DNA from: Pseudomonadota bacterium | GTDB lineage: Bacteria > Pseudomonadota > Gammaproteobacteria > Steroidobacterales > Woeseiaceae | DNA length: 64,000 bases | Direction of reading: 5' to 3' | Assembly (NCBI GenBank): GCA_027621915.1 | Contig: JAQCAD010000005.1 | Coordinates: 1 to 64,000, forward strand | Part shown: in pieces, positions 1 through 64,000 of the stretch | Position numbering within the stretch: the stretch's first letter is position 1 | How the letters are laid out: every line of letters begins with the position of its first letter | The notes under the pieces: model-generated | Told to the model about the DNA's origin: nothing | The model's input: only the letters and a program-made list of their open reading frames with translations | Databases searched by the model: none | Translations under genes and position numbers: made by a program

Positions 1-1508
1 GAAGAACCGCCACCGCCGCTTCCGGACGATGATCCAGGCGGCGATACCGACGAACTGATTGCGCTGCCGAGGCCACTCGACAGATTAGACGTATTGGCGC
101 TGAGGTCAAAGCTGTTCCACGAACCGTTGTACCACGAGGGCTGCCAGGCACTGTCGCTTGGACCTTTAAGATTCGCGAAAATTCGACTAAAACGCTCAGC
201 CCATTGCTGATCCACACCGAGCGCAAGTGCAAAAGGCAAATACCGCTCAAACAGCATCGGTGTTTTTTCCGGCGGGTTTCGGAGATTAAGCTCGTCCTTT
301 TCCGCGATCTCCAGATACTCACGAAATCCGACTGACGCGTCCAACAAACGACGCCCTGACGCCGTGGGTGTTTTCATGATGATTCCGAAAGTTATGATCG
401 TCACAACCATCAGCGCCACGACTGCAAATACGGCGAGGCTCGGGCCAACGAGGATAGCGACCATTGTCGAAATAATCGAGATCAGAATCGGTGGCAGGTT
501 GAGCAGGCCATTGGTTACGAAATAGCGTTTGTGATAGTCGCGCTTCAATGACTTTTCGTGAGCTTTGCGTGCACCACCAACAATCGCGTGATTCTCATCG
601 ATCAGAACCAGTTCATCTCCACCACTAAATAATGCAGCGTGTAATGCTCTTTCGCCGGTCGCCAGCGACCCGGAATGCCCGTCAGGGTCTTTACGATGCA
701 ATGTGTGAGTACCGCCGTCATCTTCGATTTGCAAATACCCCTTTACAGCAAGACTGACAACGCCCGCCGTCATTACCTCGTCGTCGTATCCCATATTCTC
801 TATATAACGCAGAGATGCCGGAGAAAATCCCGCAGGCGGTTCGTACCTTGTGAATATGACGCCTGGTGATGGGTCTTTGCCGTAATTCTGCCAAACCGGA
901 ATGTAATAACTTAGCGTTGCGATCAGTCCGGCAACTACAATCAGCAGGTTGACGTTGTCTGCCAGCAGCCAAACGAGTTTCTGCAAATCGCCGGGTTCGG
1001 CCACTATGCCTTTCGGCCAACCCAGTGCGATTGTCAGGCCTTCATTCAACGCGAGTTCGCGCGTGGTCTGAAATTGAGCCACACCGGTCGCATCGACGAC
1101 CGCCGTATAATCGCTGCCAGCCACGCCGTGCGGACCGGTGTAAGCAACCAGGGCCAGTTCATTGACAGGCATGTCGAAGTCAAAAGACACCGATGCGGAT
1201 GCGCGGTCGATCGGAAAACTCCAGTCGTGACCGGTAACGTTCCAGTAGAGCTCATCGACGGCATCAAAATAACCAAGCATTCGACCGGCTTCATATCGAT
1301 ACGTGTAAGTATAGTCACCTGGACTTAGCAGCCGATCCGAACTGCCGAAGTATGAGCGGGCGTTTCTTCCACGCCTTTCACGAGTCAACGTTTCCGGCAT
1401 TCCATTGCGCAACACCGATTGCGGCTCGTAAACAACTTTGACATTGTTCCCAAATTTATCTTCGTATCGCACCGGATAGTCGCGATATATTCCGCGCCGA
1501 ATCCGCAT
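1..1508 (-). pseudogene. DUF2207 membrane protein, 5'-truncated fragment, runs off the left edge
   Basis: The minus strand is open from the window edge to an in-frame stop at 1548-1550. The translation starts with the DUF2207 hallmark RRGIYRDYPVRY, followed by a beta-rich extracytoplasmic domain, hydrophobic segments (one near 960-890, a pair around 530-370), and a Gly/Ser-rich tail typical of the family's C-terminus. Members normally begin with a signal peptide and about 40 residues before the GIYRD motif. Here that part is missing and the reading frame instead runs into usher DNA, so the only ATG (1506-1508) is probably fortuitous. The function of DUF2207 proteins (YciQ-like) is unknown. 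The lost 5' end, promoter and signal peptide imply a dead gene, unless the junction is an assembly error. Confidence 0.72.
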
Positions 1509-1515
1509 GTGTTCC
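1490..1515. other. Head-to-head junction of two 5'-truncated genes
   Basis: Homology to DUF2207 (minus) stops at about 1499 and homology to a fimbrial usher (plus) starts at about 1503. No promoter, start codon or signal-peptide coding sequence for either gene lies between. The simplest reading is a deletion that removed the 5' ends of both genes and everything between them. A chimeric assembly join would look the same. Confidence 0.6.
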
Positions 1516-3596
1516 TGGGCGAGAACTACTACGGCGTGAGTGAATTTTCAGGCGCGACAGCAGAATTCAATACGCGAGTAATGGAACTGCGACTCTTTAT
1601 GCCAGCCGACCTGATGCCAACCCGTCGTGTGGGCATGCAAAGCGCAGGGATCAGAGCGTTTAACGAGCGCTCCGGCGCGTTCATGGACTATGAAATCAAT
1701 TTGCGGAACCAGAGTTCATTGTCCGAATCTGCAGCCTATGGAATGTTTCGGCCAGTTCTTTTCGGGCCACGAGGCAACATTGCTGCGAGCTTCGCATACA
1801 CGGGCAAGTCCGCCGGCACGTCATCCGGAAACTTGAGCGTTCTGGAGATGACATACACGCGCGATGATCCGGATCGGATGCGTAGTCTCCGAGTCGGGGA
1901 CGTATTTACTATTCCGGGCGAGCAAGGCCGGTCGCTCCGTATCGGAGGCGTGCAGCTTGCAACGAATTTCGCTACGCAACCGACGTTAATCACGCATCCG
2001 TTACCAGACTTTTTTGGCCAAACCGCAGTTCCCTCGGCGCTCGACATTTATGTCAACGGACGTCTATCCCAGCGCGAAAATGTTCAGCCAGGATCGTTCC
2101 TATTGGAAAACGTGCCTGTTCTCAACGGTGCCGGGCAGATGCAGGTCGTAGCAACGGACGCCCTTGGGCGCCAGCAGGTGTTCACGCAAGACTTTTATCT
2201 TTCGACAGATCTTTTGATGGAGGGCCTGAGCGACTACTCGGTAACGCTGGGCGCGCTCCGCGAAGATTTTGGCTTTCAGAATTTTCGCTATGGCGATGTG
2301 GCTGGTAGCGCCACGTGGCGATATGGATTGACCGACAACCTGACAATTGAGAGTCACGGAGAATTCACCGAAGGTCTGGCTATGGCCAGCGGCTCCATGC
2401 AATACGGTGTTGACGCGGGCGGGACCGTCAGTGCGGGTCTCGGATTGAGTCACAGCAAATCAGGTACCGGAGCGCGTTGGCAGTTGGGGTTTCGTCGAAT
2501 TTCGACAACGCTTAACTTCAACTTTCAGGCTTCAGGGTCGACGGATAATTTCGATCTGGTTGGCGATCTGGCGTCAATTCCGAAACTGCAGGTGCTGACA
2601 GCAGTTGGTAAGAATTTCCACGAAGTTGGATCGTTGCAGTTCTCAATCGTGCACCAGGAGTACCACGAACAACCAGGACGGACGATCTGGAGTATGGACT
2701 ATTCCACAAGAATGTTTGGTCCGCTGTCGATTTCGTCTTTCCTTTCGTACGCCGACGCCGCAGAAAGTGACCTTAGCGCCGGCGTTCGATTCTTCATGAA
2801 TTTTGGCGACCGCCACAGCGTAAATGGAAATATCTCGACGAGCCGATTCGGCAATGCCGTCAGTGCGCGATTTCAGAGAAGTGCACCGACGGACTCCGGT
2901 TATGGGTACCACGTCGCAGCTGGTCAGTCCGGTGATGGTTTTGTTGACGCAGGTGTAATTGCCCACAATCAATTCGGCACCTATTCATTTGATGTACGAA
3001 ACAGCGATTTCTCTGGTACAGCGTGGTAAGCCGGGACCCGAGGGTCGGTCGCCTATATGGCCGGAATGACCCAGTTCTCCCGGCAGGTCCAGGACGCGTT
3101 TGCGGTAATCAAGGTTGGCAACATAGAAGGCGTTCGCGTGTACTCGGAGAATATCGAAATCGGGCGCACCAACGAAAACGGCCGGATATTTGTGCCCGGA
3201 CTGATACCCTACCTGAAGAACCAACTACGAATCGAGGTGGATGATCTGCCGTTGAATGCACGTATCCGGGAAACAGAACGCGACATCGCGCCTTTCTACA
3301 GGAGCGGCGTGCTGATCGATTTCGATGTGCAGATTTCAACTAACGTGATTTTGCGAGCGGTACAACCAGATGGAACGCCAATTCCGGAGGGCGCCATCGC
3401 AAATGTTTTTCACACTGGTGACTATTTCCCAGTCGGTATGGATGGGAAACTATTTTTGCAGGGGATTGATCGTTCATCTGAAATAACGATACGCTGGAAC
3501 GGGAGTACCTGTGACATCGACGTTCCTTATCCAAGCGGTAGCGCAGTCATTACGCAAGTGGGTGACATAGTGTGTGTGCCAAGAAAGGGCCAATGA
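1503..3596 (+). pseudogene. Csu-type fimbrial outer-membrane usher, 5'-truncated and with an in-frame stop
   Basis: Ushers are outer-membrane beta-barrel pores that assemble chaperone-usher pili. The frame from about 1503 reads through the end of the N-terminal domain (GENYYGVSEFSG, FNTRVMELRLFMPADLMP), the barrel with plug-region motifs (SALDIYVNGRLSQRENVQPG, LLENVPVLNGAGQMQVVATD) and the C-terminal domains (DLPLNARIRE). Two lesions are visible. The signal peptide and first part of the N-terminal domain are absent, and a TAA at 3027-3029 interrupts the barrel. Homology resumes in the same frame directly after it (AGTRGSVAYMAG, then FSRQVQDAFAVIKVG), so this is a single nonsense codon, not a frameshift. 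The remaining 3' part could be read from ATG 3057. No chaperone gene or other pilus genes are near except the following subunit. Non-functional unless the stop is a sequencing error. Confidence 0.85.
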
Positions 3597-4066
3597 ATGG
3601 TTCCGCGATAAAAGCGCTGGTGCTCGCCGGAGTCCTGACGATTCTGCTGGTGCCCGATCTCGCTCACGCCATCAATTGTCGCGTCACGCTTGTTGCAATG
3701 AGCTTCGGCACGTACTCGCCTATGACTGCATCGAACGTTGATGTGATGGGGCAAGTGAATATTCGTTGCCAGGCGCAGCCTGGCTCTTTCACGGTGACAA
3801 TTGGACCAGGGCTAAGCGGAAATCAACTTGCTCGCACGCTTGTAACGACTGGCCCGGGCATTCTCAACTACAACCTGTACAGGGACCCGGCAAGAACGCA
3901 GATCTGGGGGGATGGCACGCCACCGACATTCGTCGTGTCCGGCGTTCGGCCAAGCGCTGGACGCCCAACATTTTACAATTATCCAATCTATGGACGAATA
4001 TTCGCCAACCAGGCGCCCAACGCCGGCATTTACAACGACAACCTGCTGGTCACTGTCCTCTTCTGA
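3593..4066 (+). CDS. Spore coat U (SCPU) domain fimbrial subunit
   Basis: A secreted pilin-like subunit of Csu-type chaperone-usher pili. The ATG at 3593 overlaps the usher stop in an ATGA, which I prefer to an upstream in-frame start inside the usher. Residues 1 to about 26 form a signal peptide ending AHA, and the mature protein begins INCRVTLVAMSFGTYSP, the usual SCPU start with its N-terminal cysteine. A single domain of about 130 residues follows, with the second cysteine in NIRCQAQPG and an aromatic/hydrophobic C-terminal strand (LLVTVLF) of the sort that chaperones bind. It is shorter than two-domain tip adhesins such as CsuE. The gene itself looks intact, but its partner usher is broken and no chaperone is in sight, so it is likely an orphan. 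Confidence 0.82.
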   Translation: MNGSAIKALVLAGVLTILLVPDLAHAINCRVTLVAMSFGTYSPMTASNVDVMGQVNIRCQAQPGSFTVTIGPGLSGNQLARTLVTTGPGILNYNLYRDPARTQIWGDGTPPTFVVSGVRPSAGRPTFYNYPIYGRIFANQAPNAGIYNDNLLVTVLF

Positions 4067-4456
4067 TCAGGGCGACGCGACTGTCGTCGCCGCACCCATC
4101 TCTTTCAAAAAGAAAACCAGAATCTTCGCAGGCTCCGTCTCGCTCGCATTCGCAGACACAGAATGAACGTCATCCGGGTTCTCGTGGAAAACTCCGCCGG
4201 GGCCCAGTGTCTTTGTTTCGCCGCCGTCGACCGCCATCATGACGCTGCCTTCCAGAACATAGACGATCGTATGCGCGTTATGCCTGTGACTTGCCGATTT
4301 GTTACCGGGCGGATACGTCACTTCCATTACCACTATTTCCCGGTTCGCCGCGTCTGCGACGTCCGTCTGAAAAAGCCAGTTTGACGAAACGTCAGAAATT
4401 GCCGATGCACTGAATACCAGTAATGAACCTGCGATTATCGTTTTTAGTAACTTCAT
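4067..4456 (-). CDS. Secreted cupin-domain protein
   Basis: A 129-residue protein with an N-terminal signal peptide (MKLLKTIIAGSLLVFSASA). It carries one small beta-barrel cupin domain with conserved motif 1 (SHRHNAHTIVYVLEGSVMM) and motif 2 (GPGGVFHENPDDVHSV), which supply metal-binding His and Glu residues. Single-domain cupins of this type include metal-dependent dioxygenases and small-molecule sensors, and the substrate cannot be inferred. Its stop abuts the stop of the convergent SCPU gene. The start follows a good Shine-Dalgarno (GGAAGAATG on the coding strand). It may be co-transcribed with the esterase and SDR genes upstream, which lie on the same strand with short gaps. Confidence 0.8.
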   Translation of the reverse strand: MKLLKTIIAGSLLVFSASAISDVSSNWLFQTDVADAANREIVVMEVTYPPGNKSASHRHNAHTIVYVLEGSVMMAVDGGETKTLGPGGVFHENPDDVHSVSANASETEPAKILVFFLKEMGAATTVASP

Positions 4457-4474
4457 TCTTCCTCTCCAACTAGT

Positions 4475-5407
4475 TCACGCCACCTTGCTTACACGCGTCT
4501 CAATTCGGCATTGCGAAAATATTGGCCGCAGGAATCGTCCAATATCAGCGATGGCTCTCCTGCTCTCCGGCATTTGACCGATAAAAAACTGGAATACGTG
4601 CCACATGGCCGGCCAGACCTGCAATTGTACTTCGCCGCCCGCCAGCCGAATGTTCTCGGCCATACGCGTTGAGTCGCTTAACAGTATTTCGTGATCACCG
4701 ACCTGAATCAATGTCGGTGGCAGTCCGGATGCCTCGGCGAATACCGGAGAAACCAGCGGGTTCCTCAATTCGAACTCGGAAAACATTTTGGCGGCCGATG
4801 CGGGTACGTGCGCCGGATTGAACCAGGGATCAACACTCGCACGGCTCCGTCGCGATTCGCCCTCGTTGGTCATGTCCAGCCACGGCGATATCAGGATGCA
4901 GGCCGCCGGTAACTCATCGCCTGCTTCGCGTAATGCAAGCATCGTGGCCATGGCCAAATTACCGCCAGCTGAATCTCCGCCAATTGCCATTGCAGACGCA
5001 TTTAAACCGTCTCGCAATAACTGACGATAAACGCCAAGAGAATCCTCGAGCGCTGCCGGGAACCGGTTTTCGGGTGCCAGTCGATAATCTGGCACCAACG
5101 CCCGCATGCCGGCTTCCCTCGCGATGTAGCTCACCAGCCGCCGATGGGTGGCGGGACTGCCCATGATGTACACGCCACCGTGCAGGTAATAGATCACCGG
5201 TGCGTCTTCACAACCTGCCGGAACGTGCCATTCACAGTGAATGTCGTTGATTGTAACTGATTGAATTTTAACGTTTTTAGCGGGCGGTAACAACCCGCCC
5301 CGATATTCGAGACCCGCCCGCAATTCGTGAACATCCCTGTCCGGCGTCACTCGCCTCATGTAGTGCCCGGAGAAATAGCGAACAATGCGCGATCGGAAAC
5401 TCGCCAT
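4475..5407 (-). CDS. Alpha/beta hydrolase of the hormone-sensitive-lipase family
   Basis: A serine esterase or lipase of about 310 residues. It has the HSL oxyanion-hole motif HGG (YYLHGGVYIMGSP), the nucleophile elbow GDSAGG, and a C-terminal acid and histidine (VGDHEILLSDS, then WHVFQF), giving a Ser-Asp-His triad. There is no signal peptide, so it is presumably cytoplasmic. I chose the ATG at 5407, one base after the stop of the upstream SDR gene; a longer in-frame start at 5434 would overlap that gene. The close SDR-esterase coupling suggests a common role in lipid or xenobiotic metabolism, which is inference only. Confidence 0.85.
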   Translation of the reverse strand: MASFRSRIVRYFSGHYMRRVTPDRDVHELRAGLEYRGGLLPPAKNVKIQSVTINDIHCEWHVPAGCEDAPVIYYLHGGVYIMGSPATHRRLVSYIAREAGMRALVPDYRLAPENRFPAALEDSLGVYRQLLRDGLNASAMAIGGDSAGGNLAMATMLALREAGDELPAACILISPWLDMTNEGESRRSRASVDPWFNPAHVPASAAKMFSEFELRNPLVSPVFAEASGLPPTLIQVGDHEILLSDSTRMAENIRLAGGEVQLQVWPAMWHVFQFFIGQMPESRRAIADIGRFLRPIFSQCRIETRVSKVA

Positions 5408-5408
5408 A

Positions 5409-6218
5409 TCACGTCGCCTCTTTGCCCGTTGCAATGGACTCGGTTTGCATGCGCCGATTTAACATCGGAATCACCCAGGGCATGAAGCGTTTCAGATAAT
5501 GAATACGCCGTGCATGCTTGTCCGGGAATACATGCAGCTGATTACTTCGCACACCTTTCAAGATCTGCTTCACTACGTCAGACGGATCCGATATCAGGTG
5601 ATCGGGGACCACGCGCCGTTCCGGATAACCGAATTGTGGCGAATCCAGAATCGGCGTTCGACTGAAACAGGGATATACATTGGTCACCTGTACGCCGGTG
5701 CCTTCCAGGTCGGCAGATAGTGATTCTCCAAACCCACGCAGCCCGAATTTGGACGCGCAGTATGCAGTCATTCCGTGTGAACCGACCCAGCCGGCAAGGG
5801 AAGAAATATTAACGATGTGCCCACTGTCGCGCTCAATCATTGCCGGCAGGAACAGGTTGCAAAGGCGCATTGGCGCGAGCAGGTTCAACTGTATCAACGT
5901 TTCCCATTTTTCCCTCGGGACGTGATCAAGTCGACCGGCAAATCCTATTCCGGCATTGTTCACCAGGACATCGGGAACGATCCCTATGGCTCTACAGGTA
6001 CCTGCAATCACGCCACATCCTTCCTCGGTCGCCAGGTCGGCGGCGATCGATGCCCGCAGCGCATCGCCCGCCTCGTCAATCGCAGGTACCAGCGCCCGGT
6101 CACAGAGGTCTGTCAGCACCAGCATGCATCTGGCTGCACGAAATTGTCGTGTCATATGCAACCCGAATCCGCCGCCAGCACCGGTAATCAGCACCGTTTT
6201 TCCACTGAGATCAGTCAT
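5409..6218 (-). CDS. Short-chain dehydrogenase/reductase
   Basis: A classical SDR, an NAD(P)-dependent oxidoreductase of about 269 residues. Visible motifs are the Rossmann glycine signature TGAGGGFG near residue 13, the NNAG motif, the catalytic Ser (NISSLAG), and the YxxxK pair (YCASK). The C-terminal extension with a hydrophobic stretch (YLKRFMPWVIPMLN) resembles membrane-associated SDRs adjoining esterases. Start at ATG 6218 (MTDLSGKTVLITG); the open frame extends 36 codons further but without family similarity. Its stop is one base from the start of the downstream esterase gene, implying translational coupling. It diverges from the PpiC-like gene at 6284, leaving a 65-bp shared promoter region. 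Confidence 0.87.
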   Translation of the reverse strand: MTDLSGKTVLITGAGGGFGLHMTRQFRAARCMLVLTDLCDRALVPAIDEAGDALRASIAADLATEEGCGVIAGTCRAIGIVPDVLVNNAGIGFAGRLDHVPREKWETLIQLNLLAPMRLCNLFLPAMIERDSGHIVNISSLAGWVGSHGMTAYCASKFGLRGFGESLSADLEGTGVQVTNVYPCFSRTPILDSPQFGYPERRVVPDHLISDPSDVVKQILKGVRSNQLHVFPDKHARRIHYLKRFMPWVIPMLNRRMQTESIATGKEAT

Positions 6219-6283
6219 GTCATTCTGTACGTTCTGCCACTTCGCGGTAGCATAGCAGGCCATCCCGACTGAAGAAGATCGAT

Positions 6284-7120
6284 TTGACCGAAAACAAGAA
6301 CAGGGCAGATTTGCGATTACTGGCACTCGGCGCGACTGTCGGACTGGTAGTCGCCAGCGTCGGAGTCCTGCAACAGGGAAAGCGAATCGATGTGTTGCCG
6401 GCCGATACCATCGCCCGGGTCAACGACGTCATGATCAGCCGAGACCTTTACGCAAGGGCGATTGCCAGGTCGACAAATTATGCCGGACAGCCCATGGGTG
6501 GCGACAAGGCGACGATCCTGCAACGCCTGATTGATGAGGAATTGCTGATCCAGCGAGGCGTTGCACTTGGCATGACGCAGTCGGACGCTTCTGTAAGACA
6601 GGCTGTAATCGATTCGCTTATTGCCTCTGTTACCGCCGAGGCGGATGCGGCCAGTCCGACCGATGATGAACTCGCACAATACCTCGCGGATCACGCGGAC
6701 CGTTTTAGTTATGTCGCCAAGGTGTCTGCCCGGGCGTGGCAGACAGATGACGAGTCGGCGGCCCAGCTATTCATTGCCGCGCTGCGCGCGGATGATTCTG
6801 CCGTTCCGCAGGACGGCGTACAGCCGATGCCCGACCTTCCATCGGGCCTGATGTCCCTGGAAATTCTCGGCACATACCTCGGGCCTGGCATTGCAGCGGC
6901 TGCTGCAGAAATGCCCGAGGGCAGCAGCGCGGTGTTTGCCCGTCGCGGACGCTGGCTGGTCGTCTGGATTGGTGACAAGGAGAGATCAGCGCTGACGGAC
7001 CTGGCCGCCGTCCGCAATCGTGTCCTCGTCGACTATCGGCGCAACCTCGCGGAGCAGACGCTCACCCGATACGTTGAAGACCTTCGCCAGCGCGCCGAAA
7101 TTTCAACAGCGACACCATGA
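6284..7120 (+). CDS. PpiC/SurA-like peptidyl-prolyl isomerase domain protein, membrane anchored
   Basis: A 278-residue protein with an N-terminal membrane anchor (about residues 11-30) and a SurA/PpiD-like chaperone segment (ARVNDVMISRDLYARAI, then LQRLIDEELLIQRGVALG). A degenerate parvulin-like region follows up to about residue 230, and the C-terminal helix resembles PpiC proteins. It starts with TTG at 6284 behind a GAAGAAGA stretch; I found no better start. Its stop overlaps the start of the HupE/UreJ-like gene in an ATGA, so the two are translationally coupled. This suggests the foldase-like protein serves that membrane protein or its extracytoplasmic domain. The parvulin domain looks eroded, so isomerase activity is uncertain. 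Confidence 0.75.
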   Translation: MTENKNRADLRLLALGATVGLVVASVGVLQQGKRIDVLPADTIARVNDVMISRDLYARAIARSTNYAGQPMGGDKATILQRLIDEELLIQRGVALGMTQSDASVRQAVIDSLIASVTAEADAASPTDDELAQYLADHADRFSYVAKVSARAWQTDDESAAQLFIAALRADDSAVPQDGVQPMPDLPSGLMSLEILGTYLGPGIAAAAAEMPEGSSAVFARRGRWLVVWIGDKERSALTDLAAVRNRVLVDYRRNLAEQTLTRYVEDLRQRAEISTATP

Positions 7121-8325
7121 TGCGAGTCTCGGCTACAACGTGGCTGCTCGGCTTTTCACTACTGTTCGGACAGACCGCTGCCGGCCACACGCGTAGCGAA
7201 AGTTATTCGCACTGGTACTTGTCGGAACACCGAATCACCGGGACGGTAACTGTCCCGTTGCGCGAGGTAATGGTGCTTTATGACAGCAGCGATGCCTCGG
7301 TACCCGCACGTGAGCTTTTTTTACAACATGTACGGGACAACGCACTCGTATCCGGTGCTGACGAAAATTGCCCCGCGATCGGCAGTAGTGTTCTGGAAGC
7401 GGCCACCGGATTCATTCGTGTCGAGATTCAGTTTGACTGTACAGACCGGGCGCCCGACACGTTGCAGTTTCGCCCACTGTTCGACCGGGCGCCAGCGCAC
7501 GTGCACTACGCAAAATTGCACATCAATGGCCTGCTGGCAGGCGAAGCACTGATGACTGATTCCGCCGACTCCTGGAGTTTTGGCGATCTTTCCTCGGACC
7601 CCTCCTGGTCCTTCACATCATTCGTCAAAATCGGCACAGCGCATATTGCCAGCGGCATTGACCACATTGCTTTTCTGCTGGGCATGCTGCTCATTGCCGG
7701 ATCAACCGGACGCGCCGTGATTGCCGTGACCGGCTTTACCCTCGGTCACTCGATCAGTCTTGCGGCTGCCGTGCTTGGCTACGTCCATGCCGACAGTCAG
7801 CTTGTTGAGGCATTTATCGGATTTACCGTGGCACTTGTCGCGATGGAGTATTTCCTGCTTCAGCGCACCGGGATGACGCGGTTTGCACTGGGCAGTTCGG
7901 TCCTGGCTTGGGCAACGGGGCTCGTCGCGGTCGCGATGGGATTTATCGAGGGTCGTGCACTGTTTGCCTATCTCGGTTTCGGCATTTTCGCGGCCTGCTA
8001 TCTTCTCGCCGCTCGCAATCTTCAGAATCGGCAGGAAAGGCGCGCAACCGTGTTGTTGTTTGTCGCGACCTGCTGTTTTGGCCTCGTACACGGATTTGGG
8101 TTCGCCGGATTTCTGATGGAGACAGGACTGCTCGGCGCATCCCTGTTCGTGCCCCTGCTCGGCTTCAATCTCGGTGTGGAACTGGGTCAGCTGATCCTGG
8201 TAACTGTCGTGCTATTTTGCAGCATGCTGTTGCGAAACCGGGTCCCGCAAATATTGCCGCAGCTGGTTGCGGCGAGTCTTTGCGGCATTGGTATCTACTG
8301 GTTCGTCGGTCGAACGCTGGCCTGA
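7117..8325 (+). CDS. HupE/UreJ-family membrane protein with an extracytoplasmic N-terminal domain
   Basis: A 402-residue membrane protein. A signal peptide (about 1-22) is followed by a soluble, presumably periplasmic domain of about 150 residues. The C-terminal half has six or seven hydrophobic helices with the HupE/UreJ-type motifs GIDHIAFLLG, FTLGHSISLAAA and FGLVHGFGFAG. HupE and UreJ proteins are nickel or cobalt permeases of hydrogenase and urease clusters, and their His-rich motifs bind the metal. No hydrogenase or urease gene is in this window, so the transported ion is unknown. It overlaps the PpiC-like gene by four bases, a pairing that points to a two-gene transcript. Confidence 0.78.
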   Translation: MMRVSATTWLLGFSLLFGQTAAGHTRSESYSHWYLSEHRITGTVTVPLREVMVLYDSSDASVPARELFLQHVRDNALVSGADENCPAIGSSVLEAATGFIRVEIQFDCTDRAPDTLQFRPLFDRAPAHVHYAKLHINGLLAGEALMTDSADSWSFGDLSSDPSWSFTSFVKIGTAHIASGIDHIAFLLGMLLIAGSTGRAVIAVTGFTLGHSISLAAAVLGYVHADSQLVEAFIGFTVALVAMEYFLLQRTGMTRFALGSSVLAWATGLVAVAMGFIEGRALFAYLGFGIFAACYLLAARNLQNRQERRATVLLFVATCCFGLVHGFGFAGFLMETGLLGASLFVPLLGFNLGVELGQLILVTVVLFCSMLLRNRVPQILPQLVAASLCGIGIYWFVGRTLA

Positions 8326-8339
8326 CCGATCCTCGCTCG

Positions 8340-8663
8340 TTATCGCTCGAGGTACTGGAGTTTGTCCTTGATCTCGCGCCAGTCGTCGGCATCTGCTGGC
8401 GGATCCTTCATCTCCGTTATGACGGGCCATTCCTGTGACAGTTGGGCGTTGAGCGCGATGAATTTCTTCTGCCCTTCAGGCAGCTCATCTTCAGAAAAGA
8501 TCGCCTCTACCGGGCACTCCGGCTCACACAGCGTGCAGTCAATGCACTCGTCGGGGTCGATTACCAGAAAATTTGGACCTTCGTGAAAGCAATCCACAGG
8601 ACACACTTCCACGCAGTCGGTAAGCTTGCACTTGATGCAGCTCTCGGTCACAACAAAGGTCAT
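8340..8663 (-). CDS. fdxA: FdxA-type 7Fe ferredoxin
   Basis: A 107-residue electron carrier. The N-terminus holds the Cys pattern of a [3Fe-4S]/[4Fe-4S] ferredoxin ([17 protein letters not shown], then [12 protein letters not shown]), followed by the acidic tail ([23 protein letters not shown]) that distinguishes FdxA from short 2[4Fe-4S] ferredoxins. The length matches the family. In many proteobacteria fdxA is monocistronic and its redox partners are unclear. It converges on the HupE-like gene with 14 bases between stops. Confidence 0.93.
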
Positions 8664-8731
8664 CGGTTAGTTCCTTAAGATCGACGGTCAGCGTTCGCGG
8701 GACGTAACGCTATTCGAACTCGCAACGCAGA

Positions 8732-9283
8732 TCAACCCTCATCGGGACTGCCCGTCTCGACAAATGTTTTCAGGCGTTTCATCTGTTCGATGAGAACACC
8801 GTCAACAGGATCGGCAATGGTATCGAGGCCGCCTGCCATATAGCCACCAACGGCATATTGAAAAGTGACTACTGTTTCATCAGCCGAATCATCGAATTCC
8901 CAGGTCATGTTACCCGATACGCCCATCAGGCCAAGCGGCCCGAGGCCTCCTGTCAGGCGCAACATGACACCCGGATTGACGAAGCTGACTGACAGGTGCA
9001 CCAGTCCGGACCCCTCGCCAAGGCGCTCGCAAAAACATCCGGGTATGCTGTCGGTCAGATACAGATTTGTCGCGTTTCCCGACACGGTATGGTCGCTACT
9101 CCACCATTCACCAATACGGGTGACGGCCGCCTTATAGACAGTCTGTCGATCCGCCGCAATCGTTACGACATGGCGCACGGTAAATCCGTTGGCCGCAGCG
9201 TCGAGTACTTCAGCGCTTGCCATTGATGTTGCACCAAGGGCAATCAAAGCCGTTAGCAAGAGATCCCGTTTTAGCCGTTGCAT
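8732..9283 (-). CDS. Secreted SRPBCC (START-like) protein
   Basis: A 183-residue protein starting at ATG 9283 behind a GGAGTGAG stretch. A signal peptide (MQRLKRDLLLTALIALGATSMASA) precedes a Bet v1/START-like fold recognisable by its beta-strand pattern and the helix near the C-terminus (GVLIEQMKRLKTFVET). SRPBCC domains bind hydrophobic ligands, and a periplasmic location is expected. No catalytic motif is visible. Not clearly linked to its neighbours: fdxA lies about 70 bp downstream on the same strand, and the rhomboid gene diverges. Confidence 0.75.
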   Translation of the reverse strand: MQRLKRDLLLTALIALGATSMASAEVLDAAANGFTVRHVVTIAADRQTVYKAAVTRIGEWWSSDHTVSGNATNLYLTDSIPGCFCERLGEGSGLVHLSVSFVNPGVMLRLTGGLGPLGLMGVSGNMTWEFDDSADETVVTFQYAVGGYMAGGLDTIADPVDGVLIEQMKRLKTFVETGSPDEG

Positions 9284-9628
9284 TTCACTCACTCCGGGCC
9301 ATTCATTGCAATAACACAACCCAGGCCCACTACAGGAGACGGTATGTCAGAATAACTGAATTGGGAGGAAGGTCTCCAGCAGGAAAAGCAATCCGAGTGC
9401 TGCAACAGTGAAGAAACACGCTTTGACAATTTTCAAATTTCGCTCCGAACAATTGACTGTAAATGATGCTATTTTTTCCGTTTGACGCTGAACGCGAACT
9501 GAACCGACGGATATCCCCTTACTTGTTGTTTTTAAAAGACTTTTACGATCGATAACATTCCTACAGACGGCTGGGCGGTCGTATTCGAGAGTGATTCCGG
9601 AAAGGCCTGTTCGGACCGGAGCCTGGTA

Positions 9629-10447
9629 TTGCACTCGTTGAACATTCCCTGCGAGGTTCTCTCAGATGGCTTGCGATCTGTCGTTGTCGTACCGGAAAAA
9701 CAACGCGAGCGGGCCAAATACGAAATTTGGCAGTACGAACAGGAAAATCGACAGCAAGCCAGGCCGGCGTCACGTATCACGCCGGTCATTCAAAACGGGG
9801 TACCGGGTGTGGTTGTTTACCTGATCGTTATCTCGATCGTCGCTTTGCTGGCTGGCGATGGCACGTTCGGTCGCAACTGGTTATCGGTCGGCCGAGTGGA
9901 CGGTGTGTTGATTCGTGACGGTGAGTGGTGGCGAACGGTCACCGCACTAACATTGCACGGAGGCTTGACTCACTTCGCCGGTAATGCCGGATTCGGCGCG
10001 TTATTTGGCATGATGGCTGGCCGCGTGCTGGGTTCAGGCGTCACCTGGCTCACCGTCGTCATTGCCAGCGGTGTCGCTAACCTGATCAATACACTCTTAC
10101 TCGAAAGCACTCATCGTGCGATCGGCGCATCTACCGCTGTGTTCGCAACACTTGGCCTGGTCGCCGGATTCGTCTGGCGTGGCGAGTTGATGAAACAGGA
10201 TCGCTGGCCTTATCGGATTGGCCCCATAGTTGGCGGAGTAGCCCTGCTCGCTTATACCGGTACAGGCAACGCGAATACCGATGTCGGCGCGCATCTCTGC
10301 GGATTCGTCGTTGGTTTTTTTGCGGGAATTCTGATGACTGTCGTCTATCGCTACATACCATCCCTGAAGGTTCAGCGAGCGTCGGGCCTTTTGGCAATTT
10401 TCATTGTGATTTTCGCCTGGACCACAGCACTAAGACTCTGGGACTGA
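9629..10447 (+). CDS. Rhomboid-family intramembrane serine protease
   Basis: The N-terminal region is soluble (up to about residue 50), followed by six or so membrane helices. Catalytic features are the serine motif GASTAVF, the His-rich loop (LTLHGGLTHFAGNAGFGALFG), and the catalytic histidine in the last third (VGAHLCGFVVG). It is likely an inner-membrane protease. The first canonical start is TTG 9629, but the same frame upstream is clearly protein-like (GWAVVFESDSGKACSDRSLVL) back to about 9557. It reaches an in-frame stop at 9533-9535 without any ATG, GTG or TTG. The true N-terminus therefore either uses a rare start (ATT at 9557) or has suffered a frameshift or sequencing error. Confidence 0.82.
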   Translation: MHSLNIPCEVLSDGLRSVVVVPEKQRERAKYEIWQYEQENRQQARPASRITPVIQNGVPGVVVYLIVISIVALLAGDGTFGRNWLSVGRVDGVLIRDGEWWRTVTALTLHGGLTHFAGNAGFGALFGMMAGRVLGSGVTWLTVVIASGVANLINTLLLESTHRAIGASTAVFATLGLVAGFVWRGELMKQDRWPYRIGPIVGGVALLAYTGTGNANTDVGAHLCGFVVGFFAGILMTVVYRYIPSLKVQRASGLLAIFIVIFAWTTALRLWD

Positions 10448-10507
10448 GCGACGCATCAGATGTAGAATCCGCGCATCGAATTCGGGCGCGGGGAGACGTT
10501 ACAGACA

Positions 10508-11632
10508 TTGAAGCATTTCCTGCTATTTCTCTTGGTAGTCAGCTCGCTCGCTGCCATCGTTCTGCGAGTACGCTATGGTGGAGGCGATCCGTATCCGGAT
10601 CTCTCGACGCCGCCTATATTGGATGAATCGGCGCTCGAAGAAGTTTTAAGGTATCCGGAGCCCATCGGCAATGTTGCCGTTAGCGCAGGCGGGCGCATTT
10701 TTTTCACCGTTCATCCGGAATCGCGACCGCGCGGTAACAAACTACTAGAGTGGGTAGATGGAGCAGCTGTCCCCTACCCGAGCGGTACTGTTCAGCCACA
10801 CCTTTTTGATACCGTACTCGGGCTCGTCGTAGACAGGCAAAACAGGCTCTGGACAATCGACAACGGCAATCATGGTTTCGGCGATGCACGCCTGCTCGCG
10901 TTTGACCTGGCAACCGGCAACGTCGTGCACGATTTCACATTCCGCCCGGAAACTGCTCCGCGCGGATCGTTCCTTCAGGATCTGCAGGTCAGCCAGGACG
11001 GCGGCTCCGTTTTCATCGCGGATGCCAGTGTGTGGCGAAAACGTCCGGCCATCGTCGTTTACGATGTTCAGACACGATCGGCACGACGCGTCCTCGAGGC
11101 ACATCAATCTGTCACCGCACAGAATATTCTCATCAACACTCCTGTCCGGGAGATGACATTCCTGGGTGGACTGGTCAGCCTGAAGACCGGTGTGGATGGC
11201 ATTGCCATCGACCATGCAAACGAATGGCTTTACTACGGTGCGATCAACAATGGCGGACTGTATCGCGCCAGGATTCGCGATCTCACGAACGCGATGCTGC
11301 CTGCACGACAACTTGAAAATGAAATTGAGCGTTTCAGTGACAAGCCGCTTAGCGATGGTCTGAGCTCTGATCTCAGCAACAATATTTATGTAACCGACGT
11401 CGAACATGGAGCGATATTTATCGTAAGCCAGGACCGCGAACTGAAAACACTCATCCGCTCACCTCGTATCCGTTGGGCTGACGCCTTGTCTTTCGGTCCG
11501 GACGGCTGGTTGTACCTTGCCGACAGTGCTATACCGGAGCAGGTTCTGAAATCGAAAGAATATATTCAGGCCCACGGGCCCTACTTTGTGTATCGATTCA
11601 AGCCCGGATTCGCCGGAATTCCAGGCCACTAG
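10508..11632 (+). CDS. Yellow/major-royal-jelly-like beta-propeller protein
   Basis: A 374-residue protein with an N-terminal signal or anchor helix (MKHFLLFLLVVSSLAAIVL) and repeated strands of a six-bladed propeller (RIFFTVHP, RLWTIDNGN, SVFIADASV, WLYYGAINNGGLYRA, NIYVTDVEHGAIF, WLYLADSAIP). This pattern fits the MRJP/yellow family, related to SMP-30 lactonases. The bacterial members' substrates are unknown. It starts with TTG 10508, about 10 bases after GGGGAGA. It lies between the rhomboid and EamA genes on the same strand, with about 36 bp to the next gene, so a loose operon is possible. Confidence 0.78.
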   Translation: MKHFLLFLLVVSSLAAIVLRVRYGGGDPYPDLSTPPILDESALEEVLRYPEPIGNVAVSAGGRIFFTVHPESRPRGNKLLEWVDGAAVPYPSGTVQPHLFDTVLGLVVDRQNRLWTIDNGNHGFGDARLLAFDLATGNVVHDFTFRPETAPRGSFLQDLQVSQDGGSVFIADASVWRKRPAIVVYDVQTRSARRVLEAHQSVTAQNILINTPVREMTFLGGLVSLKTGVDGIAIDHANEWLYYGAINNGGLYRARIRDLTNAMLPARQLENEIERFSDKPLSDGLSSDLSNNIYVTDVEHGAIFIVSQDRELKTLIRSPRIRWADALSFGPDGWLYLADSAIPEQVLKSKEYIQAHGPYFVYRFKPGFAGIPGH

Positions 11633-11668
11633 TCGTTCATTCATCCATTAACCAACAGGAAACCACGG

Positions 11669-12550
11669 ATGCAGGTACTCATCCTGTACGTCATCGTCGT
11701 GCTGATCTGGGGTTCGACATGGGCCGCGATCCCATATCAGCTCGGCGTCGTTCCTGAAGAGGTCTCTGTTGCCTATCGTTTTGCGTTGGGATCGATCGTG
11801 CTGTTCGGGTATGCCGCGATTTCCGGAAGGCGGGTGCGCATTCCCGTCCATCAATACGGAATGGTTATTGTTACGGGCGCCCTGATGTTTTCGGCAAACT
11901 ACCTGTTCACTTACTACTCCATCAATTACATAACTTCCGGGCTCGTTGCGGTCGCATTCAGCCTGCTGGTTGTTTTCAACGCCTTTCTTGAAAGAGTGTT
12001 TTTCCGAAAAAAACTGGAATCCCGGCTAATGCTTGCCTCACTTTTTGGCGTTGCGGGAATTGGCTGTTTGTTCTGGCCGGAGGTAGCGAGTCTCGACCTC
12101 GCCGATCGCTCCGTAGTCGGCCTGATACTGACTTTGATCGCTGTTCTGTTCGCATCATTCGGCAACATGGGTGCCGTCGTCAGTAACAGTCGACAACTTC
12201 CGGTCATTGCAGTCAATGCGCATGGGATGGCCTGGGGCGCGCTCACTTCCACTATTGTTGCTCTGCTTCTGGGACGCGAATTCAATTTCTCACTCGAACC
12301 TGGGTACATCCTTTCGTTGGCATACCTCGCCATATTCGGTTCTGCTGTTGCGTTCGGCTGTTACATCGCCCTGATCCGAAAAATTGGCTCGGCACGTGCA
12401 GCCTACACATCAGTACTATTTCCCATTATCGCGCTGTTGATTTCGACGTTTGCCGAAAATTACAAATGGTCCGCCTCGGCCTTAGCTGGCATCGTGTTAA
12501 TAATCGGCGGAAACTGGCTTGCATTAACCAAAATGAAAAGGAACGAGTGA
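11669..12550 (+). CDS. EamA/DMT-superfamily transporter
   Basis: A 293-residue integral membrane protein with ten predicted helices in two EamA repeats. The first begins VIVVLIWGSTWAAIPYQLG, with the family's WGSTW motif, and the second begins near residue 150 (VVGLILTLIAVLFASFGNMGAV). EamA proteins export amino acids or other metabolites, but substrates cannot be read from sequence. An RBS-like AGGAAACC precedes the ATG. Its stop directly abuts the start of the broken mscS gene, so the two were once co-transcribed. Confidence 0.87.
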   Translation: MQVLILYVIVVLIWGSTWAAIPYQLGVVPEEVSVAYRFALGSIVLFGYAAISGRRVRIPVHQYGMVIVTGALMFSANYLFTYYSINYITSGLVAVAFSLLVVFNAFLERVFFRKKLESRLMLASLFGVAGIGCLFWPEVASLDLADRSVVGLILTLIAVLFASFGNMGAVVSNSRQLPVIAVNAHGMAWGALTSTIVALLLGREFNFSLEPGYILSLAYLAIFGSAVAFGCYIALIRKIGSARAAYTSVLFPIIALLISTFAENYKWSASALAGIVLIIGGNWLALTKMKRNE

Positions 12551-13107
12551 ATGAATGATCTGGACGCAACCTCGATAACTGAATTCGACTGGGCCGGCCT
12601 TTTGGCCACGGTGCAGATTTCGGGCCTTGAGTTCGGAATCAGAATCGCTATCGCGTCGGCGACTTTGTGGAAGCGGCTGGTGTCTCCGGCACTATTTTAC
12701 AGGTGCAGATTCTGACGACGCTGATGAAAACGCCTGACAACAAGGAAATAATTGTGCCCAATAGTCAGATCATGGGAAGCATCATCACGAACTTTTCAGC
12801 TAACGATGCGCGGCGAGTCGATATGCTCATCGGAGTGCGCTATGGGGATGATCTGGACAAGGTTCGCCGGACTGTTCAGGAGCTGGTAGACGCAGACGAC
12901 AGGATTCTCAAAGATCCGGCCTGCTTGATCGCTGTCACTGAACTTGCCGATTCAAGTGTCAATTTTGCGATTCGACCCTGGGTTAAGACAGATGAATATT
13001 GGGCCGTTAAATTCGAACTGACTGAAGCGATCAAGAAGCGTTTTGACCGTGACGACATTTCGTTTCCGTTCCCGCAACAGGATGTGCATCTTTACAATCA
13101 AAATTAA
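12551..13107 (+). pseudogene. Small-conductance mechanosensitive channel (MscS), internally deleted and frameshifted
   Basis: The first frame (ATG 12551 to the stop at 12713-12715) encodes an MscS-like N-terminal segment reaching the start of TM1 (GIRIAIA). A different frame, open from 12631, carries the MscS beta domain (RYRVGDFVEAAGVSGTILQVQ, then VPNSQIMG) and the alpha/beta C-terminal domain to 13107. About 100 residues holding TM1-TM3, including the pore helix, are missing. The two frames meet around 12643-12655, where CGCTATCGCG fits both the TM1 coding sequence and the later motif, so deletion by slippage at a short direct repeat is plausible. The only substantial ORF left (GTG 12667) lacks all membrane helices and cannot form a channel. 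Confidence 0.85.
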
Positions 13108-13169
13108 CGTCGCAGGTTGTTGGCTGGATGGAAGTCACCGTGCGGCTACGACTCGGATCGTATTGACCG

Positions 13170-14084
13170 TCAATCGGTGACGTCGGGCTCGATGAAAGAC
13201 CACTTCAGATCCGGAATCTTCTCTTTCAGCCGCCGTTCCAGTTTGTTGATAGCTGCAACCGCTACATCGATATCGATACCGGACTTCAGCTTGATTTTCG
13301 CCGCAAGCATAGTATCCGGACCCAGCTGCAGTGTGATGGCGTTGAAAACCATTTCGATATTTACGTCATCGCGAATTATGTCATTAATAGCTTCCTGAAT
13401 CAGGGGGTCGGCGGAGCGCCCCACGAGCAGGGCGCGCATTCTCATTGTCAGGAAAACTGAAATCACGATGAGAATGGCACCAATACACATGGAACCGATC
13501 GCATCAAACGTCGGATCTCCCGTGACCGCCGCCAGCGAAACAAATAGCAATGCGAGCACCAGGCCAAGTAGCGCCGCAATGTCCTCTCCAAGAACGACAA
13601 TCAATTCCGAACTGCGGGTATGTTTTAGCCAGAGTTTGAACGGTCGTTCACCCCGAATAGCGCTTATTTCCCGGAGGCAACCCATCAGGGAAAAGCCTTC
13701 GAGCACAATTGCTACGGTTAGAACTGAAATGGCAATCCACACATTCGTCAGCGGTTCAGGGTGGCTTAGCTTGTGCACACCCTCATATATTGAAAATATA
13801 CCGCCCAGAGTAAACAACATCAGGGCGACGATGAAGCTCCAGAAATAGCTGAGTTTGCCGTAGCCCAGCGGATGGTCCGAATCAGGCGGTCTGGTCGACT
13901 GCCTGAGACCCAGGTAAAGAAGCACTTGATTGCCGGTATCGGCGTAAGAGTGAATCGCCTCAGCCAGCATGCTGCCCGAGCCGGTCGCCCACGCCGCCCA
14001 GGTCTTCGCCAGCGCGATGCCGCCATTGGCGAGGAAGGCATAAAGAATGGCCCTGGCGGTGCCACCATGAGAGGAATGCGACAT
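13170..14084 (-). CDS. Cation diffusion facilitator (CDF) family efflux transporter
   Basis: A 304-residue protein with six membrane helices and a cytoplasmic C-terminal domain of about 85 residues. TM2 carries the CDF metal-site motif in the form AEAIHSYADTGNQVLLYLG. TM5 has GEDIAALLG, where many CDFs have HxxxD. The long TM3-TM4 loop and the E/D in TM5 resemble the ZNT9-like branch, so the exported metal (Zn, Mn or other) is uncertain. It starts at ATG 14084. It is convergent with the broken mscS and divergent from the lipoprotein gene at 14199. Confidence 0.88.
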   Translation of the reverse strand: MSHSSHGGTARAILYAFLANGGIALAKTWAAWATGSGSMLAEAIHSYADTGNQVLLYLGLRQSTRPPDSDHPLGYGKLSYFWSFIVALMLFTLGGIFSIYEGVHKLSHPEPLTNVWIAISVLTVAIVLEGFSLMGCLREISAIRGERPFKLWLKHTRSSELIVVLGEDIAALLGLVLALLFVSLAAVTGDPTFDAIGSMCIGAILIVISVFLTMRMRALLVGRSADPLIQEAINDIIRDDVNIEMVFNAITLQLGPDTMLAAKIKLKSGIDIDVAVAAINKLERRLKEKIPDLKWSFIEPDVTD

Positions 14085-14198
14085 AGGAGATCAGGTGTCC
14101 GTCAACCGAATTGCTGGCGCTGCGTTATTATGTGTACCGAAGTTGAGCTTAACTGCGACTGCGGGCCAATTCAAAGCACGCCGCAACCTGGAGATCTC

Positions 14199-14558
14199 AT
14201 GAAACCCGGAATTCTGTCGATTATTGCGCTCGCAACACTCGTCCCGATTGGAGGCTGCGCATCTCACCCGGATCCTATCATCGATATGAAAGGTGTTGAC
14301 AAGAGCACGATGCAAGCCGATTGGGGCGAATGCGAAGCCTATTCAGACCAGGTCGTATTAGGGAAAGGCGCCGCCAAGGGCGCTGCCGGTGGTGCAGTCG
14401 TAGGGGCGGCAACCGGTGCGATCAGTGGTGATGCGGAGGCCGGCGCCGGCTACGGTGCGATATGGGGCGCTACCAGATCAACGCTTGAGGGCGACCGCGA
14501 AAAACAGATGGTGTTCAAGCGGTGCATGAGAGGCCGCGGCTACAGGGTCCTGAACTAA
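14199..14558 (+). CDS. Glycine-zipper outer-membrane lipoprotein
   Basis: A 119-residue lipoprotein. The signal peptide ends in a lipobox-like IGGCA with cysteine near residue 20. It then has a Gly/Ala-rich zipper (GAAKGAAGGAVVGAATGAISG) of a kind that spans or associates with membranes, and a C-terminal RCMRGRGYRVLN motif common in small YMGG/glycine-zipper proteins. A Shine-Dalgarno CTGGAGA precedes the ATG. The frame is open further upstream, but that part overlaps the divergent CDF promoter region and is not protein-like. The role is unknown, presumably envelope maintenance. Confidence 0.83.
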   Translation: MKPGILSIIALATLVPIGGCASHPDPIIDMKGVDKSTMQADWGECEAYSDQVVLGKGAAKGAAGGAVVGAATGAISGDAEAGAGYGAIWGATRSTLEGDREKQMVFKRCMRGRGYRVLN

Positions 14559-14608
14559 TTTCCAGTTAGTTCGGTACTTCAACGGAGTCAGAATACGGCA
14601 CATTTGCG

Positions 14609-14637
14609 TTGACCTTTGACGGTTCGTGGAATACTGT
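14609..14637 (+). promoter_or_regulatory. Sigma-70 promoter of the radical SAM gene
   Basis: A -35 hexamer TTGACC (14609-14614) is followed after 17 bases by TACTGT (14632-14637) as -10. The -10 is inside the LexA box, which is the usual arrangement for LexA repression. Reading from position only; no transcript data. Confidence 0.6.
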
Positions 14638-14651
14638 TTATTTATACAGTA
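14632..14651 (+). promoter_or_regulatory. LexA operator (SOS box)
   Basis: TACTGT-N8-ACAGTA, with an AT-rich spacer. Both half-sites match the gammaproteobacterial LexA consensus (CTGT-N8-ACAG with flanking TA) perfectly. It sits 13 bases before the ATG at 14664 and overlaps the -10, so bound LexA would block transcription and DNA damage would relieve it. Confidence 0.85.
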
Positions 14652-14663
14652 TTAGGCCACTCA

Positions 14664-15725
14664 ATGCTCGCCAAAGGACACAGGGGTCGCGGCGCGATTT
14701 CCCGCACATCAAGCCGATTCGACAAACGGTCGGTGGAACAGGACCCCGGCGAGACTGTTCCGGGGAACGCGCCCGACACCGTATTGCGCGAGATGGCGAC
14801 AAAGAAGATCATCAGTCACAACAGCTCGCCGGATATCCCTTTCGATCGATCTATCAATCCCTACCAGGGCTGCGAGCACGGTTGTGTCTATTGCTACGCC
14901 CGACCCAGCCACAGTTACCTGGATCTTTCGCCGGGGCTCGATTTTGAAACGCAGATTTTTTACAAACCGAACGCGGTTCAAAGCTTGCTTTGCGAGTGGG
15001 AAAAACCTGGCTACGCCTGTCAGCCGATCGTAATCGGGTCCAATACCGATCCGTATCAGCCAGCAGAAAAAAAACTTGAGATTACCCGGCGATTACTCGA
15101 GACGTTTCTACTTTACCGCCATCCGGTCAGCCTGATCAGCAAGGGTGGTTTGATGTCACGTGATCTCGATTTGCTGGCGGCACTCGCGAAGCGAAATTTG
15201 GTGTCTGTCGCCATTAGTATTCCGACGATGAATTCAGAACTGAAACGCATCCTGGAGCCACGCGTGCCAGCGGCGGAAGTTCGATTTCGATTGATGCGTG
15301 AGCTGGCAGACATCGGTGTTCCGGTAAGCTTGCTGCTCGCTCCGGTCATTCCTGCGTTGAACGACACGGAGATTGAAGCGATCGTTGAACGTTCCACTGC
15401 ATGCGGCATCAGCCACGCAAGTTGGATCTTGTTGCGCCTGCCGCACGAGCTTAAACAGATTTTTACCGAATGGCTGGAAGCGCGATTGCCGGATCGTGCG
15501 GCGCACGTGATGAGCCTTATGCGCCAGGCCAGCGGAGGTCGAGATTATGACAATCGATTCGGCGTTCGGCAGCGTGGCAAAGGGCCCTATGCCGATATGC
15601 TGGCAAATCGATTCAACGCGATTTGCCGCAAAATGAATCTCGAGCAGTCGCGCCCTGTTCAGCATCTGGATTGCAGCCAATTCCTCCGGCCGGGCCACAA
15701 GCAAATGGCTCTGGCACTCGACTGA
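14664..15725 (+). CDS. PA0069-family (SplB-like) radical SAM protein, SOS-regulated
   Basis: A 353-residue protein of the COG1533 group related to spore photoproduct lyase. The radical SAM cluster motif is GCEHGCVYCYAR (CxxxCxxC), preceded by the conserved INPYQGCEHGC context, and IGSNTDPYQP fits the SAM-binding barrel. The start at ATG 14664 follows directly on the LexA box; an upstream in-frame start lies inside the operator and was rejected. The function of the family is not established. A DNA-damage-induced radical enzyme suggests photoproduct repair or nucleic-acid processing, which is inference from the operator and the SplB relationship. Confidence 0.9.
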   Translation: MLAKGHRGRGAISRTSSRFDKRSVEQDPGETVPGNAPDTVLREMATKKIISHNSSPDIPFDRSINPYQGCEHGCVYCYARPSHSYLDLSPGLDFETQIFYKPNAVQSLLCEWEKPGYACQPIVIGSNTDPYQPAEKKLEITRRLLETFLLYRHPVSLISKGGLMSRDLDLLAALAKRNLVSVAISIPTMNSELKRILEPRVPAAEVRFRLMRELADIGVPVSLLLAPVIPALNDTEIEAIVERSTACGISHASWILLRLPHELKQIFTEWLEARLPDRAAHVMSLMRQASGGRDYDNRFGVRQRGKGPYADMLANRFNAICRKMNLEQSRPVQHLDCSQFLRPGHKQMALALD

Positions 15726-15822
15726 TCCTGTATAGTTGGCTAAGCGAATCGGCGCCACCGGCACGAGAACTATTCAGGCGGGTGGTAGTCTTAACGTGAG
15801 GTAATGACCAGCGAAATCAAAG

Positions 15823-17391
15823 ATGAACTCCGTGAATTGTCATAAATCCGTGTTAATCCTGGTAACAATGGCCCTCTGCTCATTCGTCTACGCAGCGACA
15901 GCGCAAATCGCAGATGACGACGAGGAGTTGCGCCCTATCATCATCGGGCATGACGAGGACATGGACACGGAGGATAACGGCGAAGAAATAGACGAGCCCT
16001 CGTCGTATCGCCTTATTGAGAGCGACGAAGGCGACGACTGGGTCGAACCACCCCCTCAAACCGAAGTGGACGCGGATGAACTGAGCCGTCTGTTCGAACT
16101 GTACCGCGAGGCCATGGAAAACAAGGCGTACCTGGAAGCGGATACGCTTGCCAAGCAGGTCGTCGAGATGTCGATCAAGCTAAACGGGCTGGACAGCCAC
16201 GATTCAGCGCGAGCGATAACGAACCTCGGAATTGCACAACACAACAATCGCGACTACCAATCGGCAATGCTGAATTTCTCCGCTTCGATCGGGATTGTAG
16301 AAAGAATTGACGATCGACTAAGCTCAGCGCTTATCAATCCGCTGCAAGGGCTTGCGGCAACTCAGGCGGCAACCGGCCGGCCGGATCTTGCCAAGAAATC
16401 CTACCAGCGGGCCGTGCACGTCAGTCACGTCAACAGCGGCCCGCACAATCCGTTGCAGGTGGAAACACTGACGTCGATGGCCGAACTGAATATTTCGATG
16501 GGCGACCTCGAAGACGCCGCCGCTATTCAGGAAAACATTTTTGAACTCGAAGCACGAAACATCGACCCGCGCAGTCTCGATATCGTTCCAGCACTCCATC
16601 ACAAAGCGGAATGGCAACATCGACTGCAGCAATTTCAGGCTGAGCGTCTTACATGGCGACAGGTAATCAGTGTCATCGAAGGCCAGGTTGGGAAAGACAG
16701 CCTCGATCTCATTCCGCCGCTGACTAACCTTGGCCGGTCATATTTGTTCGTCAGCCCGGCTGAGTACGATTATCGACCGGAGGTCTCTAGCACGTCCGGC
16801 GAGACTTACCTTCGTCGCGCGAACAGGATTGCCGATACTAATCCTGACTCGAACTGGAAATTGGTCGAGGATACGTTGTTGGCGCTCGGAGACTACTACA
16901 TCCTGTCGGGTCGGCCGAACCGGGCAGAAAAAGTCTATGAAGACGCATGGACGATGTTGTCGGAGGGTAACGACGCAGAACGAAGACGAGCTCGATGGGA
17001 ACATCTGGAACAGGTTAATGTGTTGCAAGCTGTATTTCCTGACCGTTACTACAATAGTGAGCGCACGGATAATGGCCTGCCACCACCGGAAAATTTCGAA
17101 ACAGGCACTATTGTATTCGAGTTCAACGTGACACCCAGCGGCAGAGTATCCAACCTCGCGATCCTGGAAACCACACCGGAAGAACTGCAGGACTTCAGTG
17201 AATCCGTCGAACGAAATCTGCGGCGCCTGATATACCGACCAAGGCTGGTCGAGGGAAGACTGGTTTCGACCGAACGGGTGACATATACGCACGAGTTTTT
17301 CTACCGGCCCTCGGACCTTCCGTCAAATAAGACAACGCCGACGACCGGTGAAACCGGAGCACCGGCGCCGTCATCCAACGAAGACCGGTAG
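15823..17391 (+). CDS. Secreted TPR protein with a TonB-like C-terminal domain
   Basis: A 522-residue protein: signal peptide (about 1-27), a very acidic linker (residues 30-80, rich in D/E), then tetratricopeptide-type repeats from about 85 to 380 (for example LSRLFELYREAMENKAYLEADTLAKQVVEM and SARAITNLGIAQHNNRDYQSAMLNFSASI, described in part). The C-terminal 90 residues (TGTIVFEFNVTPSGRVSNLAILETTPEE, also in part) look like the TonB C-terminal fold used to contact periplasmic partners. A Thr/Pro tail ends the protein. It probably acts as a periplasmic scaffold. The adjacent M23 peptidase gene follows after 71 bp on the same strand and may be functionally linked. Confidence 0.75.
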   Translation: MNSVNCHKSVLILVTMALCSFVYAATAQIADDDEELRPIIIGHDEDMDTEDNGEEIDEPSSYRLIESDEGDDWVEPPPQTEVDADELSRLFELYREAMENKAYLEADTLAKQVVEMSIKLNGLDSHDSARAITNLGIAQHNNRDYQSAMLNFSASIGIVERIDDRLSSALINPLQGLAATQAATGRPDLAKKSYQRAVHVSHVNSGPHNPLQVETLTSMAELNISMGDLEDAAAIQENIFELEARNIDPRSLDIVPALHHKAEWQHRLQQFQAERLTWRQVISVIEGQVGKDSLDLIPPLTNLGRSYLFVSPAEYDYRPEVSSTSGETYLRRANRIADTNPDSNWKLVEDTLLALGDYYILSGRPNRAEKVYEDAWTMLSEGNDAERRRARWEHLEQVNVLQAVFPDRYYNSERTDNGLPPPENFETGTIVFEFNVTPSGRVSNLAILETTPEELQDFSESVERNLRRLIYRPRLVEGRLVSTERVTYTHEFFYRPSDLPSNKTTPTTGETGAPAPSSNEDR

Positions 17392-17462
17392 ATTCGGCTT
17401 GACCCGAACACCGACTCTCTTCTAACGTGCGCCAGAAGCAGCACAAATCACAGCGGACAGTG

Positions 17463-18344
17463 ATGATAAATCCTAAAAACATTCGCCAGAGATTTAACCG
17501 ATTCTCCATTGCTGCTTTGGCGGTGGTCTATTGCCAGAATCTCGCCTGGGCCAATTGCGACGAAGGCTGGCTGACCGTGGATAAAAATCGCGACGGAGAC
17601 GTGCTGGCACTTTACGCGAGGAACTCTGGCGACTTTCCGATTACTTATTCAGTGCGAATTGGTTCCGACTCATGGACCGAAGGCAACAGTAGTGACCGAA
17701 GAGCCAGTGGAACGTTGGAGGGTCGGCAATCTGAACAGTTAATGGCCTTGCCTGATGTGAATGGCGATACCAGCGATCACATTTCAATTTCGTGTTCCTG
17801 GACACTCGGAAGCAGGAACGCATCGCACGATGACGAGTATCTGTACCTGATGCCCTACGCCAGTGGTACGAGTTACAGGGTAATCCAGGGTTTTGACTCA
17901 GGATTTAGCCACCGCGGAGCCGAACAATATGCGGTCGATTTCAGAATGGATGTCGGCACACCGGTTCACGCCGCCAGGGATGGTGTCGTTGCGCGCGTCG
18001 AGGAGTCCAACGACAAAGGATGCTGGGACGATGGTTGCGGGCAGTATGCGAATTTCATAGTCGTCATGCATGACGACGGAACAACCGGTGAGTACTACCA
18101 CCTGCAAAAGAACGGCGCACTGGTTGAGGTCGGTGATCAGATTGAAGCCGGACAAAGGATCGGCCTGTCCGGGAATACCGGGCACACCGCATTGCCCCAC
18201 CTGCATTTTGCCGTGTACAAAGCGACACGGCGCGCTCGATATCAATCCGTTCCGGTTACTTTCATTACCGCCGATGGTGTAGTGTTCAAGCCACGCCGCG
18301 GTCATCGTTACCTCGCAGTTGCCACTCAAAGAGTTGGAGACTAG
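17463..18344 (+). CDS. Secreted M23-family metallopeptidase (LytM domain)
   Basis: A peptidoglycan endopeptidase-like protein of about 293 residues. The signal peptide ends near LAWA, followed by an N-terminal beta domain (about 30-140) and a LytM domain in the C-terminal half. Zinc ligands are visible: [11 protein letters not shown] supplies the first His and the Asp, HLHFAV the last His, with the usual [31 protein letters not shown] and [13 protein letters not shown] between. I prefer ATG 17463 to GTG 17427 because it gives the clean signal peptide. Its stop is one base before the msrA start, so these two genes are coupled. It could be a divisome or remodelling hydrolase. Confidence 0.86.
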
Positions 18345-18345
18345 A

Positions 18346-18933
18346 TTGGCAGATCAGATTCTTAAGCATTTCGTTAACGGCAATCCGATATCCGGACCGT
18401 CTCCAGCCGGATTGCAGCAGGCAATTTTTGCTATGGGTTGTTTCTGGGGTGCGGAGCGCCTCTTCTGGCAGACGCCCGGCGTGTATAGCACTGCCGTAGG
18501 TTACGCCGGTGGAAACGTATCGAACGCAACTTATAAGCAGGTTTGCAGCGGCGAAACTGGCCACGCCGAAGTCGTCCGGGTCGTTTTTGACCCGGACGAG
18601 ATCAGCTACGGTGACCTTACGCAAATATTCTGGGAAAACCACAACCCGACGCAGGGTGATCGCCAGGGCAATGACGTCGGAACGCAGTATCGATCAGCGA
18701 TTTTCACCATCTCTGACGAGCAGGGAGCGACGGCCCGATCGTCATTGCGGTCGTATCAGAAAGAGCTGACTGGGGCAGGCTTCGGCAGCATTACGACTGA
18801 GGTGAAGCCGCTCGACAAATTCTGGTACGCAGAGGATTACCATCAGCAATACCTGGCCAAGAATCCGGATGGATATTGCGGCCTGGGGGGAACCGGCGTC
18901 AGTTGCCCGGTCGGCGCTTTCGCCACCTCTTAA
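18346..18933 (+). CDS. msrA: Peptide-methionine (S)-S-oxide reductase MsrA
   Basis: Reduces methionine-S-sulfoxide in proteins using thioredoxin. The catalytic motif GCFWG is at about residues 31-35, followed by [24 protein letters not shown], the substrate pocket (YHQQYL) and a C-terminal resolving cysteine (GVSCPVG), all typical for MsrA. Length is about 195 residues. I chose TTG 18346, preceded by GGAGA at the proper distance and one base after the M23 stop; the in-frame start at 18319 lies inside the M23 gene. The N-terminus shows no signal peptide, so it is cytoplasmic. Confidence 0.93.
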
Positions 18934-19004
18934 GAATGTCTGGCGGGATACGCTGTAGTATTCTGCCCCTCCCCGGACTACCAAGGCGATACAACTTGGC
19001 CACC

Positions 19005-19598
19005 ATGAGCAAAGGGCGAAAGCCCAGACGACCAACCCGCGCCAAGGCCGAAGAGGCCGTTGAAACCCTGCTCCTCTGGGCTGGCGAAGACCCGCGCCGG
19101 GAAGGCCTGGTTGATACGCCAAGACGGGTCGCCGCTGCCTACGAAGATTGGTTCAGCGGCTACAAAGATGATCCGGTCACGGCCTTGCAGCGAACTTTCG
19201 AAGAGGTCGAAGGCTACGATGAGATGATCGTCCTGCGTGACATTTCCTTCGAGTCCCATTGCGAACATCACATGGCCCCCATTATTGGCGTTGCCCATGT
19301 TGGCTATTTGCCGAGCAACAAGGTTGTTGGCATCAGTAAACTCGCGCGTGTCGTAGAAACTTTTGCGCGACGCTTTCAGGTCCAGGAAAAAATGACAGCA
19401 CAAATCGCGAACTGCATCAGTGATGTACTTAAGCCCAAGGGCGTTGGCGTCGTGATTGACGCGGTGCATCAATGCATGACAACGCGCGGGGTACACAAGC
19501 CCGGCGTTTCCATGGTCACCAGTCAGATGCTTGGTACGTTCAGACGTGACGCCCGAACGCGTGCGGAATTCCTGCGGATGATTGGAAAAGACAGATAA
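19005..19598 (+). CDS. folE: GTP cyclohydrolase I
   Basis: Converts GTP to 7,8-dihydroneopterin triphosphate, the first step of folate synthesis. The 197-residue protein has the zinc-site motif [12 protein letters not shown] with Cys and His ligands, [19 protein letters not shown], and the C-terminal [18 protein letters not shown] active-site segment, all diagnostic. Start at ATG 19005 ([11 protein letters not shown]); the upstream extension overlaps msrA and has no homology. The stop is three bases before the next start (19602), which suggests co-transcription with the SMP-30-like gene although no metabolic link is evident. Confidence 0.95.
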
Positions 19599-19601
19599 CT
19601 T

Positions 19602-20705
19602 ATGAGCGCGCTGCGATCCACAGTCGGTGCACTAATGTTTCTCGTATTTTCACTGTTTCTTTATCTTTTTCTCTGGCCCGTCCCGCTGGAGCCGGTTGCC
19701 TGGGTCGCCCCCACGGACGCGGGTCTGGTTGACCCGTTTGAGCCCAATGACCGTTTGCGAAGCGCTCGCTACGTCGATTTGGGAGTTCACGAGGGGCCGG
19801 AAGATATAGCGCGGGGACCGGACGGCCTGCTTTACACCGCGACGAGCGACGGCAATATTATTCGCTTCGATCAAAACGGGAGTTCAATCGAGACGTTCGC
19901 AGATGCAGGTGGCCGCCCACTGGGGATGGAGTTCGACACGTACGGCAACCTGATCGTGGCAAATGCTTATCTTGGCCTTCAACGCATCAGTCGTGATGGT
20001 CAGGTATCAACGCTGGTCGATGAATTCAACGGCAAGAAAATTGTGTATGCCGACGACGTTGCGATCGCCAACGACGGTATTATTTATTTTTCTGACGCGA
20101 GTTCTAAATTCGGTGCCAGCATCTCGGGTGGTTCCTACGTGGCCAGCGTGTTGGACATTATGGAACACGGCGGACATGGTCGGGTATTTCGCCATGACCC
20201 GGCGATTGGAGAAACGTTGCTCGTTCTCGACGGACTGAATTTCGCAAATGGAGTTGCCGTCAGTGAAGATCAACGCTATCTGCTGATCAACGAAACAGGG
20301 AGCTACAGAATATTGCGTTACTGGCTCAGTGGTCCCGATCAAGGCAGGCGCGAAGTAATTATCGACAATCTGCCGGGCTTTCCTGACAACATAAATAACG
20401 GACTTAACGGCAAGTTCTGGGTCGGCCTGATTGCGCCGCGCAACGAGCTACTTGACCAAATGGCACCTAAACCGTGGCTCAGAAAATTGGTGCAGAGATT
20501 GCCCGCATCGGTCCGGCCACAGGCTGCGCCTTCGTCACATGTCATCGCAATTACCGGTGACGGCGAAGTATTGATGAACCTGCAAGACACCAGTGCGCGC
20601 CTGCCGGCGCTGACCGGAGTATTTGAAACGCGCGATGTCCTGTGGCTCTCGACGCTCTTCGGCAATCGTGTTGGCCGGCTCGACAAGCAGGACCTGGCCA
20701 GGTGA
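19602..20705 (+). CDS. SMP-30/strictosidine-synthase-like beta-propeller protein
   Basis: A 367-residue protein with one N-terminal transmembrane anchor (about residues 8-26) and a six-bladed propeller. Signature elements are GPEDIARGPDGLLYTATSDGNIIRF, RPLGMEFDTYGNLIVANAYLGL and the YFSDASSKF-type metal-site loop (each read in part), plus FANGVAVS, which fits adipocyte plasma-membrane-associated/strictosidine-synthase-like proteins. These are lactonase-like esterases, with unknown substrates in bacteria. It overlaps the 3' end of no other gene and runs directly into the SRPBCC-GyrI gene (10 bases). Confidence 0.82.
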   Translation: MSALRSTVGALMFLVFSLFLYLFLWPVPLEPVAWVAPTDAGLVDPFEPNDRLRSARYVDLGVHEGPEDIARGPDGLLYTATSDGNIIRFDQNGSSIETFADAGGRPLGMEFDTYGNLIVANAYLGLQRISRDGQVSTLVDEFNGKKIVYADDVAIANDGIIYFSDASSKFGASISGGSYVASVLDIMEHGGHGRVFRHDPAIGETLLVLDGLNFANGVAVSEDQRYLLINETGSYRILRYWLSGPDQGRREVIIDNLPGFPDNINNGLNGKFWVGLIAPRNELLDQMAPKPWLRKLVQRLPASVRPQAAPSSHVIAITGDGEVLMNLQDTSARLPALTGVFETRDVLWLSTLFGNRVGRLDKQDLAR

Positions 20706-20715
20706 GTCAATCGAC

Positions 20716-21762
20716 TTGAACCCGGCCATTTCTGCAGTGTCGGGCACCGCCAGATTTTGGCGCTGGGGCGGCAGCTTTTGCCTGGTCCTTGTTCTGACTG
20801 GCCTTGTACTTCCGTCGCGTCTCCACGTCGAGCGTGAAATATTTGTTAGTGCCGGGCAAGCGACAATATTCGCACTCATCAATGACTTCCGTCAGATGGA
20901 AAAGTGGTCGCCAAAAGCGAACGATGACCCGAACGCGCGAATCCGGTTCTCGGGACCTCCGCGCGGCATCGGCACGAGCATCACTTGGAGCGGACAGATC
21001 GTCGGGCAGGGCCAACAGTCAATTACGATGAGTCACCCATACGACAGGATTACGTCCGTTGTCGATCTGGGTGATGGTCACGAAGCCACGGTATCGTTCG
21101 CGCTCGAGGAAAAGGATGGTATGACCCGCGTTGTATGGTCATGGGACCGCAATTACGGCTGGAACATAGCCGGTCGTTTTTTCGGCATCATGCAAAAACG
21201 CATCATCGGCGCGAATTACGAACAGGACCTTGCCAGGCTTGCTGAGCTGGCCGAGCGCCTGCCACGCGCGGATTTCAGCGATCTGCAAGTTGAGCAGATT
21301 GTCGTCGAGGCGATCGAGATTGCGTTCCTTCGCACCACGAGCGTCCCAGAGGCCGCTGCAATCTCCGAGGCTATGGGCGATTCTTATTTTGAAATCCTGA
21401 GCTTCATTGACCGATACGGTCTGAAAGCGGCCGGTGCACCCATATCAATAACGCGTACATTTAGCGGCTCCGACCTCGTCTTCGACGCCGCCATTCCGGC
21501 CCGTGGAATCACGGCCACAACACCCCGCAATGAACATGCAGTCAAGATCGGGGCAACCTATGCCGGGCCTGTCATCCGCGTGCGGCACACCGGATCGTAC
21601 GCAACCCTGGGGCACACCCACGACAAGATCGCAGCGTACCTGGCGGCAATGGGCATCGTAAGAAATGGAGATGCCTGGGAATCTTACATAAGCGACCCAA
21701 CCAAGACGCCCGAATCCGAATTACTGACTTATGTTTACTATCCGATCCGAAATCCGGACTAG
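20716..21762 (+). CDS. Membrane-anchored SRPBCC - GyrI-like two-domain protein
   Basis: About 348 residues: a transmembrane anchor near the N-terminus (CLVLVLTGLVLPSRLHV), an SRPBCC ligand-binding domain (about 30-180; ATIFALINDFRQMEKWSPKA), and a C-terminal GyrI-like/effector-binding domain (about 200-348; HTGSYATLGHTHDKIAAYLAAMG, read in part). The combination of polyketide-cyclase-like and GyrI-like domains occurs in uncharacterised proteins. The start is uncertain. TTG 20716 follows the previous stop by 10 bases, and the frame is open further upstream inside the SMP-30-like gene. It is probably co-expressed with folE and the propeller gene. Confidence 0.7.
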   Translation: MNPAISAVSGTARFWRWGGSFCLVLVLTGLVLPSRLHVEREIFVSAGQATIFALINDFRQMEKWSPKANDDPNARIRFSGPPRGIGTSITWSGQIVGQGQQSITMSHPYDRITSVVDLGDGHEATVSFALEEKDGMTRVVWSWDRNYGWNIAGRFFGIMQKRIIGANYEQDLARLAELAERLPRADFSDLQVEQIVVEAIEIAFLRTTSVPEAAAISEAMGDSYFEILSFIDRYGLKAAGAPISITRTFSGSDLVFDAAIPARGITATTPRNEHAVKIGATYAGPVIRVRHTGSYATLGHTHDKIAAYLAAMGIVRNGDAWESYISDPTKTPESELLTYVYYPIRNPD

Positions 21763-21784
21763 GAATCGCCCGGTTACCGGATTT

Positions 21785-22156
21785 TCAGACAGATTTGATA
21801 AGGAAGGGAGGTACGTGAGTTTTGCTACCGATACGGACCGGCACCGATTCGCGGGCCAGATCTGCGAATTGAACCACTTCGGTATAGAGCTCGATCATCA
21901 TATGCGCGCATTCGTCGGCTTCGACAATCGACATCTTGCGAACCGTCGCGCGAATTCGCCCTTCACCATTTAACGGCGCGACGCCACTCATCATCTTGCG
22001 CAGATCGGCAAAGGACTGTTTCACGGTGACAGGGAGTTCGTCGACATCGACCTCGGCGAGATTTTCTTCAAACGCCTTTATAAGTCTTTGTTTTATATCA
22101 CCATGGCCGGCGAGCACCGACACGGCGGCGTAGAACGAATTGAGGTGGTTGGACAT
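21785..22156 (-). CDS. Conserved hypothetical protein
   Basis: A 123-residue helical protein starting MSNHLNSFYAAVSVLAGHGDIKQRL behind GGAG. I do not recognise a named family. It has no signal peptide, no membrane helix and no cysteine cluster; the sequence alternates amphipathic helices and looks like a small cytoplasmic or regulatory protein. It lies downstream of ileS on the same strand with a gap of about 180 bp and converges on the SRPBCC-GyrI gene. A GTG two codons earlier is an alternative start. Confidence 0.65.
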   Translation of the reverse strand: MSNHLNSFYAAVSVLAGHGDIKQRLIKAFEENLAEVDVDELPVTVKQSFADLRKMMSGVAPLNGEGRIRATVRKMSIVEADECAHMMIELYTEVVQFADLARESVPVRIGSKTHVPPFLIKSV

Positions 22157-22339
22157 TTCCACTCCAGCGTTATTTTTATTTGTATGTCGCTTTTTTCCTC
22201 TCAGAGCGACTTCTTACGCGTCGGAGCACTGCTGCCTCCTGCAGCTTGCGGATGAAATCCGCTAAATTCCCTGTCTACTCCTGAGGTATCAAATACCTGC
22301 GTTGCTTTTTTATACCAGATTATCGGAACCCCATGCAAC

Positions 22340-25300
22340 TTAAGTTGCTCGACTTGGGGCTCGACTGATTTCAATCGTCCAGTTTTCATCGTCCAGCGTC
22401 CGCTCTTCCCGGTAAAGCGCTTTCTGCTGCCCGACGGACCAGTCAGTTGCGAGGGTTTCGGCCATCAGGTATTCCCGATGTTCCTCCAGCGCCGCAGTAA
22501 CTCCCGTTGAACCTGAAACGCCAAGCACTATCCGATCCGATACCTCAAGGCCAGCCTGTTTGCGCGCCTCCTGCACGGTGCGAATAAGCTCCCGCGCGAC
22601 GCCTTCGCGAATCAATTGATCGTTCAGGCTGGTGTCCAGGGCAGTGAGATAGCCGCCGTCTTCGCCACACGCGTAACCCGCGGCGGAACTCGTTTCAATC
22701 AGTACATCTTCCTCACCTAGCGAAATCGGCTCGCCCAGGACATCGATATTGAACGTTTCCCCGCGCGCAACGCTGCCCGCAATCATTGCGCCATCGGCCT
22801 CCTCGAGTGCTTTTTTTATCTGTGGCACAAGTTTGCCGTAGCGTTTCCCAATTCTCGGCAGATTTGGTTTTATGCGATACGTCACCAGGCCGGCATCACG
22901 AGCGATAAATTCCATGGACTTGACATTCAGTTCCTCCAGGACCTGTTCAAGATGACCCTGAAGCGCCCTGGCTGCCTTGTCGTCCGGCGTTCTGACCAGC
23001 AATCTCGACAGTGGCTGACGAGTGCGCACTCCGGACTGGTTTCGCGCGGCGCGGGCGAGCCCGACAACTTTTTGCACTACATCAATTTCGTAAAGGAGAT
23101 CCGCATCGTCGAACGATTCGTTCACCATTGGCCATTCAAACATATGCACACTGACGGGCGCATCCGGATCCAGGTTTCTCACCAGGTTTTGATACACGTG
23201 TTCGGAAAGAAACGGCACGAATGGCGCCATGAGCCGGTGAGCCGTGTGCAGACACTCGTAAAGCGTCAGATACGCTGCGCGTTTGTCCGTTATATCGGTC
23301 GATTTCCAGAATCGGCGCCGATTGCGTCGCACATACCAGTTGCTCAGCTGATCGATGAACGACTCGATCGCATCACCTGCACGTTTGGCATCGAAAGCAT
23401 CTAACGCCTCCGTACACGTCCGAACTGTCTGGTTGAGCAACGCAATCGCCCAGCGATCTATTTCAGGCCTTTCAGCGACAGGAATGCGGTCGGCCGGATC
23501 GAAGTTGTCAATTCGCGCGTAGAGCACGAAGAAGCTGTACGTGTTCCAGAATGTATTGACGAACGAACTTGCGACATCCTGAACGATATCTACGGATATC
23601 CGTTTGAGAACCTCCGGGCTGAGTCGCGCGAGAAAATACCAGCGCAATGAGTCGGCGCCGACAGTGTCGAACACATCGTAGGGGTCGACGATATTGCCGA
23701 CGGACTTGGACATCTTCTTACCATCCTGATCCACGATCAGATTCAGGCAGATGCAATTCTTGTAAGCTACGCTGTCCGAAACCAGAGTCGAGATTGCATG
23801 TAGCGTGTAAAACCATCCACGGGTCTGATCGATCGCCTCACAGATGTAGTCCGCCGGAAAGTGTTGTTCGAAAGTCTCGACGTTTTCAAACGGGTAATGC
23901 CACTGCGCGTATGACATAGCGCCGGAATCGAACCAGCAATCAATTACTTCAGGTACGCGACGATACGTTCTCCCGTCCTTTTCGAAAATAACGTCATCTA
24001 TCGCAGGACGATGCAGATCAAGCTTGCTCAGATCGCGACCGGCCAGCGCCTCGAGCTCAGCGACCGAGCCTGTACAAACGTAGTCGCCTTCACCGTCTGT
24101 CCAAACGGGCAACGGCGTGCCCCAAAAACGTTCGCGGGATAAAGCCCAGTCAACATTATTCTCCAGCCATTTTCCGAAACGTCCATCGCGAATATTTTCA
24201 GGAATCCAATTGATTGTTTTATTGAGTTCGACCATCCGGTCACGATAGTCGGACGTACGGATATACCAGGCATTCTTGGCGTAATAGATGACTGGATCAC
24301 CCGTGCGCCAGCCAAATGGATAACTGTGCCGGTACGTTTCCGAACGGAACATGAGTCCCCGCTCTTTGAGAATCCGGATCAGTGGCTTGTCAGCGTCTTT
24401 AAAAAACATTCCGGCTACTGGCTCAATTTCAGGAAGGAAGTTTCCGTCAAGGCCAACTGCGTGAATGACAGGAAGTCCGTGCGCTTGTCCGAGCGCCAGA
24501 TCGTCTACGCCATAGGCAGGTGCCGTATGAACGATGCCGGTTCCGGATTCGGTGCTGACAAATTCGCCGGCGACAACGCGGAATGCGTCGCCATCTACCT
24601 CGAAATAGCTGAAAAGCCGCTCATATCGCAATCCAATCAGATCACTGCCTTTGACATTTTTGACAACCTTGTGCGGAACGTCACGCAAGACAGATTCACG
24701 TAATGCGTCGGCAAGAATAAGTGTCTCGCCGTCTGCGTCTACATAGACGTAGTCTATGTCCGGGTGCACCGCCAAAAGCATGTTAGCTGGCAGTGTCCAT
24801 GGAGTGGTTGTCCACACCAGAAAAGATGTGCGCTTCTCGCCCTTGACGTTGAACCGAACGAATACTGAAGGATCGTCCACATCTTTGTAACCCAGCGCCA
24901 GTTCGTGGGATGACAACGTCGCGCCAATGCGCGGATCGTATGGGACGACTTTGTATCCTGGGTAGATCAGACCTTTGTCCCAGATCGTTTTTAAAAGGTG
25001 CCATTCACTTTCGATAAAACTGTTGTGCAGCGTGTAATAGGCTTCATCGAGATTGACCCAGAAGCCCATTCTCTCGGTCATTTTTTCCCAGTCACCGATG
25101 TAACGCATAACGGATTCGCGACAGAGCCGCGTAAATTCAGCGATACCAACTTTGTCTTCGATTTCCTGCTTGTCGTAGCTTTCTATCTTTTTATCGCGCT
25201 TGAGCTGCTTTTCCACTTCGTGCTCGACGGGCAAGCCATGTGTATCCCAACCCGCTTTACGTGGCACATGGAAACCGCGCATCGTTTTATAGCGTGGATA

Positions 25301-25504
25301 GATGTCCTTAAAGCTGCGCGCAAGTACATGATGAATGCCCGGCTTGCCGTTAGCTGTCGGAGGACCTTCGTTGAAAGTGAAAAGCGGCCGCCCTTCCGAC
25401 ATTTTCAAGGTCTCCGCAAATACGTTGTGGTTGCGCCAGAAGTCGAGCACGTCGTTTTCAAGTGTCGGCCCATCGTAGCGACCTGATACTTCTTTAAGAC
25501 TCAT
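22340..25504 (-). CDS. ileS: Isoleucyl-tRNA synthetase, type 2 (IleRS2), with an altered HIGH motif (GIHH)
   Basis: Charges tRNA-Ile. The 1054-residue class Ia enzyme has the Rossmann fold start (EGPPTANGKPGIHHVLARSFKD), the editing domain (about 200-400; VVWTTTPWTLP appears as FLVWTTTPWTLPANML), the KMSKS loop (KKMSKSVGN at 23702-23716) and an anticodon-binding domain with a long C-terminal region typical of type 2 (eukaryotic-like) IleRS. The HIGH tetrapeptide reads GIHH (25328-25339), so the first and third positions are swapped relative to HxGH. ATG 25504 follows AGGACAGGAAAAC; the 90-codon upstream extension is the riboswitch leader and is not coding. No lspA follows, unlike the common ileS-lspA order. 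Likely acquired horizontally and probably mupirocin-resistant, by family knowledge. Confidence 0.95.
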   Translation of the reverse strand: MSLKEVSGRYDGPTLENDVLDFWRNHNVFAETLKMSEGRPLFTFNEGPPTANGKPGIHHVLARSFKDIYPRYKTMRGFHVPRKAGWDTHGLPVEHEVEKQLKRDKKIESYDKQEIEDKVGIAEFTRLCRESVMRYIGDWEKMTERMGFWVNLDEAYYTLHNSFIESEWHLLKTIWDKGLIYPGYKVVPYDPRIGATLSSHELALGYKDVDDPSVFVRFNVKGEKRTSFLVWTTTPWTLPANMLLAVHPDIDYVYVDADGETLILADALRESVLRDVPHKVVKNVKGSDLIGLRYERLFSYFEVDGDAFRVVAGEFVSTESGTGIVHTAPAYGVDDLALGQAHGLPVIHAVGLDGNFLPEIEPVAGMFFKDADKPLIRILKERGLMFRSETYRHSYPFGWRTGDPVIYYAKNAWYIRTSDYRDRMVELNKTINWIPENIRDGRFGKWLENNVDWALSRERFWGTPLPVWTDGEGDYVCTGSVAELEALAGRDLSKLDLHRPAIDDVIFEKDGRTYRRVPEVIDCWFDSGAMSYAQWHYPFENVETFEQHFPADYICEAIDQTRGWFYTLHAISTLVSDSVAYKNCICLNLIVDQDGKKMSKSVGNIVDPYDVFDTVGADSLRWYFLARLSPEVLKRISVDIVQDVASSFVNTFWNTYSFFVLYARIDNFDPADRIPVAERPEIDRWAIALLNQTVRTCTEALDAFDAKRAGDAIESFIDQLSNWYVRRNRRRFWKSTDITDKRAAYLTLYECLHTAHRLMAPFVPFLSEHVYQNLVRNLDPDAPVSVHMFEWPMVNESFDDADLLYEIDVVQKVVGLARAARNQSGVRTRQPLSRLLVRTPDDKAARALQGHLEQVLEELNVKSMEFIARDAGLVTYRIKPNLPRIGKRYGKLVPQIKKALEEADGAMIAGSVARGETFNIDVLGEPISLGEEDVLIETSSAAGYACGEDGGYLTALDTSLNDQLIREGVARELIRTVQEARKQAGLEVSDRIVLGVSGSTGVTAALEEHREYLMAETLATDWSVGQQKALYREERTLDDENWTIEISRAPSRAT

Positions 25505-25571
25505 GTTTTCCTGTCCTTCATAAAACCACTTCCGAGCATCCTTCCCTTCGAAGCATAGATACGGTCCTGCA

Positions 25572-25607
25572 TAAAAAGAAACCCCGAACGCCGTTACGCG
25601 TCCGGGG
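25572..25607 (-). terminator. Intrinsic terminator of the ileS T-box leader
   Basis: On the minus strand, CCCCGGACGC pairs with GCGTTCGGGG (25582-25607) as a 10-bp stem with one G-U pair and a 6-base loop, followed by a U-rich run (25572-25581). The 5' arm shares its CCCCGG with the antiterminator, so the two structures exclude each other. Confidence 0.85.
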
Positions 25608-25829
25608 CGATATGAATTCAGTCGCGGTACCACCCGGTTCACAAAGCATCTGAAATACTTTGCCTCAATGAGCCCGGTTTCGAGGGCAAGCCGGCCAAGC
25701 CTAATACGCATGAAAAGCGATTCGGTCGGCGACTCAGGGGTGATATTCGACGGGATTCGATCCGGGGCTTTCACCGTCCCCCGGTCGCTTTGAACAAATG
25801 CTCCGCCTGTTTGTCCCCTTCAGCGTCCT
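25572..25829 (-). promoter_or_regulatory. T-box riboswitch (tRNA-Ile specific) upstream of ileS
   Basis: Reading 5' to 3' on the minus strand, Stem I begins GGAC-GCTGA-AGGGG and closes with CCCCT-GA-GTC, giving the base helix and a kink-turn. Next comes the specifier loop with GAAT then ATC (25742-25744) then A, where ATC is an isoleucine codon. The upper helix GGCGG/CCGTC leads to a distal hairpin (CCGGGG/CCCCGG) whose loop contains GGTG. A stem III-like hairpin (CAAAG/CTTTG) precedes the T-box GGGTGGTACCGCG (25623-25635). The antiterminator forms by CCGGG/CCCGG and GCG/CGC around the bulge UGGU, which would pair with the ACCA end of uncharged tRNA-Ile. Uncharged tRNA-Ile thus favours read-through. 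This accounts for the only gene-free stretch above 300 bp. Confidence 0.93.
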
Positions 25830-25836
25830 GCAAGGG

Positions 25837-25865
25837 AAACTAGCTTCGACAGGTGAAAATTACAA
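25837..25865 (-). promoter_or_regulatory. Candidate promoter of the T-box leader
   Basis: On the minus strand TTGTAA (25860-25865) is separated by 17 bases from TAGTTT (25837-25842). The predicted start, near 25829, falls at the first base of Stem I. Both hexamers are imperfect, but the position fits the leader exactly. Confidence 0.5.
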
Positions 25866-25869
25866 GAGG

Positions 25870-25892
25870 AAAAGGGGTCAGAGCCCTTTTTT
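25870..25892. repeat. Dispersed repeat core GGGGTCAGAGCCC, single copy
   Basis: The 13-bp core (25874-25886) flanked by A4 and T6 is shared with two other loci in this window (41.3 kb and 44.3 kb). Here it stands alone, five bases upstream of the candidate -35 of the T-box leader and 55 bp from the start of the divergent epoxide hydrolase gene. Confidence 0.75.
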
Positions 25893-25946
25893 ACCTGTAA
25901 ACCCGTATCATTTCCCAAATCTGCAAAAAGAGCTCGCACACCGCTG

Positions 25947-26912
25947 ATGTCGATGAATCCTGCTTTCCCTGAACCCACCCTGGTTGACGCTGGCGACGTA
26001 AATCTTGCCGTGCACCAGATGGGCGCCGGCCGACCCATTATCCTGGTGCACGGTTTTCCCGAACTGGCATTTTCATGGCGACATCAGATTCCGATACTCG
26101 CTGCCGCCGGTTATCACGTTATCGCACCCGACATGCGTGGCTATGGAGGCTCCGACAAACCGGCCGACGTCGCGGACTACACCATTCAAAAACTGACAGG
26201 AGACCTGACGGGCCTGATGGATGCTTTGGGCCTGGACGAAGCACTTGTGGTTGGACATGACTGGGGCGCACTGGTGACATGGCAGATGGCGCTCCTGAAT
26301 CCGGAAAGAATGTCCGGTCTGGTCGCTCTGAATATTCCGTTCTTCAAGCGGCCGCCGATCAATCCGATTACGTTCATGCGCTTCAAAATCGGCAAGGACT
26401 TCTACATCGTTAATTTTCAAAAATCGGACGAAGCGGACCGGCGTTTTGCAGAGGATCCGGCTCGCTTCATCGATGTGATGATGCGTCGTCGGCGTGTAAA
26501 CCGGACCAGGCCACAGGGGAAACGCGTCAAACGTCGCCCGTTGAGTCTACTCGAGATGTTGGACAGGGAAGACCCGGGTGGCGAAGTACTGTTGACTCCG
26601 GATGAACTGAGAATCTATGCGAATGCCTTTGAATCTGGCGGATTTACCGGGCCCATTAACTGGTATCGAAACTTTTCTCAAAACTGGAGAAGCACAAAAT
26701 ATGTCGATCAGGTTGTCCGACCGCCTGCACTGTTTATTGGCGCATCGGACGATGCGATTGTTTCGGAACGACAAATCGAAGCCATGAAAACGAATGTCGT
26801 CGATCTTGAGATAAGGATGATTGAAGACTGCGGTCACTGGATGCAGCAGGAGAAGCCTGCCGAGCTGAATGAAATCCTGCTGGATTGGCTATTGCGGCGA
26901 TACCCGGCCTAG
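25947..26912 (+). CDS. Epoxide hydrolase-like alpha/beta hydrolase
   Basis: A 321-residue enzyme of the soluble epoxide hydrolase group. The oxyanion motif HGFPE (VHGFPELAFSWR), the nucleophile aspartate in GHDWGA, the charge-relay acid near GASDDAIV and the histidine in CGHWMQQEKP are all present, with a lid region between about 150 and 240. An Asp nucleophile in GHDWG separates epoxide hydrolases from esterases; haloalkane dehalogenases share the Asp but have a different context. The lid is unusually basic (RRRRVNRTRPQGKRVKRR). Its stop overlaps that of the convergent DsbA-like gene. It diverges from the T-box/ileS unit. Confidence 0.87.
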   Translation: MSMNPAFPEPTLVDAGDVNLAVHQMGAGRPIILVHGFPELAFSWRHQIPILAAAGYHVIAPDMRGYGGSDKPADVADYTIQKLTGDLTGLMDALGLDEALVVGHDWGALVTWQMALLNPERMSGLVALNIPFFKRPPINPITFMRFKIGKDFYIVNFQKSDEADRRFAEDPARFIDVMMRRRRVNRTRPQGKRVKRRPLSLLEMLDREDPGGEVLLTPDELRIYANAFESGGFTGPINWYRNFSQNWRSTKYVDQVVRPPALFIGASDDAIVSERQIEAMKTNVVDLEIRMIEDCGHWMQQEKPAELNEILLDWLLRRYPA

Positions 26913-27631
26913 TGCAATGACGGTGAACCCGGCAAATCACTTTCGTCACCGAACATGACCCGATCAAAAACGTTGACGAGATCTTCCGCTCGCTGAGGAC
27001 CGATGACAAACATTTTCTTGTTGATCAGAAAATCAGGCACACCGGTCACGCCGAACCGCCGCACCTCTGCTTCCTGAGAAAGAACAATCTGCCTGGAACG
27101 TTCGTCTTCGAGCGTCGTGAATACCTCAGTAGCTCCCAGGCCAGCCTCCGCGCCCAGTTCGGCGAGCACTTCGCGATCGGAGATATCAAGGCCCAGCGCG
27201 AAGAAACCATACAGAATTTTCTCCGCGAGCAACGACGTATCAGCACTTTGCTGTTGGGCGAGGTTCATGAGCCGGTGAGCATTCAATGTATTCGGAACAT
27301 GAGTTATCCGATCAAAGCGAAAATCGATGCCTTGCGCTTTTCCAGCCAGCACCAGTCCATCAAGTGTCGGCTGCAGTTTCTCCGGATCCCCAAACTTTGC
27401 GGAAATGTAGTCCGCCAACGGCATGCCATGATCCGGCATTTCCGGATTAATCTGAAACGGATACCAGGTCACATTGCTTGGCCCATGAACGGCTGCCAAC
27501 GCATCGTCCAGTCGCTTCTTGCCGAGGAAACTCCATGGGCAAGCCAAGTCTGCAATAACGTCAACCTGTAACGTCGCCTCCGGACGAGGCAGAACGCCCC
27601 TCCACATTTTCCCGGTTCCTGATCCGATCAT
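26909..27631 (-). CDS. DsbA-family (FrnE-like) thiol oxidoreductase
   Basis: A 240-residue cytoplasmic protein with a thioredoxin fold interrupted by a helical insertion. The active-site motif has a single cysteine, ACPWS near residue 30. The cis-proline region VTGVPDFLINKKMFVIGPQ is conserved, as in FrnE and 2-hydroxychromene-2-carboxylate isomerase-like proteins. There is no signal peptide, so it is not a periplasmic DsbA. With one Cys, it is better described as FrnE-like or isomerase-like than as a disulfide oxidase. GAGGTAACT precedes ATG 27631. Confidence 0.85.
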   Translation of the reverse strand: MIGSGTGKMWRGVLPRPEATLQVDVIADLACPWSFLGKKRLDDALAAVHGPSNVTWYPFQINPEMPDHGMPLADYISAKFGDPEKLQPTLDGLVLAGKAQGIDFRFDRITHVPNTLNAHRLMNLAQQQSADTSLLAEKILYGFFALGLDISDREVLAELGAEAGLGATEVFTTLEDERSRQIVLSQEAEVRRFGVTGVPDFLINKKMFVIGPQRAEDLVNVFDRVMFGDESDLPGSPSLH

Positions 27632-27812
27632 AGTTACCTCTACATAAGGTTCACTTGTCGCGATTCAAGTCTGCCTAACCCTTGCTGAACGCAAGCTTAG
27701 CGCCAGACTCTCTCAATTGGAGTCGGACAGGTGCATAAAGTTTTGGCGGGTTCAGCAGTATTTTTCCCGATTTTGATGACAAATCGGCTCATTTCGACGC
27801 TGGGCAGGACGA

Positions 27813-28232
27813 TTAGTGGCGCCTGAGCTGTTTCTGGATCGCCAATGTACCGCGCGTGTAGGCAATAAATGCGGCGCCCCCGGCAATCAGGAAATTGATG
27901 ATTTCTTCCGTCGTCACAATGCCCGCGCCCGTGCTCAACATGCTGTCAGTTATATTCATCACTCTTGCGCCCATGGTAATGATCAACATTGACAGTGTCA
28001 CAAGCGACTCGGATGTCGCCACCCAGGTACTCCACGCCGGACGCCAGAACATCAACCCCAGGCAAAGAAAACAAATGCCATAATAGAAAGCACGCCAACC
28101 GGGAAATGCGTCCAATGAAGCGAGGCGGATGTTGATGCCGAACGCGTAGTCGAGCAACAGAAATACCGCGGTCGCTGAATAGTAGAGCCGGAGCGCATTA
28201 ACGGATAACGGATTATCGGAGTTGCTGGTCAT
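27813..28232 (-). CDS. Small four-helix membrane protein, uncharacterised
   Basis: A 139-residue protein with about four hydrophobic segments (TAVFLLLDYAFGI; AFYYGICFLCLGLMFW; SESLVTLSMLIITMGARVM; IINFLIAGGAAFIAYTRG). I do not recognise a named family. It diverges from msrPQ across 75 bp that contain a perfect palindrome, so a shared regulator is conceivable. No catalytic motifs are visible. Confidence 0.68.
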   Translation of the reverse strand: MTSNSDNPLSVNALRLYYSATAVFLLLDYAFGINIRLASLDAFPGWRAFYYGICFLCLGLMFWRPAWSTWVATSESLVTLSMLIITMGARVMNITDSMLSTGAGIVTTEEIINFLIAGGAAFIAYTRGTLAIQKQLRRH

Positions 28233-28276
28233 TAATTCGCCAATGGTCGCAATATTTGGGGTACGGGACCGGTCTG

Positions 28277-28291
28277 TTAGACTAAGTCTAA
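28277..28291. promoter_or_regulatory. Palindromic candidate operator between msrP and a divergent membrane-protein gene
   Basis: TTAGACT-A-AGTCTAA is a perfect 7+1+7 inverted repeat, 16 bases before the GTG of msrP. Its location and symmetry suit a dimeric repressor or activator site. No regulator gene is adjacent, and the binding protein is unknown. Confidence 0.45.
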
Positions 28292-28307
28292 ACTGTCGGA
28301 GAGTAAT

Positions 28308-29291
28308 GTGCTGATCAAAAAGCCTGCAGATATTCGCCCATCGGAAATTACCAGCCAGGACAACTACCTCAGTCGCCGAAAATTCATGCGAGCCGCAGCG
28401 CTCGCTGGCAGCTCGCTGGTCGCCGGGGAGGTTTTTTCTGCCGCTATCCCGGATAAAAAACGAGCGAAACTGTCCGGTGTGGTATCAAGCGAGTATTCAA
28501 CCGATGAGGCGCGCAACAGCTACGACGACATAACGACTTACAACAATTACTACGAGTTCGGTGTGCGCAAGGAAGACCCTTATCTCAATTCCCAGGGGTT
28601 CAATCCGCAACCGTGGTCGATAGAGGTGTCGGGTGAGGCAGAAATCACTGGCCGTTTCGCGCTGGAGGATTTCGTGAATCCGTATACCCTTGAAGAACGG
28701 ATCTATCGCCTGCGCTGCGTCGAAGCCTGGTCAATGGTAATCCCCTGGGTCGGCATTTCGCTGGCTGACGTCATCAAACGATTCAAGCCGCTGTCCAGCG
28801 CCAAGTATGTTGTATTCGAAACCCTGCTCGACAAGGAAAGAATGCCGGGACAACGGTCGCGCTCTCTGCGCTGGCCCTATGTGGAAGGCTTGACCATTGC
28901 GGAGGCAACCAACCCATTGCCAATTCTTGCCGTAGGCGTTTACGGTGAAGTACTCCCTAACCAGAACGGCGCGCCGCTTCGCCTGATCGTGCCGTGGAAA
29001 TACGGCTTCAAGAGTATCAAGGGAATTGTGCGGATGCATTTCAGCGATTCGCGACCAGCAACGAGCTGGGAAATCGCCGCACCGCACGAGTACGGCTTCT
29101 ATGCAAATGTAAATCCTGAGGTAGACCACCCCCGCTGGAGCCAGGCGAGAGAGCGAAGAATCGGATCCGAACAAGGCAGCGGCTTGCAAAGCCTGTTCTC
29201 GGCGACGAAACAGGACACCAAAATTTTCAATGGTTACGGTGAGCAGGTCGCGCATCTGTACGATGGATTGGATCTCAGAAAAAACTTCTGA
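28308..29291 (+). CDS. msrP: Protein-methionine-sulfoxide reductase catalytic subunit MsrP (YedY)
   Basis: A periplasmic molybdoenzyme that repairs oxidised methionines. The 327-residue precursor has a Tat signal (LSRRKFMRAAALAGSSLVAG) and the sulfite-oxidase fold. The molybdenum-ligating cysteine is in YRLRCVEAWSMVIPWVG, and PLRLIVPWKYGFKSIKGI is a conserved family segment. It starts with GTG 28308, preceded by GGAGAG. It is followed within 8 bases by msrQ, its membrane partner. The upstream palindrome may regulate both. Needs the molybdopterin cofactor; a moeA-like gene lies at 45.7 kb. Confidence 0.95.
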   Translation: MLIKKPADIRPSEITSQDNYLSRRKFMRAAALAGSSLVAGEVFSAAIPDKKRAKLSGVVSSEYSTDEARNSYDDITTYNNYYEFGVRKEDPYLNSQGFNPQPWSIEVSGEAEITGRFALEDFVNPYTLEERIYRLRCVEAWSMVIPWVGISLADVIKRFKPLSSAKYVVFETLLDKERMPGQRSRSLRWPYVEGLTIAEATNPLPILAVGVYGEVLPNQNGAPLRLIVPWKYGFKSIKGIVRMHFSDSRPATSWEIAAPHEYGFYANVNPEVDHPRWSQARERRIGSEQGSGLQSLFSATKQDTKIFNGYGEQVAHLYDGLDLRKNF

Positions 29292-29298
29292 TCGCGAC

Positions 29299-29916
29299 AT
29301 GGACACAGTCCGTCAAATTCGCTTCATTTGGAAGCCGTTTGTATTTATCGCCAGCCTTGTTCCTTTCGCCCTGGTCATCGGCGATCTGTTTGACGTCACC
29401 GGAAGCCTCGGCGCCAATCCGGTAGAGGAAATACAGGACCGCTTTGGTAACTGGGGCCTGCGCTATATTCTGATTGCGTTGTCAGTTACCCCGTTGCGAG
29501 CAATAAGCCACTGGAATTGGCTCGTCCGCTTTCGCCGTATGCTCGGCCTGTTCGCATTCTTCTACATCCTGATGCATTTCCTGACATGGCTGGTTCTGGA
29601 CCAGGGAATCCTGCTCTCGGCGATCACGGAAGATATCGTGAAGCGTCCATTTATTACGATCGGTTTTTCCGCGTTCCTGATTCTTACTGCTCTCGCCGCG
29701 ACGTCTACGGCCGGCATTCGGCGGCGGTTGGGACGTCGCTGGCAGAAACTGCACAACTGGGTTTACGTCGCGGCGATCCTGGGTGTCTGGCACTACTGGT
29801 GGCAGGTTAAGCTCGACGCCAGCGACCCTGCCATTTACGCGGTGATACTCGTCGCGCTGCTGGCATATCGTCTTTGGCGCCGAAGGAGCCAGGCGCGCAT
29901 TCGTGCCGGGGCCTGA
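29299..29916 (+). CDS. msrQ: MsrPQ haem-binding membrane subunit MsrQ
   Basis: A 205-residue integral membrane protein of the ferric-reductase-like transmembrane family that passes electrons from quinones or flavin to MsrP. There are about five to six helices, with histidines in the expected places (ISHWNWLVRFRRMLGLFAFFYILMHF and LHNWVYVAAILGVWHYWW, read in part). Start at ATG 29299, in place of longer frames that overlap msrP. It lies eight bases from the msrP stop, as in other proteobacteria. Confidence 0.93.
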   Translation: MDTVRQIRFIWKPFVFIASLVPFALVIGDLFDVTGSLGANPVEEIQDRFGNWGLRYILIALSVTPLRAISHWNWLVRFRRMLGLFAFFYILMHFLTWLVLDQGILLSAITEDIVKRPFITIGFSAFLILTALAATSTAGIRRRLGRRWQKLHNWVYVAAILGVWHYWWQVKLDASDPAIYAVILVALLAYRLWRRRSQARIRAGA

Positions 29917-30039
29917 TTAGCCCTGACCAGCATTTCACGCGATCGGCCTATCTGCTAACGTGACAAACCTGTCGTAAGCGTGAAGGTCCTGTGCTTGGAG
30001 CGACTGTGACCTGCCCCTGAAGTAATAACGGAGACTGCC

Positions 30040-30762
30040 GTGGCAATCGCTGCCTGGAAACGATTTGAGAAAACGCCTGGCTGGCAACGCAAGAAACGCT
30101 TCCTCAAGCGACTGACCGGCAAGGAGCTCCGTCTGAAAGTCGATCTCGTCGTACCAACGATCAAGGACGGCGGCTGGTGGTTCGCTCCCGAGCATCTCGA
30201 CGGTGACAGCATTGTTTACTCTCTCGGCGTCGGTGATGAAATCAATTTCGACCTGTCGATTATCAGTAAGTATGGCGTTGAGGTCTTCGCATTTGATCCA
30301 ACGCCGTCGTCGATCAACATGCTCGATCACAGTGCGCTGCCGAAACGTTTTCATTTTCATCCATGGGCGGTAACGGCGATCGATGGGAGCCTCAAATTCT
30401 ATCCGCGCCTCAAAAAAGACGGTAGCAAATCGAATGTCATGTTTACGATGATTCCGGAGGAAGGAACGAAACATGACGTTATCGAGGTTCCGGCCTATTC
30501 ACTAAAATCCATTACCGAAAAACTCGGGCATGACCGGATCGATCTGCTGAAAATGGATATCGAAGGCGCAGAGTACGAGGTGCTTGAGGGATTACTGGGG
30601 TCTCCAGTATTGCCAACCCAGCTCCTGGTAGAGTTTCATCATCGATTCGTCGAAAACGGCCTGCAGAGAACCTACGACATCATCGACCGTCTGCGGGCGT
30701 CCGGATACAGGATTTTCGCCATCTCTGAGATCGGTCGGGAAATTTCGTTCATCAAGCAATAA
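30040..30762 (+). CDS. FkbM-family methyltransferase
   Basis: A 240-residue SAM-dependent methyltransferase. Motif I is VYSLGVGDEINFDLSI (GVGDE), motif II gives EVFAFDPTP, and the FkbM-typical IDLLKMDIEGAEYEVLEGL is complete. It starts at GTG 30040, with ACGGAGA upstream. FkbM enzymes O-methylate polyketides, sugars or lipids, and no biosynthetic neighbours identify the substrate. A strong bidirectional terminator separates it from groL. Confidence 0.88.
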   Translation: MAIAAWKRFEKTPGWQRKKRFLKRLTGKELRLKVDLVVPTIKDGGWWFAPEHLDGDSIVYSLGVGDEINFDLSIISKYGVEVFAFDPTPSSINMLDHSALPKRFHFHPWAVTAIDGSLKFYPRLKKDGSKSNVMFTMIPEEGTKHDVIEVPAYSLKSITEKLGHDRIDLLKMDIEGAEYEVLEGLLGSPVLPTQLLVEFHHRFVENGLQRTYDIIDRLRASGYRIFAISEIGREISFIKQ

Positions 30763-30776
30763 ACCGACGCATTAAA

Positions 30777-30802
30777 AAAGGGCGCACTTTCGTGCGCCCT
30801 TT
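30777..30802. terminator. Bidirectional intrinsic terminator between the FkbM gene and groL
   Basis: AAAGGGCGCAC - TTTC - GTGCGCCCTTT forms an 11-bp stem with a tetraloop. An A-run precedes it and a T-rich stretch follows, so it can terminate both the plus-strand FkbM gene and the minus-strand groSL operon. Confidence 0.9.
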
Positions 30803-30832
30803 CTATTTCCTGCCGTATTGGCTCGATCAGGC

Positions 30833-32491
<1,659 letters not shown>

Positions 32492-32534
32492 TTAGCTTGA
32501 ATTCTGTAAAAGTAACGTCAGTAGCTAACGCCGT

Positions 32535-32828
32535 TTATTTGCCTTCAATGACGCCCATGATGTCGTCTTCTTTCATCACCAGAAGTTCTACACCATCGAT
32601 CTTCACTTCAGTGCCGGAGTATTTTCCGAACAGCACTTTGTCGCCGGCTTTGACGTCAGGAGCACGGACATCGCCGTTTTCCAGTATTTTGCCCTTACCG
32701 ACGGCGACGACTTCACCCTTGATCGGTTTCTCGGCTGCAGCATCAGGGATCACGATTCCACCGGGGGAAGTGCGCTCCTCTTCCATGCGCTTGACGATAA
32801 CCCGATCATGAAGCGGACGAATGTTCAT
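32535..32828 (-). CDS. groS: Co-chaperonin GroES (10 kDa)
   Basis: A 97-residue GroES. It begins [20 protein letters not shown]; the mobile loop includes [11 protein letters not shown], which contacts GroEL, and the roof and core follow ([18 protein letters not shown]). A GAGGAG Shine-Dalgarno precedes the ATG. First gene of groSL, behind a sigma-70 promoter and a perfect CIRCE operator. Confidence 0.99.
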
Positions 32829-32891
32829 CGATTACAACTCCTCTAAATTATTGATTATTAACCGATTATCTCGGTAGACGGCCGTGAGTTG

Positions 32892-32918
32892 TTAGCACTC
32901 GGCCGTGGGGAGTGCTAA
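32892..32918 (-). promoter_or_regulatory. CIRCE operator (HrcA site)
   Basis: TTAGCACTC-N9-GAGTGCTAA, a perfect match to the CIRCE consensus, lies between the promoter and groS. HrcA binding here represses groSL and heat shock relieves it. The hrcA gene itself is not in the window. Confidence 0.97.
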
Positions 32919-32945
32919 TCATAGGGGCAGCGCTGCAAAATTCAA
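32918..32945 (-). promoter_or_regulatory. Sigma-70 promoter of groSL
   Basis: On the minus strand TTGAAT (32940-32945), 16-bp spacer, TATGAT (32918-32923). The -10 abuts the CIRCE operator and shares one base with it, so HrcA would block initiation directly. Confidence 0.75.
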
Positions 32946-33101
32946 GCCCTTGCCGGGAAAACTGACGATTGGATCCATGACTTGAGCCATCCCGGGCGGT
33001 ATGCTCTCGATCCAAATGCACAACTTGCCCCAGATAATCCGGTAACATTTTGGGGCGCGAGATGGTCAGAGTAGAGACTGGATCAACCAAGACCCCGAAT
33101 A

Positions 33102-35363
33102 ATGACAACACGACTCAAAAACGCCCGCTTACTGATTCTTCTGTGCCTGCCATTGCTGACACAGTTCGCGTCAGCCCAGGATGATGAAATCCTCCATCCC
33201 GAGGAGGCCTATCGCTATGCCGCAGCCGACACAGGCAGTGCGATCGAAATCGATTGGGTCGTTGAGGACGGCTACTACCTCTATCGCGGCAAAATGTCCT
33301 ACGCAAGTGGGTCAGATTCGATCGTACTCGGCGATTACGTGTTGCCAGAGGGCGAACATCACGAAGATGAGTTCTTTGGCGTGCAGCCGGTTTACCGAAA
33401 CCGGTTTTTTGTCAGCATTCCTTACACGGTTGTTGGCGCCGCGCCTCTGGCAATGGAGCTCGTCATCAAGTCCCAGGGCTGTGCCGACATCGGCATTTGC
33501 TACCCGCCCCAGACCTGGACCGAAAGCATTAAATTGGTCGCAAGAAATGACCTGCCGGGAAAAATCGATCTCGGTAATTCGTTTGGCACATTTGGCGGCG
33601 CTAACAGCGACTTTTTGCCCGTAGATGAGGTGTTCCAGCCGATTCTGACGGCTATCGACGGCAATAATGTCGAAGTCGCTATCCGCGTCACCGATGGCTA
33701 TTACCTCTACAGGGACAAGATATCCGCATCCGTAATATCTGATTCCGCCCAGGCGGGTCTTCTTGAATTGCCGGCAGGCGAGAAAAAGACAGATCAGTAT
33801 TTTGGCGAGATGGAGGTTTACCACGGAGACGTCTTCGGAAAGCTGGCGATAGCGCGTGCGACACCCGAGGCGATGAAGCTCGACGTTGAGTTGAAGTACC
33901 AGGGTTGCGCCGATGGCGGTATTTGCTATCCGCCCATTACCAGGGTCATCCAGGTCTCTCTGCCGGAAGCAACTGCAATTTCCGCATTGTCCGCTGTATC
34001 GGCGGCGTCGCCCCGCGCGCCGATATCCGAACAAGGCCGACTGGCGCAAGTAATCACAACCTCGGCGATGGGATCGGTCGTCGCCACATTTTTCGGTCTT
34101 GGCCTGCTCCTCGCATTTACCCCCTGTGTGTTGCCCATGGTGCCGATCCTTTCCGGCATCATCGCCGGCGACGGCGACAAAACCAGTTCATCCCGCGGAT
34201 TTTGGCTGGCTTTGAGTTACGTGATGGGTATGGCACTCGTTTATACCGCTGCCGGCGTGGCCGCAGCCGCGGCAGGCTTGCAGTTGCAGGCCATGTTCAA
34301 TCAACCGTGGGTGCTCGTCGGATTTTCCAGTCTGTTTGTCATACTGGCGCTTAGCATGTTCGGCATGTTTGATTTGCAGATGCCCTCAGCAATCCAGACA
34401 CGAATGGCCAACGCGAGTGGCAACCAGAAAAGAGGGACGGCGATCGGCGCCTTCGTCATGGGGGCGCTTTCGTCCCTGGTCGTAACGGCCTGCGTAGCGC
34501 CGGCTCTCATCGCGACCTTAACGGTAATGGCACAGACGGGCGACATGCTGCGCGGCGGAACGGCATTGTTTGCCATGAGCCTTGGCATGGGCGCGCCACT
34601 CCTTCTCGTCGGCGCTGCGCAAGGCAAATATCTGCCGAAGGCCGGCGCCTGGATGGTCGCAGTCAAGAATGCATTCGGTTTCATGATGCTCGGCATGGGT
34701 ATCTGGATGATGTCCCGCATATTGCCCGGCGAGGTGACGCTCGCGGCTTACGGTATCCTGATATTTATGGCCGGCGTATATCTTGGCGGTCTAACGCAAC
34801 TAACCCCTGATTCTCTCGGTACGCGAAAACTTGGCAAGGGTCTGGGTTTGCTTGCCATCATTTACGGCGCCGTACTTCTGGTCGGATCACTCGCCGGCAG
34901 TAACAGCATGCTGCGACCGCTTGCTGCACTGAATAGCGGGATTGGTACGACCGGCGTCGCCCAGCACAGCGGCCTGGATTTCCAGCGAATCAAGACGACG
35001 GGCGATCTCGATGCGGCGCTCGCGCGAGCATCCGCCGATGGCAAGTCAGCGATGCTCGATTTCTATGCAGACTGGTGTGTTTCCTGTATAGAGATGGAGG
35101 AGTACACGTTCACCGATAGTGGCGTTCAGGATTCGCTGTCCGGCACGGTACTGTTGCAGGCCGACGTCACAGCCAATGACGATGAAGATCAGGCGCTGCT
35201 GAAACGTTTCGGTGTTTTCGGGCCGCCAACAATTATCTTTTTTGGCAATGACGGCACACAGCGCCACGGCTATGAAGTTGTTGGATACATGAAAGCAAAG
35301 GATTTTGCGGAACACGTCAGGATGGCGACGGGAAATAACGCAGACTTAAGCGCGAAGAACTAA
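33102..35363 (+). CDS. dsbD: Thiol:disulfide interchange protein DsbD with two tandem alpha domains
   Basis: Carries electrons from cytoplasmic thioredoxin to the periplasm. The 753-residue protein has a signal peptide and then two copies of the DsbD N-terminal (alpha) domain, each with its CxxxxxC pair (GCADIGICYPP near residue 127 and GCADGGICYPP near 270). The eight-helix beta domain follows (FTPCVLPMVPILSG; VVTACVAPALIATL supply the two membrane cysteines), and then the C-terminal thioredoxin-like gamma domain (YADWCVSCIEME). Most DsbD proteins have one alpha domain, so the duplication is unusual. It is followed after six bases by a TlpA-like gene, a probable client. Confidence 0.96.
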   Translation: MTTRLKNARLLILLCLPLLTQFASAQDDEILHPEEAYRYAAADTGSAIEIDWVVEDGYYLYRGKMSYASGSDSIVLGDYVLPEGEHHEDEFFGVQPVYRNRFFVSIPYTVVGAAPLAMELVIKSQGCADIGICYPPQTWTESIKLVARNDLPGKIDLGNSFGTFGGANSDFLPVDEVFQPILTAIDGNNVEVAIRVTDGYYLYRDKISASVISDSAQAGLLELPAGEKKTDQYFGEMEVYHGDVFGKLAIARATPEAMKLDVELKYQGCADGGICYPPITRVIQVSLPEATAISALSAVSAASPRAPISEQGRLAQVITTSAMGSVVATFFGLGLLLAFTPCVLPMVPILSGIIAGDGDKTSSSRGFWLALSYVMGMALVYTAAGVAAAAAGLQLQAMFNQPWVLVGFSSLFVILALSMFGMFDLQMPSAIQTRMANASGNQKRGTAIGAFVMGALSSLVVTACVAPALIATLTVMAQTGDMLRGGTALFAMSLGMGAPLLLVGAAQGKYLPKAGAWMVAVKNAFGFMMLGMGIWMMSRILPGEVTLAAYGILIFMAGVYLGGLTQLTPDSLGTRKLGKGLGLLAIIYGAVLLVGSLAGSNSMLRPLAALNSGIGTTGVAQHSGLDFQRIKTTGDLDAALARASADGKSAMLDFYADWCVSCIEMEEYTFTDSGVQDSLSGTVLLQADVTANDDEDQALLKRFGVFGPPTIIFFGNDGTQRHGYEVVGYMKAKDFAEHVRMATGNNADLSAKN

Positions 35364-35369
35364 GAAATT

Positions 35370-35984
35370 ATGAGCAAGAACCTGGCAACTGCCATAGCGC
35401 TGACCATTTTTTTGATAGCCGGTGCGGGCGGTTATATTGTAACGCGGTCACCACAAATTGCCGAAACCCCGGCTGCGGTCGACGTAACGCCCGTCGTTGA
35501 AAAAGGGGCTGCCAATACGATCGTCGACTTCGCACTGTCGGATATTGACGGCGACATGCGACAGTTATCTGAGTGGGATGGTAAGGCCCGCCTGGTTAAT
35601 TTCTGGGCGACCTGGTGCGCGCCATGTCGCCGTGAAATTCCGTTACTGAAACAGACACAGGAAGAACATGCGGCGGACAATATCCAGATAATTGGCATTG
35701 CGGTCGATTTTCCGGAACAGGTTCAGGCTTACGCTGAGGAAGCGCAGTTCAACTACCCGATACTCGTCGGGCAGGAAGATGCGATGGCCGCCGCGGAGGC
35801 GTCCGGCATCAGTTTTATTGGCCTTCCGTTCACCATGATCATTGCGCCCTCGGGCGAGCTGCTGAAATCTCATATCGGCGAGATCGTCGAAGCCCACATT
35901 GAGAAAATACTGCAGGTATTCGATGCCCTCGAAACGGGCCAAATGGACCTTGCTGCCGCCAGATCCGCGCTGGCTGACCTGTAG
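35370..35984 (+). CDS. TlpA/ResA-like membrane-anchored thioredoxin
   Basis: A 204-residue periplasmic protein. The N-terminal anchor (about 5-24) is followed by a redoxin domain with the active site WATWCAPCRREIPLL. The cis-proline loop (FIGLPFTMIIAPSG) and the extra C-terminal helix are typical of TlpA-like proteins in cytochrome maturation or copper-site assembly. Six bases after dsbD, which would reduce it, so the pair forms an electron-transfer unit. Confidence 0.9.
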   Translation: MSKNLATAIALTIFLIAGAGGYIVTRSPQIAETPAAVDVTPVVEKGAANTIVDFALSDIDGDMRQLSEWDGKARLVNFWATWCAPCRREIPLLKQTQEEHAADNIQIIGIAVDFPEQVQAYAEEAQFNYPILVGQEDAMAAAEASGISFIGLPFTMIIAPSGELLKSHIGEIVEAHIEKILQVFDALETGQMDLAAARSALADL

Positions 35985-36133
35985 GTTTCTTTGGGGCGAT
36001 CGCCAAAGATCCCGCGATATCTGCACCGACAAAGGGTCTGCCTGAAGTTTCCCCAGGCCAAACTTGCGCTATCTACCTAGAACAAGGTTACAATTGCCGT
36101 TAATTTCGGCAAACTGGCGAATAACTACAAGAA

Positions 36134-36580
36134 ATGGCCCGCCTGCTTCTCATCAATGGTCCCAATCTTAATCTGCTCGGCACACGCGAACCGGGTGTTT
36201 ACGGCAGTTCCAATCTCGCCGACATCGAACGTCGCCTGGTGGAACAGGCCAGTAATCTCAATCACGAGCTCGCCTGCTTTCAGAGCAACGCCGAACACGA
36301 AATCGTAGATCGGGTACAACTTGCCGCCACAGAGCGTGTTGACTTCATCCTGATGAATCCGGGCGCGTTTACTCACACCAGTATTGCTATTCGAGATGCG
36401 ATCCTGGCAGTCAGCATCCCGTTCATTGAAATTCACCTGAGCAATGTATTTGCTCGCGAAAATTTTCGTCATTCGAGTTATTTCAGCGATATTGCCAAAG
36501 GCTGCATCTTTGGGCTGGGCGCATATGGCTACGACATCGCATTACAGGCTGCATCCAGACTTTTGTCCGAGGAAAAATAA
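36134..36580 (+). CDS. aroQ: 3-dehydroquinate dehydratase, type II
   Basis: Third step of the shikimate pathway. The 148-residue protein has the type II signature [20 protein letters not shown] with catalytic Tyr, the [15 protein letters not shown] motif, and [18 protein letters not shown] that closes the active site. The stop overlaps the accB start by one base. aroQ-accB-accC is a common proteobacterial arrangement. Confidence 0.98.
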
Positions 36581-37053
36581 TGGATATCAGGAAAGTAAAA
36601 AAATTGATCGAACTGCTGGACGAATCCGGGATCGCCGAGATCGAGATAACGGAAGGCGAAGAATCGGTTCGCATCAGCAGGTACGGAAGTCAGGTAGCAC
36701 ACGCACAACCAATGGCGACCATGCCGGTGCAGGCGGCGCCCGTTGCCGTACTCACCGGGGCACCCGCTCCCGCGGCGGCGCTGGTAGCCGAAGCAGACGA
36801 TGAAGGCTTCCGTGTTATTGCGCCGATGGTCGGCACCTTCTACTCGTCGTCGTCTCCCGGCTCGCCGTCGTTCGTCCAGGTTGGTGACCGAGTCAACGAG
36901 GGCGATACACTTTGTATTATTGAGGCGATGAAGATGATGAATCAGATCGTCGCCGATGTGTCGGGAACGATCAAATCGATCCGCGCGCAGAATGGCGACC
37001 CGGTTGAGTACGGACAAATACTGTTCGTAATCGATCAGCGCAACGTCAGCTGA
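36580..37053 (+). CDS. accB: Acetyl-CoA carboxylase biotin carboxyl carrier protein
   Basis: A 157-residue carrier. The N-terminal helical segment ([20 protein letters not shown]) is followed by an Ala/Pro-rich linker and a biotinyl domain with the acceptor lysine at position 118 in EAMKMMNQI. It delivers carboxybiotin between AccC and the transferase in fatty-acid synthesis. accC starts 15 bases further on. Confidence 0.99.
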   Translation: MDIRKVKKLIELLDESGIAEIEITEGEESVRISRYGSQVAHAQPMATMPVQAAPVAVLTGAPAPAAALVAEADDEGFRVIAPMVGTFYSSSSPGSPSFVQVGDRVNEGDTLCIIEAMKMMNQIVADVSGTIKSIRAQNGDPVEYGQILFVIDQRNVS

Positions 37054-37068
37054 CCGGGTCGCAAAGAT

Positions 37069-38409
37069 ATGCTCGACAAAATCGTCATCGCTAACAGAGG
37101 CGAGATCGCCTTACGGATCTTGCGGGCGTGTCGTGAGATGGGAATCAAGACTGTTGCAGTCCATTCCACGGCGGATAACACCCTCAAGCATGTATTGCTT
37201 GCGGATGAAACGGTGTGCATTGGGCCGCCACGTTCAACGGACAGCTATCTGAACATGCCAGCTATTATCAGCGCAGCAGAAGTAACTGACGCCGTCGCGA
37301 TCCATCCTGGCTATGGCTTTCTTTCGGAGAATGCGGATTTCGCGGAACGCGTCGAAACCAGTGGTTTCGTATTTATCGGCCCACCCGCCAGCGCTATTCG
37401 CCAAATGGGCGATAAAGTCGCTGCCATTCGCACGATGAAAGCTGCGGGTGTCCCGACGGTGCCCGGCTCGGATGGCCCACTTAGCGATAATGCAGAGGAA
37501 AACCTTCGAATCGGTCGGGATATCGGTTATCCCGTTATTATCAAGGCTTCTGGCGGTGGCGGCGGTCGAGGCATGCGAGTCGTGCATTCCGAGGCATCGC
37601 TCATTGCAGCAATCAGCGTTACGCAGGCTGAGGCACGTTCGGCGTTCGGCAACGAGACCGTTTACATGGAAAAGTTCCTGGAGACGCCACGGCATATTGA
37701 GATCCAGGTGCTGGCCGACAATCACGGCAATGCTATTCATCTCGGCGAACGCGATTGTTCGATGCAGAGACGCCACCAGAAGGTGGTAGAGGAGGCTCCG
37801 GCTCCCGGAATCACTGAAGAACAGAGAAAGCGGATCGGTGAGCGATGTGCGCGGGCGTGTCTGGAAATGGGTTACCGGAGCGCAGGAACGTTTGAGTTCC
37901 TGTACCAGAATGGTGAGTTTTATTTCATCGAAATGAACACTCGACTGCAGGTTGAGCACCCGGTCACCGAGATGATTACCGGCGTCGATATCGTCAGAGA
38001 ACAAATTCGTATTGCCGCTGGTGAACGACTCAGCCAGACCCAGGCCGACATCAAAATTTCCGGGCATGCGATCGAATGCCGAATCAATGCCGAAGATCCG
38101 AAAACGTTCATGCCGTCCCCCGGTCTGGTGCACCTCTGGCACCCGCCGGGTGGTCCCGGCATTCGCGTTGAAAGTCATATTTACAGCGGATACCGCGTTC
38201 CCCCTTACTATGACTCGATGATCGGAAAAATTATCGCGCACGGTAACGATCGCCCGACCGCCATCGCCCGCATGCGCAGCGCACTCTCCGAAATAGTCGT
38301 AGAGGGCATCAAGACGAATGTTCCCTTGCACCAGGAGATATTTCAGCACTCCGCCTTTCAGGCGGGTGGCACAGATATTCACTACCTCGAGAAAAGACTC
38401 GGTTTGTAA
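37069..38409 (+). CDS. accC: Acetyl-CoA carboxylase biotin carboxylase subunit
   Basis: A 446-residue ATP-grasp enzyme. It starts [20 protein letters not shown]; the glycine-rich ATP loop [14 protein letters not shown], the [20 protein letters not shown] segment and the [14 protein letters not shown] catalytic region are intact. Carboxylates the biotin on AccB. prmA begins two bases after its stop. Confidence 0.99.
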
Positions 38410-38411
38410 CG

Positions 38412-39296
38412 GTGCCGGAGGAATGGCGACAGTTTGTAATGAATCTAGAATCTTTTGATCCGGATCGCGTTGAAGCTGTCCTACTGAAAAATGGCGCTCA
38501 TGCCGTCACGCTCTCTGATGCCGGCGATGATCCGGTTCTCGAACCCGCGCCGGGCGCGACGCCGTTATGGAGCGATACGAAAGTCACCGCTTTGTTCGAC
38601 GCCGACGCGGACTTTGCGAGACTGAAGTCTGATCTCATGCAGACGTTCGAACTAAAGGAATTGCCGGATAATCATGTCGAAATCCTGGTCGACCGGGCCT
38701 GGGAGCGGGAATGGCTGAAGGACTTCGGTCCGATGCGGTTCGGTAAACGATTGTGGATCGTACCCGGGAATGAACACAATCCGCCGGATGACGCGATTGT
38801 CGTCAGGTTGGATCCCGGACTTGCTTTCGGCACCGGCACACACCCGACAACCGCACTTTGTCTTGAGTGGCTTGATGGCATTGACGTTACCGGGAAAACC
38901 GTACTCGATTTTGGCTGCGGATCCGGAATACTGGGTGTTGCAGCCTGCAAACTGGGCGCAGCGCGAGTACAAGGAATTGACATAGATTTGCAGGCAGTGA
39001 CAGCAAGCCGGCAGAATGCAGAACGTAACCATGTTGGGGACTGTTTTCGCGCGAGTACGACCATGTCGAGCGCTACCAACTCATTCGATATTGTCATCGC
39101 AAACATATTGGCGAGCACCTTGATCGAACACGTGTCATTCATTGTTAACGCGGTCAGGCCGGGAGGCAGGCTGGCGCTGTCCGGGGTACTGTACGAGCAA
39201 GTTGCGCAAGTACAGGACAATTACCAGGAATGGTTCGATTTCAACGCTCCGGTTATCAAAGACAACTGGGCCTGCCTGACCGGCACGAAGCGCTGA
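38412..39296 (+). CDS. prmA: Ribosomal protein L11 methyltransferase
   Basis: A 294-residue SAM enzyme that methylates ribosomal protein L11. The substrate-recognition domain occupies about 1-120, followed by the catalytic domain with GLAFGTGTHPTTALCLEWLD, motif I DFGCGSGILGVAACKLGA and NILAS. It starts at GTG 38412, two bases from the accC stop, a standard arrangement. Confidence 0.96.
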   Translation: MPEEWRQFVMNLESFDPDRVEAVLLKNGAHAVTLSDAGDDPVLEPAPGATPLWSDTKVTALFDADADFARLKSDLMQTFELKELPDNHVEILVDRAWEREWLKDFGPMRFGKRLWIVPGNEHNPPDDAIVVRLDPGLAFGTGTHPTTALCLEWLDGIDVTGKTVLDFGCGSGILGVAACKLGAARVQGIDIDLQAVTASRQNAERNHVGDCFRASTTMSSATNSFDIVIANILASTLIEHVSFIVNAVRPGGRLALSGVLYEQVAQVQDNYQEWFDFNAPVIKDNWACLTGTKR

Positions 39297-39305
39297 GCGC
39301 GCAAC

Positions 39306-41267
39306 ATGTACACCACTTGCCCTGACTGCAATTCTTCTTTTCGCGTTACCGCGAAAGTCCTGCAGCAAGCGAAAGGGAATGTGCGCTGCGGTAGTTGTGA
39401 GCACGTGTTCAATGCGCTCGAGTATCTCTCCGAGGAAATGCCGGAGCCTGCCAGGGATACCGCTTCCCCCGACCGGCATGCGGAAACCAGTCGCCGACTT
39501 CTCGAAACACTTGATCAGCTGGCCGGGCCAGAGAAAGTACGCATTGAAGACACTGGCATCGAATGGCGGGTGCTTGACGAAGATGATCCGGATACGAACG
39601 ACGCTGATCGGTTTGCAACCGAAGAAATGCGTTACGACGACAGTACGATGCTATCTGACGACTTCGGTCAGGAGCTCGAATCACTGCGCTCGCGCGGCGA
39701 ACCGGCTCGACGGGAATCAGACTTCGCGATTACCGAGTCTGCAGAATTTGATGAGCTGCAGGGAGATCTCGCCTTAAGCGAACCGGAGGAATGGACAGAC
39801 CTGCTTGAGGAGGTAAGCGATCCGGATTCCACACTTGAGTCCGAGACGCTGGAGGCTGAGGAAGAACTTGCCACCATACACGACCAATTGCCGGCACGAG
39901 AAGAGTCGAACGCCGGGCAACCGACGCCAGTGGGGCCCGAATATCAGTTCGACGCGCCGGACGAAGCGATCGTGTTTGATCTTCCGGCATCGGAACTTGC
40001 CCTGACAGATGAGGTCCCCTTGCTTAAGGAGGAGGACGTCGAACGCTTCGTTATGTCGGATGAAGAACAAGCCGACGATGAGGATGATTCTGATGGTGTC
40101 CTGATTGCTGGCGAAGACGCAATAGAGATTGTGGATGAGTCGCTCGAATTCGACAAAGACGACGACGAGGCGGACGTATTTGAAGTAGAGGATGAAGAAT
40201 ACGCTTCTTCAGACGACGACTATTCCGTAGTCGAGGAATTGGATGGCGTCGATGACGACGACGAGAGAGAGAGCGAGGACGAGGCGGACCGGGATCGCGA
40301 ATCGACCGGAGAATTCGAAGCCAACATCGAAAAAGCCGCCCGTTGGCTGGCTGGCGAAGACGACTTGAAAGAGCCGGTCGCGAATGAGGACGGCGACGGC
40401 GTCTTACGCAACAGTGACACAGGCGAAATTGAGCACATTGTGCCACCGCTAACTGAAGACGAAATGACGGTCAATATGGAAATTGATCAGGAAATGATGG
40501 CACTGGCAACCCAGGACGATAACTTCTCGGCGACGCTTGTAGGGTTGAAAAGTGCCGAGCAGCTGTTCAGTGAACATGCCGATGACGTTGAAACGATCAT
40601 CATGGAAGGCGAATTTGTACGCAGCGAGATTGATCTGGAAAGGCTGGCTGCCGAGAATGCATCGAGAGGCCAGCTCGGCGACTCCGGTAGCCTGGTCGAT
40701 ACCTACGCCCTGCGTCGGGGCAAAGTTCGCGGAGGACGGCGTCGACACGATCCGGTGAGTTACGGCATAACTGCCGCCATTGTCGTGCTTGCGCTGACCC
40801 TCGTTGGACAAATCGTACACAACTCGCGGGAATCGCTTGCGACGATGGGGATGTTTAATCAGACAGTCGCACCGGTCTACCGAATGCTGGGTAGTCCGGT
40901 CACTCCGTCGTGGGACGTCAGGGGCTGGCAGTTCGAAGTCACTAATGGAAATGTCGACGAAAATGAGCAGGCCCTGACCATTGTGTCGCGAATCGTAAAC
41001 CGCGCCGATCAACCATTACCCTACCCGCTGATTCATATCTCGCTGACTGACCGCTGGGAAGACATCATGGGTAGCAAAATCCTCGAACCTGGAGAATACC
41101 TCGCGGGTGACCTGGACCCGAGCAGCCCCGTACTTCCGGGCGAAAATTTTACCGCAGTCATTACGATCGAAGACCCGTCCGCCGAGGCGACCGGATTCAA
41201 ACTGAATGTCTGCTATCGTGTCGCGCCCGGTTCGGTTCGCTGCGCCATCGAAGACTTTAAAGACTGA
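39306..41267 (+). CDS. Zinc-ribbon / DUF3426 membrane protein with a long acidic linker
   Basis: A 653-residue protein. The N-terminus is an MJ0042-type zinc ribbon (CPDCNSSF, later CGSCEHVFNA). Residues about 60-480 are an extremely Asp/Glu-rich, low-complexity region, probably disordered. A single transmembrane helix (ITAAIVVLALTLVGQIV, near residue 500) and the extracytoplasmic DUF3426 domain (SRIVNRADQPLPYPLIHISLTDRW, LPGENFTAVITIEDPS) complete it. The function of this family is unknown; it usually sits between prmA and dusB, as here. The linker is far longer than in most members. Confidence 0.88.
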   Translation: MYTTCPDCNSSFRVTAKVLQQAKGNVRCGSCEHVFNALEYLSEEMPEPARDTASPDRHAETSRRLLETLDQLAGPEKVRIEDTGIEWRVLDEDDPDTNDADRFATEEMRYDDSTMLSDDFGQELESLRSRGEPARRESDFAITESAEFDELQGDLALSEPEEWTDLLEEVSDPDSTLESETLEAEEELATIHDQLPAREESNAGQPTPVGPEYQFDAPDEAIVFDLPASELALTDEVPLLKEEDVERFVMSDEEQADDEDDSDGVLIAGEDAIEIVDESLEFDKDDDEADVFEVEDEEYASSDDDYSVVEELDGVDDDDERESEDEADRDRESTGEFEANIEKAARWLAGEDDLKEPVANEDGDGVLRNSDTGEIEHIVPPLTEDEMTVNMEIDQEMMALATQDDNFSATLVGLKSAEQLFSEHADDVETIIMEGEFVRSEIDLERLAAENASRGQLGDSGSLVDTYALRRGKVRGGRRRHDPVSYGITAAIVVLALTLVGQIVHNSRESLATMGMFNQTVAPVYRMLGSPVTPSWDVRGWQFEVTNGNVDENEQALTIVSRIVNRADQPLPYPLIHISLTDRWEDIMGSKILEPGEYLAGDLDPSSPVLPGENFTAVITIEDPSAEATGFKLNVCYRVAPGSVRCAIEDFKD

Positions 41268-41273
41268 AGATGC

Positions 41274-41375
41274 TGATGATTAATGGGGTCAGAGCCCTTG
41301 ATGATTAATGGGGTCAGAGCCCTTAAGACCCGCCAACGCGAATACCCGGTTTTTTTTCCCAAGGGCTCTGACCCC
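41274..41375. repeat. Repeat cluster: two tandem copies plus an inverted copy of GGGGTCAGAGCCC
   Basis: A 25-bp unit is tandemly duplicated (41274-41298, 41299-41323), each copy containing the core (41285-41297, 41310-41322). An inverted core GGGCTCTGACCCC follows at 41363-41375, so the transcript can fold into a strong hairpin. An outer inverted pair CCCGCCAA/TTGGCGGG encloses the inverted core. The element fills the gap between the DUF3426 gene and dusB. Confidence 0.85.
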
Positions 41376-41395
41376 GTTTGCTTGGCGGGCACTCC

Positions 41396-42382
41396 ATGAA
41401 AATCGGGCCTTACCAGCTTTCAAGCCCGTTTCTGCTTGCGCCGATGGCAGGAATTTCCGATGCGCCATTTCGTCGGCTCTGCCGTCGCTTCGGTGCCGGC
41501 ATGACCACGTCGGAAATGACCACCGCTGATATCAGTTTGTGGCAAACGGCAAAATCGCGACACCGTCTCAATCTCGACATGGATGCAACGCCGCGAGTGG
41601 TTCAGATTGCGGGTTCCGATCCGGATCAATTGGCGCTCGCCGCATCGCTTTGCGTGGGGCGTGGCGCGCAAATCATTGATATCAATATGGGTTGTCCGGC
41701 CAAGAAAGTCTGCAAGCAACTTGCCGGCTCCGCACTTCTGAAAGATCCGTTGCTTGTCGAAAGGATTCTCGCGGCAGTTGTCGCTGCAGTTTCCGTGCCC
41801 GTTACCCTGAAAATACGTACGGGCTGGAACGAGCAAAACCGCAACGGCGTCGAAATCGCGAAGATCGCAGAGGAAAATGGCATACAGGCATTGGCAGTTC
41901 ACGGCAGGACCCGGGCCTGTCGATACGATGGCGATGCAGAATATGAAACGATTGCGCGCATCAAATCCGCAGTCGATATACCCGTGATTGCTAACGGCGA
42001 TATCACAAGCTCACGGAAAGCGCTTGATGTTCTTCGCATTAGTGGCGCGGACGCCTTGATGATAGGCAGGGCTGCCATGGGGCAACCCTGGATTTTTCGA
42101 GAGCTGAACCATTATCTGAAAACCGGGCAGCAAATTGCGCCGCTAGAAAATAACGACGTCCGTGATATCATGCTCGACCACCTTAGCGACCTGTACCAGT
42201 TTTATGGGGATACAACTGGCGTTCGGGTGGCTCGCAAGCACCTGACCTGGTATTGCTCCGGATTGAGAAATGCAGAAGCGTTCCGGTCGCGGGTGGTGCG
42301 CGTTGCAAGTGCTTCTGAGCAAATTCGCCTTACGCGGAATTTCTTTGGTTCGATGACCGAGAACAACCATTTGGCCGCGTAA
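41396..42382 (+). CDS. dusB: tRNA-dihydrouridine synthase B
   Basis: An FMN-dependent enzyme that reduces uridine in tRNA. Start at ATG 41396 (MKIGPYQLSSPFLLAPMAGISD). The catalytic Cys lies in MGCPAKKVCKQLAGSAL, with flavin- and substrate-site motifs KIRTGWN, HGRTRACRY, IANGDI and MIGRAAMGQPWIF. Length is about 328 residues. It is followed by fis, the classic dusB-fis operon. The repeat cluster is directly upstream and might separate it from the acc/prm transcript or form a hairpin in it. Confidence 0.98.
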   Translation: MKIGPYQLSSPFLLAPMAGISDAPFRRLCRRFGAGMTTSEMTTADISLWQTAKSRHRLNLDMDATPRVVQIAGSDPDQLALAASLCVGRGAQIIDINMGCPAKKVCKQLAGSALLKDPLLVERILAAVVAAVSVPVTLKIRTGWNEQNRNGVEIAKIAEENGIQALAVHGRTRACRYDGDAEYETIARIKSAVDIPVIANGDITSSRKALDVLRISGADALMIGRAAMGQPWIFRELNHYLKTGQQIAPLENNDVRDIMLDHLSDLYQFYGDTTGVRVARKHLTWYCSGLRNAEAFRSRVVRVASASEQIRLTRNFFGSMTENNHLAA

Positions 42383-42434
42383 CATTTGTGCTCGGCAAGG
42401 TTTTGAACAAACACACTTCGGGAATTACAAGAAA

Positions 42435-42716
42435 GTGGCCAAGAACGAGTCCGTCAATATCATTGAATTAATGGCCCTGAAATCCAGGAAGCCCCTTCGC
42501 AAACACACCGAAGAAGCGCTCCAGCTGTACTTCAAATCCCTGAACGGCGATCGCCCCGGCGATTTGTATGATCTCGTTCTCGGCGAGGTTGAAGAGCCGT
42601 TGTTCAGGGCGGTAATGGATTACACCGATGGAAATCAAAGCCAGGCCGCTGGAATTCTCGGCATCAACCGCGGAACGCTGCGAAAAAAGCTAAAGACGTA
42701 TTCCCTAATTCAGTAA
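42435..42716 (+). CDS. fis: DNA-binding protein Fis
   Basis: A 93-residue nucleoid protein and growth-phase regulator. The C-terminal helix-turn-helix reads GNQSQAAGILGINRGTLRKKLKTY, shared with the NtrC-type Fis fold (quoted in part: helix near residues 70-93). It starts at GTG 42435, 52 bases after dusB. It is slightly divergent from enterobacterial Fis in the N-terminal beta-hairpin arm. Confidence 0.95.
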   Translation: MAKNESVNIIELMALKSRKPLRKHTEEALQLYFKSLNGDRPGDLYDLVLGEVEEPLFRAVMDYTDGNQSQAAGILGINRGTLRKKLKTYSLIQ

Positions 42717-42725
42717 AGGCAATCC

Positions 42726-44276
42726 ATGTTCAAAGTATGTCGTGCGCTCGTCAGCGTCTCTGATAAGCGTAATCTGATTCAGTTTGCCCAGGGTCTTCTC
42801 GACCTGGACATCGAAATACTCTCCACTGGCGGCACCTGTCGCCAGCTCCGGGAAGCAGGAATCGACGCGATTGAGGTGTCGATGAAAACGGGGTTTCCGG
42901 AAATCATGGATGGAAGAGTAAAGACTCTTCACCCTGTCATTCACGGCGGTCTTCTCGGTCGGCGTGGCACGGACGAGGCGGTCATGGCAGAACACGGCAT
43001 CGAGCCGATCGATCTTCTTGCCGTCAACCTTTATCCGTTTGAACAAACCATCAGCAGATCTGACGCAACACTTGACGACGCGATAGAGAATATCGATATA
43101 GGAGGGCCGGCGATGATTCGCGCCGCCTCCAAGAATCATGACGGTGTCGCAGTTGTCGTTGATCCGGACGACTATGAAACCGTTCTCGAAGCGTTACGGG
43201 CTGGCAAAATGAGCGTCGAGTACCGTCGCGGATTGGCTGCAAAAGCCTATGCCCATACGGCCAGTTACGACACGGCAATCGCGCAATATCTGTCCGCTTC
43301 ACTGAAACAGGATTTTCTCGGCGAACGGTTTTTGTACTCGGGCATCCGAAGCGAGAAACTACGCTACGGCGAGAATCCGCATCAGGAAGCGGCGTTTTAC
43401 CGCGATCAGGCGGCACCAGCCGGATCGCTCGCAACTGCCGAACAACTCCAGGGTAAAGCATTGTCATACAACAACATTGCGGACACAGATGCTGCGCTTG
43501 AATGCGTCAAGCAGTTTGATCGTCCGGCCTGCGTCATTGTCAAGCATGCCAATCCATGTGGTGTATCGGTGGGTGACAGTATCGGGAGCGCTTACGATCG
43601 TGCGTTCTCCACCGATCCGACGTCAGCGTTCGGCGGCATCATCGCATTTAACCGGCCTCTGGATGCGGCAACGGCCCGCAGCATTGTCGACAGACAATTT
43701 GTTGAAGTCATCGTCGCTCCTGATATCGACGAAGATGCGCTTTCAGTGCTGACGGAAAAGAAAAACGTTCGCGTACTTCGAACCGGCACGTGGCCCGATA
43801 GCAATGCCGCGACTTTTGACTTCAAGAAAGTCTCCGGCGGCTTGCTTGTACAAACTTCCGACGCCGGTGTGGTAACAGAGTCAGATTTCAAGGTCGTTAC
43901 GAAGATCGCGCCCAGCGCGGACCAGGTCAGAGATATGCTGTTCGCCTGGAAAGTGGCGAAATTCGTTAAGTCGAACGCAATCGTATTTTGTAAGGACGGG
44001 ACGACGATTGGCGTTGGTGCAGGACAGATGAGTCGTGTGTATTCGACCAGGATTGCTGCGATCAAAGCGGCGGACGAGGGACTCGAAGTGTCTGGCTCCG
44101 TGATGGCATCCGATGCTTTCTTCCCGTTCCGCGATGGAATTGATAGCGCCGCAGAACACGGCATTTCGGCGATCATTCAGCCTGGCGGCTCAATGCGTGA
44201 CGATGAAGTCATCGCCGCGGCAAATGAGCATGGTCTCGCAATGGTGTTTACGGGCATGCGTCATTTCAGGCACTAA
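42726..44276 (+). CDS. purH: Bifunctional AICAR formyltransferase / IMP cyclohydrolase
   Basis: Last two steps of IMP synthesis. The 516-residue protein starts [21 protein letters not shown]. The cyclohydrolase domain (MGS-like; [31 protein letters not shown]) is followed by the formyltransferase domain with [21 protein letters not shown] and [12 protein letters not shown]. Ten bases from fis. A repeat element intervenes before purD. Confidence 0.99.
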
Positions 44277-44291
44277 ACCAGTGGAGCCAAA

Positions 44292-44367
44292 AAAAGGGGT
44301 CAGAGCCCATTATTTAGCGGTGCAGGCAGAGTCTCGCATAGCCATGAAAAGGGCTCTGACCCCTTTT
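44292..44367. repeat. MITE-like inverted-repeat element between purH and purD
   Basis: AAAA plus the core GGGGTCAGAGCCC (44296-44308) is mirrored by GGGCTCTGACCCC plus TTTT (44351-44363 and 44364-44367), enclosing about 42 bases. The 17-bp perfect inverted repeats make a 76-bp element that may act as a hairpin within the purHD transcript. No coding capacity. Confidence 0.85.
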
Positions 44368-44409
44368 CTGCTTTTCTCCTGAAAACGTCTTTAGCCGAGA
44401 GTGGATCCG

Positions 44410-45708
44410 ATGAAAATACTGATCGTTGGCGGCGGTGGTCGTGAACATGCGCTGGCATGGAAATGTAAACAGTCACCCCGGGTCAAAGATGTGTTGGTCG
44501 CCCCTGGCAATGCCGGAACCGCTCTCGAACCAGGGATACGAAATGTCGCCGTTGACGCCGAAGACATTGATAGATTGCTGGAACTTGCCCGGTCAGAATC
44601 CATTGACCTGACCATAATCGGCCCCGAAGTGCCTCTTGTGAACGGCATCGTGGACAGGTTCCGGGAAGCGGGGCTGCCATGTTTCGGACCCGATGCCGCC
44701 GGCGCCCAGCTGGAAGGATCCAAAGCTTTTACCAAAGACTTTCTTCACAGGCACAACATACCGACGGCGGCGTACCAGAGTTTCGCTGAGCTGGAACCCG
44801 CGCTCGCCTACATTCGTGACCGCGGCGCACCGATCGTCATAAAAGCGGACGGACTTGCTGCCGGCAAGGGGGTGATCGTCGCCCGAACGCTGCGTGAAGC
44901 CGAAGAAGCGGCGACCAGCATGCTTGCTGCGGGGCATTTTGGTGATGCCGGCAGACGAATTGTCGTAGAGGAATTCCTCGAAGGCGAGGAGGCAAGTTTT
45001 ATTGTCATGACAGACGGGAACGCTGTTCTGTCGCTCGCGAGCTCTCAAGACCACAAAGCCCGGGACGAAGGCGATACAGGTCCGAACACGGGCGGAATGG
45101 GTGCCTATTCTCCGGCTCCCGTCGTCACTACCGAAATGGAGCAACGAATTCTCGAGCTTGTCATTCAGCCGACGCTCTCCGGTTTGCGCGCGGACGGGAT
45201 CAAATACACCGGATTTCTCTACGCCGGACTGATGATTACACCAAAGGGCGCACCCAAAGTGATCGAATTCAATTGCCGTTTGGGCGACCCGGAAACACAG
45301 CCAATCATGGCGCGCCTGAAATCAGATCTCGTCACCTTGTGTGAGGCAACGCTAAATGGCCGTCTGGAGAATGAAACAGCACAATGGGATTCGCGCGCAG
45401 CTCTTGGGGTCGTGATGGCTGCCGGCGGATATCCGGCAAGCTATGAAAAGGGCAAACCTATATCGGGGCTGGATGAATCCGGCGATACTGCTGCCATGGT
45501 CTTCCACGCAGGAACTGCGATGCACAACAATGATGTTGTTACCAGCGGCGGCCGTGTGCTCTGTGTAGTCGGGCTTGGCAATTCTGTAGCTGACGCGCGC
45601 GACGTCGCCTATGCAAGAGTCGCAAGCATTCGTTGGGACAATGTTTTTTATCGCAAAGATATCGGTCATCGCGCTATCGCCCGTGAAATGTCCGGGAAGG
45701 CGGGTTGA
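44410..45708 (+). CDS. purD: Phosphoribosylamine-glycine ligase
   Basis: Second step of purine synthesis. Begins MKILIVGGGGREHALAWK (ATG 44410; a GTG three codons earlier is less likely). The ATP-grasp motifs KADGLAAGKGVIVA and GMGAYSPAPV, and the metal-site region EFNCRLGDPETQ, are intact over about 432 residues. Co-directional with purH across a repeat element, and its stop overlaps the moeA-like start. Confidence 0.98.
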   Translation: MKILIVGGGGREHALAWKCKQSPRVKDVLVAPGNAGTALEPGIRNVAVDAEDIDRLLELARSESIDLTIIGPEVPLVNGIVDRFREAGLPCFGPDAAGAQLEGSKAFTKDFLHRHNIPTAAYQSFAELEPALAYIRDRGAPIVIKADGLAAGKGVIVARTLREAEEAATSMLAAGHFGDAGRRIVVEEFLEGEEASFIVMTDGNAVLSLASSQDHKARDEGDTGPNTGGMGAYSPAPVVTTEMEQRILELVIQPTLSGLRADGIKYTGFLYAGLMITPKGAPKVIEFNCRLGDPETQPIMARLKSDLVTLCEATLNGRLENETAQWDSRAALGVVMAAGGYPASYEKGKPISGLDESGDTAAMVFHAGTAMHNNDVVTSGGRVLCVVGLGNSVADARDVAYARVASIRWDNVFYRKDIGHRAIAREMSGKAG

Positions 45709-46925
45709 CGCAGGCTATGCTGACAACGGCAGAGGCATCCCAGGCAATAGATGAGTCAATGTCGATTTTCGACAGCGACCACGTCGATCTCGTTTCGGCG
45801 TCCGGCAGGATTTTGCGGCAAGTTGTTCATGCAGAGCGGGATCAGCCCCCATTCGATCGGGTCACGATGGATGGCATAGCAATCCGGTTTTCGTCGTTCG
45901 ATGCCGGCAATCGACAATTCACTATTCAGGGTACGCAACATGCCGGTGATTCAGTTCTGACATTGGAAAGTGATCAGAACTGCATCGAGGTCATGACCGG
46001 AAGCGTACTGCCCGAAGCGAGTGACTGTATTGTTCCGGTAGAACGGGTCGCGATTGTCAAAAATGTGGCAGTGGTCGAAGACGACTACCAGGCGCAGGCC
46101 CGCCAGTTCATTCACGCGAAGGGATCTGATCACAAGGGCGGCCACGAAGTGCTAAGACCAGGTATCACCATCTCACCGCTGGACGTAGCGATAATCGCCT
46201 CTTGCGGTCTGGACCAGGTGGAAGTCTCGCGCTTGCCGAAAGTCAGCGTCATCTCTACAGGCAATGAACTGGTACCGCCCGGGCAGCCGGTCGCAGACCA
46301 CCAGATCCGCCTGTCCAATGGGCCAGCCCTGGTCGCTATGCTGGCGGTCCAGGGTTTTGCGAATTCGTGTCACGAACATTTGGCGGATAATGTCGCGACA
46401 CTTGAACGCGAATTGAAGCGTCATCTTGAAACAACCGACGTGATGATTCTCAGTGGTGGGGTGTCGATGGGCAAAGCGGATTTCGTGCCACAAGTCATGC
46501 GGACGCTTGGCGTCAAAGCCGTTTTCCACAAGATAAGCCAGCGTCCGGGTAAGCCAATGTGGTTTGGCATCGGCCCCAACGGCCAGGCCGTTTTCGCGCT
46601 GCCCGGCAATCCCGTTTCGTCAATGGTGTGCTGCCGCCAGTATGTCTTGCCGGCGTTGTTCCGGGCCAGCGGTCGTGAGCGAGTTCCGGCGCAAACTGCG
46701 GTACTTACCGAAGATGTAAATTTCAACACGGATCTGACCTGCTTCCTGCCGGTTCGCGTACTAAGCCTGGCCGACGGGAGAATTAGCGCGACGCCGGTAC
46801 CAAGCAACACGTCCGGCGATTTCGCCTCACTTGCCGGTACCGACGGCTACGTCGAATTGCGCCGGGAGCAGAACAGTTTCCCTGCCGGTAGCGCGGTCCC
46901 TTTGCATTTCTGGAAGTCCCCCTGA
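45705..46925 (+). CDS. MoeA-family molybdopterin molybdotransferase
   Basis: Inserts molybdate into adenylated molybdopterin. The 406-residue protein has the MoeA N-terminal domains (DQPPFDRVTMDGIAIR, IEVMTGSVLPEASDCIVPVE), the MPT-binding domain (VSVISTGNELVPPGQP, MILSGGVSMGKADFV, FALPGNPVSSMVC) and a C-terminal beta domain. The usual MoeA N-terminal motif reads PPFDRVTMDG here, slightly degenerate versus P.FD.SAMDG. It starts at TTG 45705 overlapping the purD stop, or at ATG 45717. It could serve MsrP encoded in this window. Confidence 0.88.
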   Translation: MTQAMLTTAEASQAIDESMSIFDSDHVDLVSASGRILRQVVHAERDQPPFDRVTMDGIAIRFSSFDAGNRQFTIQGTQHAGDSVLTLESDQNCIEVMTGSVLPEASDCIVPVERVAIVKNVAVVEDDYQAQARQFIHAKGSDHKGGHEVLRPGITISPLDVAIIASCGLDQVEVSRLPKVSVISTGNELVPPGQPVADHQIRLSNGPALVAMLAVQGFANSCHEHLADNVATLERELKRHLETTDVMILSGGVSMGKADFVPQVMRTLGVKAVFHKISQRPGKPMWFGIGPNGQAVFALPGNPVSSMVCCRQYVLPALFRASGRERVPAQTAVLTEDVNFNTDLTCFLPVRVLSLADGRISATPVPSNTSGDFASLAGTDGYVELRREQNSFPAGSAVPLHFWKSP

Positions 46926-47199
46926 CAATCTGCCCCCGTCCGGGCAGGCTTACATCGTCCGTGCCGATGCCTGCCCGGATTGCGCCAAAGCTCCTCCTGT
47001 AATCACGCATGGTGACGACATCTGCCTGTGCCACGCACACTGCGCAATACACTATCTACTAACGTCACGCTTGGCGAAACGGAGGGAATTGCATCGGCCT
47101 GCCGGAATGGTAGGCTTCGTGGGCAAGGTCTTAAGGTTGAGCGACCGGCCGGGGTATCAGGGCCGAATAACACTAAAATAAAGCGAGGACCAAAATATC

Positions 47200-47565
47200 A
47201 TGTCATTTATGAAAGCCTACGAAAACCAGACGTACGCGCTAATGCGAATCACAACCGGGTTTATGTTCTTCTGCCACGGGGCGTCGAAGTTCATGAACAT
47301 GCCTGACGATCGCCCAATGCATATCCAGTGGGTGGCCGGCCCAGTCGAATTGATCGGAGGCGCACTGGTTATGATCGGCATAATGACCAGCCCGGCGGCG
47401 TTTATTTGCGCCGGCATGGGCGCAGCGGCCTATTGGATGGGACATTTCAGTGCAGAGAGTTATCTGCCAATTATGAATCGTGGAGACGCCGCTGCGCTTT
47501 ACGCATTCGTATTTCTCTACATTTCAGCCAAAGGCACGGGAATCTGGGGCGTTAGTAAAGACTGA
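47200..47565 (+). CDS. DoxX-family membrane protein
   Basis: A 121-residue protein with four membrane helices. The N-terminal LMRITTGFMFFCHGASKF, GPVELIGGALVMIGI and the Trp/His-containing segment YWMGHFSAESYLPIMNRGDAA are typical of DoxX/YphA proteins. Roles reported for the family include respiratory or redox functions, but the specific one is unknown. The 274-bp gap before it contains no gene I can support. GAGGACC lies upstream of the ATG. Confidence 0.88.
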   Translation: MSFMKAYENQTYALMRITTGFMFFCHGASKFMNMPDDRPMHIQWVAGPVELIGGALVMIGIMTSPAAFICAGMGAAAYWMGHFSAESYLPIMNRGDAAALYAFVFLYISAKGTGIWGVSKD

Positions 47566-47599
47566 ATTTGAGCAGTTTCCGAGGTAGGAACAAAAAAAA

Positions 47600-47625
47600 G
47601 GCCCCGCGACAGCGGGGCCTTTTTT
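47600..47625. terminator. Bidirectional intrinsic terminator between doxX and rho
   Basis: GGCCCCGC - GACA - GCGGGGCC, followed by six T and preceded by eight A. It ends both the plus-strand doxX gene and the minus-strand trxA-rho unit. Confidence 0.93.
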
Positions 47626-47662
47626 ATTGAGACTATATTTTGCGAACGGAAGCCGATACGAA

Positions 47663-49105
47663 TTATCTTTTCATCGCTTCAAAGAATTCGGCATTCGTTT
47701 TCGTATCCTGCAGCTTGCTGAGCAGGAACTCTACCGCGGCTAACTCGTCCATCGGATGCAGAACTTTTCGAAGTATCCACATCTTCTGTAACTCATCCGG
47801 ATCCGTCAGATACTCTTCTTTTCGAGTTCCTGAACGGTTGATGTTGATCGCCGGGAAGACCCGTTTCTCCGAAATACGTCGATCCAGGTGGATTTCCATA
47901 TTGCCGGTACCCTTGAACTCTTCGTAGATAACTTCGTCCATCTTTGAACCGGTATCGACCAGCGCAGTTGCCAGGATTGTCAGGCTTCCGCCTTCTTCGA
48001 TATTTCTTGCCGCACCGAAGAAGCGCTTAGGACGATGCAATGCGTTAGCGTCGACACCACCGGTCAGTACTTTGCCTGATGAAGGCACAACGGTGTTATA
48101 CGCACGAGCGAGGCGCGTGATTGAATCCAGCAGAATAACGACATCGCGCTTGTGCTCAGTCAGCCGCTTAGCCTTTTCGATAACCATGTCCGCAACCTGC
48201 ACATGTCGGCTTGCCGGCTCATCGAATGTCGATGAGACAACTTCGCCTCGAACCGTACGTTGCATTTCGGTTACTTCTTCCGGCCGCTCATCAATCAGCA
48301 GAACGATCAGCTCTACGTCCGGATTGTTGGCGACGATGGCGGATGCGATGTTTTGCAGGAGCATCGTTTTACCGGCTTTCGGCGGGGAAACAATCAGACC
48401 ACGCTGGCCTTTACCGATTGGCGCAACCATGTCGATGATACGCGCGGTCAGATCTTCGGTACTGCCATTGCCCTGCTCGAGTTTGAGCCGCTCACGAGGA
48501 AATAGTGGCGTCAGATTCTCGAAAAGGACCTTACTGCGCGCATTCTCAGGCGCATCATGGTTGATTTCACCAACTTTTAGGAGTGCGAAATATCTTTCGC
48601 CTTCTTTGGGTGGTCGAATCAGACCGGCAACTGTGTCACCTGTGCGCAGATTGAAGCGGCGGATCTGGCTCGGCGATACGTAGATATCGTCGGGACCGGC
48701 AAGATAGGAACTATCCGCGGAACGCAGGAAGCCGAAGCCGTCCTGAAGTATTTCAAGTACGCCGTCCCCATATATGTCCTCTCCATTCTTGGCGTGAGCC
48801 CGAAGAATATTGAAGATGATGTCCTGCTTGCGAGATCGCGCGAGGTTATCGAGACCCAACGACTCGCCAAGCTCAACGAGCGCGGTCGCCGCACGGGTTT
48901 TCAATTCCGTCAGGTTCATGGCGCTCTTGGAGAGCTCCAGCTGATCGGCCGGTATGACCTCGAGGCAACCGTCATCATCCGGCATCATTTCGCCTGGAGG
49001 GCGTCTGCTTCGACGCCGGCGGCCGGTCTGGCCATTGTTACCCTGTTTTGCTTTAGTCGACTGCTTTGGCCGGCTTCTTGTTTGATTGCCCAAGTACCCT
49101 CTCAC
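47663..49105 (-). CDS. rho: Transcription termination factor Rho
   Basis: Hexameric RNA helicase that ends transcription. From MNLTELK onward it matches canonical Rho of about 418 residues: RNA-binding domain ([30 protein letters not shown] in part), Walker [12 protein letters not shown], Walker [14 protein letters not shown], and the Q/R-loops. The frame extends 62 codons upstream to a GTG at 49105 overlapping the trxA stop. The extension contains a basic stretch ([12 protein letters not shown]) and an acidic segment. If translated from GTG, Rho carries an unusual Arg-rich tail; the internal ATG at 48919 gives the standard length but has a weaker ribosome site. The upstream trxA is the conventional neighbour. 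Confidence 0.97.
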
Positions 49106-49434
49106 AAATTAGTTTCCAGAAACTCAGTTAGTTGTGACTTAGACATCGCGCCCAGTTTCTGTGCGTGCACGGTGCCATTTTTGAAAAGCATCAGCGTCGG
49201 AATGCTGCGGATGCCGTATTTCGGGGGGGTATTCGGATTTTCGTCGATGTTTAGCTTTGCGACGGTCATGCGGCCCGCGTATTCGTCAGCCGCCTCGTTC
49301 AGGAGCGGTGCAATCATTTTGCACGGCCCGCACCATTCCGCCCAAAAATCCAGCAGAACGGGTACGTCCGAATTCAGAATATCGACTTCAAAGCTATCGT
49401 CGTTGGTGTATACGATCCTGTCGCTCACCGGCAA
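49102..49434 (-). CDS. trxA: Thioredoxin 1
   Basis: A 110-residue cytoplasmic thioredoxin with WCGPC at residues 34-38, the preceding [18 protein letters not shown], cis-Pro in [13 protein letters not shown], and the buried Asp. It reduces client proteins, among them MsrA and DsbD encoded elsewhere in this window. Start follows GGAGGTAATTGCC. Its stop overlaps the GTG candidate of rho. It diverges from rhlB over 248 bp. Confidence 0.98.
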
Positions 49435-49682
49435 TTACCTCCTAAGACTCGGGTTGGTTTTCGATTTTTAAGAATGCCCGCCGAACCGTCAGGTTCCGGC
49501 CAACATTACAATTGTGGATGACGCTGCCTCTTCAATCAGGCAATATGTCGCAGCTTTATCGCGGCTTCTCTTGGAATTCGGTGCTGGCGAAATTGGCAGG
49601 TGCGACGGGTGTCGCGTCGATGTACGGCTAATTTGACCCCTTCACGAAGCATTTTGCAAGCCCCTAATCCACATTTTCTGGC

Positions 49683-50981
49683 ATGAAATCAATGACTGAC
49701 AGCCATCTGAGCGACCTCAGATTTGACACTCTGGAATTACACGACACGCTTCGCAAAGGCATCGCAGACGCGGGGTTCGTGTTTGCGACGCCTATCCAGG
49801 CAGATACGCTGCCACTGGCGCTCAAAGGCCACGATGTCGCAGGCCAGGCACAGACAGGCACCGGCAAGACGGCGGCCTTCCTTATTGCGGCCATTCAACG
49901 GGTTTTGACCTCATCGGCCAGTGAGAGTGAGGGCAGCACGCGACAGCCAAAGATCTTCATTCTCGCGCCAACGCGCGAGCTGGCGATACAGATCAGTAAT
50001 GACGCGGAAGTACTCGCCAAACATACGGGCCTGAAGACTGGGCTGGCCTACGGTGGAACCGGCTACGAACAACAGCGAAAAACGATCGAGTCCGGTATCG
50101 ATATCCTGATTGGAACGCCCGGGCGCATCATCGATTACTTTAAACAGGGCGTGTTCAAACTGGACCAGGTGCAGGTCGCCATTCTTGATGAGGCGGACCG
50201 CATGTTCGACCTGGGATTTATCAAGGATATTCGCTATCTGCTTCGAAAATTACCGAAACCGGAAGACCGCCTGAACATGCTGTTTTCAGCAACGCTGTCG
50301 CAAAAAGTGCTGGAACTTGCTTACGAACACATGAACGAGCCGGAACTTATCCAGGTGGAACCGGACAAGGTTACGGCTGACAAAGTCAGGCAGGCGATTT
50401 TCTTTCCGTCCAACCCGGACAAGTTGCCGCTGCTGGTTGGCCTGATCCGGGAAATGGGAACCGGTCGAATCATGGTTTTTGTCAACATGAAACGAGACGC
50501 GGAAAAGGTCGAGGATTATCTGAAGGCCAACGGTATTGATGCCCAGGCAATTTCCGGCGATGTGCCACAAACGAAACGCCAGAACATGCTGAAGCGTTTC
50601 TTAAGTGGTGACCTCGCCGTGCTGATCGGGACCGATGTCGCGTCGCGCGGCCTGCACATTCCGGATGTGCAATACGTTATCAATTACGACCTGCCGCAGG
50701 ATTGCGAAGACTATGTGCACCGCATCGGCCGAACGGCGCGCGCAGGTGCTGCAGGCGATGCCATTAGCTTCGGCTGCGAGACTTACGCCATCGCATTACC
50801 GGAAATCGAAGATTTCATAGGCCACAAGATTCCGGTTGCCAGCTACAACCCTGACGATCTTCCGAAACTGATCAAGCCACCACACCGCGCGAGGAAGCCT
50901 CGCAGCGGAGGCCCCGGTGGACGAAAACCGGGTGGTGGCGGAAACCGGCCTCCAAGACGAGGTCCGCCAAGAAAACACTAG
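49683..50981 (+). CDS. rhlB: DEAD-box RNA helicase RhlB
   Basis: A 432-residue DEAD-box helicase: Q motif (FVFATPIQADTLPLALKGHD), motif I AQTGTGKT, DEAD in ILDEADRMFDLG, SAT in MLFSATLSQ, and VASRGLHIPDV and HRIGRTARAG in the second domain. A Gly/Arg/Pro-rich tail ends it. It is a component of RNA degradosomes, and the position opposite trxA-rho is the one rhlB has in E. coli. ATG 49683 or MTDS at 49692 may be the true start. Confidence 0.93.
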   Translation: MKSMTDSHLSDLRFDTLELHDTLRKGIADAGFVFATPIQADTLPLALKGHDVAGQAQTGTGKTAAFLIAAIQRVLTSSASESEGSTRQPKIFILAPTRELAIQISNDAEVLAKHTGLKTGLAYGGTGYEQQRKTIESGIDILIGTPGRIIDYFKQGVFKLDQVQVAILDEADRMFDLGFIKDIRYLLRKLPKPEDRLNMLFSATLSQKVLELAYEHMNEPELIQVEPDKVTADKVRQAIFFPSNPDKLPLLVGLIREMGTGRIMVFVNMKRDAEKVEDYLKANGIDAQAISGDVPQTKRQNMLKRFLSGDLAVLIGTDVASRGLHIPDVQYVINYDLPQDCEDYVHRIGRTARAGAAGDAISFGCETYAIALPEIEDFIGHKIPVASYNPDDLPKLIKPPHRARKPRSGGPGGRKPGGGGNRPPRRGPPRKH

Positions 50982-51014
50982 CGGGCCGAATCTGTCAGAT
51001 GGCAGCCGAACTGG

Positions 51015-51683
51015 CTAGCCAAGAAGTTCTGCTACGCCATTGATGCCGATAAAGTCGCGATTTTGACGCGCCGGGCGACGCGAGTCCGGTTGCGTAACCT
51101 GCAACAGCATTTTCACGCCGTAGTCACGAGCGCTCTGCAGTACTGACACGTTATCATCGACAAACATCGTTTTAGCGGGATCGAAGTCCTCGACCTCCTT
51201 AAGCGCATGCCAAAATGGCTGATCTTCTTTGGCGTGACCCAATGCATGAGACGTGTAAATGCCGTCGAAAAATTCGACAATACCAGTCACTTCCGTCTTG
51301 ATGTCCAGCGTATGCTGGTGAGAGTTAGTGACCATCAACAGCCTGATGTTATGTCTGGAAACCGTTTCCAGAAACTTCCTGGCGCCTGGCAGGAAATCTA
51401 TTCGCCGATTTTGGTCACGATGTAGCGCCGCAATATCAAGATTTAGCGCATTACTCCAGTGGTCCAGGCAATACCAATCGAGTTTACCCTCGAGGCTTTT
51501 CATAATCGCGCACAGACGCTGGCGCGCAGCATCTTCGGTCATGTCGTTCTGTCGTGCATATTCGGCCGGTATGTGCTCGAGCCACATGTAATTGTCATAG
51601 GCAAGGTCAAGCAAGGTCCCGTCCATGTCCAGCATGAGCGTGTCACAAACTTCGAGCAATGCTTCTATATTTTCAGGCTTCAT
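51015..51683 (-). CDS. yrfG: HAD-superfamily GMP/IMP 5'-nucleotidase (YrfG-like)
   Basis: A 222-residue haloacid-dehalogenase-like phosphatase. The catalytic DxDGT motif reads LMLDMDGTLLDL, motif II is MVTNSH, and motif IV FVDDN. The WYCLDHWSNALNLDI and HALGHAKEDQPFWHAL segments match YrfG, which dephosphorylates purine nucleotides. Start at ATG 51683; a GTG two codons earlier is possible. It diverges from cysQ with 57 bases between starts, so they share a promoter region. Confidence 0.88.
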   Translation of the reverse strand: MKPENIEALLEVCDTLMLDMDGTLLDLAYDNYMWLEHIPAEYARQNDMTEDAARQRLCAIMKSLEGKLDWYCLDHWSNALNLDIAALHRDQNRRIDFLPGARKFLETVSRHNIRLLMVTNSHQHTLDIKTEVTGIVEFFDGIYTSHALGHAKEDQPFWHALKEVEDFDPAKTMFVDDNVSVLQSARDYGVKMLLQVTQPDSRRPARQNRDFIGINGVAELLG

Positions 51684-51740
51684 TCTCACTACAATGATTT
51701 ATACTGCGCGCCCGCACAACACCATCAACAGGACGTAGAA

Positions 51741-52544
51741 ATGGGATTTGCAGATTTTATCGAGCCGGTTGTTGCGATCGCACGTCAGGCTGGCGACGCA
51801 ATTCTCGAAGTGTACGCCACCGATTTCGATGTTCAAGCCAAAGACGACGAGTCGCCGCTGACGCTGGCTGATATGGCATCGAACAGGGTTATCGTGACCG
51901 GCCTTCGCGCGTTGACCCCGGATCTGCCGATCATTTCTGAGGAATCCGGCCTGCCCGAATTCGCCGAACGCAAAAAGTGGGCCCGATACTGGCTCATCGA
52001 TCCGCTGGATGGCACGAAGGAATTTGTCAAACGAAATGGCGAATTTACGGTCAATATCGCGCTAATCGACAATCATCGCCCTGTGTTTGGCGTCGTGCAT
52101 GTGCCGGTTACGAACCGGACATTTACAGGATGTGAAGGCGCGGGTTCGGCCGTCAGAATCGGTGATGAAGCGCCTGAGAATATCCAGGTATCGAATAGGA
52201 GCGCCAGCCCGGTGCGGGTTGTTGGCAGCCGCTCTCATCGGGGTGACAGTCTTGATGCGTTGCTCGAATCCATCGGCGAAGTCGAAATGCTGCCGATGGG
52301 CAGCTCGCTCAAGTTCTGCGTCGTTGCCGAGGGCAACGCAGACATTTATCCGCGTCTCGGACCCACATCAGAGTGGGATACGGCCGCTGCGCAAGCTGTC
52401 GTCGAACAGGCTGGCGGCGCGGTACTGCAGCTGGATGGCCGTCCTCTCGACTACAATACAAAGGCAGACATCCTGAATCCGCATTTCCTGGTCACCGGAC
52501 CGGCGGATCGAAACTGGATCGACATGCTGGGCAGTAAATCCTGA
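51741..52544 (+). CDS. cysQ: 3'(2'),5'-bisphosphate nucleotidase CysQ
   Basis: Hydrolyses 3'-phosphoadenosine 5'-phosphate, recycling the by-product of sulfate assimilation. The 267-residue protein has the inositol-monophosphatase-type metal motifs SEESG, the YWLIDPLDGTKEFVKRNGEFTVNIALI block (in part), and EWDTAAAQAVVEQAGG. Start at ATG 51741, behind AGGACGTAG. The longer open frame upstream overlaps yrfG and is not coding. Confidence 0.95.
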   Translation: MGFADFIEPVVAIARQAGDAILEVYATDFDVQAKDDESPLTLADMASNRVIVTGLRALTPDLPIISEESGLPEFAERKKWARYWLIDPLDGTKEFVKRNGEFTVNIALIDNHRPVFGVVHVPVTNRTFTGCEGAGSAVRIGDEAPENIQVSNRSASPVRVVGSRSHRGDSLDALLESIGEVEMLPMGSSLKFCVVAEGNADIYPRLGPTSEWDTAAAQAVVEQAGGAVLQLDGRPLDYNTKADILNPHFLVTGPADRNWIDMLGSKS

Positions 52545-52623
52545 CTCGACACCGAAGTACGTTAATATTGTTTGAGCAACACACCAATTCAATTATCAGG
52601 AAATCGCGCCCGATTCGAAATCA

Positions 52624-52839
52624 ATGAGCGACAAGGTAGATACAGAATCGTTTAAGCAATTCGACCGGCTGAGGGACCTGCGCGAAGATCATCGCGATCT
52701 CGACTACCTTATCGATGCGCTGTCTCACGATCCGCTGGTCGATCAGCTGCGCATTCGCAGACTGAAAAAGCGACGATTGATTCTGAAAGACATGATCACG
52801 CGCCTCGAAAGCGCACTAATCCCGGACATGGATGCCTGA
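52624..52839 (+). CDS. DUF465 (YdcH-like) small protein
   Basis: A 71-residue charged helical protein. The pattern FDRLRDLREDHRDLDYLIDAL followed by RRLKKRRLILKDMITRLE is typical of DUF465, a family of short cytosolic hairpins of unknown function (quoted in part). Good start, 79 bp after cysQ. Likely part of the same transcript. Confidence 0.85.
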   Translation: MSDKVDTESFKQFDRLRDLREDHRDLDYLIDALSHDPLVDQLRIRRLKKRRLILKDMITRLESALIPDMDA

Positions 52840-52860
52840 CCAGGGATCTATCGAGTTGCT

Positions 52861-53346
52861 TTAATCTTTTTTGACTGGCCGCGACGAACTGTGAGTATGT
52901 ACTACCTTCCATTCGTTCTCGACGCGCCGAAAAAGAAATGTCTCGAAGCCGCGATTATGGATTTCGCGACTATCTTTATTCACCGTAGCCATGACTTCTA
53001 CATCAGCGATCGCCCACGCGAAGTCACCTTCCACATGGACCTCTATATCGGTCAGGGAAAGTTCGAAATCCGAAAGTGCTTCGCCTTCGGGTTCGACGTG
53101 GTGTTCGACCAGATCGGTGAGGCCTTTGTTCTGACCCCCTCCCTCAATATAACGAGCACCATCGACATCGAGGTAATGCTTCCGAAACGGCGTGCCATCA
53201 CCCTGCTCCCATCCCTTTTCAATTGCATCGATAATCGCGATGATCGCCGCTGATTCGTCTTCCTGGGCCTGAATCACCTGCGATAATGACCCACCGCTAA
53301 GCAGCACGATCAATGTAGTAATCATGGTATGCATTCGAGTATTCAT
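52861..53346 (-). CDS. Secreted NTF2/SnoaL-like protein at the 3' end of the copper operon
   Basis: About 161 residues: signal peptide (MNTRMHTMITTLIVLLSGGSLSQ) and an NTF2-like cone-shaped domain recognisable by AIIAIIDAIEKGWEQGDGTPFRKHYLDVDGAR (read in part) and VVHTHSSSR at the end. Members with this pattern are described as SgcJ/SnoaL-like. Start at ATG 53346 with GGAGAAACC. It lies 35 bp after copB on the same strand, so it may be the last gene of the copper operon, though a copper role is inferred only from position. Confidence 0.78.
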   Translation of the reverse strand: MNTRMHTMITTLIVLLSGGSLSQVIQAQEDESAAIIAIIDAIEKGWEQGDGTPFRKHYLDVDGARYIEGGGQNKGLTDLVEHHVEPEGEALSDFELSLTDIEVHVEGDFAWAIADVEVMATVNKDSREIHNRGFETFLFRRVENEWKVVHTHSSSRPVKKD

Positions 53347-53381
53347 TGGTTTCTCCATCGAAGAAGTAGATTGAACGGTCT

Positions 53382-54098
53382 TTAAAACCATGCCCGTACG
53401 CCAAGAACCCATTGTGTGTCGGACGTGTCGCCCCCGGCCGCACGTACGAAATCTGCAGTTCCACCCAAATCTCGCTGCCAGTTGACGCCAATGTAAGGCG
53501 CGAACTCGCGACGTATTTCAAAGCGCAAACGCAAACCTGCCTCGATATTTGATAAACCTGAGCCAATACCAATCGCGGGATCGTTCTGGCCATAAAAATT
53601 GACTTCAATTTCGGGTGACAATATGAGTCGTTGCGTGAGGAGCAACTCGTATTCTGCCTCCAGCCGAAGTGCCGTACGACCGGATTCACTTATGAAGAGC
53701 GCGATGTCTGTTTCGAAAAAATACGGCGCCAGTCCCTGCAAGCCAATCGCCGCCCACGTGCGGTCGGAGGATGGCTGAAAGTCATGACGGACGCCGACCT
53801 GAAAATCCCAGTAGGTGGCGACCGCCTTGCTATACAGAAATTGCAGTTCTGCCTCTTCGGTCTCCCCTGATTCGCGTTCGCCCTCGGTCTTGATCCATAG
53901 CTTGGTCAAGTCTTTGCCAAACCAGCCACTCGCATCCCACGAAAACGAACTTTCATCAGCGGCATCGCGAAACTCGACTTGATCGGCAAGCAACATGATC
54001 AACGGAGGATCATCTTCGCCATGCGCAAATGCCCCGACCGGTACGAAAACGATTCCACCCAGCCAGAACAGGTTTGCCAGCCTCAGGATTACGCGCAC
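53382..54098 (-). CDS. pcoB: Copper-resistance outer-membrane protein CopB/PcoB
   Basis: A beta-barrel outer-membrane protein that works with the CopA/PcoA oxidase. About 238 residues: signal peptide, then a CopB domain with the repeated motif LQFLYSKAVATYWDFQVGVRHDF, then LQGLAPYFFETDIALFISESGRTALRLE, and LSPEIEVNFYGQNDPAIGIGSGLSNIEAGLRLRFE (all partial). It ends in Phe as outer-membrane barrels do. GTG 54098 lies five bases after the oxidase stop. It lacks the Met-rich N-terminal segment of many CopB proteins, so copper binding may be weaker. Confidence 0.92.
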   Translation of the reverse strand: MRVILRLANLFWLGGIVFVPVGAFAHGEDDPPLIMLLADQVEFRDAADESSFSWDASGWFGKDLTKLWIKTEGERESGETEEAELQFLYSKAVATYWDFQVGVRHDFQPSSDRTWAAIGLQGLAPYFFETDIALFISESGRTALRLEAEYELLLTQRLILSPEIEVNFYGQNDPAIGIGSGLSNIEAGLRLRFEIRREFAPYIGVNWQRDLGGTADFVRAAGGDTSDTQWVLGVRAWF

Positions 54099-54103
54099 GC
54101 CAC

Positions 54104-55960
54104 TTAACTCACGACGACATGTCGAAACATGCCGGGCATGTGATACAGAAGGTGGCAATGATACGCCCATCCTCCTCTCGCATCCGCACTGACGAGGTAC
54201 GATATTTTGGATCCCGGCTGAACAATGACCGTATGCTTCCGTGGAATGTAATCCGGCTCGCCGGTTTCCAGCTCACTCCACATGCCGTGCAAATGGATCG
54301 GGTGCGTCATCATCGTGTCATTGACGAGTCTGACGCGGACGCGCTCACCGTACTTGAGCTTGACTGGATCAGCGTCGGCGAACCGGGTGCCATTGATGGA
54401 CCACATGTAACGACTCATGTTGCCGGTGAGATGCAGTTCGATCTCGCGGCCCGGGTCCCTGGCGTCCCTCGTTCGTTCCAGGTTTCGAATATCGGCGTAG
54501 GTCAGGACGCGTCGTCCATACAGACGTTTGTGGTCGCGCAAACCAATGCCTGGATCGGACAAGCCATCCTGCGGCGTCGTTGCGCGCATATCGACTTGCG
54601 GACCATACTCCGCAGAAACGTGCGTGATTGGTACCGTGCTGCCGTAGCCTGCCGGACCCGGAGCCGCCGAACCGCCCTTCAGCTCCATTTGCGGCATGCC
54701 ACTCATATCATGCTGGCTGTGATCCATCGGGGCCGGCTTCTGCAATTGGGCCATATCGTGCTGGCTATGATCCACCGTGGCCGGCTTCTGCAATTGGGCC
54801 ATGTCGTGCTGGCTATGGTCCATGCCGCCCATGCCCATATCCCTGTGTTCCAGGATCGCCGGCGGGTCCAATGGCGGTACTTCGGCCGACCAGTTGGCGT
54901 CCGGGCTCAGGATTCCCCGGGCATAGCCCGTCCTGTCGATACTTTGGGCAAATATTGTGTAGGCGCTGTCGTCGCTGGGCTCAACAATGACATCGTACGT
55001 CTCCGCTACAGCGATTCGAAATTCGTCGACAGACACGGGCTCGATGTTTTGCCCGTCGGCTGCAACTACTTTCATCTTCAGACCGGGGATGCGAATGTCG
55101 TAAATTGTCATTGCTGACGCGTTCACGAAACGCAGCCGAACTTTCTCACCCCGCTCAAAAAGACCGAGCCATCCGTCGTCGGGCGTTGCACCATTCATTA
55201 AGTATGTATACGTGTAGCCGGTAACGTCAGACAAGTCGCGATCGCTCATACGCATCTGGTTCCACATGGCGCGTTCGCTTTTTGTCTCGGCAAAGCCTTT
55301 CCTCTGAATATCACGCCAGAGGTCTGCGGCGGTGCGCTCGCGAAAGTTATAGTAGTCGCTCTGCTTTTTTAACCTGGCATATATTCTTTCCGGTTCTTCG
55401 TCGCTCCAGTCGGACAGAATGACCACATAATCACGATCATATGCGACGGGATCCGGGCCGCTCGGCTCGATAACGATAGCGCCGTACAATCCGGTCTGTT
55501 CCTGAAAATCGGAATGACTGTGGTACCAATAGGTACCGCTTTGCCGCACATCGAAACGATAGGTAAACGTCTGCCCCGGTTTGATACCGTCAAAACTAAT
55601 ACCGGGCACGCCATCCATATCGCTATCAAGAATCAAGCCATGCCAGTGGATTGACGAATCATGCGCCAGGTAGTTACTGACTCGCAGCGTGACGGTGTCC
55701 CCTTCTCGCCAACGTAAAATCGGCGCGGGCACTGTACCGTTGACAGCGGTTGCAAGACGGGTCCGGCCCGTGAAGTTGACTTCTTTATATCCAATATCCA
55801 GGTCGAATTGCTGGCCGCGGAGTTCCGGAACTGCGGCTCGGGCCGATCTTGCCGCGCCCGGAAAACCGAGTCCCAGCCAAGCGCCACTGGCCGCCACTCC
55901 GGTTACAAACCGGCGTCTCGAAAATGTCACGGGAATCCCAACTCTCCTCTTATAGATCAC
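54104..55960 (-). CDS. pcoA: Copper-resistance multicopper oxidase CopA/PcoA with a Met/His repeat
   Basis: A periplasmic multicopper oxidase of 618 residues that oxidises Cu(+). Tat signal SRRRFVTGVAASGAWLG; type 2/3 copper motifs HWHG and YWYHSHSDFQ, and the C-terminal HPIHLHG and HCHLLYHMPGM, are all present. Between about residues 375 and 425 lies a Met/His/Gln-rich stretch with 2.5 copies of a 16-residue repeat (MDHSQHDMAQLQKPAT), which likely binds copper. It starts 17 bp from the cytochrome gene and ends five bases before copB. Typical CopA/PcoA length. Confidence 0.97.
   Translation of the reverse strand: MIYKRRVGIPVTFSRRRFVTGVAASGAWLGLGFPGAARSARAAVPELRGQQFDLDIGYKEVNFTGRTRLATAVNGTVPAPILRWREGDTVTLRVSNYLAHDSSIHWHGLILDSDMDGVPGISFDGIKPGQTFTYRFDVRQSGTYWYHSHSDFQEQTGLYGAIVIEPSGPDPVAYDRDYVVILSDWSDEEPERIYARLKKQSDYYNFRERTAADLWRDIQRKGFAETKSERAMWNQMRMSDRDLSDVTGYTYTYLMNGATPDDGWLGLFERGEKVRLRFVNASAMTIYDIRIPGLKMKVVAADGQNIEPVSVDEFRIAVAETYDVIVEPSDDSAYTIFAQSIDRTGYARGILSPDANWSAEVPPLDPPAILEHRDMGMGGMDHSQHDMAQLQKPATVDHSQHDMAQLQKPAPMDHSQHDMSGMPQMELKGGSAAPGPAGYGSTVPITHVSAEYGPQVDMRATTPQDGLSDPGIGLRDHKRLYGRRVLTYADIRNLERTRDARDPGREIELHLTGNMSRYMWSINGTRFADADPVKLKYGERVRVRLVNDTMMTHPIHLHGMWSELETGEPDYIPRKHTVIVQPGSKISYLVSADARGGWAYHCHLLYHMPGMFRHVVVS
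54704..54823 (-). repeat. 48-bp in-frame tandem repeat within the multicopper oxidase gene
   Basis: Two and a half units encode MDHSQHDMAQLQKPA(T/P). The units differ by only a few bases, so the copy number may be variable between strains. The Met/His pattern fits a copper-binding flexible loop. Confidence 0.9.
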
Positions 55961-55977
55961 GAATTACCGCCCATCTC

Positions 55978-56676
55978 TCAGTCTTCATTGTGTTGATGGG
56001 TGCTGTGATCGTCCGCCGCGGGCGCTTCCTCTTCGGCAGCCTTGGCGGCCGCACCATGATCGTGCTCAGTGCCATCGTCATGCACATGTATGTCGCTTGT
56101 GGCCGATGCCTCACTCTCCTCGTGACTGTGTGCAGCACCCGGCGCCTCCTCAGCATGATGACCCTGTCCGGCGGCGGCCGTCAGCATCTGCTGGTAGCCA
56201 TCCGCATCGAGGTCGGGTAGTTTCGTCATGAATGCAACGACCGGCCAGATCGCGTCATCACCGTGCGTCGCACCCCAGGCCGGCATGCCGGTCATCATGA
56301 TGCCGTTCTTCGTGACCCAGAAAAGCTCGGCCGCCGACATCTCGGCTGCTTCGTCGGCGAGGTCCGGCGCCGGCGGGTTCAGACCCTGGCCTATCGCCTC
56401 AGGTCCGATACCTGGTGCGCCATGGCAGCCGATACACATTGAATTGAAATCGTTGATGCCGGCAAGTGCCAGCGATTCGTCAGTGAGATCCGGAACCTCC
56501 ACGTCTTTCGCACGTCGCGCTATGGATTCATGACGTGTCGCCGACAGAAACCAGCTAACCACGCTACTGTGGCCGTTGTTGGCACTTACGTCATAGATGC
56601 CGGAATACGCGAATCCGGTGATTCCCAGCACAATGATCAGTGTGACGGTGACGACCGTTAATAAGACATTTTTCAT
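55978..56676 (-). CDS. Membrane-anchored cytochrome c with a His-rich C-terminal tail
   Basis: A 232-residue protein: an N-terminal helix (about 5-25) and a class I cytochrome c domain with haem site CIGCH and axial Met in GMPAWG. The last 60 residues are rich in His, Glu, Ala and Asp (SHEESEASATSDIHVHDDGTEHDH in part) and probably chelate copper. It sits between the copper ATPase (41 bp) and the multicopper oxidase (17 bp). I infer a role as electron acceptor or copper carrier for the oxidase. Confidence 0.88.
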   Translation of the reverse strand: MKNVLLTVVTVTLIIVLGITGFAYSGIYDVSANNGHSSVVSWFLSATRHESIARRAKDVEVPDLTDESLALAGINDFNSMCIGCHGAPGIGPEAIGQGLNPPAPDLADEAAEMSAAELFWVTKNGIMMTGMPAWGATHGDDAIWPVVAFMTKLPDLDADGYQQMLTAAAGQGHHAEEAPGAAHSHEESEASATSDIHVHDDGTEHDHGAAAKAAEEEAPAADDHSTHQHNED

Positions 56677-56717
56677 GGATAGGCTTCCTTATGAATTGAC
56701 CGGCGCCATTTGGCGAT

Positions 56718-59063
56718 CTATTCGCCCTGTTCACCAACGCTGAATTTTCGAAGTCGTAACGCGTTGGTTATCACCGACACGGAACTGAACGACATGGCCG
56801 CCGCAGCGATCATCGGACTGAGCAAAAGACCAAACGTCGGGTAAAGAAGACCGGCCGCGATCGGTATGCCGAGCGCGTTGTAGCCGAACGCAAAAACGAG
56901 GTTTTGCCGGATATTCGTCATTGTTTTTCGGCTTAGCGCGCGTGCTATTGAAATACCGCGAAGATCGCCTTTCACCAGCGTAACCGCCGCACTTTCCATC
57001 GCCACATCGGTGCCCGTGCCCATGGCGATTCCTACCTGCGCCTGCGCCAATGCCGGCGCATCGTTAACACCGTCGCCGGCCATGGCAACAATGCGTCCTT
57101 CCTCCTGCAATTTTCTGATGACATCAAGTTTCTGATCGGGGAGAACATCAGCAATCACCTGTTCGAGTCCAAGCCGTTTGGCAACAGAATGTGCGGTTTT
57201 TGCATTGTCACCCGTCAACATAACGATCGAAACCTTCTCATCATGCAAGCGCCGAATCGCCTCGACCGTTGATTCCTTGATCGGATCGGCTACGCAGATT
57301 ACGCCGGCAATCTTTCCGTCGACGGCCACGAACATCGCAGTGTCACCCTGCTCACGACGCTCATCCGCTTGGGTTGCCAGCGTTCCGGGATCAACGTTCA
57401 AATCGGATAACAAAGCTGCATTACCTATAGAAACCCGTTTGCCGTCGACGACACCGCTAACACCTTTTCCAGTCGTGGATTCAAAATTGCTGACGTCCGC
57501 GAGTTCGACACCTTGCGCTTTCGCATAGCCCACTATCGCTGCCGACAAAGGATGTTCGCTTGCTCTTTCAAGACTGGCGGTCAGCCGCAGGAGCCCGGAT
57601 TCTTCCCAGCCTTCGGCGCAGAGAATTGCCATGACCTCCGGCTTGCCGACCGTCAGCGTGCCCGTCTTGTCCACCACGAGCGTGTCGATCTTACGCATCA
57701 GTTCGACGGCTTCCGCGTTTCGGAATAACACGCCCATCGCGGCACCCCGCCCGGTGGCAACCATAATCGAAATAGGCGTAGCGAGGCCCAGCGCACAGGG
57801 GCAGGCGATAATCAGAACAGCAATCGCATTGATCAGTGCGTAGGCCATACTCGGCGGCGGACCCCAGATAGACCATGCAATAAACGTCACGATCGATATG
57901 ATGATCACTGCCGGCACGAAGTAGCCGGCGACTGTGTCGGCCAGCTTCTGAATCGGCGCGCGGCTTCGTTGTGCATCGGCAACCATTTGCACGATTCGCG
58001 CAAGCAAGGTAGCGGCACCGACTTTCTCCGCCTCAATAACCAGCATGCCAGTGCCGTTGACGGTTGCGCCAACGACGAGATCGCCCGGATGTTTCTCAAC
58101 CGGCAATGATTCGCCGGTTACCATCGATTCGTCCACCGAACTGTTGCCTTCGAGAACGCGGCCATCCACCGGCACTTTTTCACCGGGACGAATACGCAAC
58201 TTGTGGCCAACCTGAATGGCTGCTATCGGCACATCCTTCTCGTGGCCGCAATCTGTCAGGCGCCGCGCCATTTTGGGCGCCAGCCCGAGCAGCGCTTTGA
58301 TTGCGCTACTGGTTTGACTGCGTGCCCGAAGCTCCATGACCTGACCAAGCAGCACAAGTGTCACGATGACTGCCGCGGCCTCAAAGTAGACAGCGACATT
58401 GCCTTGATGGTCGTGAAATGCAGGGGGAAAAACGCCCGGAACCATGACCGCGACGACGCTGTAAGCGTACGCAACGGCGACGCCCAGGCCAATCAACGTA
58501 AACATGTTCAGGTGACGATTCACAATAGATCGCCAACCGCGAATAAAAAATGGCCATGCGCCCCACAACACAACCGGAGTTGCCAGCGCAAACTCGAACC
58601 AGGGGCGGACGCTGCTCGGAAAATACTTGCTGAGCGGACTTCCCGGCAGCATGTCGGCCATTGCCAGAACGAACACCGGTACTGTCAGCGCCAGGCTGAT
58701 CCAGAATCGTCGGGACATGCCGATGAGTTCCCCGTCATCCGCATCATCTTCATTCGCCACGACAGGTTCCAGCGCCATACCGCAATTCGGGCAGTCACCG
58801 GGTTCGTCCTGGAGAATTTCAGGATGCATTGGACACGTCCATTGCGTCGCTGCTGCCGCCACGATTACGCGCTCAAGTGCCATTCCACATTTCGGGCAAT
58901 CGCCTGGGCGGTCGGATTCGACTTCCGGGTCCATCGGGCAGGTGTATTTCGCGACCGGCACAGTCGCAATGACACGCTCGAGTGCCATTCCACACTTCGG
59001 GCAATCATCAGGTCGGTCCGATTCAATTTCCGCGTGCATCGGGCAGGTCCAGTTAGTGCTCAT
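56718..59063 (-). CDS. copA: Cu(+)-exporting P1B-type ATPase with three N-terminal metal-binding modules
   Basis: An inner-membrane ATPase (781 residues) that pumps Cu(+) out of the cytosol. The N-terminus has three copies of a short module beginning (Y/W)TCPM(D/H)(P/A)E and ending CPKCGMALE (residues 1-105), in place of the ferredoxin-like CxxC domain. The P-type core shows CPCALG in TM6, [28 protein letters not shown], and the Cu(+)-site residues NxxG in TM7 ([11 protein letters not shown]) and MSFSS in TM8. Eight membrane helices. It follows cusA after 18 bp. Confidence 0.96.
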
Positions 59064-59081
59064 TGATGGGTCCTCTGAAAA

Positions 59082-62000
59082 TCATGCGACTGTCCGAACA
59101 CGAGACCCGCGCCATAGCAGGAACATTGCGGGTATAACCACCAGCGTAAGCATCGTGGCGCTGACCATGCCACCGACCATGGGTGCCGCGATTCGCCGCA
59201 TAACCTCCGATCCTGTGCCACTGCCGAGCATGATCGGCAACAATCCGGCGATAATTGTGGCGACGGTCATCATGATCGGGCGAACGCGAAGCACCGCACC
59301 GTCAATGACCGCCTGGCGTACGTCATCCAGTGTCATCGTTCTTCCCTCGGCCGCCGCTGTCGCCGCGTGTTGACGAATTGCCAGGTTCAGGTAAACCAGC
59401 ATAATGACGCCGATTTCCACTGCAACACCGGCCAGGGCGATAAATCCGACACCCACGGCAACAGACAATTCATAGTCGAGCAGATAGAGCAGCCAGAATC
59501 CACCGACGAGCGCCATTGGCAGCGTCCCCATGATGATGGCAACCTCGGCGAATCGTCTGAAATTGATGAACAAAAGCAGGACGATGATAGCCAGGATCAC
59601 GGGACCAACCACGGACAATCGCTCTTTCGCACGGACCATGTATTCATATTGGCCAGACCACGCCAGCGTATACCCTGAAGGAAGGTCGATCGCGGCAGAC
59701 ACGACACGTTGCGCATCGGCAACGTATGACCCGAGATCCCGATCGCTGATGTCCACGTAGGTCCAGCCATTCAATCTCGCATTCTCGCTTTTAATAAGCG
59801 GCGGGCCCTCCGTCACTCTAACGTCGGCAACATCCGCCAGTGCGATTCGTGCACCTTCCGGCGTCACAATCGGTAATAATTTCAACTGCTCGACCGAATC
59901 CCGGAAGCGCTGCGGATAGCGCAGATTGACCGGATAGCGCTCGAGGCCCTCTACGGTCTGAGTGACATTCATGCCACCAACGGCGGTGCGCACAATATCC
60001 TGGACATCGTTAATGTTGAGACCGAATCGCGACGCACGCTGGCGGTTTATGTCGACGTCAATGTATCGTCCACCGGCAACCCGTTCCGAGTAAACAGATG
60101 CAGTGCCTGGCACATCGGCAAGAACGCGCTCGAGATTGCGACCGATGCGTTCGATCACAGCAAGGTCAGGTCCTGCGACCTTGATACCGACCGGCGTCTT
60201 GATACCGGTGGCCAGCATGTCGATTCGGGTCTTGATGGGCATCACCCAGGCGTTCGTAAGCCCGGGGAGCGTGACGATGCGATCCAATTCCTCACGAAGC
60301 CGATCCGGAGTCATTCCCTCCCGCCACGCTTCGCGCGGCTTGAACTGGATAACCGTTTCAATCATCGTCAGCGGTGCCGGATCCGTCGCCGTATCAGCAC
60401 GACCGATTTTTCCAAATACGCTTTTGACCTCCGGCACGCTGCGAATCAGCTTGTCCGTTTGTTGCAAAATCTCGCGCGCCTTGTCGATGGACACACCCGG
60501 ATAGGTAGTCGGCATGTACATCAAATCTCCTTCGTCGAGTGGTGGCATGAACTCTGATCCGAGTTGTGTAGCGGGCCAGAGGCCGACAAGCAGGATCACG
60601 GCTGCCGCTGCGAGAGTGGTTTTCGGAAAACGAATCACACCGTGTATCACCGGTCGATAGGCGGCAATCAATGCACGATTAATCGGATTCTTGTGCTCGG
60701 ACATCACCACTCCACGAATGAAATAGCCCATCAACACGGGTACCAGCGTGATGGAAAGCCCGGCGGCTGCGGCCATTGCGTAAGTCTTGGTGAAGGCCAA
60801 CGGCGCAAAAAGTCGCCCTTCCTGCGCCTCCAGCGTGAACACCGGGAGAAAACTCAACGTAACGATCAGAAGCGACAAAAACAGTGGCGGACCCACTTCG
60901 CTGGCAGCATCGCCAACGATTCGCCAACGATTTTGGTCGGTTAATGGTTCCTTCTCGATGTGCTTGTGCATGTTCTCGATCATCACGATGGCAGCATCAA
61001 CCATCGCGCCTATGGCGATCGCGATCCCTCCCAAAGACATGATATTTGCGTTAATTCCCTGCAGCTTCATCACTGTGAACCCGCACAAAATTCCGACCGG
61101 CAGACTGACAATGATCACGGCGGATGAGCGAATGTGAAAAAGGAAGATGGCGCAGACCAGTGCGACTACCAGGAACTCCTCGATGAGCTTTCCCTTCAAC
61201 GTGTCGACGGCACGGTCTATCAGAGACGAACGATCATAGGTCGTCACAATCTCGACGCCGTCTGGCAGGCTGCGACCAAGCTCGGTAAGTCGTTGTTTGA
61301 CGGCGTCGATCGTCTTTGAGGCGTTTCCCCCCCAGCGCATGACGATGACTCCGCCAACCACTTCGCCCTCGCCGTTGAGTTCGGCAATGCCCCGACGCAT
61401 CTGCGGGCCAAGCCGGATATCAGCCAGATCCGACAACACAATCGGCGTGCCGATTTCGCTGACGCCCAGCGGAATTTGCGAGAGATCATCGATGCCTTGC
61501 AGGTACCCGGTGGCACGAACCATGTACTCGGCCTCACCCATTTCGATAACCGAGCCACCTGTTTCCTGATTACCCGCCTGAATTGCGCGGCGAATTTCCG
61601 CCAGTGTAATGTCGAATGCGCGCATCTTGTCCGGGTCGACAACGACCTGGTACTGCTTGACCATTCCGCCGATCGTCGCAACCTCAGCAACGCCCGGGAC
61701 AGTCTGCAGTTCGTATTTCAGGAACCAGTCCTGAAGACTCCGCAACTGTGACAGATCGTTCTGACCCGTCCGGTCGACCAGGGCGTATTCAAATATCCAG
61801 CCAACGCCCGTGGCGTCGGGCCCAAGCGCCGGTTTGGCACTATCCGGGAGCTGACCGGTCACCTGGCTCAGATACTCAAGTACTCTGGAACGGGCCCAGT
61901 AAAGGTCGGTACCGTCTTCAAAAATGATGTAGACATACGAGTCGCCAAAAAATGAGTAACCGCGAACGGTGACCGCCTTGGGCACGGACAGCATCGCCGT

Positions 62001-62210
62001 CGTCAACGGATACGTCACCTGGTCTTCGACTACCTGCGGTGCCTGGCCGGGAAATGAAGTCTTGATAATAACTTGTACGTCGGAGAGATCGGGCAACGCG
62101 TCAACCGGGGTCTGCTGTACGGCGTAGATTCCCTGAATAGCGAGTAATCCACTCACCAGCAGCACCAGCACGCGGTTGCGTATGGACCACCGAATCAGAG
62201 CCGCGATCAT
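59082..62210 (-). CDS. cusA: CusA-type heavy-metal RND efflux pump
   Basis: A 1042-residue inner-membrane transporter with 12 helices. It begins [25 protein letters not shown]; the HME-RND proton-relay region reads [19 protein letters not shown] and the periplasmic Met ladder segment [24 protein letters not shown] matches CusA. It exports Cu(+)/Ag(+) with CusB and CusC. The start overlaps the cusB stop. Confidence 0.98.
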
Positions 62211-63721
62211 CAGTTCATCTCCGCTTCATGGTTGGAATGGTCCATCCCTTCCATCGTCGTTTCCGCAGGCGGTGTTCCTGGCAGGATTTCGGTAATACGG
62301 TGACGACCGTCGGCCAACTTCTCGATTGCGACATCGACTACCTGTCCTTCCTGCAAACCCTCGATCAATGTGGAATCTGCAACGTCAAACAACATCGTCA
62401 TAGCGGGCCAGGACCACTCAGGAACGGAATCATGTTGCAGGGTAATTTTCGAAACCGCGGCGTTGGTTCCCCTGACAACCGCGCCGATCCGGACACGTCT
62501 CGGCAGACTGACTGAAGAATTTTCGTCCATGCGCGACAGCGCCGATTCAATATTGGATTCCGAATCAATCAAGAACTGGCCAGAGATAACAATCAGGTCG
62601 CCCGAATTGACTCCGGATCGAATCTCGACGCGGTCTCCCGACTCAATACCGATATCAACCGGCTGTGCGCGAAATCGACCATCCCCCAGTGACTTCACCA
62701 CGCGATTGACTACACCGCCACGTATGAGCGCTGCTCGTGGTACATGAACGACCGGATTGGTTTCCGAGCCAAAAACTATGATTCGAGCGAACATGTTTGG
62801 CCGCAGCGCGTGCGACTGGTTGTCAAATCGCAGTCGTACCTTCAGCGTGCGGGTCAGCGGATCGAGTTCCGGGTAAATATAGTCGACCGTGCCCTGCCAG
62901 CTTTGGCCGGGCAAATAGTCAAGTTCAACTTCGGCTTGTTGACCGACCGTAATCCAGGCAGCCTGGCGCTCAAATACTTCGACCAAGACCCACACCGGAT
63001 CGAGACGGGCGACCGACATGATTTCGGTTGCCGGTGTTATGTAGATTCCCTCGCGAACGCCCAGGTTAGCTGCATAGCCGTCGGATTCCGCATAGACACT
63101 GACCAGTCGGCTAACTGCCCGCTGACTGTCGAGTCGGACAATTGCCGCACCAGCCACGCCAAGCGACTGCAATCGTTCCCGTGACGCATTGACAAGCGTT
63201 GCATTGCCCCCGCGGAGTGCGGCAAGGTATTCCTGCTGTGCATTCACCAGCGTTGGCGAATAAATTTCGAACAATAGTTGACCGGCCGCGATCGGGTCGC
63301 CTGCCGATTTGACGGCGAGCGTTTCAATCCAGCCATCGACGCGGCTGTGTATATGTTGCAGCGTATCTTCGTCGTAGCTGACGTAGCCGACCGTTTCGAC
63401 GCGGCGAGCCAGCGCGCCGAGTTCGGCCTGTGCAGTTCTGACACCGAGATTATTAACGACAGACGAATCAATCGAAATAATCGCCGGATCACTATCGCCA
63501 GCCTCATCCGCATAGACCGGTACGAGATCCATTCCCATTGGGGATTTCCCCGGTTGGTCGCGCCGATACGCCGGGTCCATCGGTGCGACCCAGTAAAGCA
63601 CTTCGGGCTCGTCCGAAATCTCGCCAGTTGCATCACCGTCAGACTGCAGGAGTTTTCCAATGTATACACCGACTGCGAGCACGCTAATCAGCATCCCTAT
63701 CGTTACCAGTTTCCTGTTCAT
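62210..63721 (-). CDS. cusB: CusB-type membrane-fusion protein fused to a CusF-like copper-binding domain
   Basis: A 503-residue periplasmic adaptor. After the N-terminal anchor comes a heavy-metal-binding module ([20 protein letters not shown]). The barrel-sandwich and alpha-hairpin domains are in the middle, followed by the beta-barrel. From about residue 405 a CusF-like domain follows ([29 protein letters not shown]), which binds Cu(+) via Met, His and Trp: [13 protein letters not shown] separate CusF is therefore unnecessary. A Met/His tail ends it ([14 protein letters not shown]). Its ATG overlaps the cusC stop (ATGA). Confidence 0.95.
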
Positions 63722-64000
63722 TCGGAAATTCCTCCGAGATTGGCAAGTATTGCGTAACTTTTCGCGCGCTCTACCTGCAGGCGGGTATGATCAACTTTCG
63801 AATTGAGATCATCGATGTATGCACGCATCACATCGGCAAAATCTGCCGTGTCGCTCTGGTACGCGACCAGCGACGCCTCGGCGTTATCGCCGGCCTGCTT
63901 TAGAATTTGTTCCTCGTACAAGTCGATGCGGCGGGACAATTCATTCCACTGGGCATACTCGCCATCCAGCCGGCTCCTGAGACGTCGCAGCAACTCTTCC
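63718..64000 (-). CDS. cusC: CusC/TolC-like outer-membrane efflux channel, C-terminal part
   Basis: The last 90 or so residues of an outer-membrane efflux factor; the 5' part runs off the right edge. The sequence LRRLRSRLDGEYAQWNELSRRIDLYEEQILKQAGDNAEASLVAYQSDTADFADV (partial) is a long coiled helix, as in TolC-family tunnels. The stop overlaps the cusB start, giving the usual cusCBA order. Confidence 0.85.
   Translation of the reverse strand, partial: EELLRRLRSRLDGEYAQWNELSRRIDLYEEQILKQAGDNAEASLVAYQSDTADFADVMRAYIDDLNSKVDHTRLQVERAKSYAILANLGGISE

Follow-up and report, generated by a model that had tools for sequence, protein, structure and literature searches.

A probable LexA operator at a PA0069-family radical SAM promoter in Woeseiaceae, and an ISCsp2-like clade of IS1595 elements that appears to target such operators

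A LexA-type palindrome overlaps the promoter of a radical SAM gene in the window, i.e., the whole stretch of 64,000 nucleotides of a Woeseiaceae genome that was analysed (contig JAQCAD010000005.1), an arrangement by which SOS genes are recognised. We consider it likely that the palindrome is a LexA operator and that the product of the gene is an enzyme resembling spore photoproduct lyase (SPL) that acts on damaged DNA or nucleotides without the hydrogen return path of SPL. With hardly less confidence, we propose that an ISCsp2-like clade of IS1595 insertion sequences targets the LexA box: the elements would cut at CTG-N10-CAG, duplicate the 8-bp spacer and split SOS operators. SOS control of splB-like genes has already been published, and the Woeseiaceae case is not new in kind. 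An insertion sequence at the SOS palindrome is more surprising than the SOS control of a radical SAM gene. The features of the locus and the insertions are collected in Table 1.

Table 1. Features of the radical SAM locus (positions in the window) and ISCsp2-like insertions in other genomes and plasmids (positions in the respective loci)
Feature	Position	Strand	Remark
Glycine-zipper lipoprotein-like gene	14199..14558	+	Upstream neighbour; start codon set by homology to a 119-aa relative in L198
-35 element TTGACC	14609..14614	+	Fixed 23-base distance to box start in relatives
Presumed -10 TACTGT	14632..14637	+	Left operator half-site; role suggested by the conserved 17-base spacing
Putative LexA (SOS) box TACTGT-TTATTTAT-ACAGTA	14632..14651	.	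Perfect match, unique in genome, conserved
PA0069-family radical SAM gene, 353 aa	14664..15725	+	NF033668, 424.8 bits, cut-off 360
CEHGCVYC, codons 70-77	14871..14894	+	[4Fe-4S] CX3CX2C motif including Tyr76; three Cys and Tyr76 in 60/60
GSNTD, codons 125-129	15036..15050	+	Would face the place of SPL Cys141; Cys in 0/60
TPR/TonB-C gene	15823..17391	+	Downstream neighbour, 97 bases past the radical SAM stop codon
ISCsp2-like insertion	L198:458 to contig end, and L193		One insertion on two contigs of G298
ISCsp2-like insertions with coordinates	L204:628-2516; L219:1939-3026		
Further ISCsp2-like insertions in CTG-N10-CAG	L194, L197, L199, L200, L201, L202, L207, L212, L224, L225, L230, L231, L237		

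The sequence TACTGTTTATTTATACAGTA at 14632-14651 is a perfect TACTGT-N8-ACAGTA, as the first-pass annotation had recognised. It is the only such sequence in the window, none appeared in 100 shuffles (0/100), and the zero-mismatch form occurs once in the whole genome (3,564,879 bases, 3.56 Mb). The box ends 12 bases ahead of the radical SAM ATG at 14664, the distance having been given earlier as 13. A longer reading frame with a TTG start at 14616 would cross the box; the homologues align from the ATG at 14664. That annotation had also drawn a TTGACC-17-TACTGT promoter here. Its 17-base spacing holds and is conserved in relatives, but TACTGT agrees with TATAAT in three of six letters, which makes a poor -10, and the promoter is absent from the list of the promoter scanner. 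The core CTGT-N8-ACAG is by itself unremarkable and no commoner than chance, with 0.51 occurrences expected in the window and 30 places in the genome vs. 54 with the pattern reversed. At up to two mismatches to the box, the genome has 50 sites, fewer than the 173 of the reversed control, so the genome-wide list of weak sites means little. Since weak matches are not enriched, what counts is that the match is perfect, where it lies and that it is conserved. A large regulon built from weak boxes was rejected on the same counts.

Assignment of the box to a neighbouring gene was also considered and rejected: the upstream gene of the same direction ends before the promoter, and the next one is divergent and lies further up. 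No conserved partner or operon gene was found outside Woeseiaceae across the loci compared, and the box therefore goes with the radical SAM gene and not with a neighbour. In nearly all Woeseiaceae loci the TPR/TonB-C gene comes after the radical SAM gene, in the same orientation. No terminator was found between the two, and the TPR/TonB-C gene might be co-induced via read-through.

The genome encodes one LexA (246 bits). The sequence TACTGTTTATCCATACAGGT, that is, TACTGT-TTATCCAT-ACAGGT, ends 8 bases ahead of the lexA ATG and is followed by lexA, imuA and imuB in this order; the same genome thus holds a LexA with a similar motif at its own gene, as SOS control presupposes. ImuA scores 209.5 bits, whereas no NCBIfam model matched the ImuB-like protein, the name of which rests on position and on a reading of the protein. 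When 20 stretches around candidate sites were viewed, only two turned out to be convincing, the one at lexA and the one at a UvrD/Rep-type helicase gene on another contig (C34, L083:1-1986), which begins directly at the LexA-like box TACTGTATAAAAACCCAGTT. The 400 bases upstream of recA in this genome contain no box better than three mismatches.

A search of named genomes yielded 80 homologous loci, and the Woeseiaceae-like set numbers 54, made up of the window and the 53 loci that have an upstream region. The box is found with at most two mismatches in 51 of the 54 upstream regions; 35 of the 51 also have, exactly 23 bases ahead of the box, a hexamer that differs from TTGACA in one letter. For the reversed control motif, no site in the 80 loci had fewer than three mismatches. 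Relatives with the conserved box share 58-76% protein identity. Locus L012, which lacks its 5' end, was excluded from the upstream counts, save the raw listing, and L017, the own box of which is without its left half, is counted among the 51 through a separate site further upstream. In this locus (L017:250-350), unrelated DNA replaces the left half-box exactly at the spacer border, and the near-identical L022 is intact; about 50 bases ahead of the radical SAM gene there is a second LexA-like site. Among the 26 non-Woeseiaceae loci, the gamma-type box (up to two mismatches) is present in nine, GTTC-N7-GTTC in seven and neither in ten. GTTC-N7-GTTC, which we take to be the alphaproteobacterial LexA motif, stands in the alphaproteobacterial homologues in place of the gamma-type box. 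On a tree of 108 sequences (without L005, L012 and L051), the box label needs 10 changes.

A census of the class was based on an even draw of 276 genomes, 93 of which carry the family above the cut-off; upstream DNA was available for 91 after exclusion of the partial genes in G074 and G056. A site with at most two mismatches occurs in 11 of 91 (0.65 expected from shuffles). A credible box is present in 17 of 91, i.e., the 18 sites with up to three mismatches minus L104 (three mismatches, no CTG-N10-CAG), and 74 upstream regions are without a recognisable box. The box is seen in 17 of the 53 genomes in which LexA matches strongly and in none of the other 38, at a cut of 1e-55 that was set after the data were seen; the other 36 strong-LexA genomes have a family homologue without a recognisable box. 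Predicted LexA control is therefore near-fixed in Woeseiaceae, patchy elsewhere and a minority trait across the class. The check that had been proposed, a scan for LexA boxes before homologues, thus favours the idea within Woeseiaceae and finds little class-wide generality. The earlier placement of the gene in the SOS regulon is well supported by the genome's own LexA and box, by the conserved box and -35 element, and by the motif switch in alphaproteobacteria. Judged from these sequence patterns, the box is very probably an SOS box.

The following sequence of events may be envisaged. LexA bound to the 20-bp palindrome would block RNA polymerase. RecA filaments on single-stranded DNA would cause LexA self-cleavage, and the radical SAM gene would be switched on along with lexA-imuA-imuB. 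The enzyme, using a [4Fe-4S] cluster and S-adenosylmethionine in an SPL-like fold, would carry out radical chemistry, most likely on damaged DNA or nucleotides. Without the cysteine-to-tyrosine hydrogen return of the lyase, it would probably deal with another lesion or take another route.

It is also conceivable that the palindrome is a LexA operator, yet the gene serves the mutagenic ImuA-ImuB-DnaE2 system, e.g., by processing damaged bases before the polymerase reaches them, and not lesion reversal. ImuA is present in 53 of 93 genomes with the family vs. 38 of 183 without (Fisher's p 3e-9, shared ancestry ignored), and in 16 of the 17 box-bearing genomes. Among the strong-LexA genomes, however, the box accompanies the gene in 16 of 48 with ImuA vs. 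one of five without (p 1.0). The box being independent of ImuA there, the link may only mark lineages that keep a classical SOS response. Since an operon link was also seen at none of the loci compared, we regard a role in the ImuA-ImuB-DnaE2 system as unlikely, although deserving of some weight, and prefer a damage-directed enzyme under LexA control.

The 353-aa protein contains a Radical_SAM domain and matches NF033668 (PA0069 family) with 424.8 bits against a cut-off of 360, over profile positions 1-344 of 348, which shows that the family label given at first was right. The related Rv2578c family radical SAM protein model (NF038135) gives 206.6 bits, under its 430-bit cut-off. In a comparison of the AlphaFold2 model (built from 60 sequences; mean pLDDT 80.5) with solved structures, six SPL entries came out on top with Z 19.7-20.1, rmsd 3.0-3.4 Å and 257-264 residues aligned, at about 12% identity in the structural alignment; the next-best fold was NifB with Z 15.6. 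A sequence profile run against solved structures found SkfB and not SPL, and the profile comparison with SPL is weak and was not trusted for the position of the cysteine. In alignment A1, made from 60 of 81 available sequences, Tyr76, the counterpart of Tyr97 of Bacillus subtilis SPL, is invariant (60/60), and at the counterpart of Tyr99, 45 of the 60 sequences have Tyr and 15 have Phe. The cysteines beyond the cluster motif all vary among these 60 sequences, the best four positions reaching 39, 37, 31 and 31 of 60, a result that needs no alignment of the family to SPL. The genome (completeness 95%) has no match to the photolyase domain PF03441, which leaves room for a non-photolyase enzyme of UV lesions.

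Could the protein be a true spore photoproduct lyase, reversing 5-thyminyl-5,6-dihydrothymine directly, with SOS only controlling its expression? Among solved folds SPL is clearly the nearest, and CX3CXYC with Tyr76 is found in 60/60 sequences. Such a lyase, however, needs a hydrogen donor. According to the accessible portions of the SPL papers, this role falls in B. subtilis to Cys141, the fourth conserved cysteine, and the radical path includes Tyr99 and Tyr97; in the C. acetobutylicum enzyme, Cys74 takes the place of Cys141. The family shares the CX3CX2C motif and the overall fold but offers no fourth conserved cysteine, the best candidate outside the cluster being present in 39 of 60 sequences, and it has Phe for the Tyr99 counterpart in a quarter of the sequences (15/60). 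Lyase activity proper therefore appears improbable: the PA0069-family enzyme is, on the predicted model, lyase-like in fold and probably not a spore photoproduct lyase. The kinship with SPL that had been suggested stands at the level of the fold (Z about 20) and does not extend to the cysteine hydrogen donor of the lyase. The name SplB calls for caution with this gene, and with the cysteine missing the enzyme should not be filed as a spore photoproduct lyase. Finally, that the palindrome is a chance or structural repeat that LexA does not read is very improbable: weak matches are indeed common and not enriched in the genome, but this match is perfect, sits at a fixed promoter spacing, is kept across relatives as far apart as given above and gives way to another motif in alphaproteobacteria.

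The insertion sequences came to light at loci L005, L016 and L032, where the left half-box is gone and the break coincides exactly with the edge of the N8 spacer. L005 and L016 have a common end, GTGGAGCTAA-N-TGGATACCCCTT. In a search for this end through 107 family genomes and viral contigs, every copy with a readable flank was followed by 8 bases and then by ACAGTA or a sequence close to it. The transposase of the element belongs to the IS1595 family (PF12762, NF033547) and is about 62% identical to that of the plasmid element ISCsp2, which itself lies in a Diaphorobacter plasmid (NZ_CP080763) as TACTGT-ACAAATGC-[IS]-ACAAATGC-ACAGTA. The box of the radical SAM gene is hit in three Woeseiaceae genomes (L193/L005, L194/L016 and L212). 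In another gammaproteobacterium (L231) the box of lexA itself is split, CACTGT-ATTTTTAT-[IS]-ATTTTTAT-ACAGTT, and lexA starts within 30 bases of the element. The insertion in L224, on an Achromobacter plasmid, adjoins a gene for an SOS-response-associated peptidase. At least five insertions (L197, L199, L200, L201 and L207) lie near genes without a known SOS role, as identified by reading the translations, which suggests that it is the palindrome that the element reads, whatever the gene does; its best target would therefore be a perfect SOS box, of which this genome has one.

The genome under study shows neither an IS end nor a transposase match, and the elements come from relatives and are absent from the window. 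Searches of viral contigs with the transposase, of E. coli genomes with ISCsp2, and of phages, which gave distant matches only, added no further target sites. The IS1595 copy of G344, 1889 bases long, has a second gene (257 aa) between its ends (L204:700-1473). In L032:5005-5925 an IS1-type transposase gene abuts the right half-box of the radical SAM gene (AGTACC, then TTATCCAT-ACAGTA); no left end was found in this locus, and it was left out of the insertion count.

Seven copies are resolved, meaning that both ends were found with equal duplications. L220-L223 show the same junction as L219 and were not recounted; L224 has both ends with unequal spacers and enters only the count of 13 insertions; and the right end of the G344 copy reads CCTC, not CCCC, its junction having been read directly. 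All 14 junctions of the seven copies have CTG or CAG in register, and in all seven the exact 8-bp duplication corresponds to the spacer within a CTG-N10-CAG palindrome. Distant IS1595 relatives (11 copies, at most about 52% identical) show the pattern at 0 of 22 junctions. With one-end copies included, the first-listed junction has at least four of the six letters of ACAGTA in 13 of 13 insertions (chance 0.038 each); over all junctions this is so in 17 of 18, and CAG is in place in 18 of 18. A later class-wide search revealed three more copies of the ISCsp2-like clade, inserted in the same way and not among the 13, L231 being one of them. One distant relative (L213:1408-2429) lies in GACGTT-TCCGCGGA-AACGTC, the 8-bp duplication being the centre. 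Some distant IS1595 relatives seem to choose palindromes of other sequence, so targeting of this kind may be wider in the family.

In its boldest form, the proposal is that the transposase reads the palindrome of LexA or is guided by LexA, and that the element can uncouple single genes, or the regulator, from the SOS response. Should the result hold, a mobile element lands specifically in SOS operators, and there is a simple way to lose or rewire the SOS control of single genes, even of lexA. No report on IS1595 together with LexA was among the literature matches listed, and no target preference of IS1595 beyond 8-bp duplications was found in the literature searched. The box, for its part, would firmly tie the enzyme family to the response to DNA damage in Woeseiaceae, gammaproteobacteria known chiefly through metagenomes.

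P. aeruginosa PA0069, the namesake of the NF033668 family, reportedly belongs to the LexA regulon of that species, as the first-pass annotation noted; no statement that PA0069 is a Pseudomonas LexA target was found in the literature searched. A review puts the P. aeruginosa LexA regulon at about 15 genes, and PA0069 is unnamed among those given in its accessible part (PMC13114513). With SPL (PDB 4FHC-4FHG, 4K9R and 4RH0) the enzyme shares the overall fold, the CX3CX2C motif and the Tyr97 counterpart; unlike SPL, it has no invariant hydrogen-donor cysteine, a Tyr99 counterpart that is either Tyr or Phe, and an identity to SPL of only about 12%. A Streptomyces LexA table, in the extract available, includes a radical SAM protein (PMC9380542), and SplB-like photolyases were tied to SOS gene neighbourhoods in 2013, according to the available text of that study (PMC3765255). 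In Bacteroidetes, splB (COG1533) was placed in the SOS network in 2021, as stated in the portion at hand (PMC8565304). That case is alike in having a radical SAM gene in a LexA-controlled network, and differs in its LexA proteins and motifs (CTAA-N5-TTAG and GGA-N5-TCC), the comparison being made at the level of COG1533. A 2012 analysis predicted that splB is controlled by LexA in alpha- and betaproteobacteria and, in the sections available, did not observe it in its gammaproteobacteria (PMC3323433). As there, an SplB-like gene stands under a LexA motif and is kept although the motif varies by group; unlike there, the trait appears near-fixed here in a gammaproteobacterial family.

Follow-up and report, generated by a model that had tools for sequence, protein, structure and literature searches.

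How does the isoleucyl-tRNA synthetase gene of a gammaproteobacterium come to stand behind a leader RNA of the T-box type, and is that leader likely to work? The question is raised by the minus strand of the window, i.e. the whole stretch of 64,000 nucleotides analysed here, which comes from a member of the Woeseiaceae, a family placed by NCBI taxonomy within Woeseiales, Gammaproteobacteria. A survey from 2008 found T-boxes in two of 125 proteobacterial genomes, both from the delta lineage (leuA of Geobacter and Pelobacter; PMC2494555), a survey from 2013 limited them to Firmicutes, Actinobacteria, Chloroflexi and Deinococcus-Thermus together with Geobacter (PMC3766115), and a paper from 2020 described them as Gram-positive only (PMC7270179). 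None of the three reports a gammaproteobacterial T-box. A full-text search of the accessible papers gave no T-box in connection with Woeseia and no riboswitch in connection with Woeseiaceae, and it may be that the TBDB database (PMC7778990) holds such sequences without comment.

The sequence and structure of the leader, its conservation, its gene context and taxonomic spread, and the gene tree lead us to consider it very probable that the locus is an isoleucine T-box attenuator acting on the sole ileS2 gene, that both came jointly from a Chloroflexota-like lineage ahead of the family's radiation, replacing ileS1, and that they have been inherited vertically since.

Anatomy of the leader and its gene

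The complete T-box leader spans positions 25837-25573 on the minus strand, upstream of ileS (Table 1). With cmscan, RF00230 matched window positions 25600-25832 (minus strand) over the entire model (1-219 of 219, not truncated), with 73.2 bits and an E-value of 5.2e-16. When the window was scanned at the gathering threshold no RF00230 entry was obtained, the score of this copy being below the Rfam gathering score of 93 bits, which is a curation threshold and no biological feature. The cut-off is strict: it was passed in two of 14 control genomes, while T-boxes scored in at least five of the 14. Eight orthologues from the same family exceeded it, with 94.9-113.3 bits. The full-length match (E 5e-16) and the orthologues above the cut-off thus outweigh the gathering miss, and of the RF00230 hit that the original prediction had expected, only the threshold part failed, for this copy. 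The fold z-score of the whole leader was −2.15, with 4 of 200 shuffled sequences folding equally well.

Table 1. Positions in the window of the leader elements and of the gene downstream
Feature	Position	Strand	Details and evidence
Promoter	25837..25865	-	-35 TTGTAA (25865-25860), 17-nt spacer, -10 TAGTTT (25842-25837); conservation among relatives
Stem I with kink-turn, specifier loop and distal T-loop motif	25731..25827	-	cmscan RF00230 alignment; covariation
Specifier codon AUC (isoleucine; anticodon GAU)	25742..25744	-	ATC invariant in 30 aligned family leaders
Stem II (S-turn type) region and Stem III (about 25663-25641)	25641..25730	-	cmscan alignment; RNAalifold compensatory pairs
T-box sequence AACCGGGTGGTACCGCGA with UGGU bulge (25632-25629)	25622..25639	-	CCGGGTGGTACCGCG invariant, 30/30
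Antiterminator, CCGGG (25637-25633) with CCCGG (25606-25602)	25602..25637	-	100 % of cells paired, 30 sequences
Intrinsic terminator, 11-bp stem (25608-25581) and T-rich tail	25573..25608	-	98.8 % paired across relatives
ileS2, isoleucyl-tRNA synthetase, 1054 aa, GIHH at residues 56-59	22340..25504	-	TIGR00392, 935.6 bits

In Stem I the kink-turn is formed by GCTGA (25824-25820) facing TGAG (25736-25733), and the distal T-loop motif by AGCGA (25789-25785) and GGTGA (25775-25771). The antiterminator is extended by an upper helix of GCGA (25625-25622) with UCGC (25610-25607), and the terminator stem is followed by TTCTTTTT. One CCCCGG arm is common to terminator and antiterminator, making the two helices mutually exclusive. 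The computed energies were −22.2 kcal/mol for the terminator and −10.5 kcal/mol for the bare antiterminator, so that termination is expected to prevail as long as no tRNA is bound, as it does in known T-boxes. The U of the UGGU bulge fits A73, the discriminator of tRNA-Ile. A search for tRNA-Ile(GAU), with an E. coli query and by pattern, returned only other tRNAs; the usual location of this tRNA is in the rRNA operons, and those of the genomes are masked as N.

The promoter TTGTAA-17-TAGTTT was not flagged by a scan with a generic sigma-70 consensus, though about 28 of the 30 aligned family leaders preserve it with no gap (TTG 90-93 %, TA 90 %, last T 100 %). Just upstream of it lies one of six copies of GGGGTCAGAGCCC in the window, where 0.08 would be expected. 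The copies (sites include 25874-25886, 41285-41375 and 44296-44363) often occur as facing pairs near gene ends, and the element looks like a dispersed repetitive palindrome.

The named parts of the original prediction, including the promoter candidate, were all recovered on the minus strand, as was the layout of transcription attenuation, with terminator and antiterminator sharing an arm. Isoleucine specificity also held, the specifier being the same in every aligned leader and the gene directly downstream being ileS in 30 of the 30 loci checked.

The gene was correctly foreseen as coding for an IleRS2. Its product has GIHH in place of HIGH (window positions 25328-25339), and it groups with other IleRS2 enzymes carrying the swapped GXHH signature. 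In a TIGR00392 search of the whole genome it was the sole IleRS gene; three further class I synthetase-like open reading frames matched weakly, none of them over the cut-off. The swapped signature is the mark of mupirocin-hyper-resistant IleRS2 (PMC10485003). Based on the GIHH motif and the single IleRS, natural insensitivity to mupirocin is predicted for the Woeseiaceae-type family.

Conservation and spread of the leader

In an alignment of 30 leaders from the family the terminator core was invariant, like the specifier and CCGGGTGGTACCGCG, and all three stay constant across genera in which IleRS differs by up to 30 %. The distal platform positions AG(C/A)GA and GTG..AG, for which docking is predicted, are invariant or nearly so. 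RNAalifold kept 36 of 51 predicted pairs through two-sided changes in at least one sequence. For the named structure (Stem I and antiterminator) 95.9 % of the cells were able to pair, two-sided changes occurred in 20 of 31 pairs, and the covariation score was 0.334; shuffled alignments gave 0.178, and slid partners no more than 0.110. Every Stem I helix covaries. In the relatives' alignment four of the 11 terminator pairs had changes on both sides. Most of the antiterminator is invariant. The last pair of its upper helix covaries; its lower helix never varies and therefore provides no covariation evidence of its own. Together, the aligned sequences indicate that the leader is under selection as an RNA.

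The search with RF00230 was extended to 60 relatives (G000 being counted within the 32 matches listed). A T-box was found ahead of ileS in 31 of the 36 genomes from the same family, among them a complete genome in a single contig, and in none of the 23 genomes representing fifteen other families of the order. The five family genomes lacking a match comprise two with no ileS match, two with only the 3' part of the gene, which lies at a contig edge, and one in which the leader has decayed. On a wider scale, T-box scores were obtained in only two of 369 genomes sampled over the Gammaproteobacteria, both from the same family. Among 398 genomes of the phylum only the genome of the window and G726, an unrelated small proteobacterial genome, gave matches; the latter, with 26 bits, was set aside as probable chance.

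Within the genus, the leader L051 agrees in sequence with L036 (genome G001). The decayed leader (L187, contig G002:C4, about 1330-1500, reverse complement) belongs to the same genus as well. It has kept promoter and terminator, has a perfect palindrome instead of most of Stem I, and its T-box has decayed to GTGTGGTACCGTG. Either natural loss or an assembly artefact may lie behind this.

Origin of ileS2 and its leader

When 147 genomes of the order were searched with the ileS2 product, the IleRS2 proteins of the family were 69-100 % identical to it, while most other families of the order had an ordinary IleRS1 with about 31 % identity. A few IleRS2 genes, with 65-72 % identity, were present in one sister family (f6), where ileS2 follows next after ribF. 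The T-box lies between the two genes in one f6 genome (G095) and is absent in two others (G112 and G134). The place after ribF is the usual one of ileS1 in Gammaproteobacteria.

T-boxes also occur at the sister gammaproteobacterial IleRS2 genes L043, L044, L049 and L144, all four with the AUC specifier, and those of L043 and L049 score above the RF00230 gathering score. No T-box was found in the scanned flank of the sister genes L142, L145, L045 and L048. Read most simply, gene and leader entered the Gammaproteobacteria in a single transfer, and some sister lines later lost the leader. At L049, from an Arenicellales MAG (L049:2055-3001), the T-box (115.8 bits, AUC) lies ahead of a glutathione-S-transferase-like gene, and ileS2 starts 13 nt after that gene. 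From this arrangement the inserted gene is apparently under T-box control.

IleRS trees were built with 107 and with 44 proteins, a mixture model being used for the latter. They gave one gammaproteobacterial IleRS2 clade (SH-aLRT 100), which fell together with T-box-bearing Chloroflexota (96-97). This clade has a long stem, with 0.45-0.55 changes per site, and there is a four-way split inside the Chloroflexota group, so that the donor is named here only as Chloroflexota-like. The ileS leaders of Chloroflexota that were tested scored 94-103 bits with RF00230, and the T-box motif is present on most Anaerolineae ileS genes in the set. Where readable, all IleRS2 of the Chloroflexota and gammaproteobacterial group have G-X-H-H, and the IleRS2 of Bacillota, which have the normal H-X-G-H motif, group separately. 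Since the clade lies among T-box-bearing Chloroflexota, and the other families of the order mostly have IleRS1, gene and switch were most likely transferred together from Chloroflexota-like bacteria, displacing ileS1; we infer the joint move from the gene tree. A transferred gene had been proposed originally with a Gram-positive or similar donor. The transfer is retained, but the donor is not a classical Gram-positive one and rather belongs to a T-box-bearing lineage with GXHH IleRS2 that is nearest to Chloroflexota.

Some other IleRS2 genes deserve mention. That of the gammaproteobacterium Oceanococcus (L105) derives from a different, Rhodothermota-like source, and we regard it as a second, independent acquisition of IleRS2; its scanned flank gave no T-box match. 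In a MAG of a Leptolyngbyaceae cyanobacterium, an IleRS2 gene is accompanied by a T-box above the gathering score (L084:2626-2894, 95.1 bits), which could be a binning error; the 2008 survey found no T-box among Cyanobacteria (PMC2494555). Two Armatimonadota IleRS2 genes, outside the usual lineages, carry a GC-rich T-box motif (L060 and L065, upstream of 3001).

Alternative readings, mechanism and implications

A contig derived from a Gram-positive or Chloroflexota genome would explain both a T-box where none is expected, in Gammaproteobacteria, and the finding that, beyond the class, the nearest genes belong to Chloroflexota. However, the host genome, with a completeness of 95 % and a contamination of 0.27 %, contains no second IleRS, the neighbours of ileS2 are ordinary proteobacterial genes (e.g. 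GroEL, DsbD, AccC, PurH and RhlB), and the IleRS clade is itself gammaproteobacterial. As the T-box is present in nearly the whole family, including the complete single-contig genome, contamination is ruled out and its likelihood practically nil; the gammaproteobacterial host assumed from the outset is upheld. Vertical descent of T-box and ileS2 from a deep bacterial ancestor, with no transfer, would be compatible with the long gammaproteobacterial stem and with a donor placed only as Chloroflexota-like. It is nevertheless very unlikely, considering the IleRS1 of most other families of the order, the occurrence of IleRS2 only here and, sporadically, in other families, and the position of the sister-family ileS2 at the ribF site, as in a displacement.

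The leader could also be a non-functional relic of the donor, with ileS2 expressed constitutively. The decayed leader in the same genus fits such a relic, as do the four sister genes with no T-box in the scanned flank, which show that the element can be lost. In a relic, however, neither the covariation of the stems nor the fit between terminator and antiterminator would persist, and here compensatory changes are seen in all Stem I helices, with specifier, bulge, T-box and terminator core unchanged across many genera; the vestigial element was thus rejected on covariation and we hold it to be highly improbable. That the T-box acts on translation initiation and not on transcription is scarcely credible in our view, even though such action has been proposed for the ileS T-boxes of Actinobacteria (PMC1262725) and riboswitches of Pseudomonadota are usually without terminators (PMC12452182). 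In the leaders studied here the antiterminator has a competitor in a GC-rich 11-bp hairpin with a T run, which nearly all members have kept. Neither helix includes the ribosome-binding region, which follows at a distance of about 55 nt, and this makes control of translation unlikely.

For the preferred reading, a transcription attenuator, the mechanism would be as follows. With tRNA-Ile charged, the CCCCGG terminator would fold and transcription would end about 70 nt before ileS. On isoleucine starvation uncharged tRNA-Ile(GAU) would build up, its anticodon would pair with AUC in Stem I, and its elbow would dock on the distal T-loops of Stem I. The free ACCA end could then pair with UGGU, stabilising the CCGGG/CCCGG antiterminator, and read-through would allow ileS2 to be transcribed. 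Element and gene would have been acquired before the Woeseiaceae-type family radiated and inherited vertically afterwards.

It is well supported that this T-box is ordinary by construction and unexpected by lineage. It shares with the ileS type of RF00230, e.g. on ileS of Dehalococcoides, where the 2008 survey reported a T-box (PMC2494555), the same 219-position architecture, AUC, UGGU, the antiterminator/terminator pair and ileS downstream, and differs in the gammaproteobacterial host, the score below gathering and the GC-rich CCGGG/CCCGG antiterminator. The leuA T-boxes of Geobacter and Pelobacter (PMC2494555) likewise occur in bacteria then filed under Proteobacteria, but in the delta lineage and with another gene and amino acid, whereas here an aminoacyl-tRNA synthetase is concerned and the element is fixed in a gammaproteobacterial family. 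The actinobacterial elements are likewise isoleucine T-boxes on ileS (PMC1262725), but with a proposed block of translation initiation, compared to the terminator of the Woeseiaceae-type copy. The SAM-I riboswitch of Xanthomonas is also a tRNA-sensing leader RNA in a gammaproteobacterium, responding to uncharged initiator tRNA, but it is an unrelated RNA without specifier or T-box sequence and regulates the met operon at the translational level (PMC7270179).

Strict database cut-offs hide such cases, the present T-box copy being invisible at Rfam's gathering score. It is likely that a T-box unit and a GXHH IleRS2 entered the Gammaproteobacteria, displaced ileS1 and were kept in nearly all of the family, over the full course of its radiation, as the sole, tRNA-sensed control of IleRS. 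This would be the first gammaproteobacterial T-box lineage, in which a proteobacterial RNA polymerase would respond to an attenuator that originated outside the Proteobacteria. The known distribution of T-boxes is altered by one that is fixed in a gammaproteobacterial family common in sediments, and the case illustrates clearly how an RNA regulator can move along with its target gene and persist in a distant transcription system. With cultivated relatives such as Woeseia and Lentisalinibacter, T-box control becomes testable in a proteobacterium.
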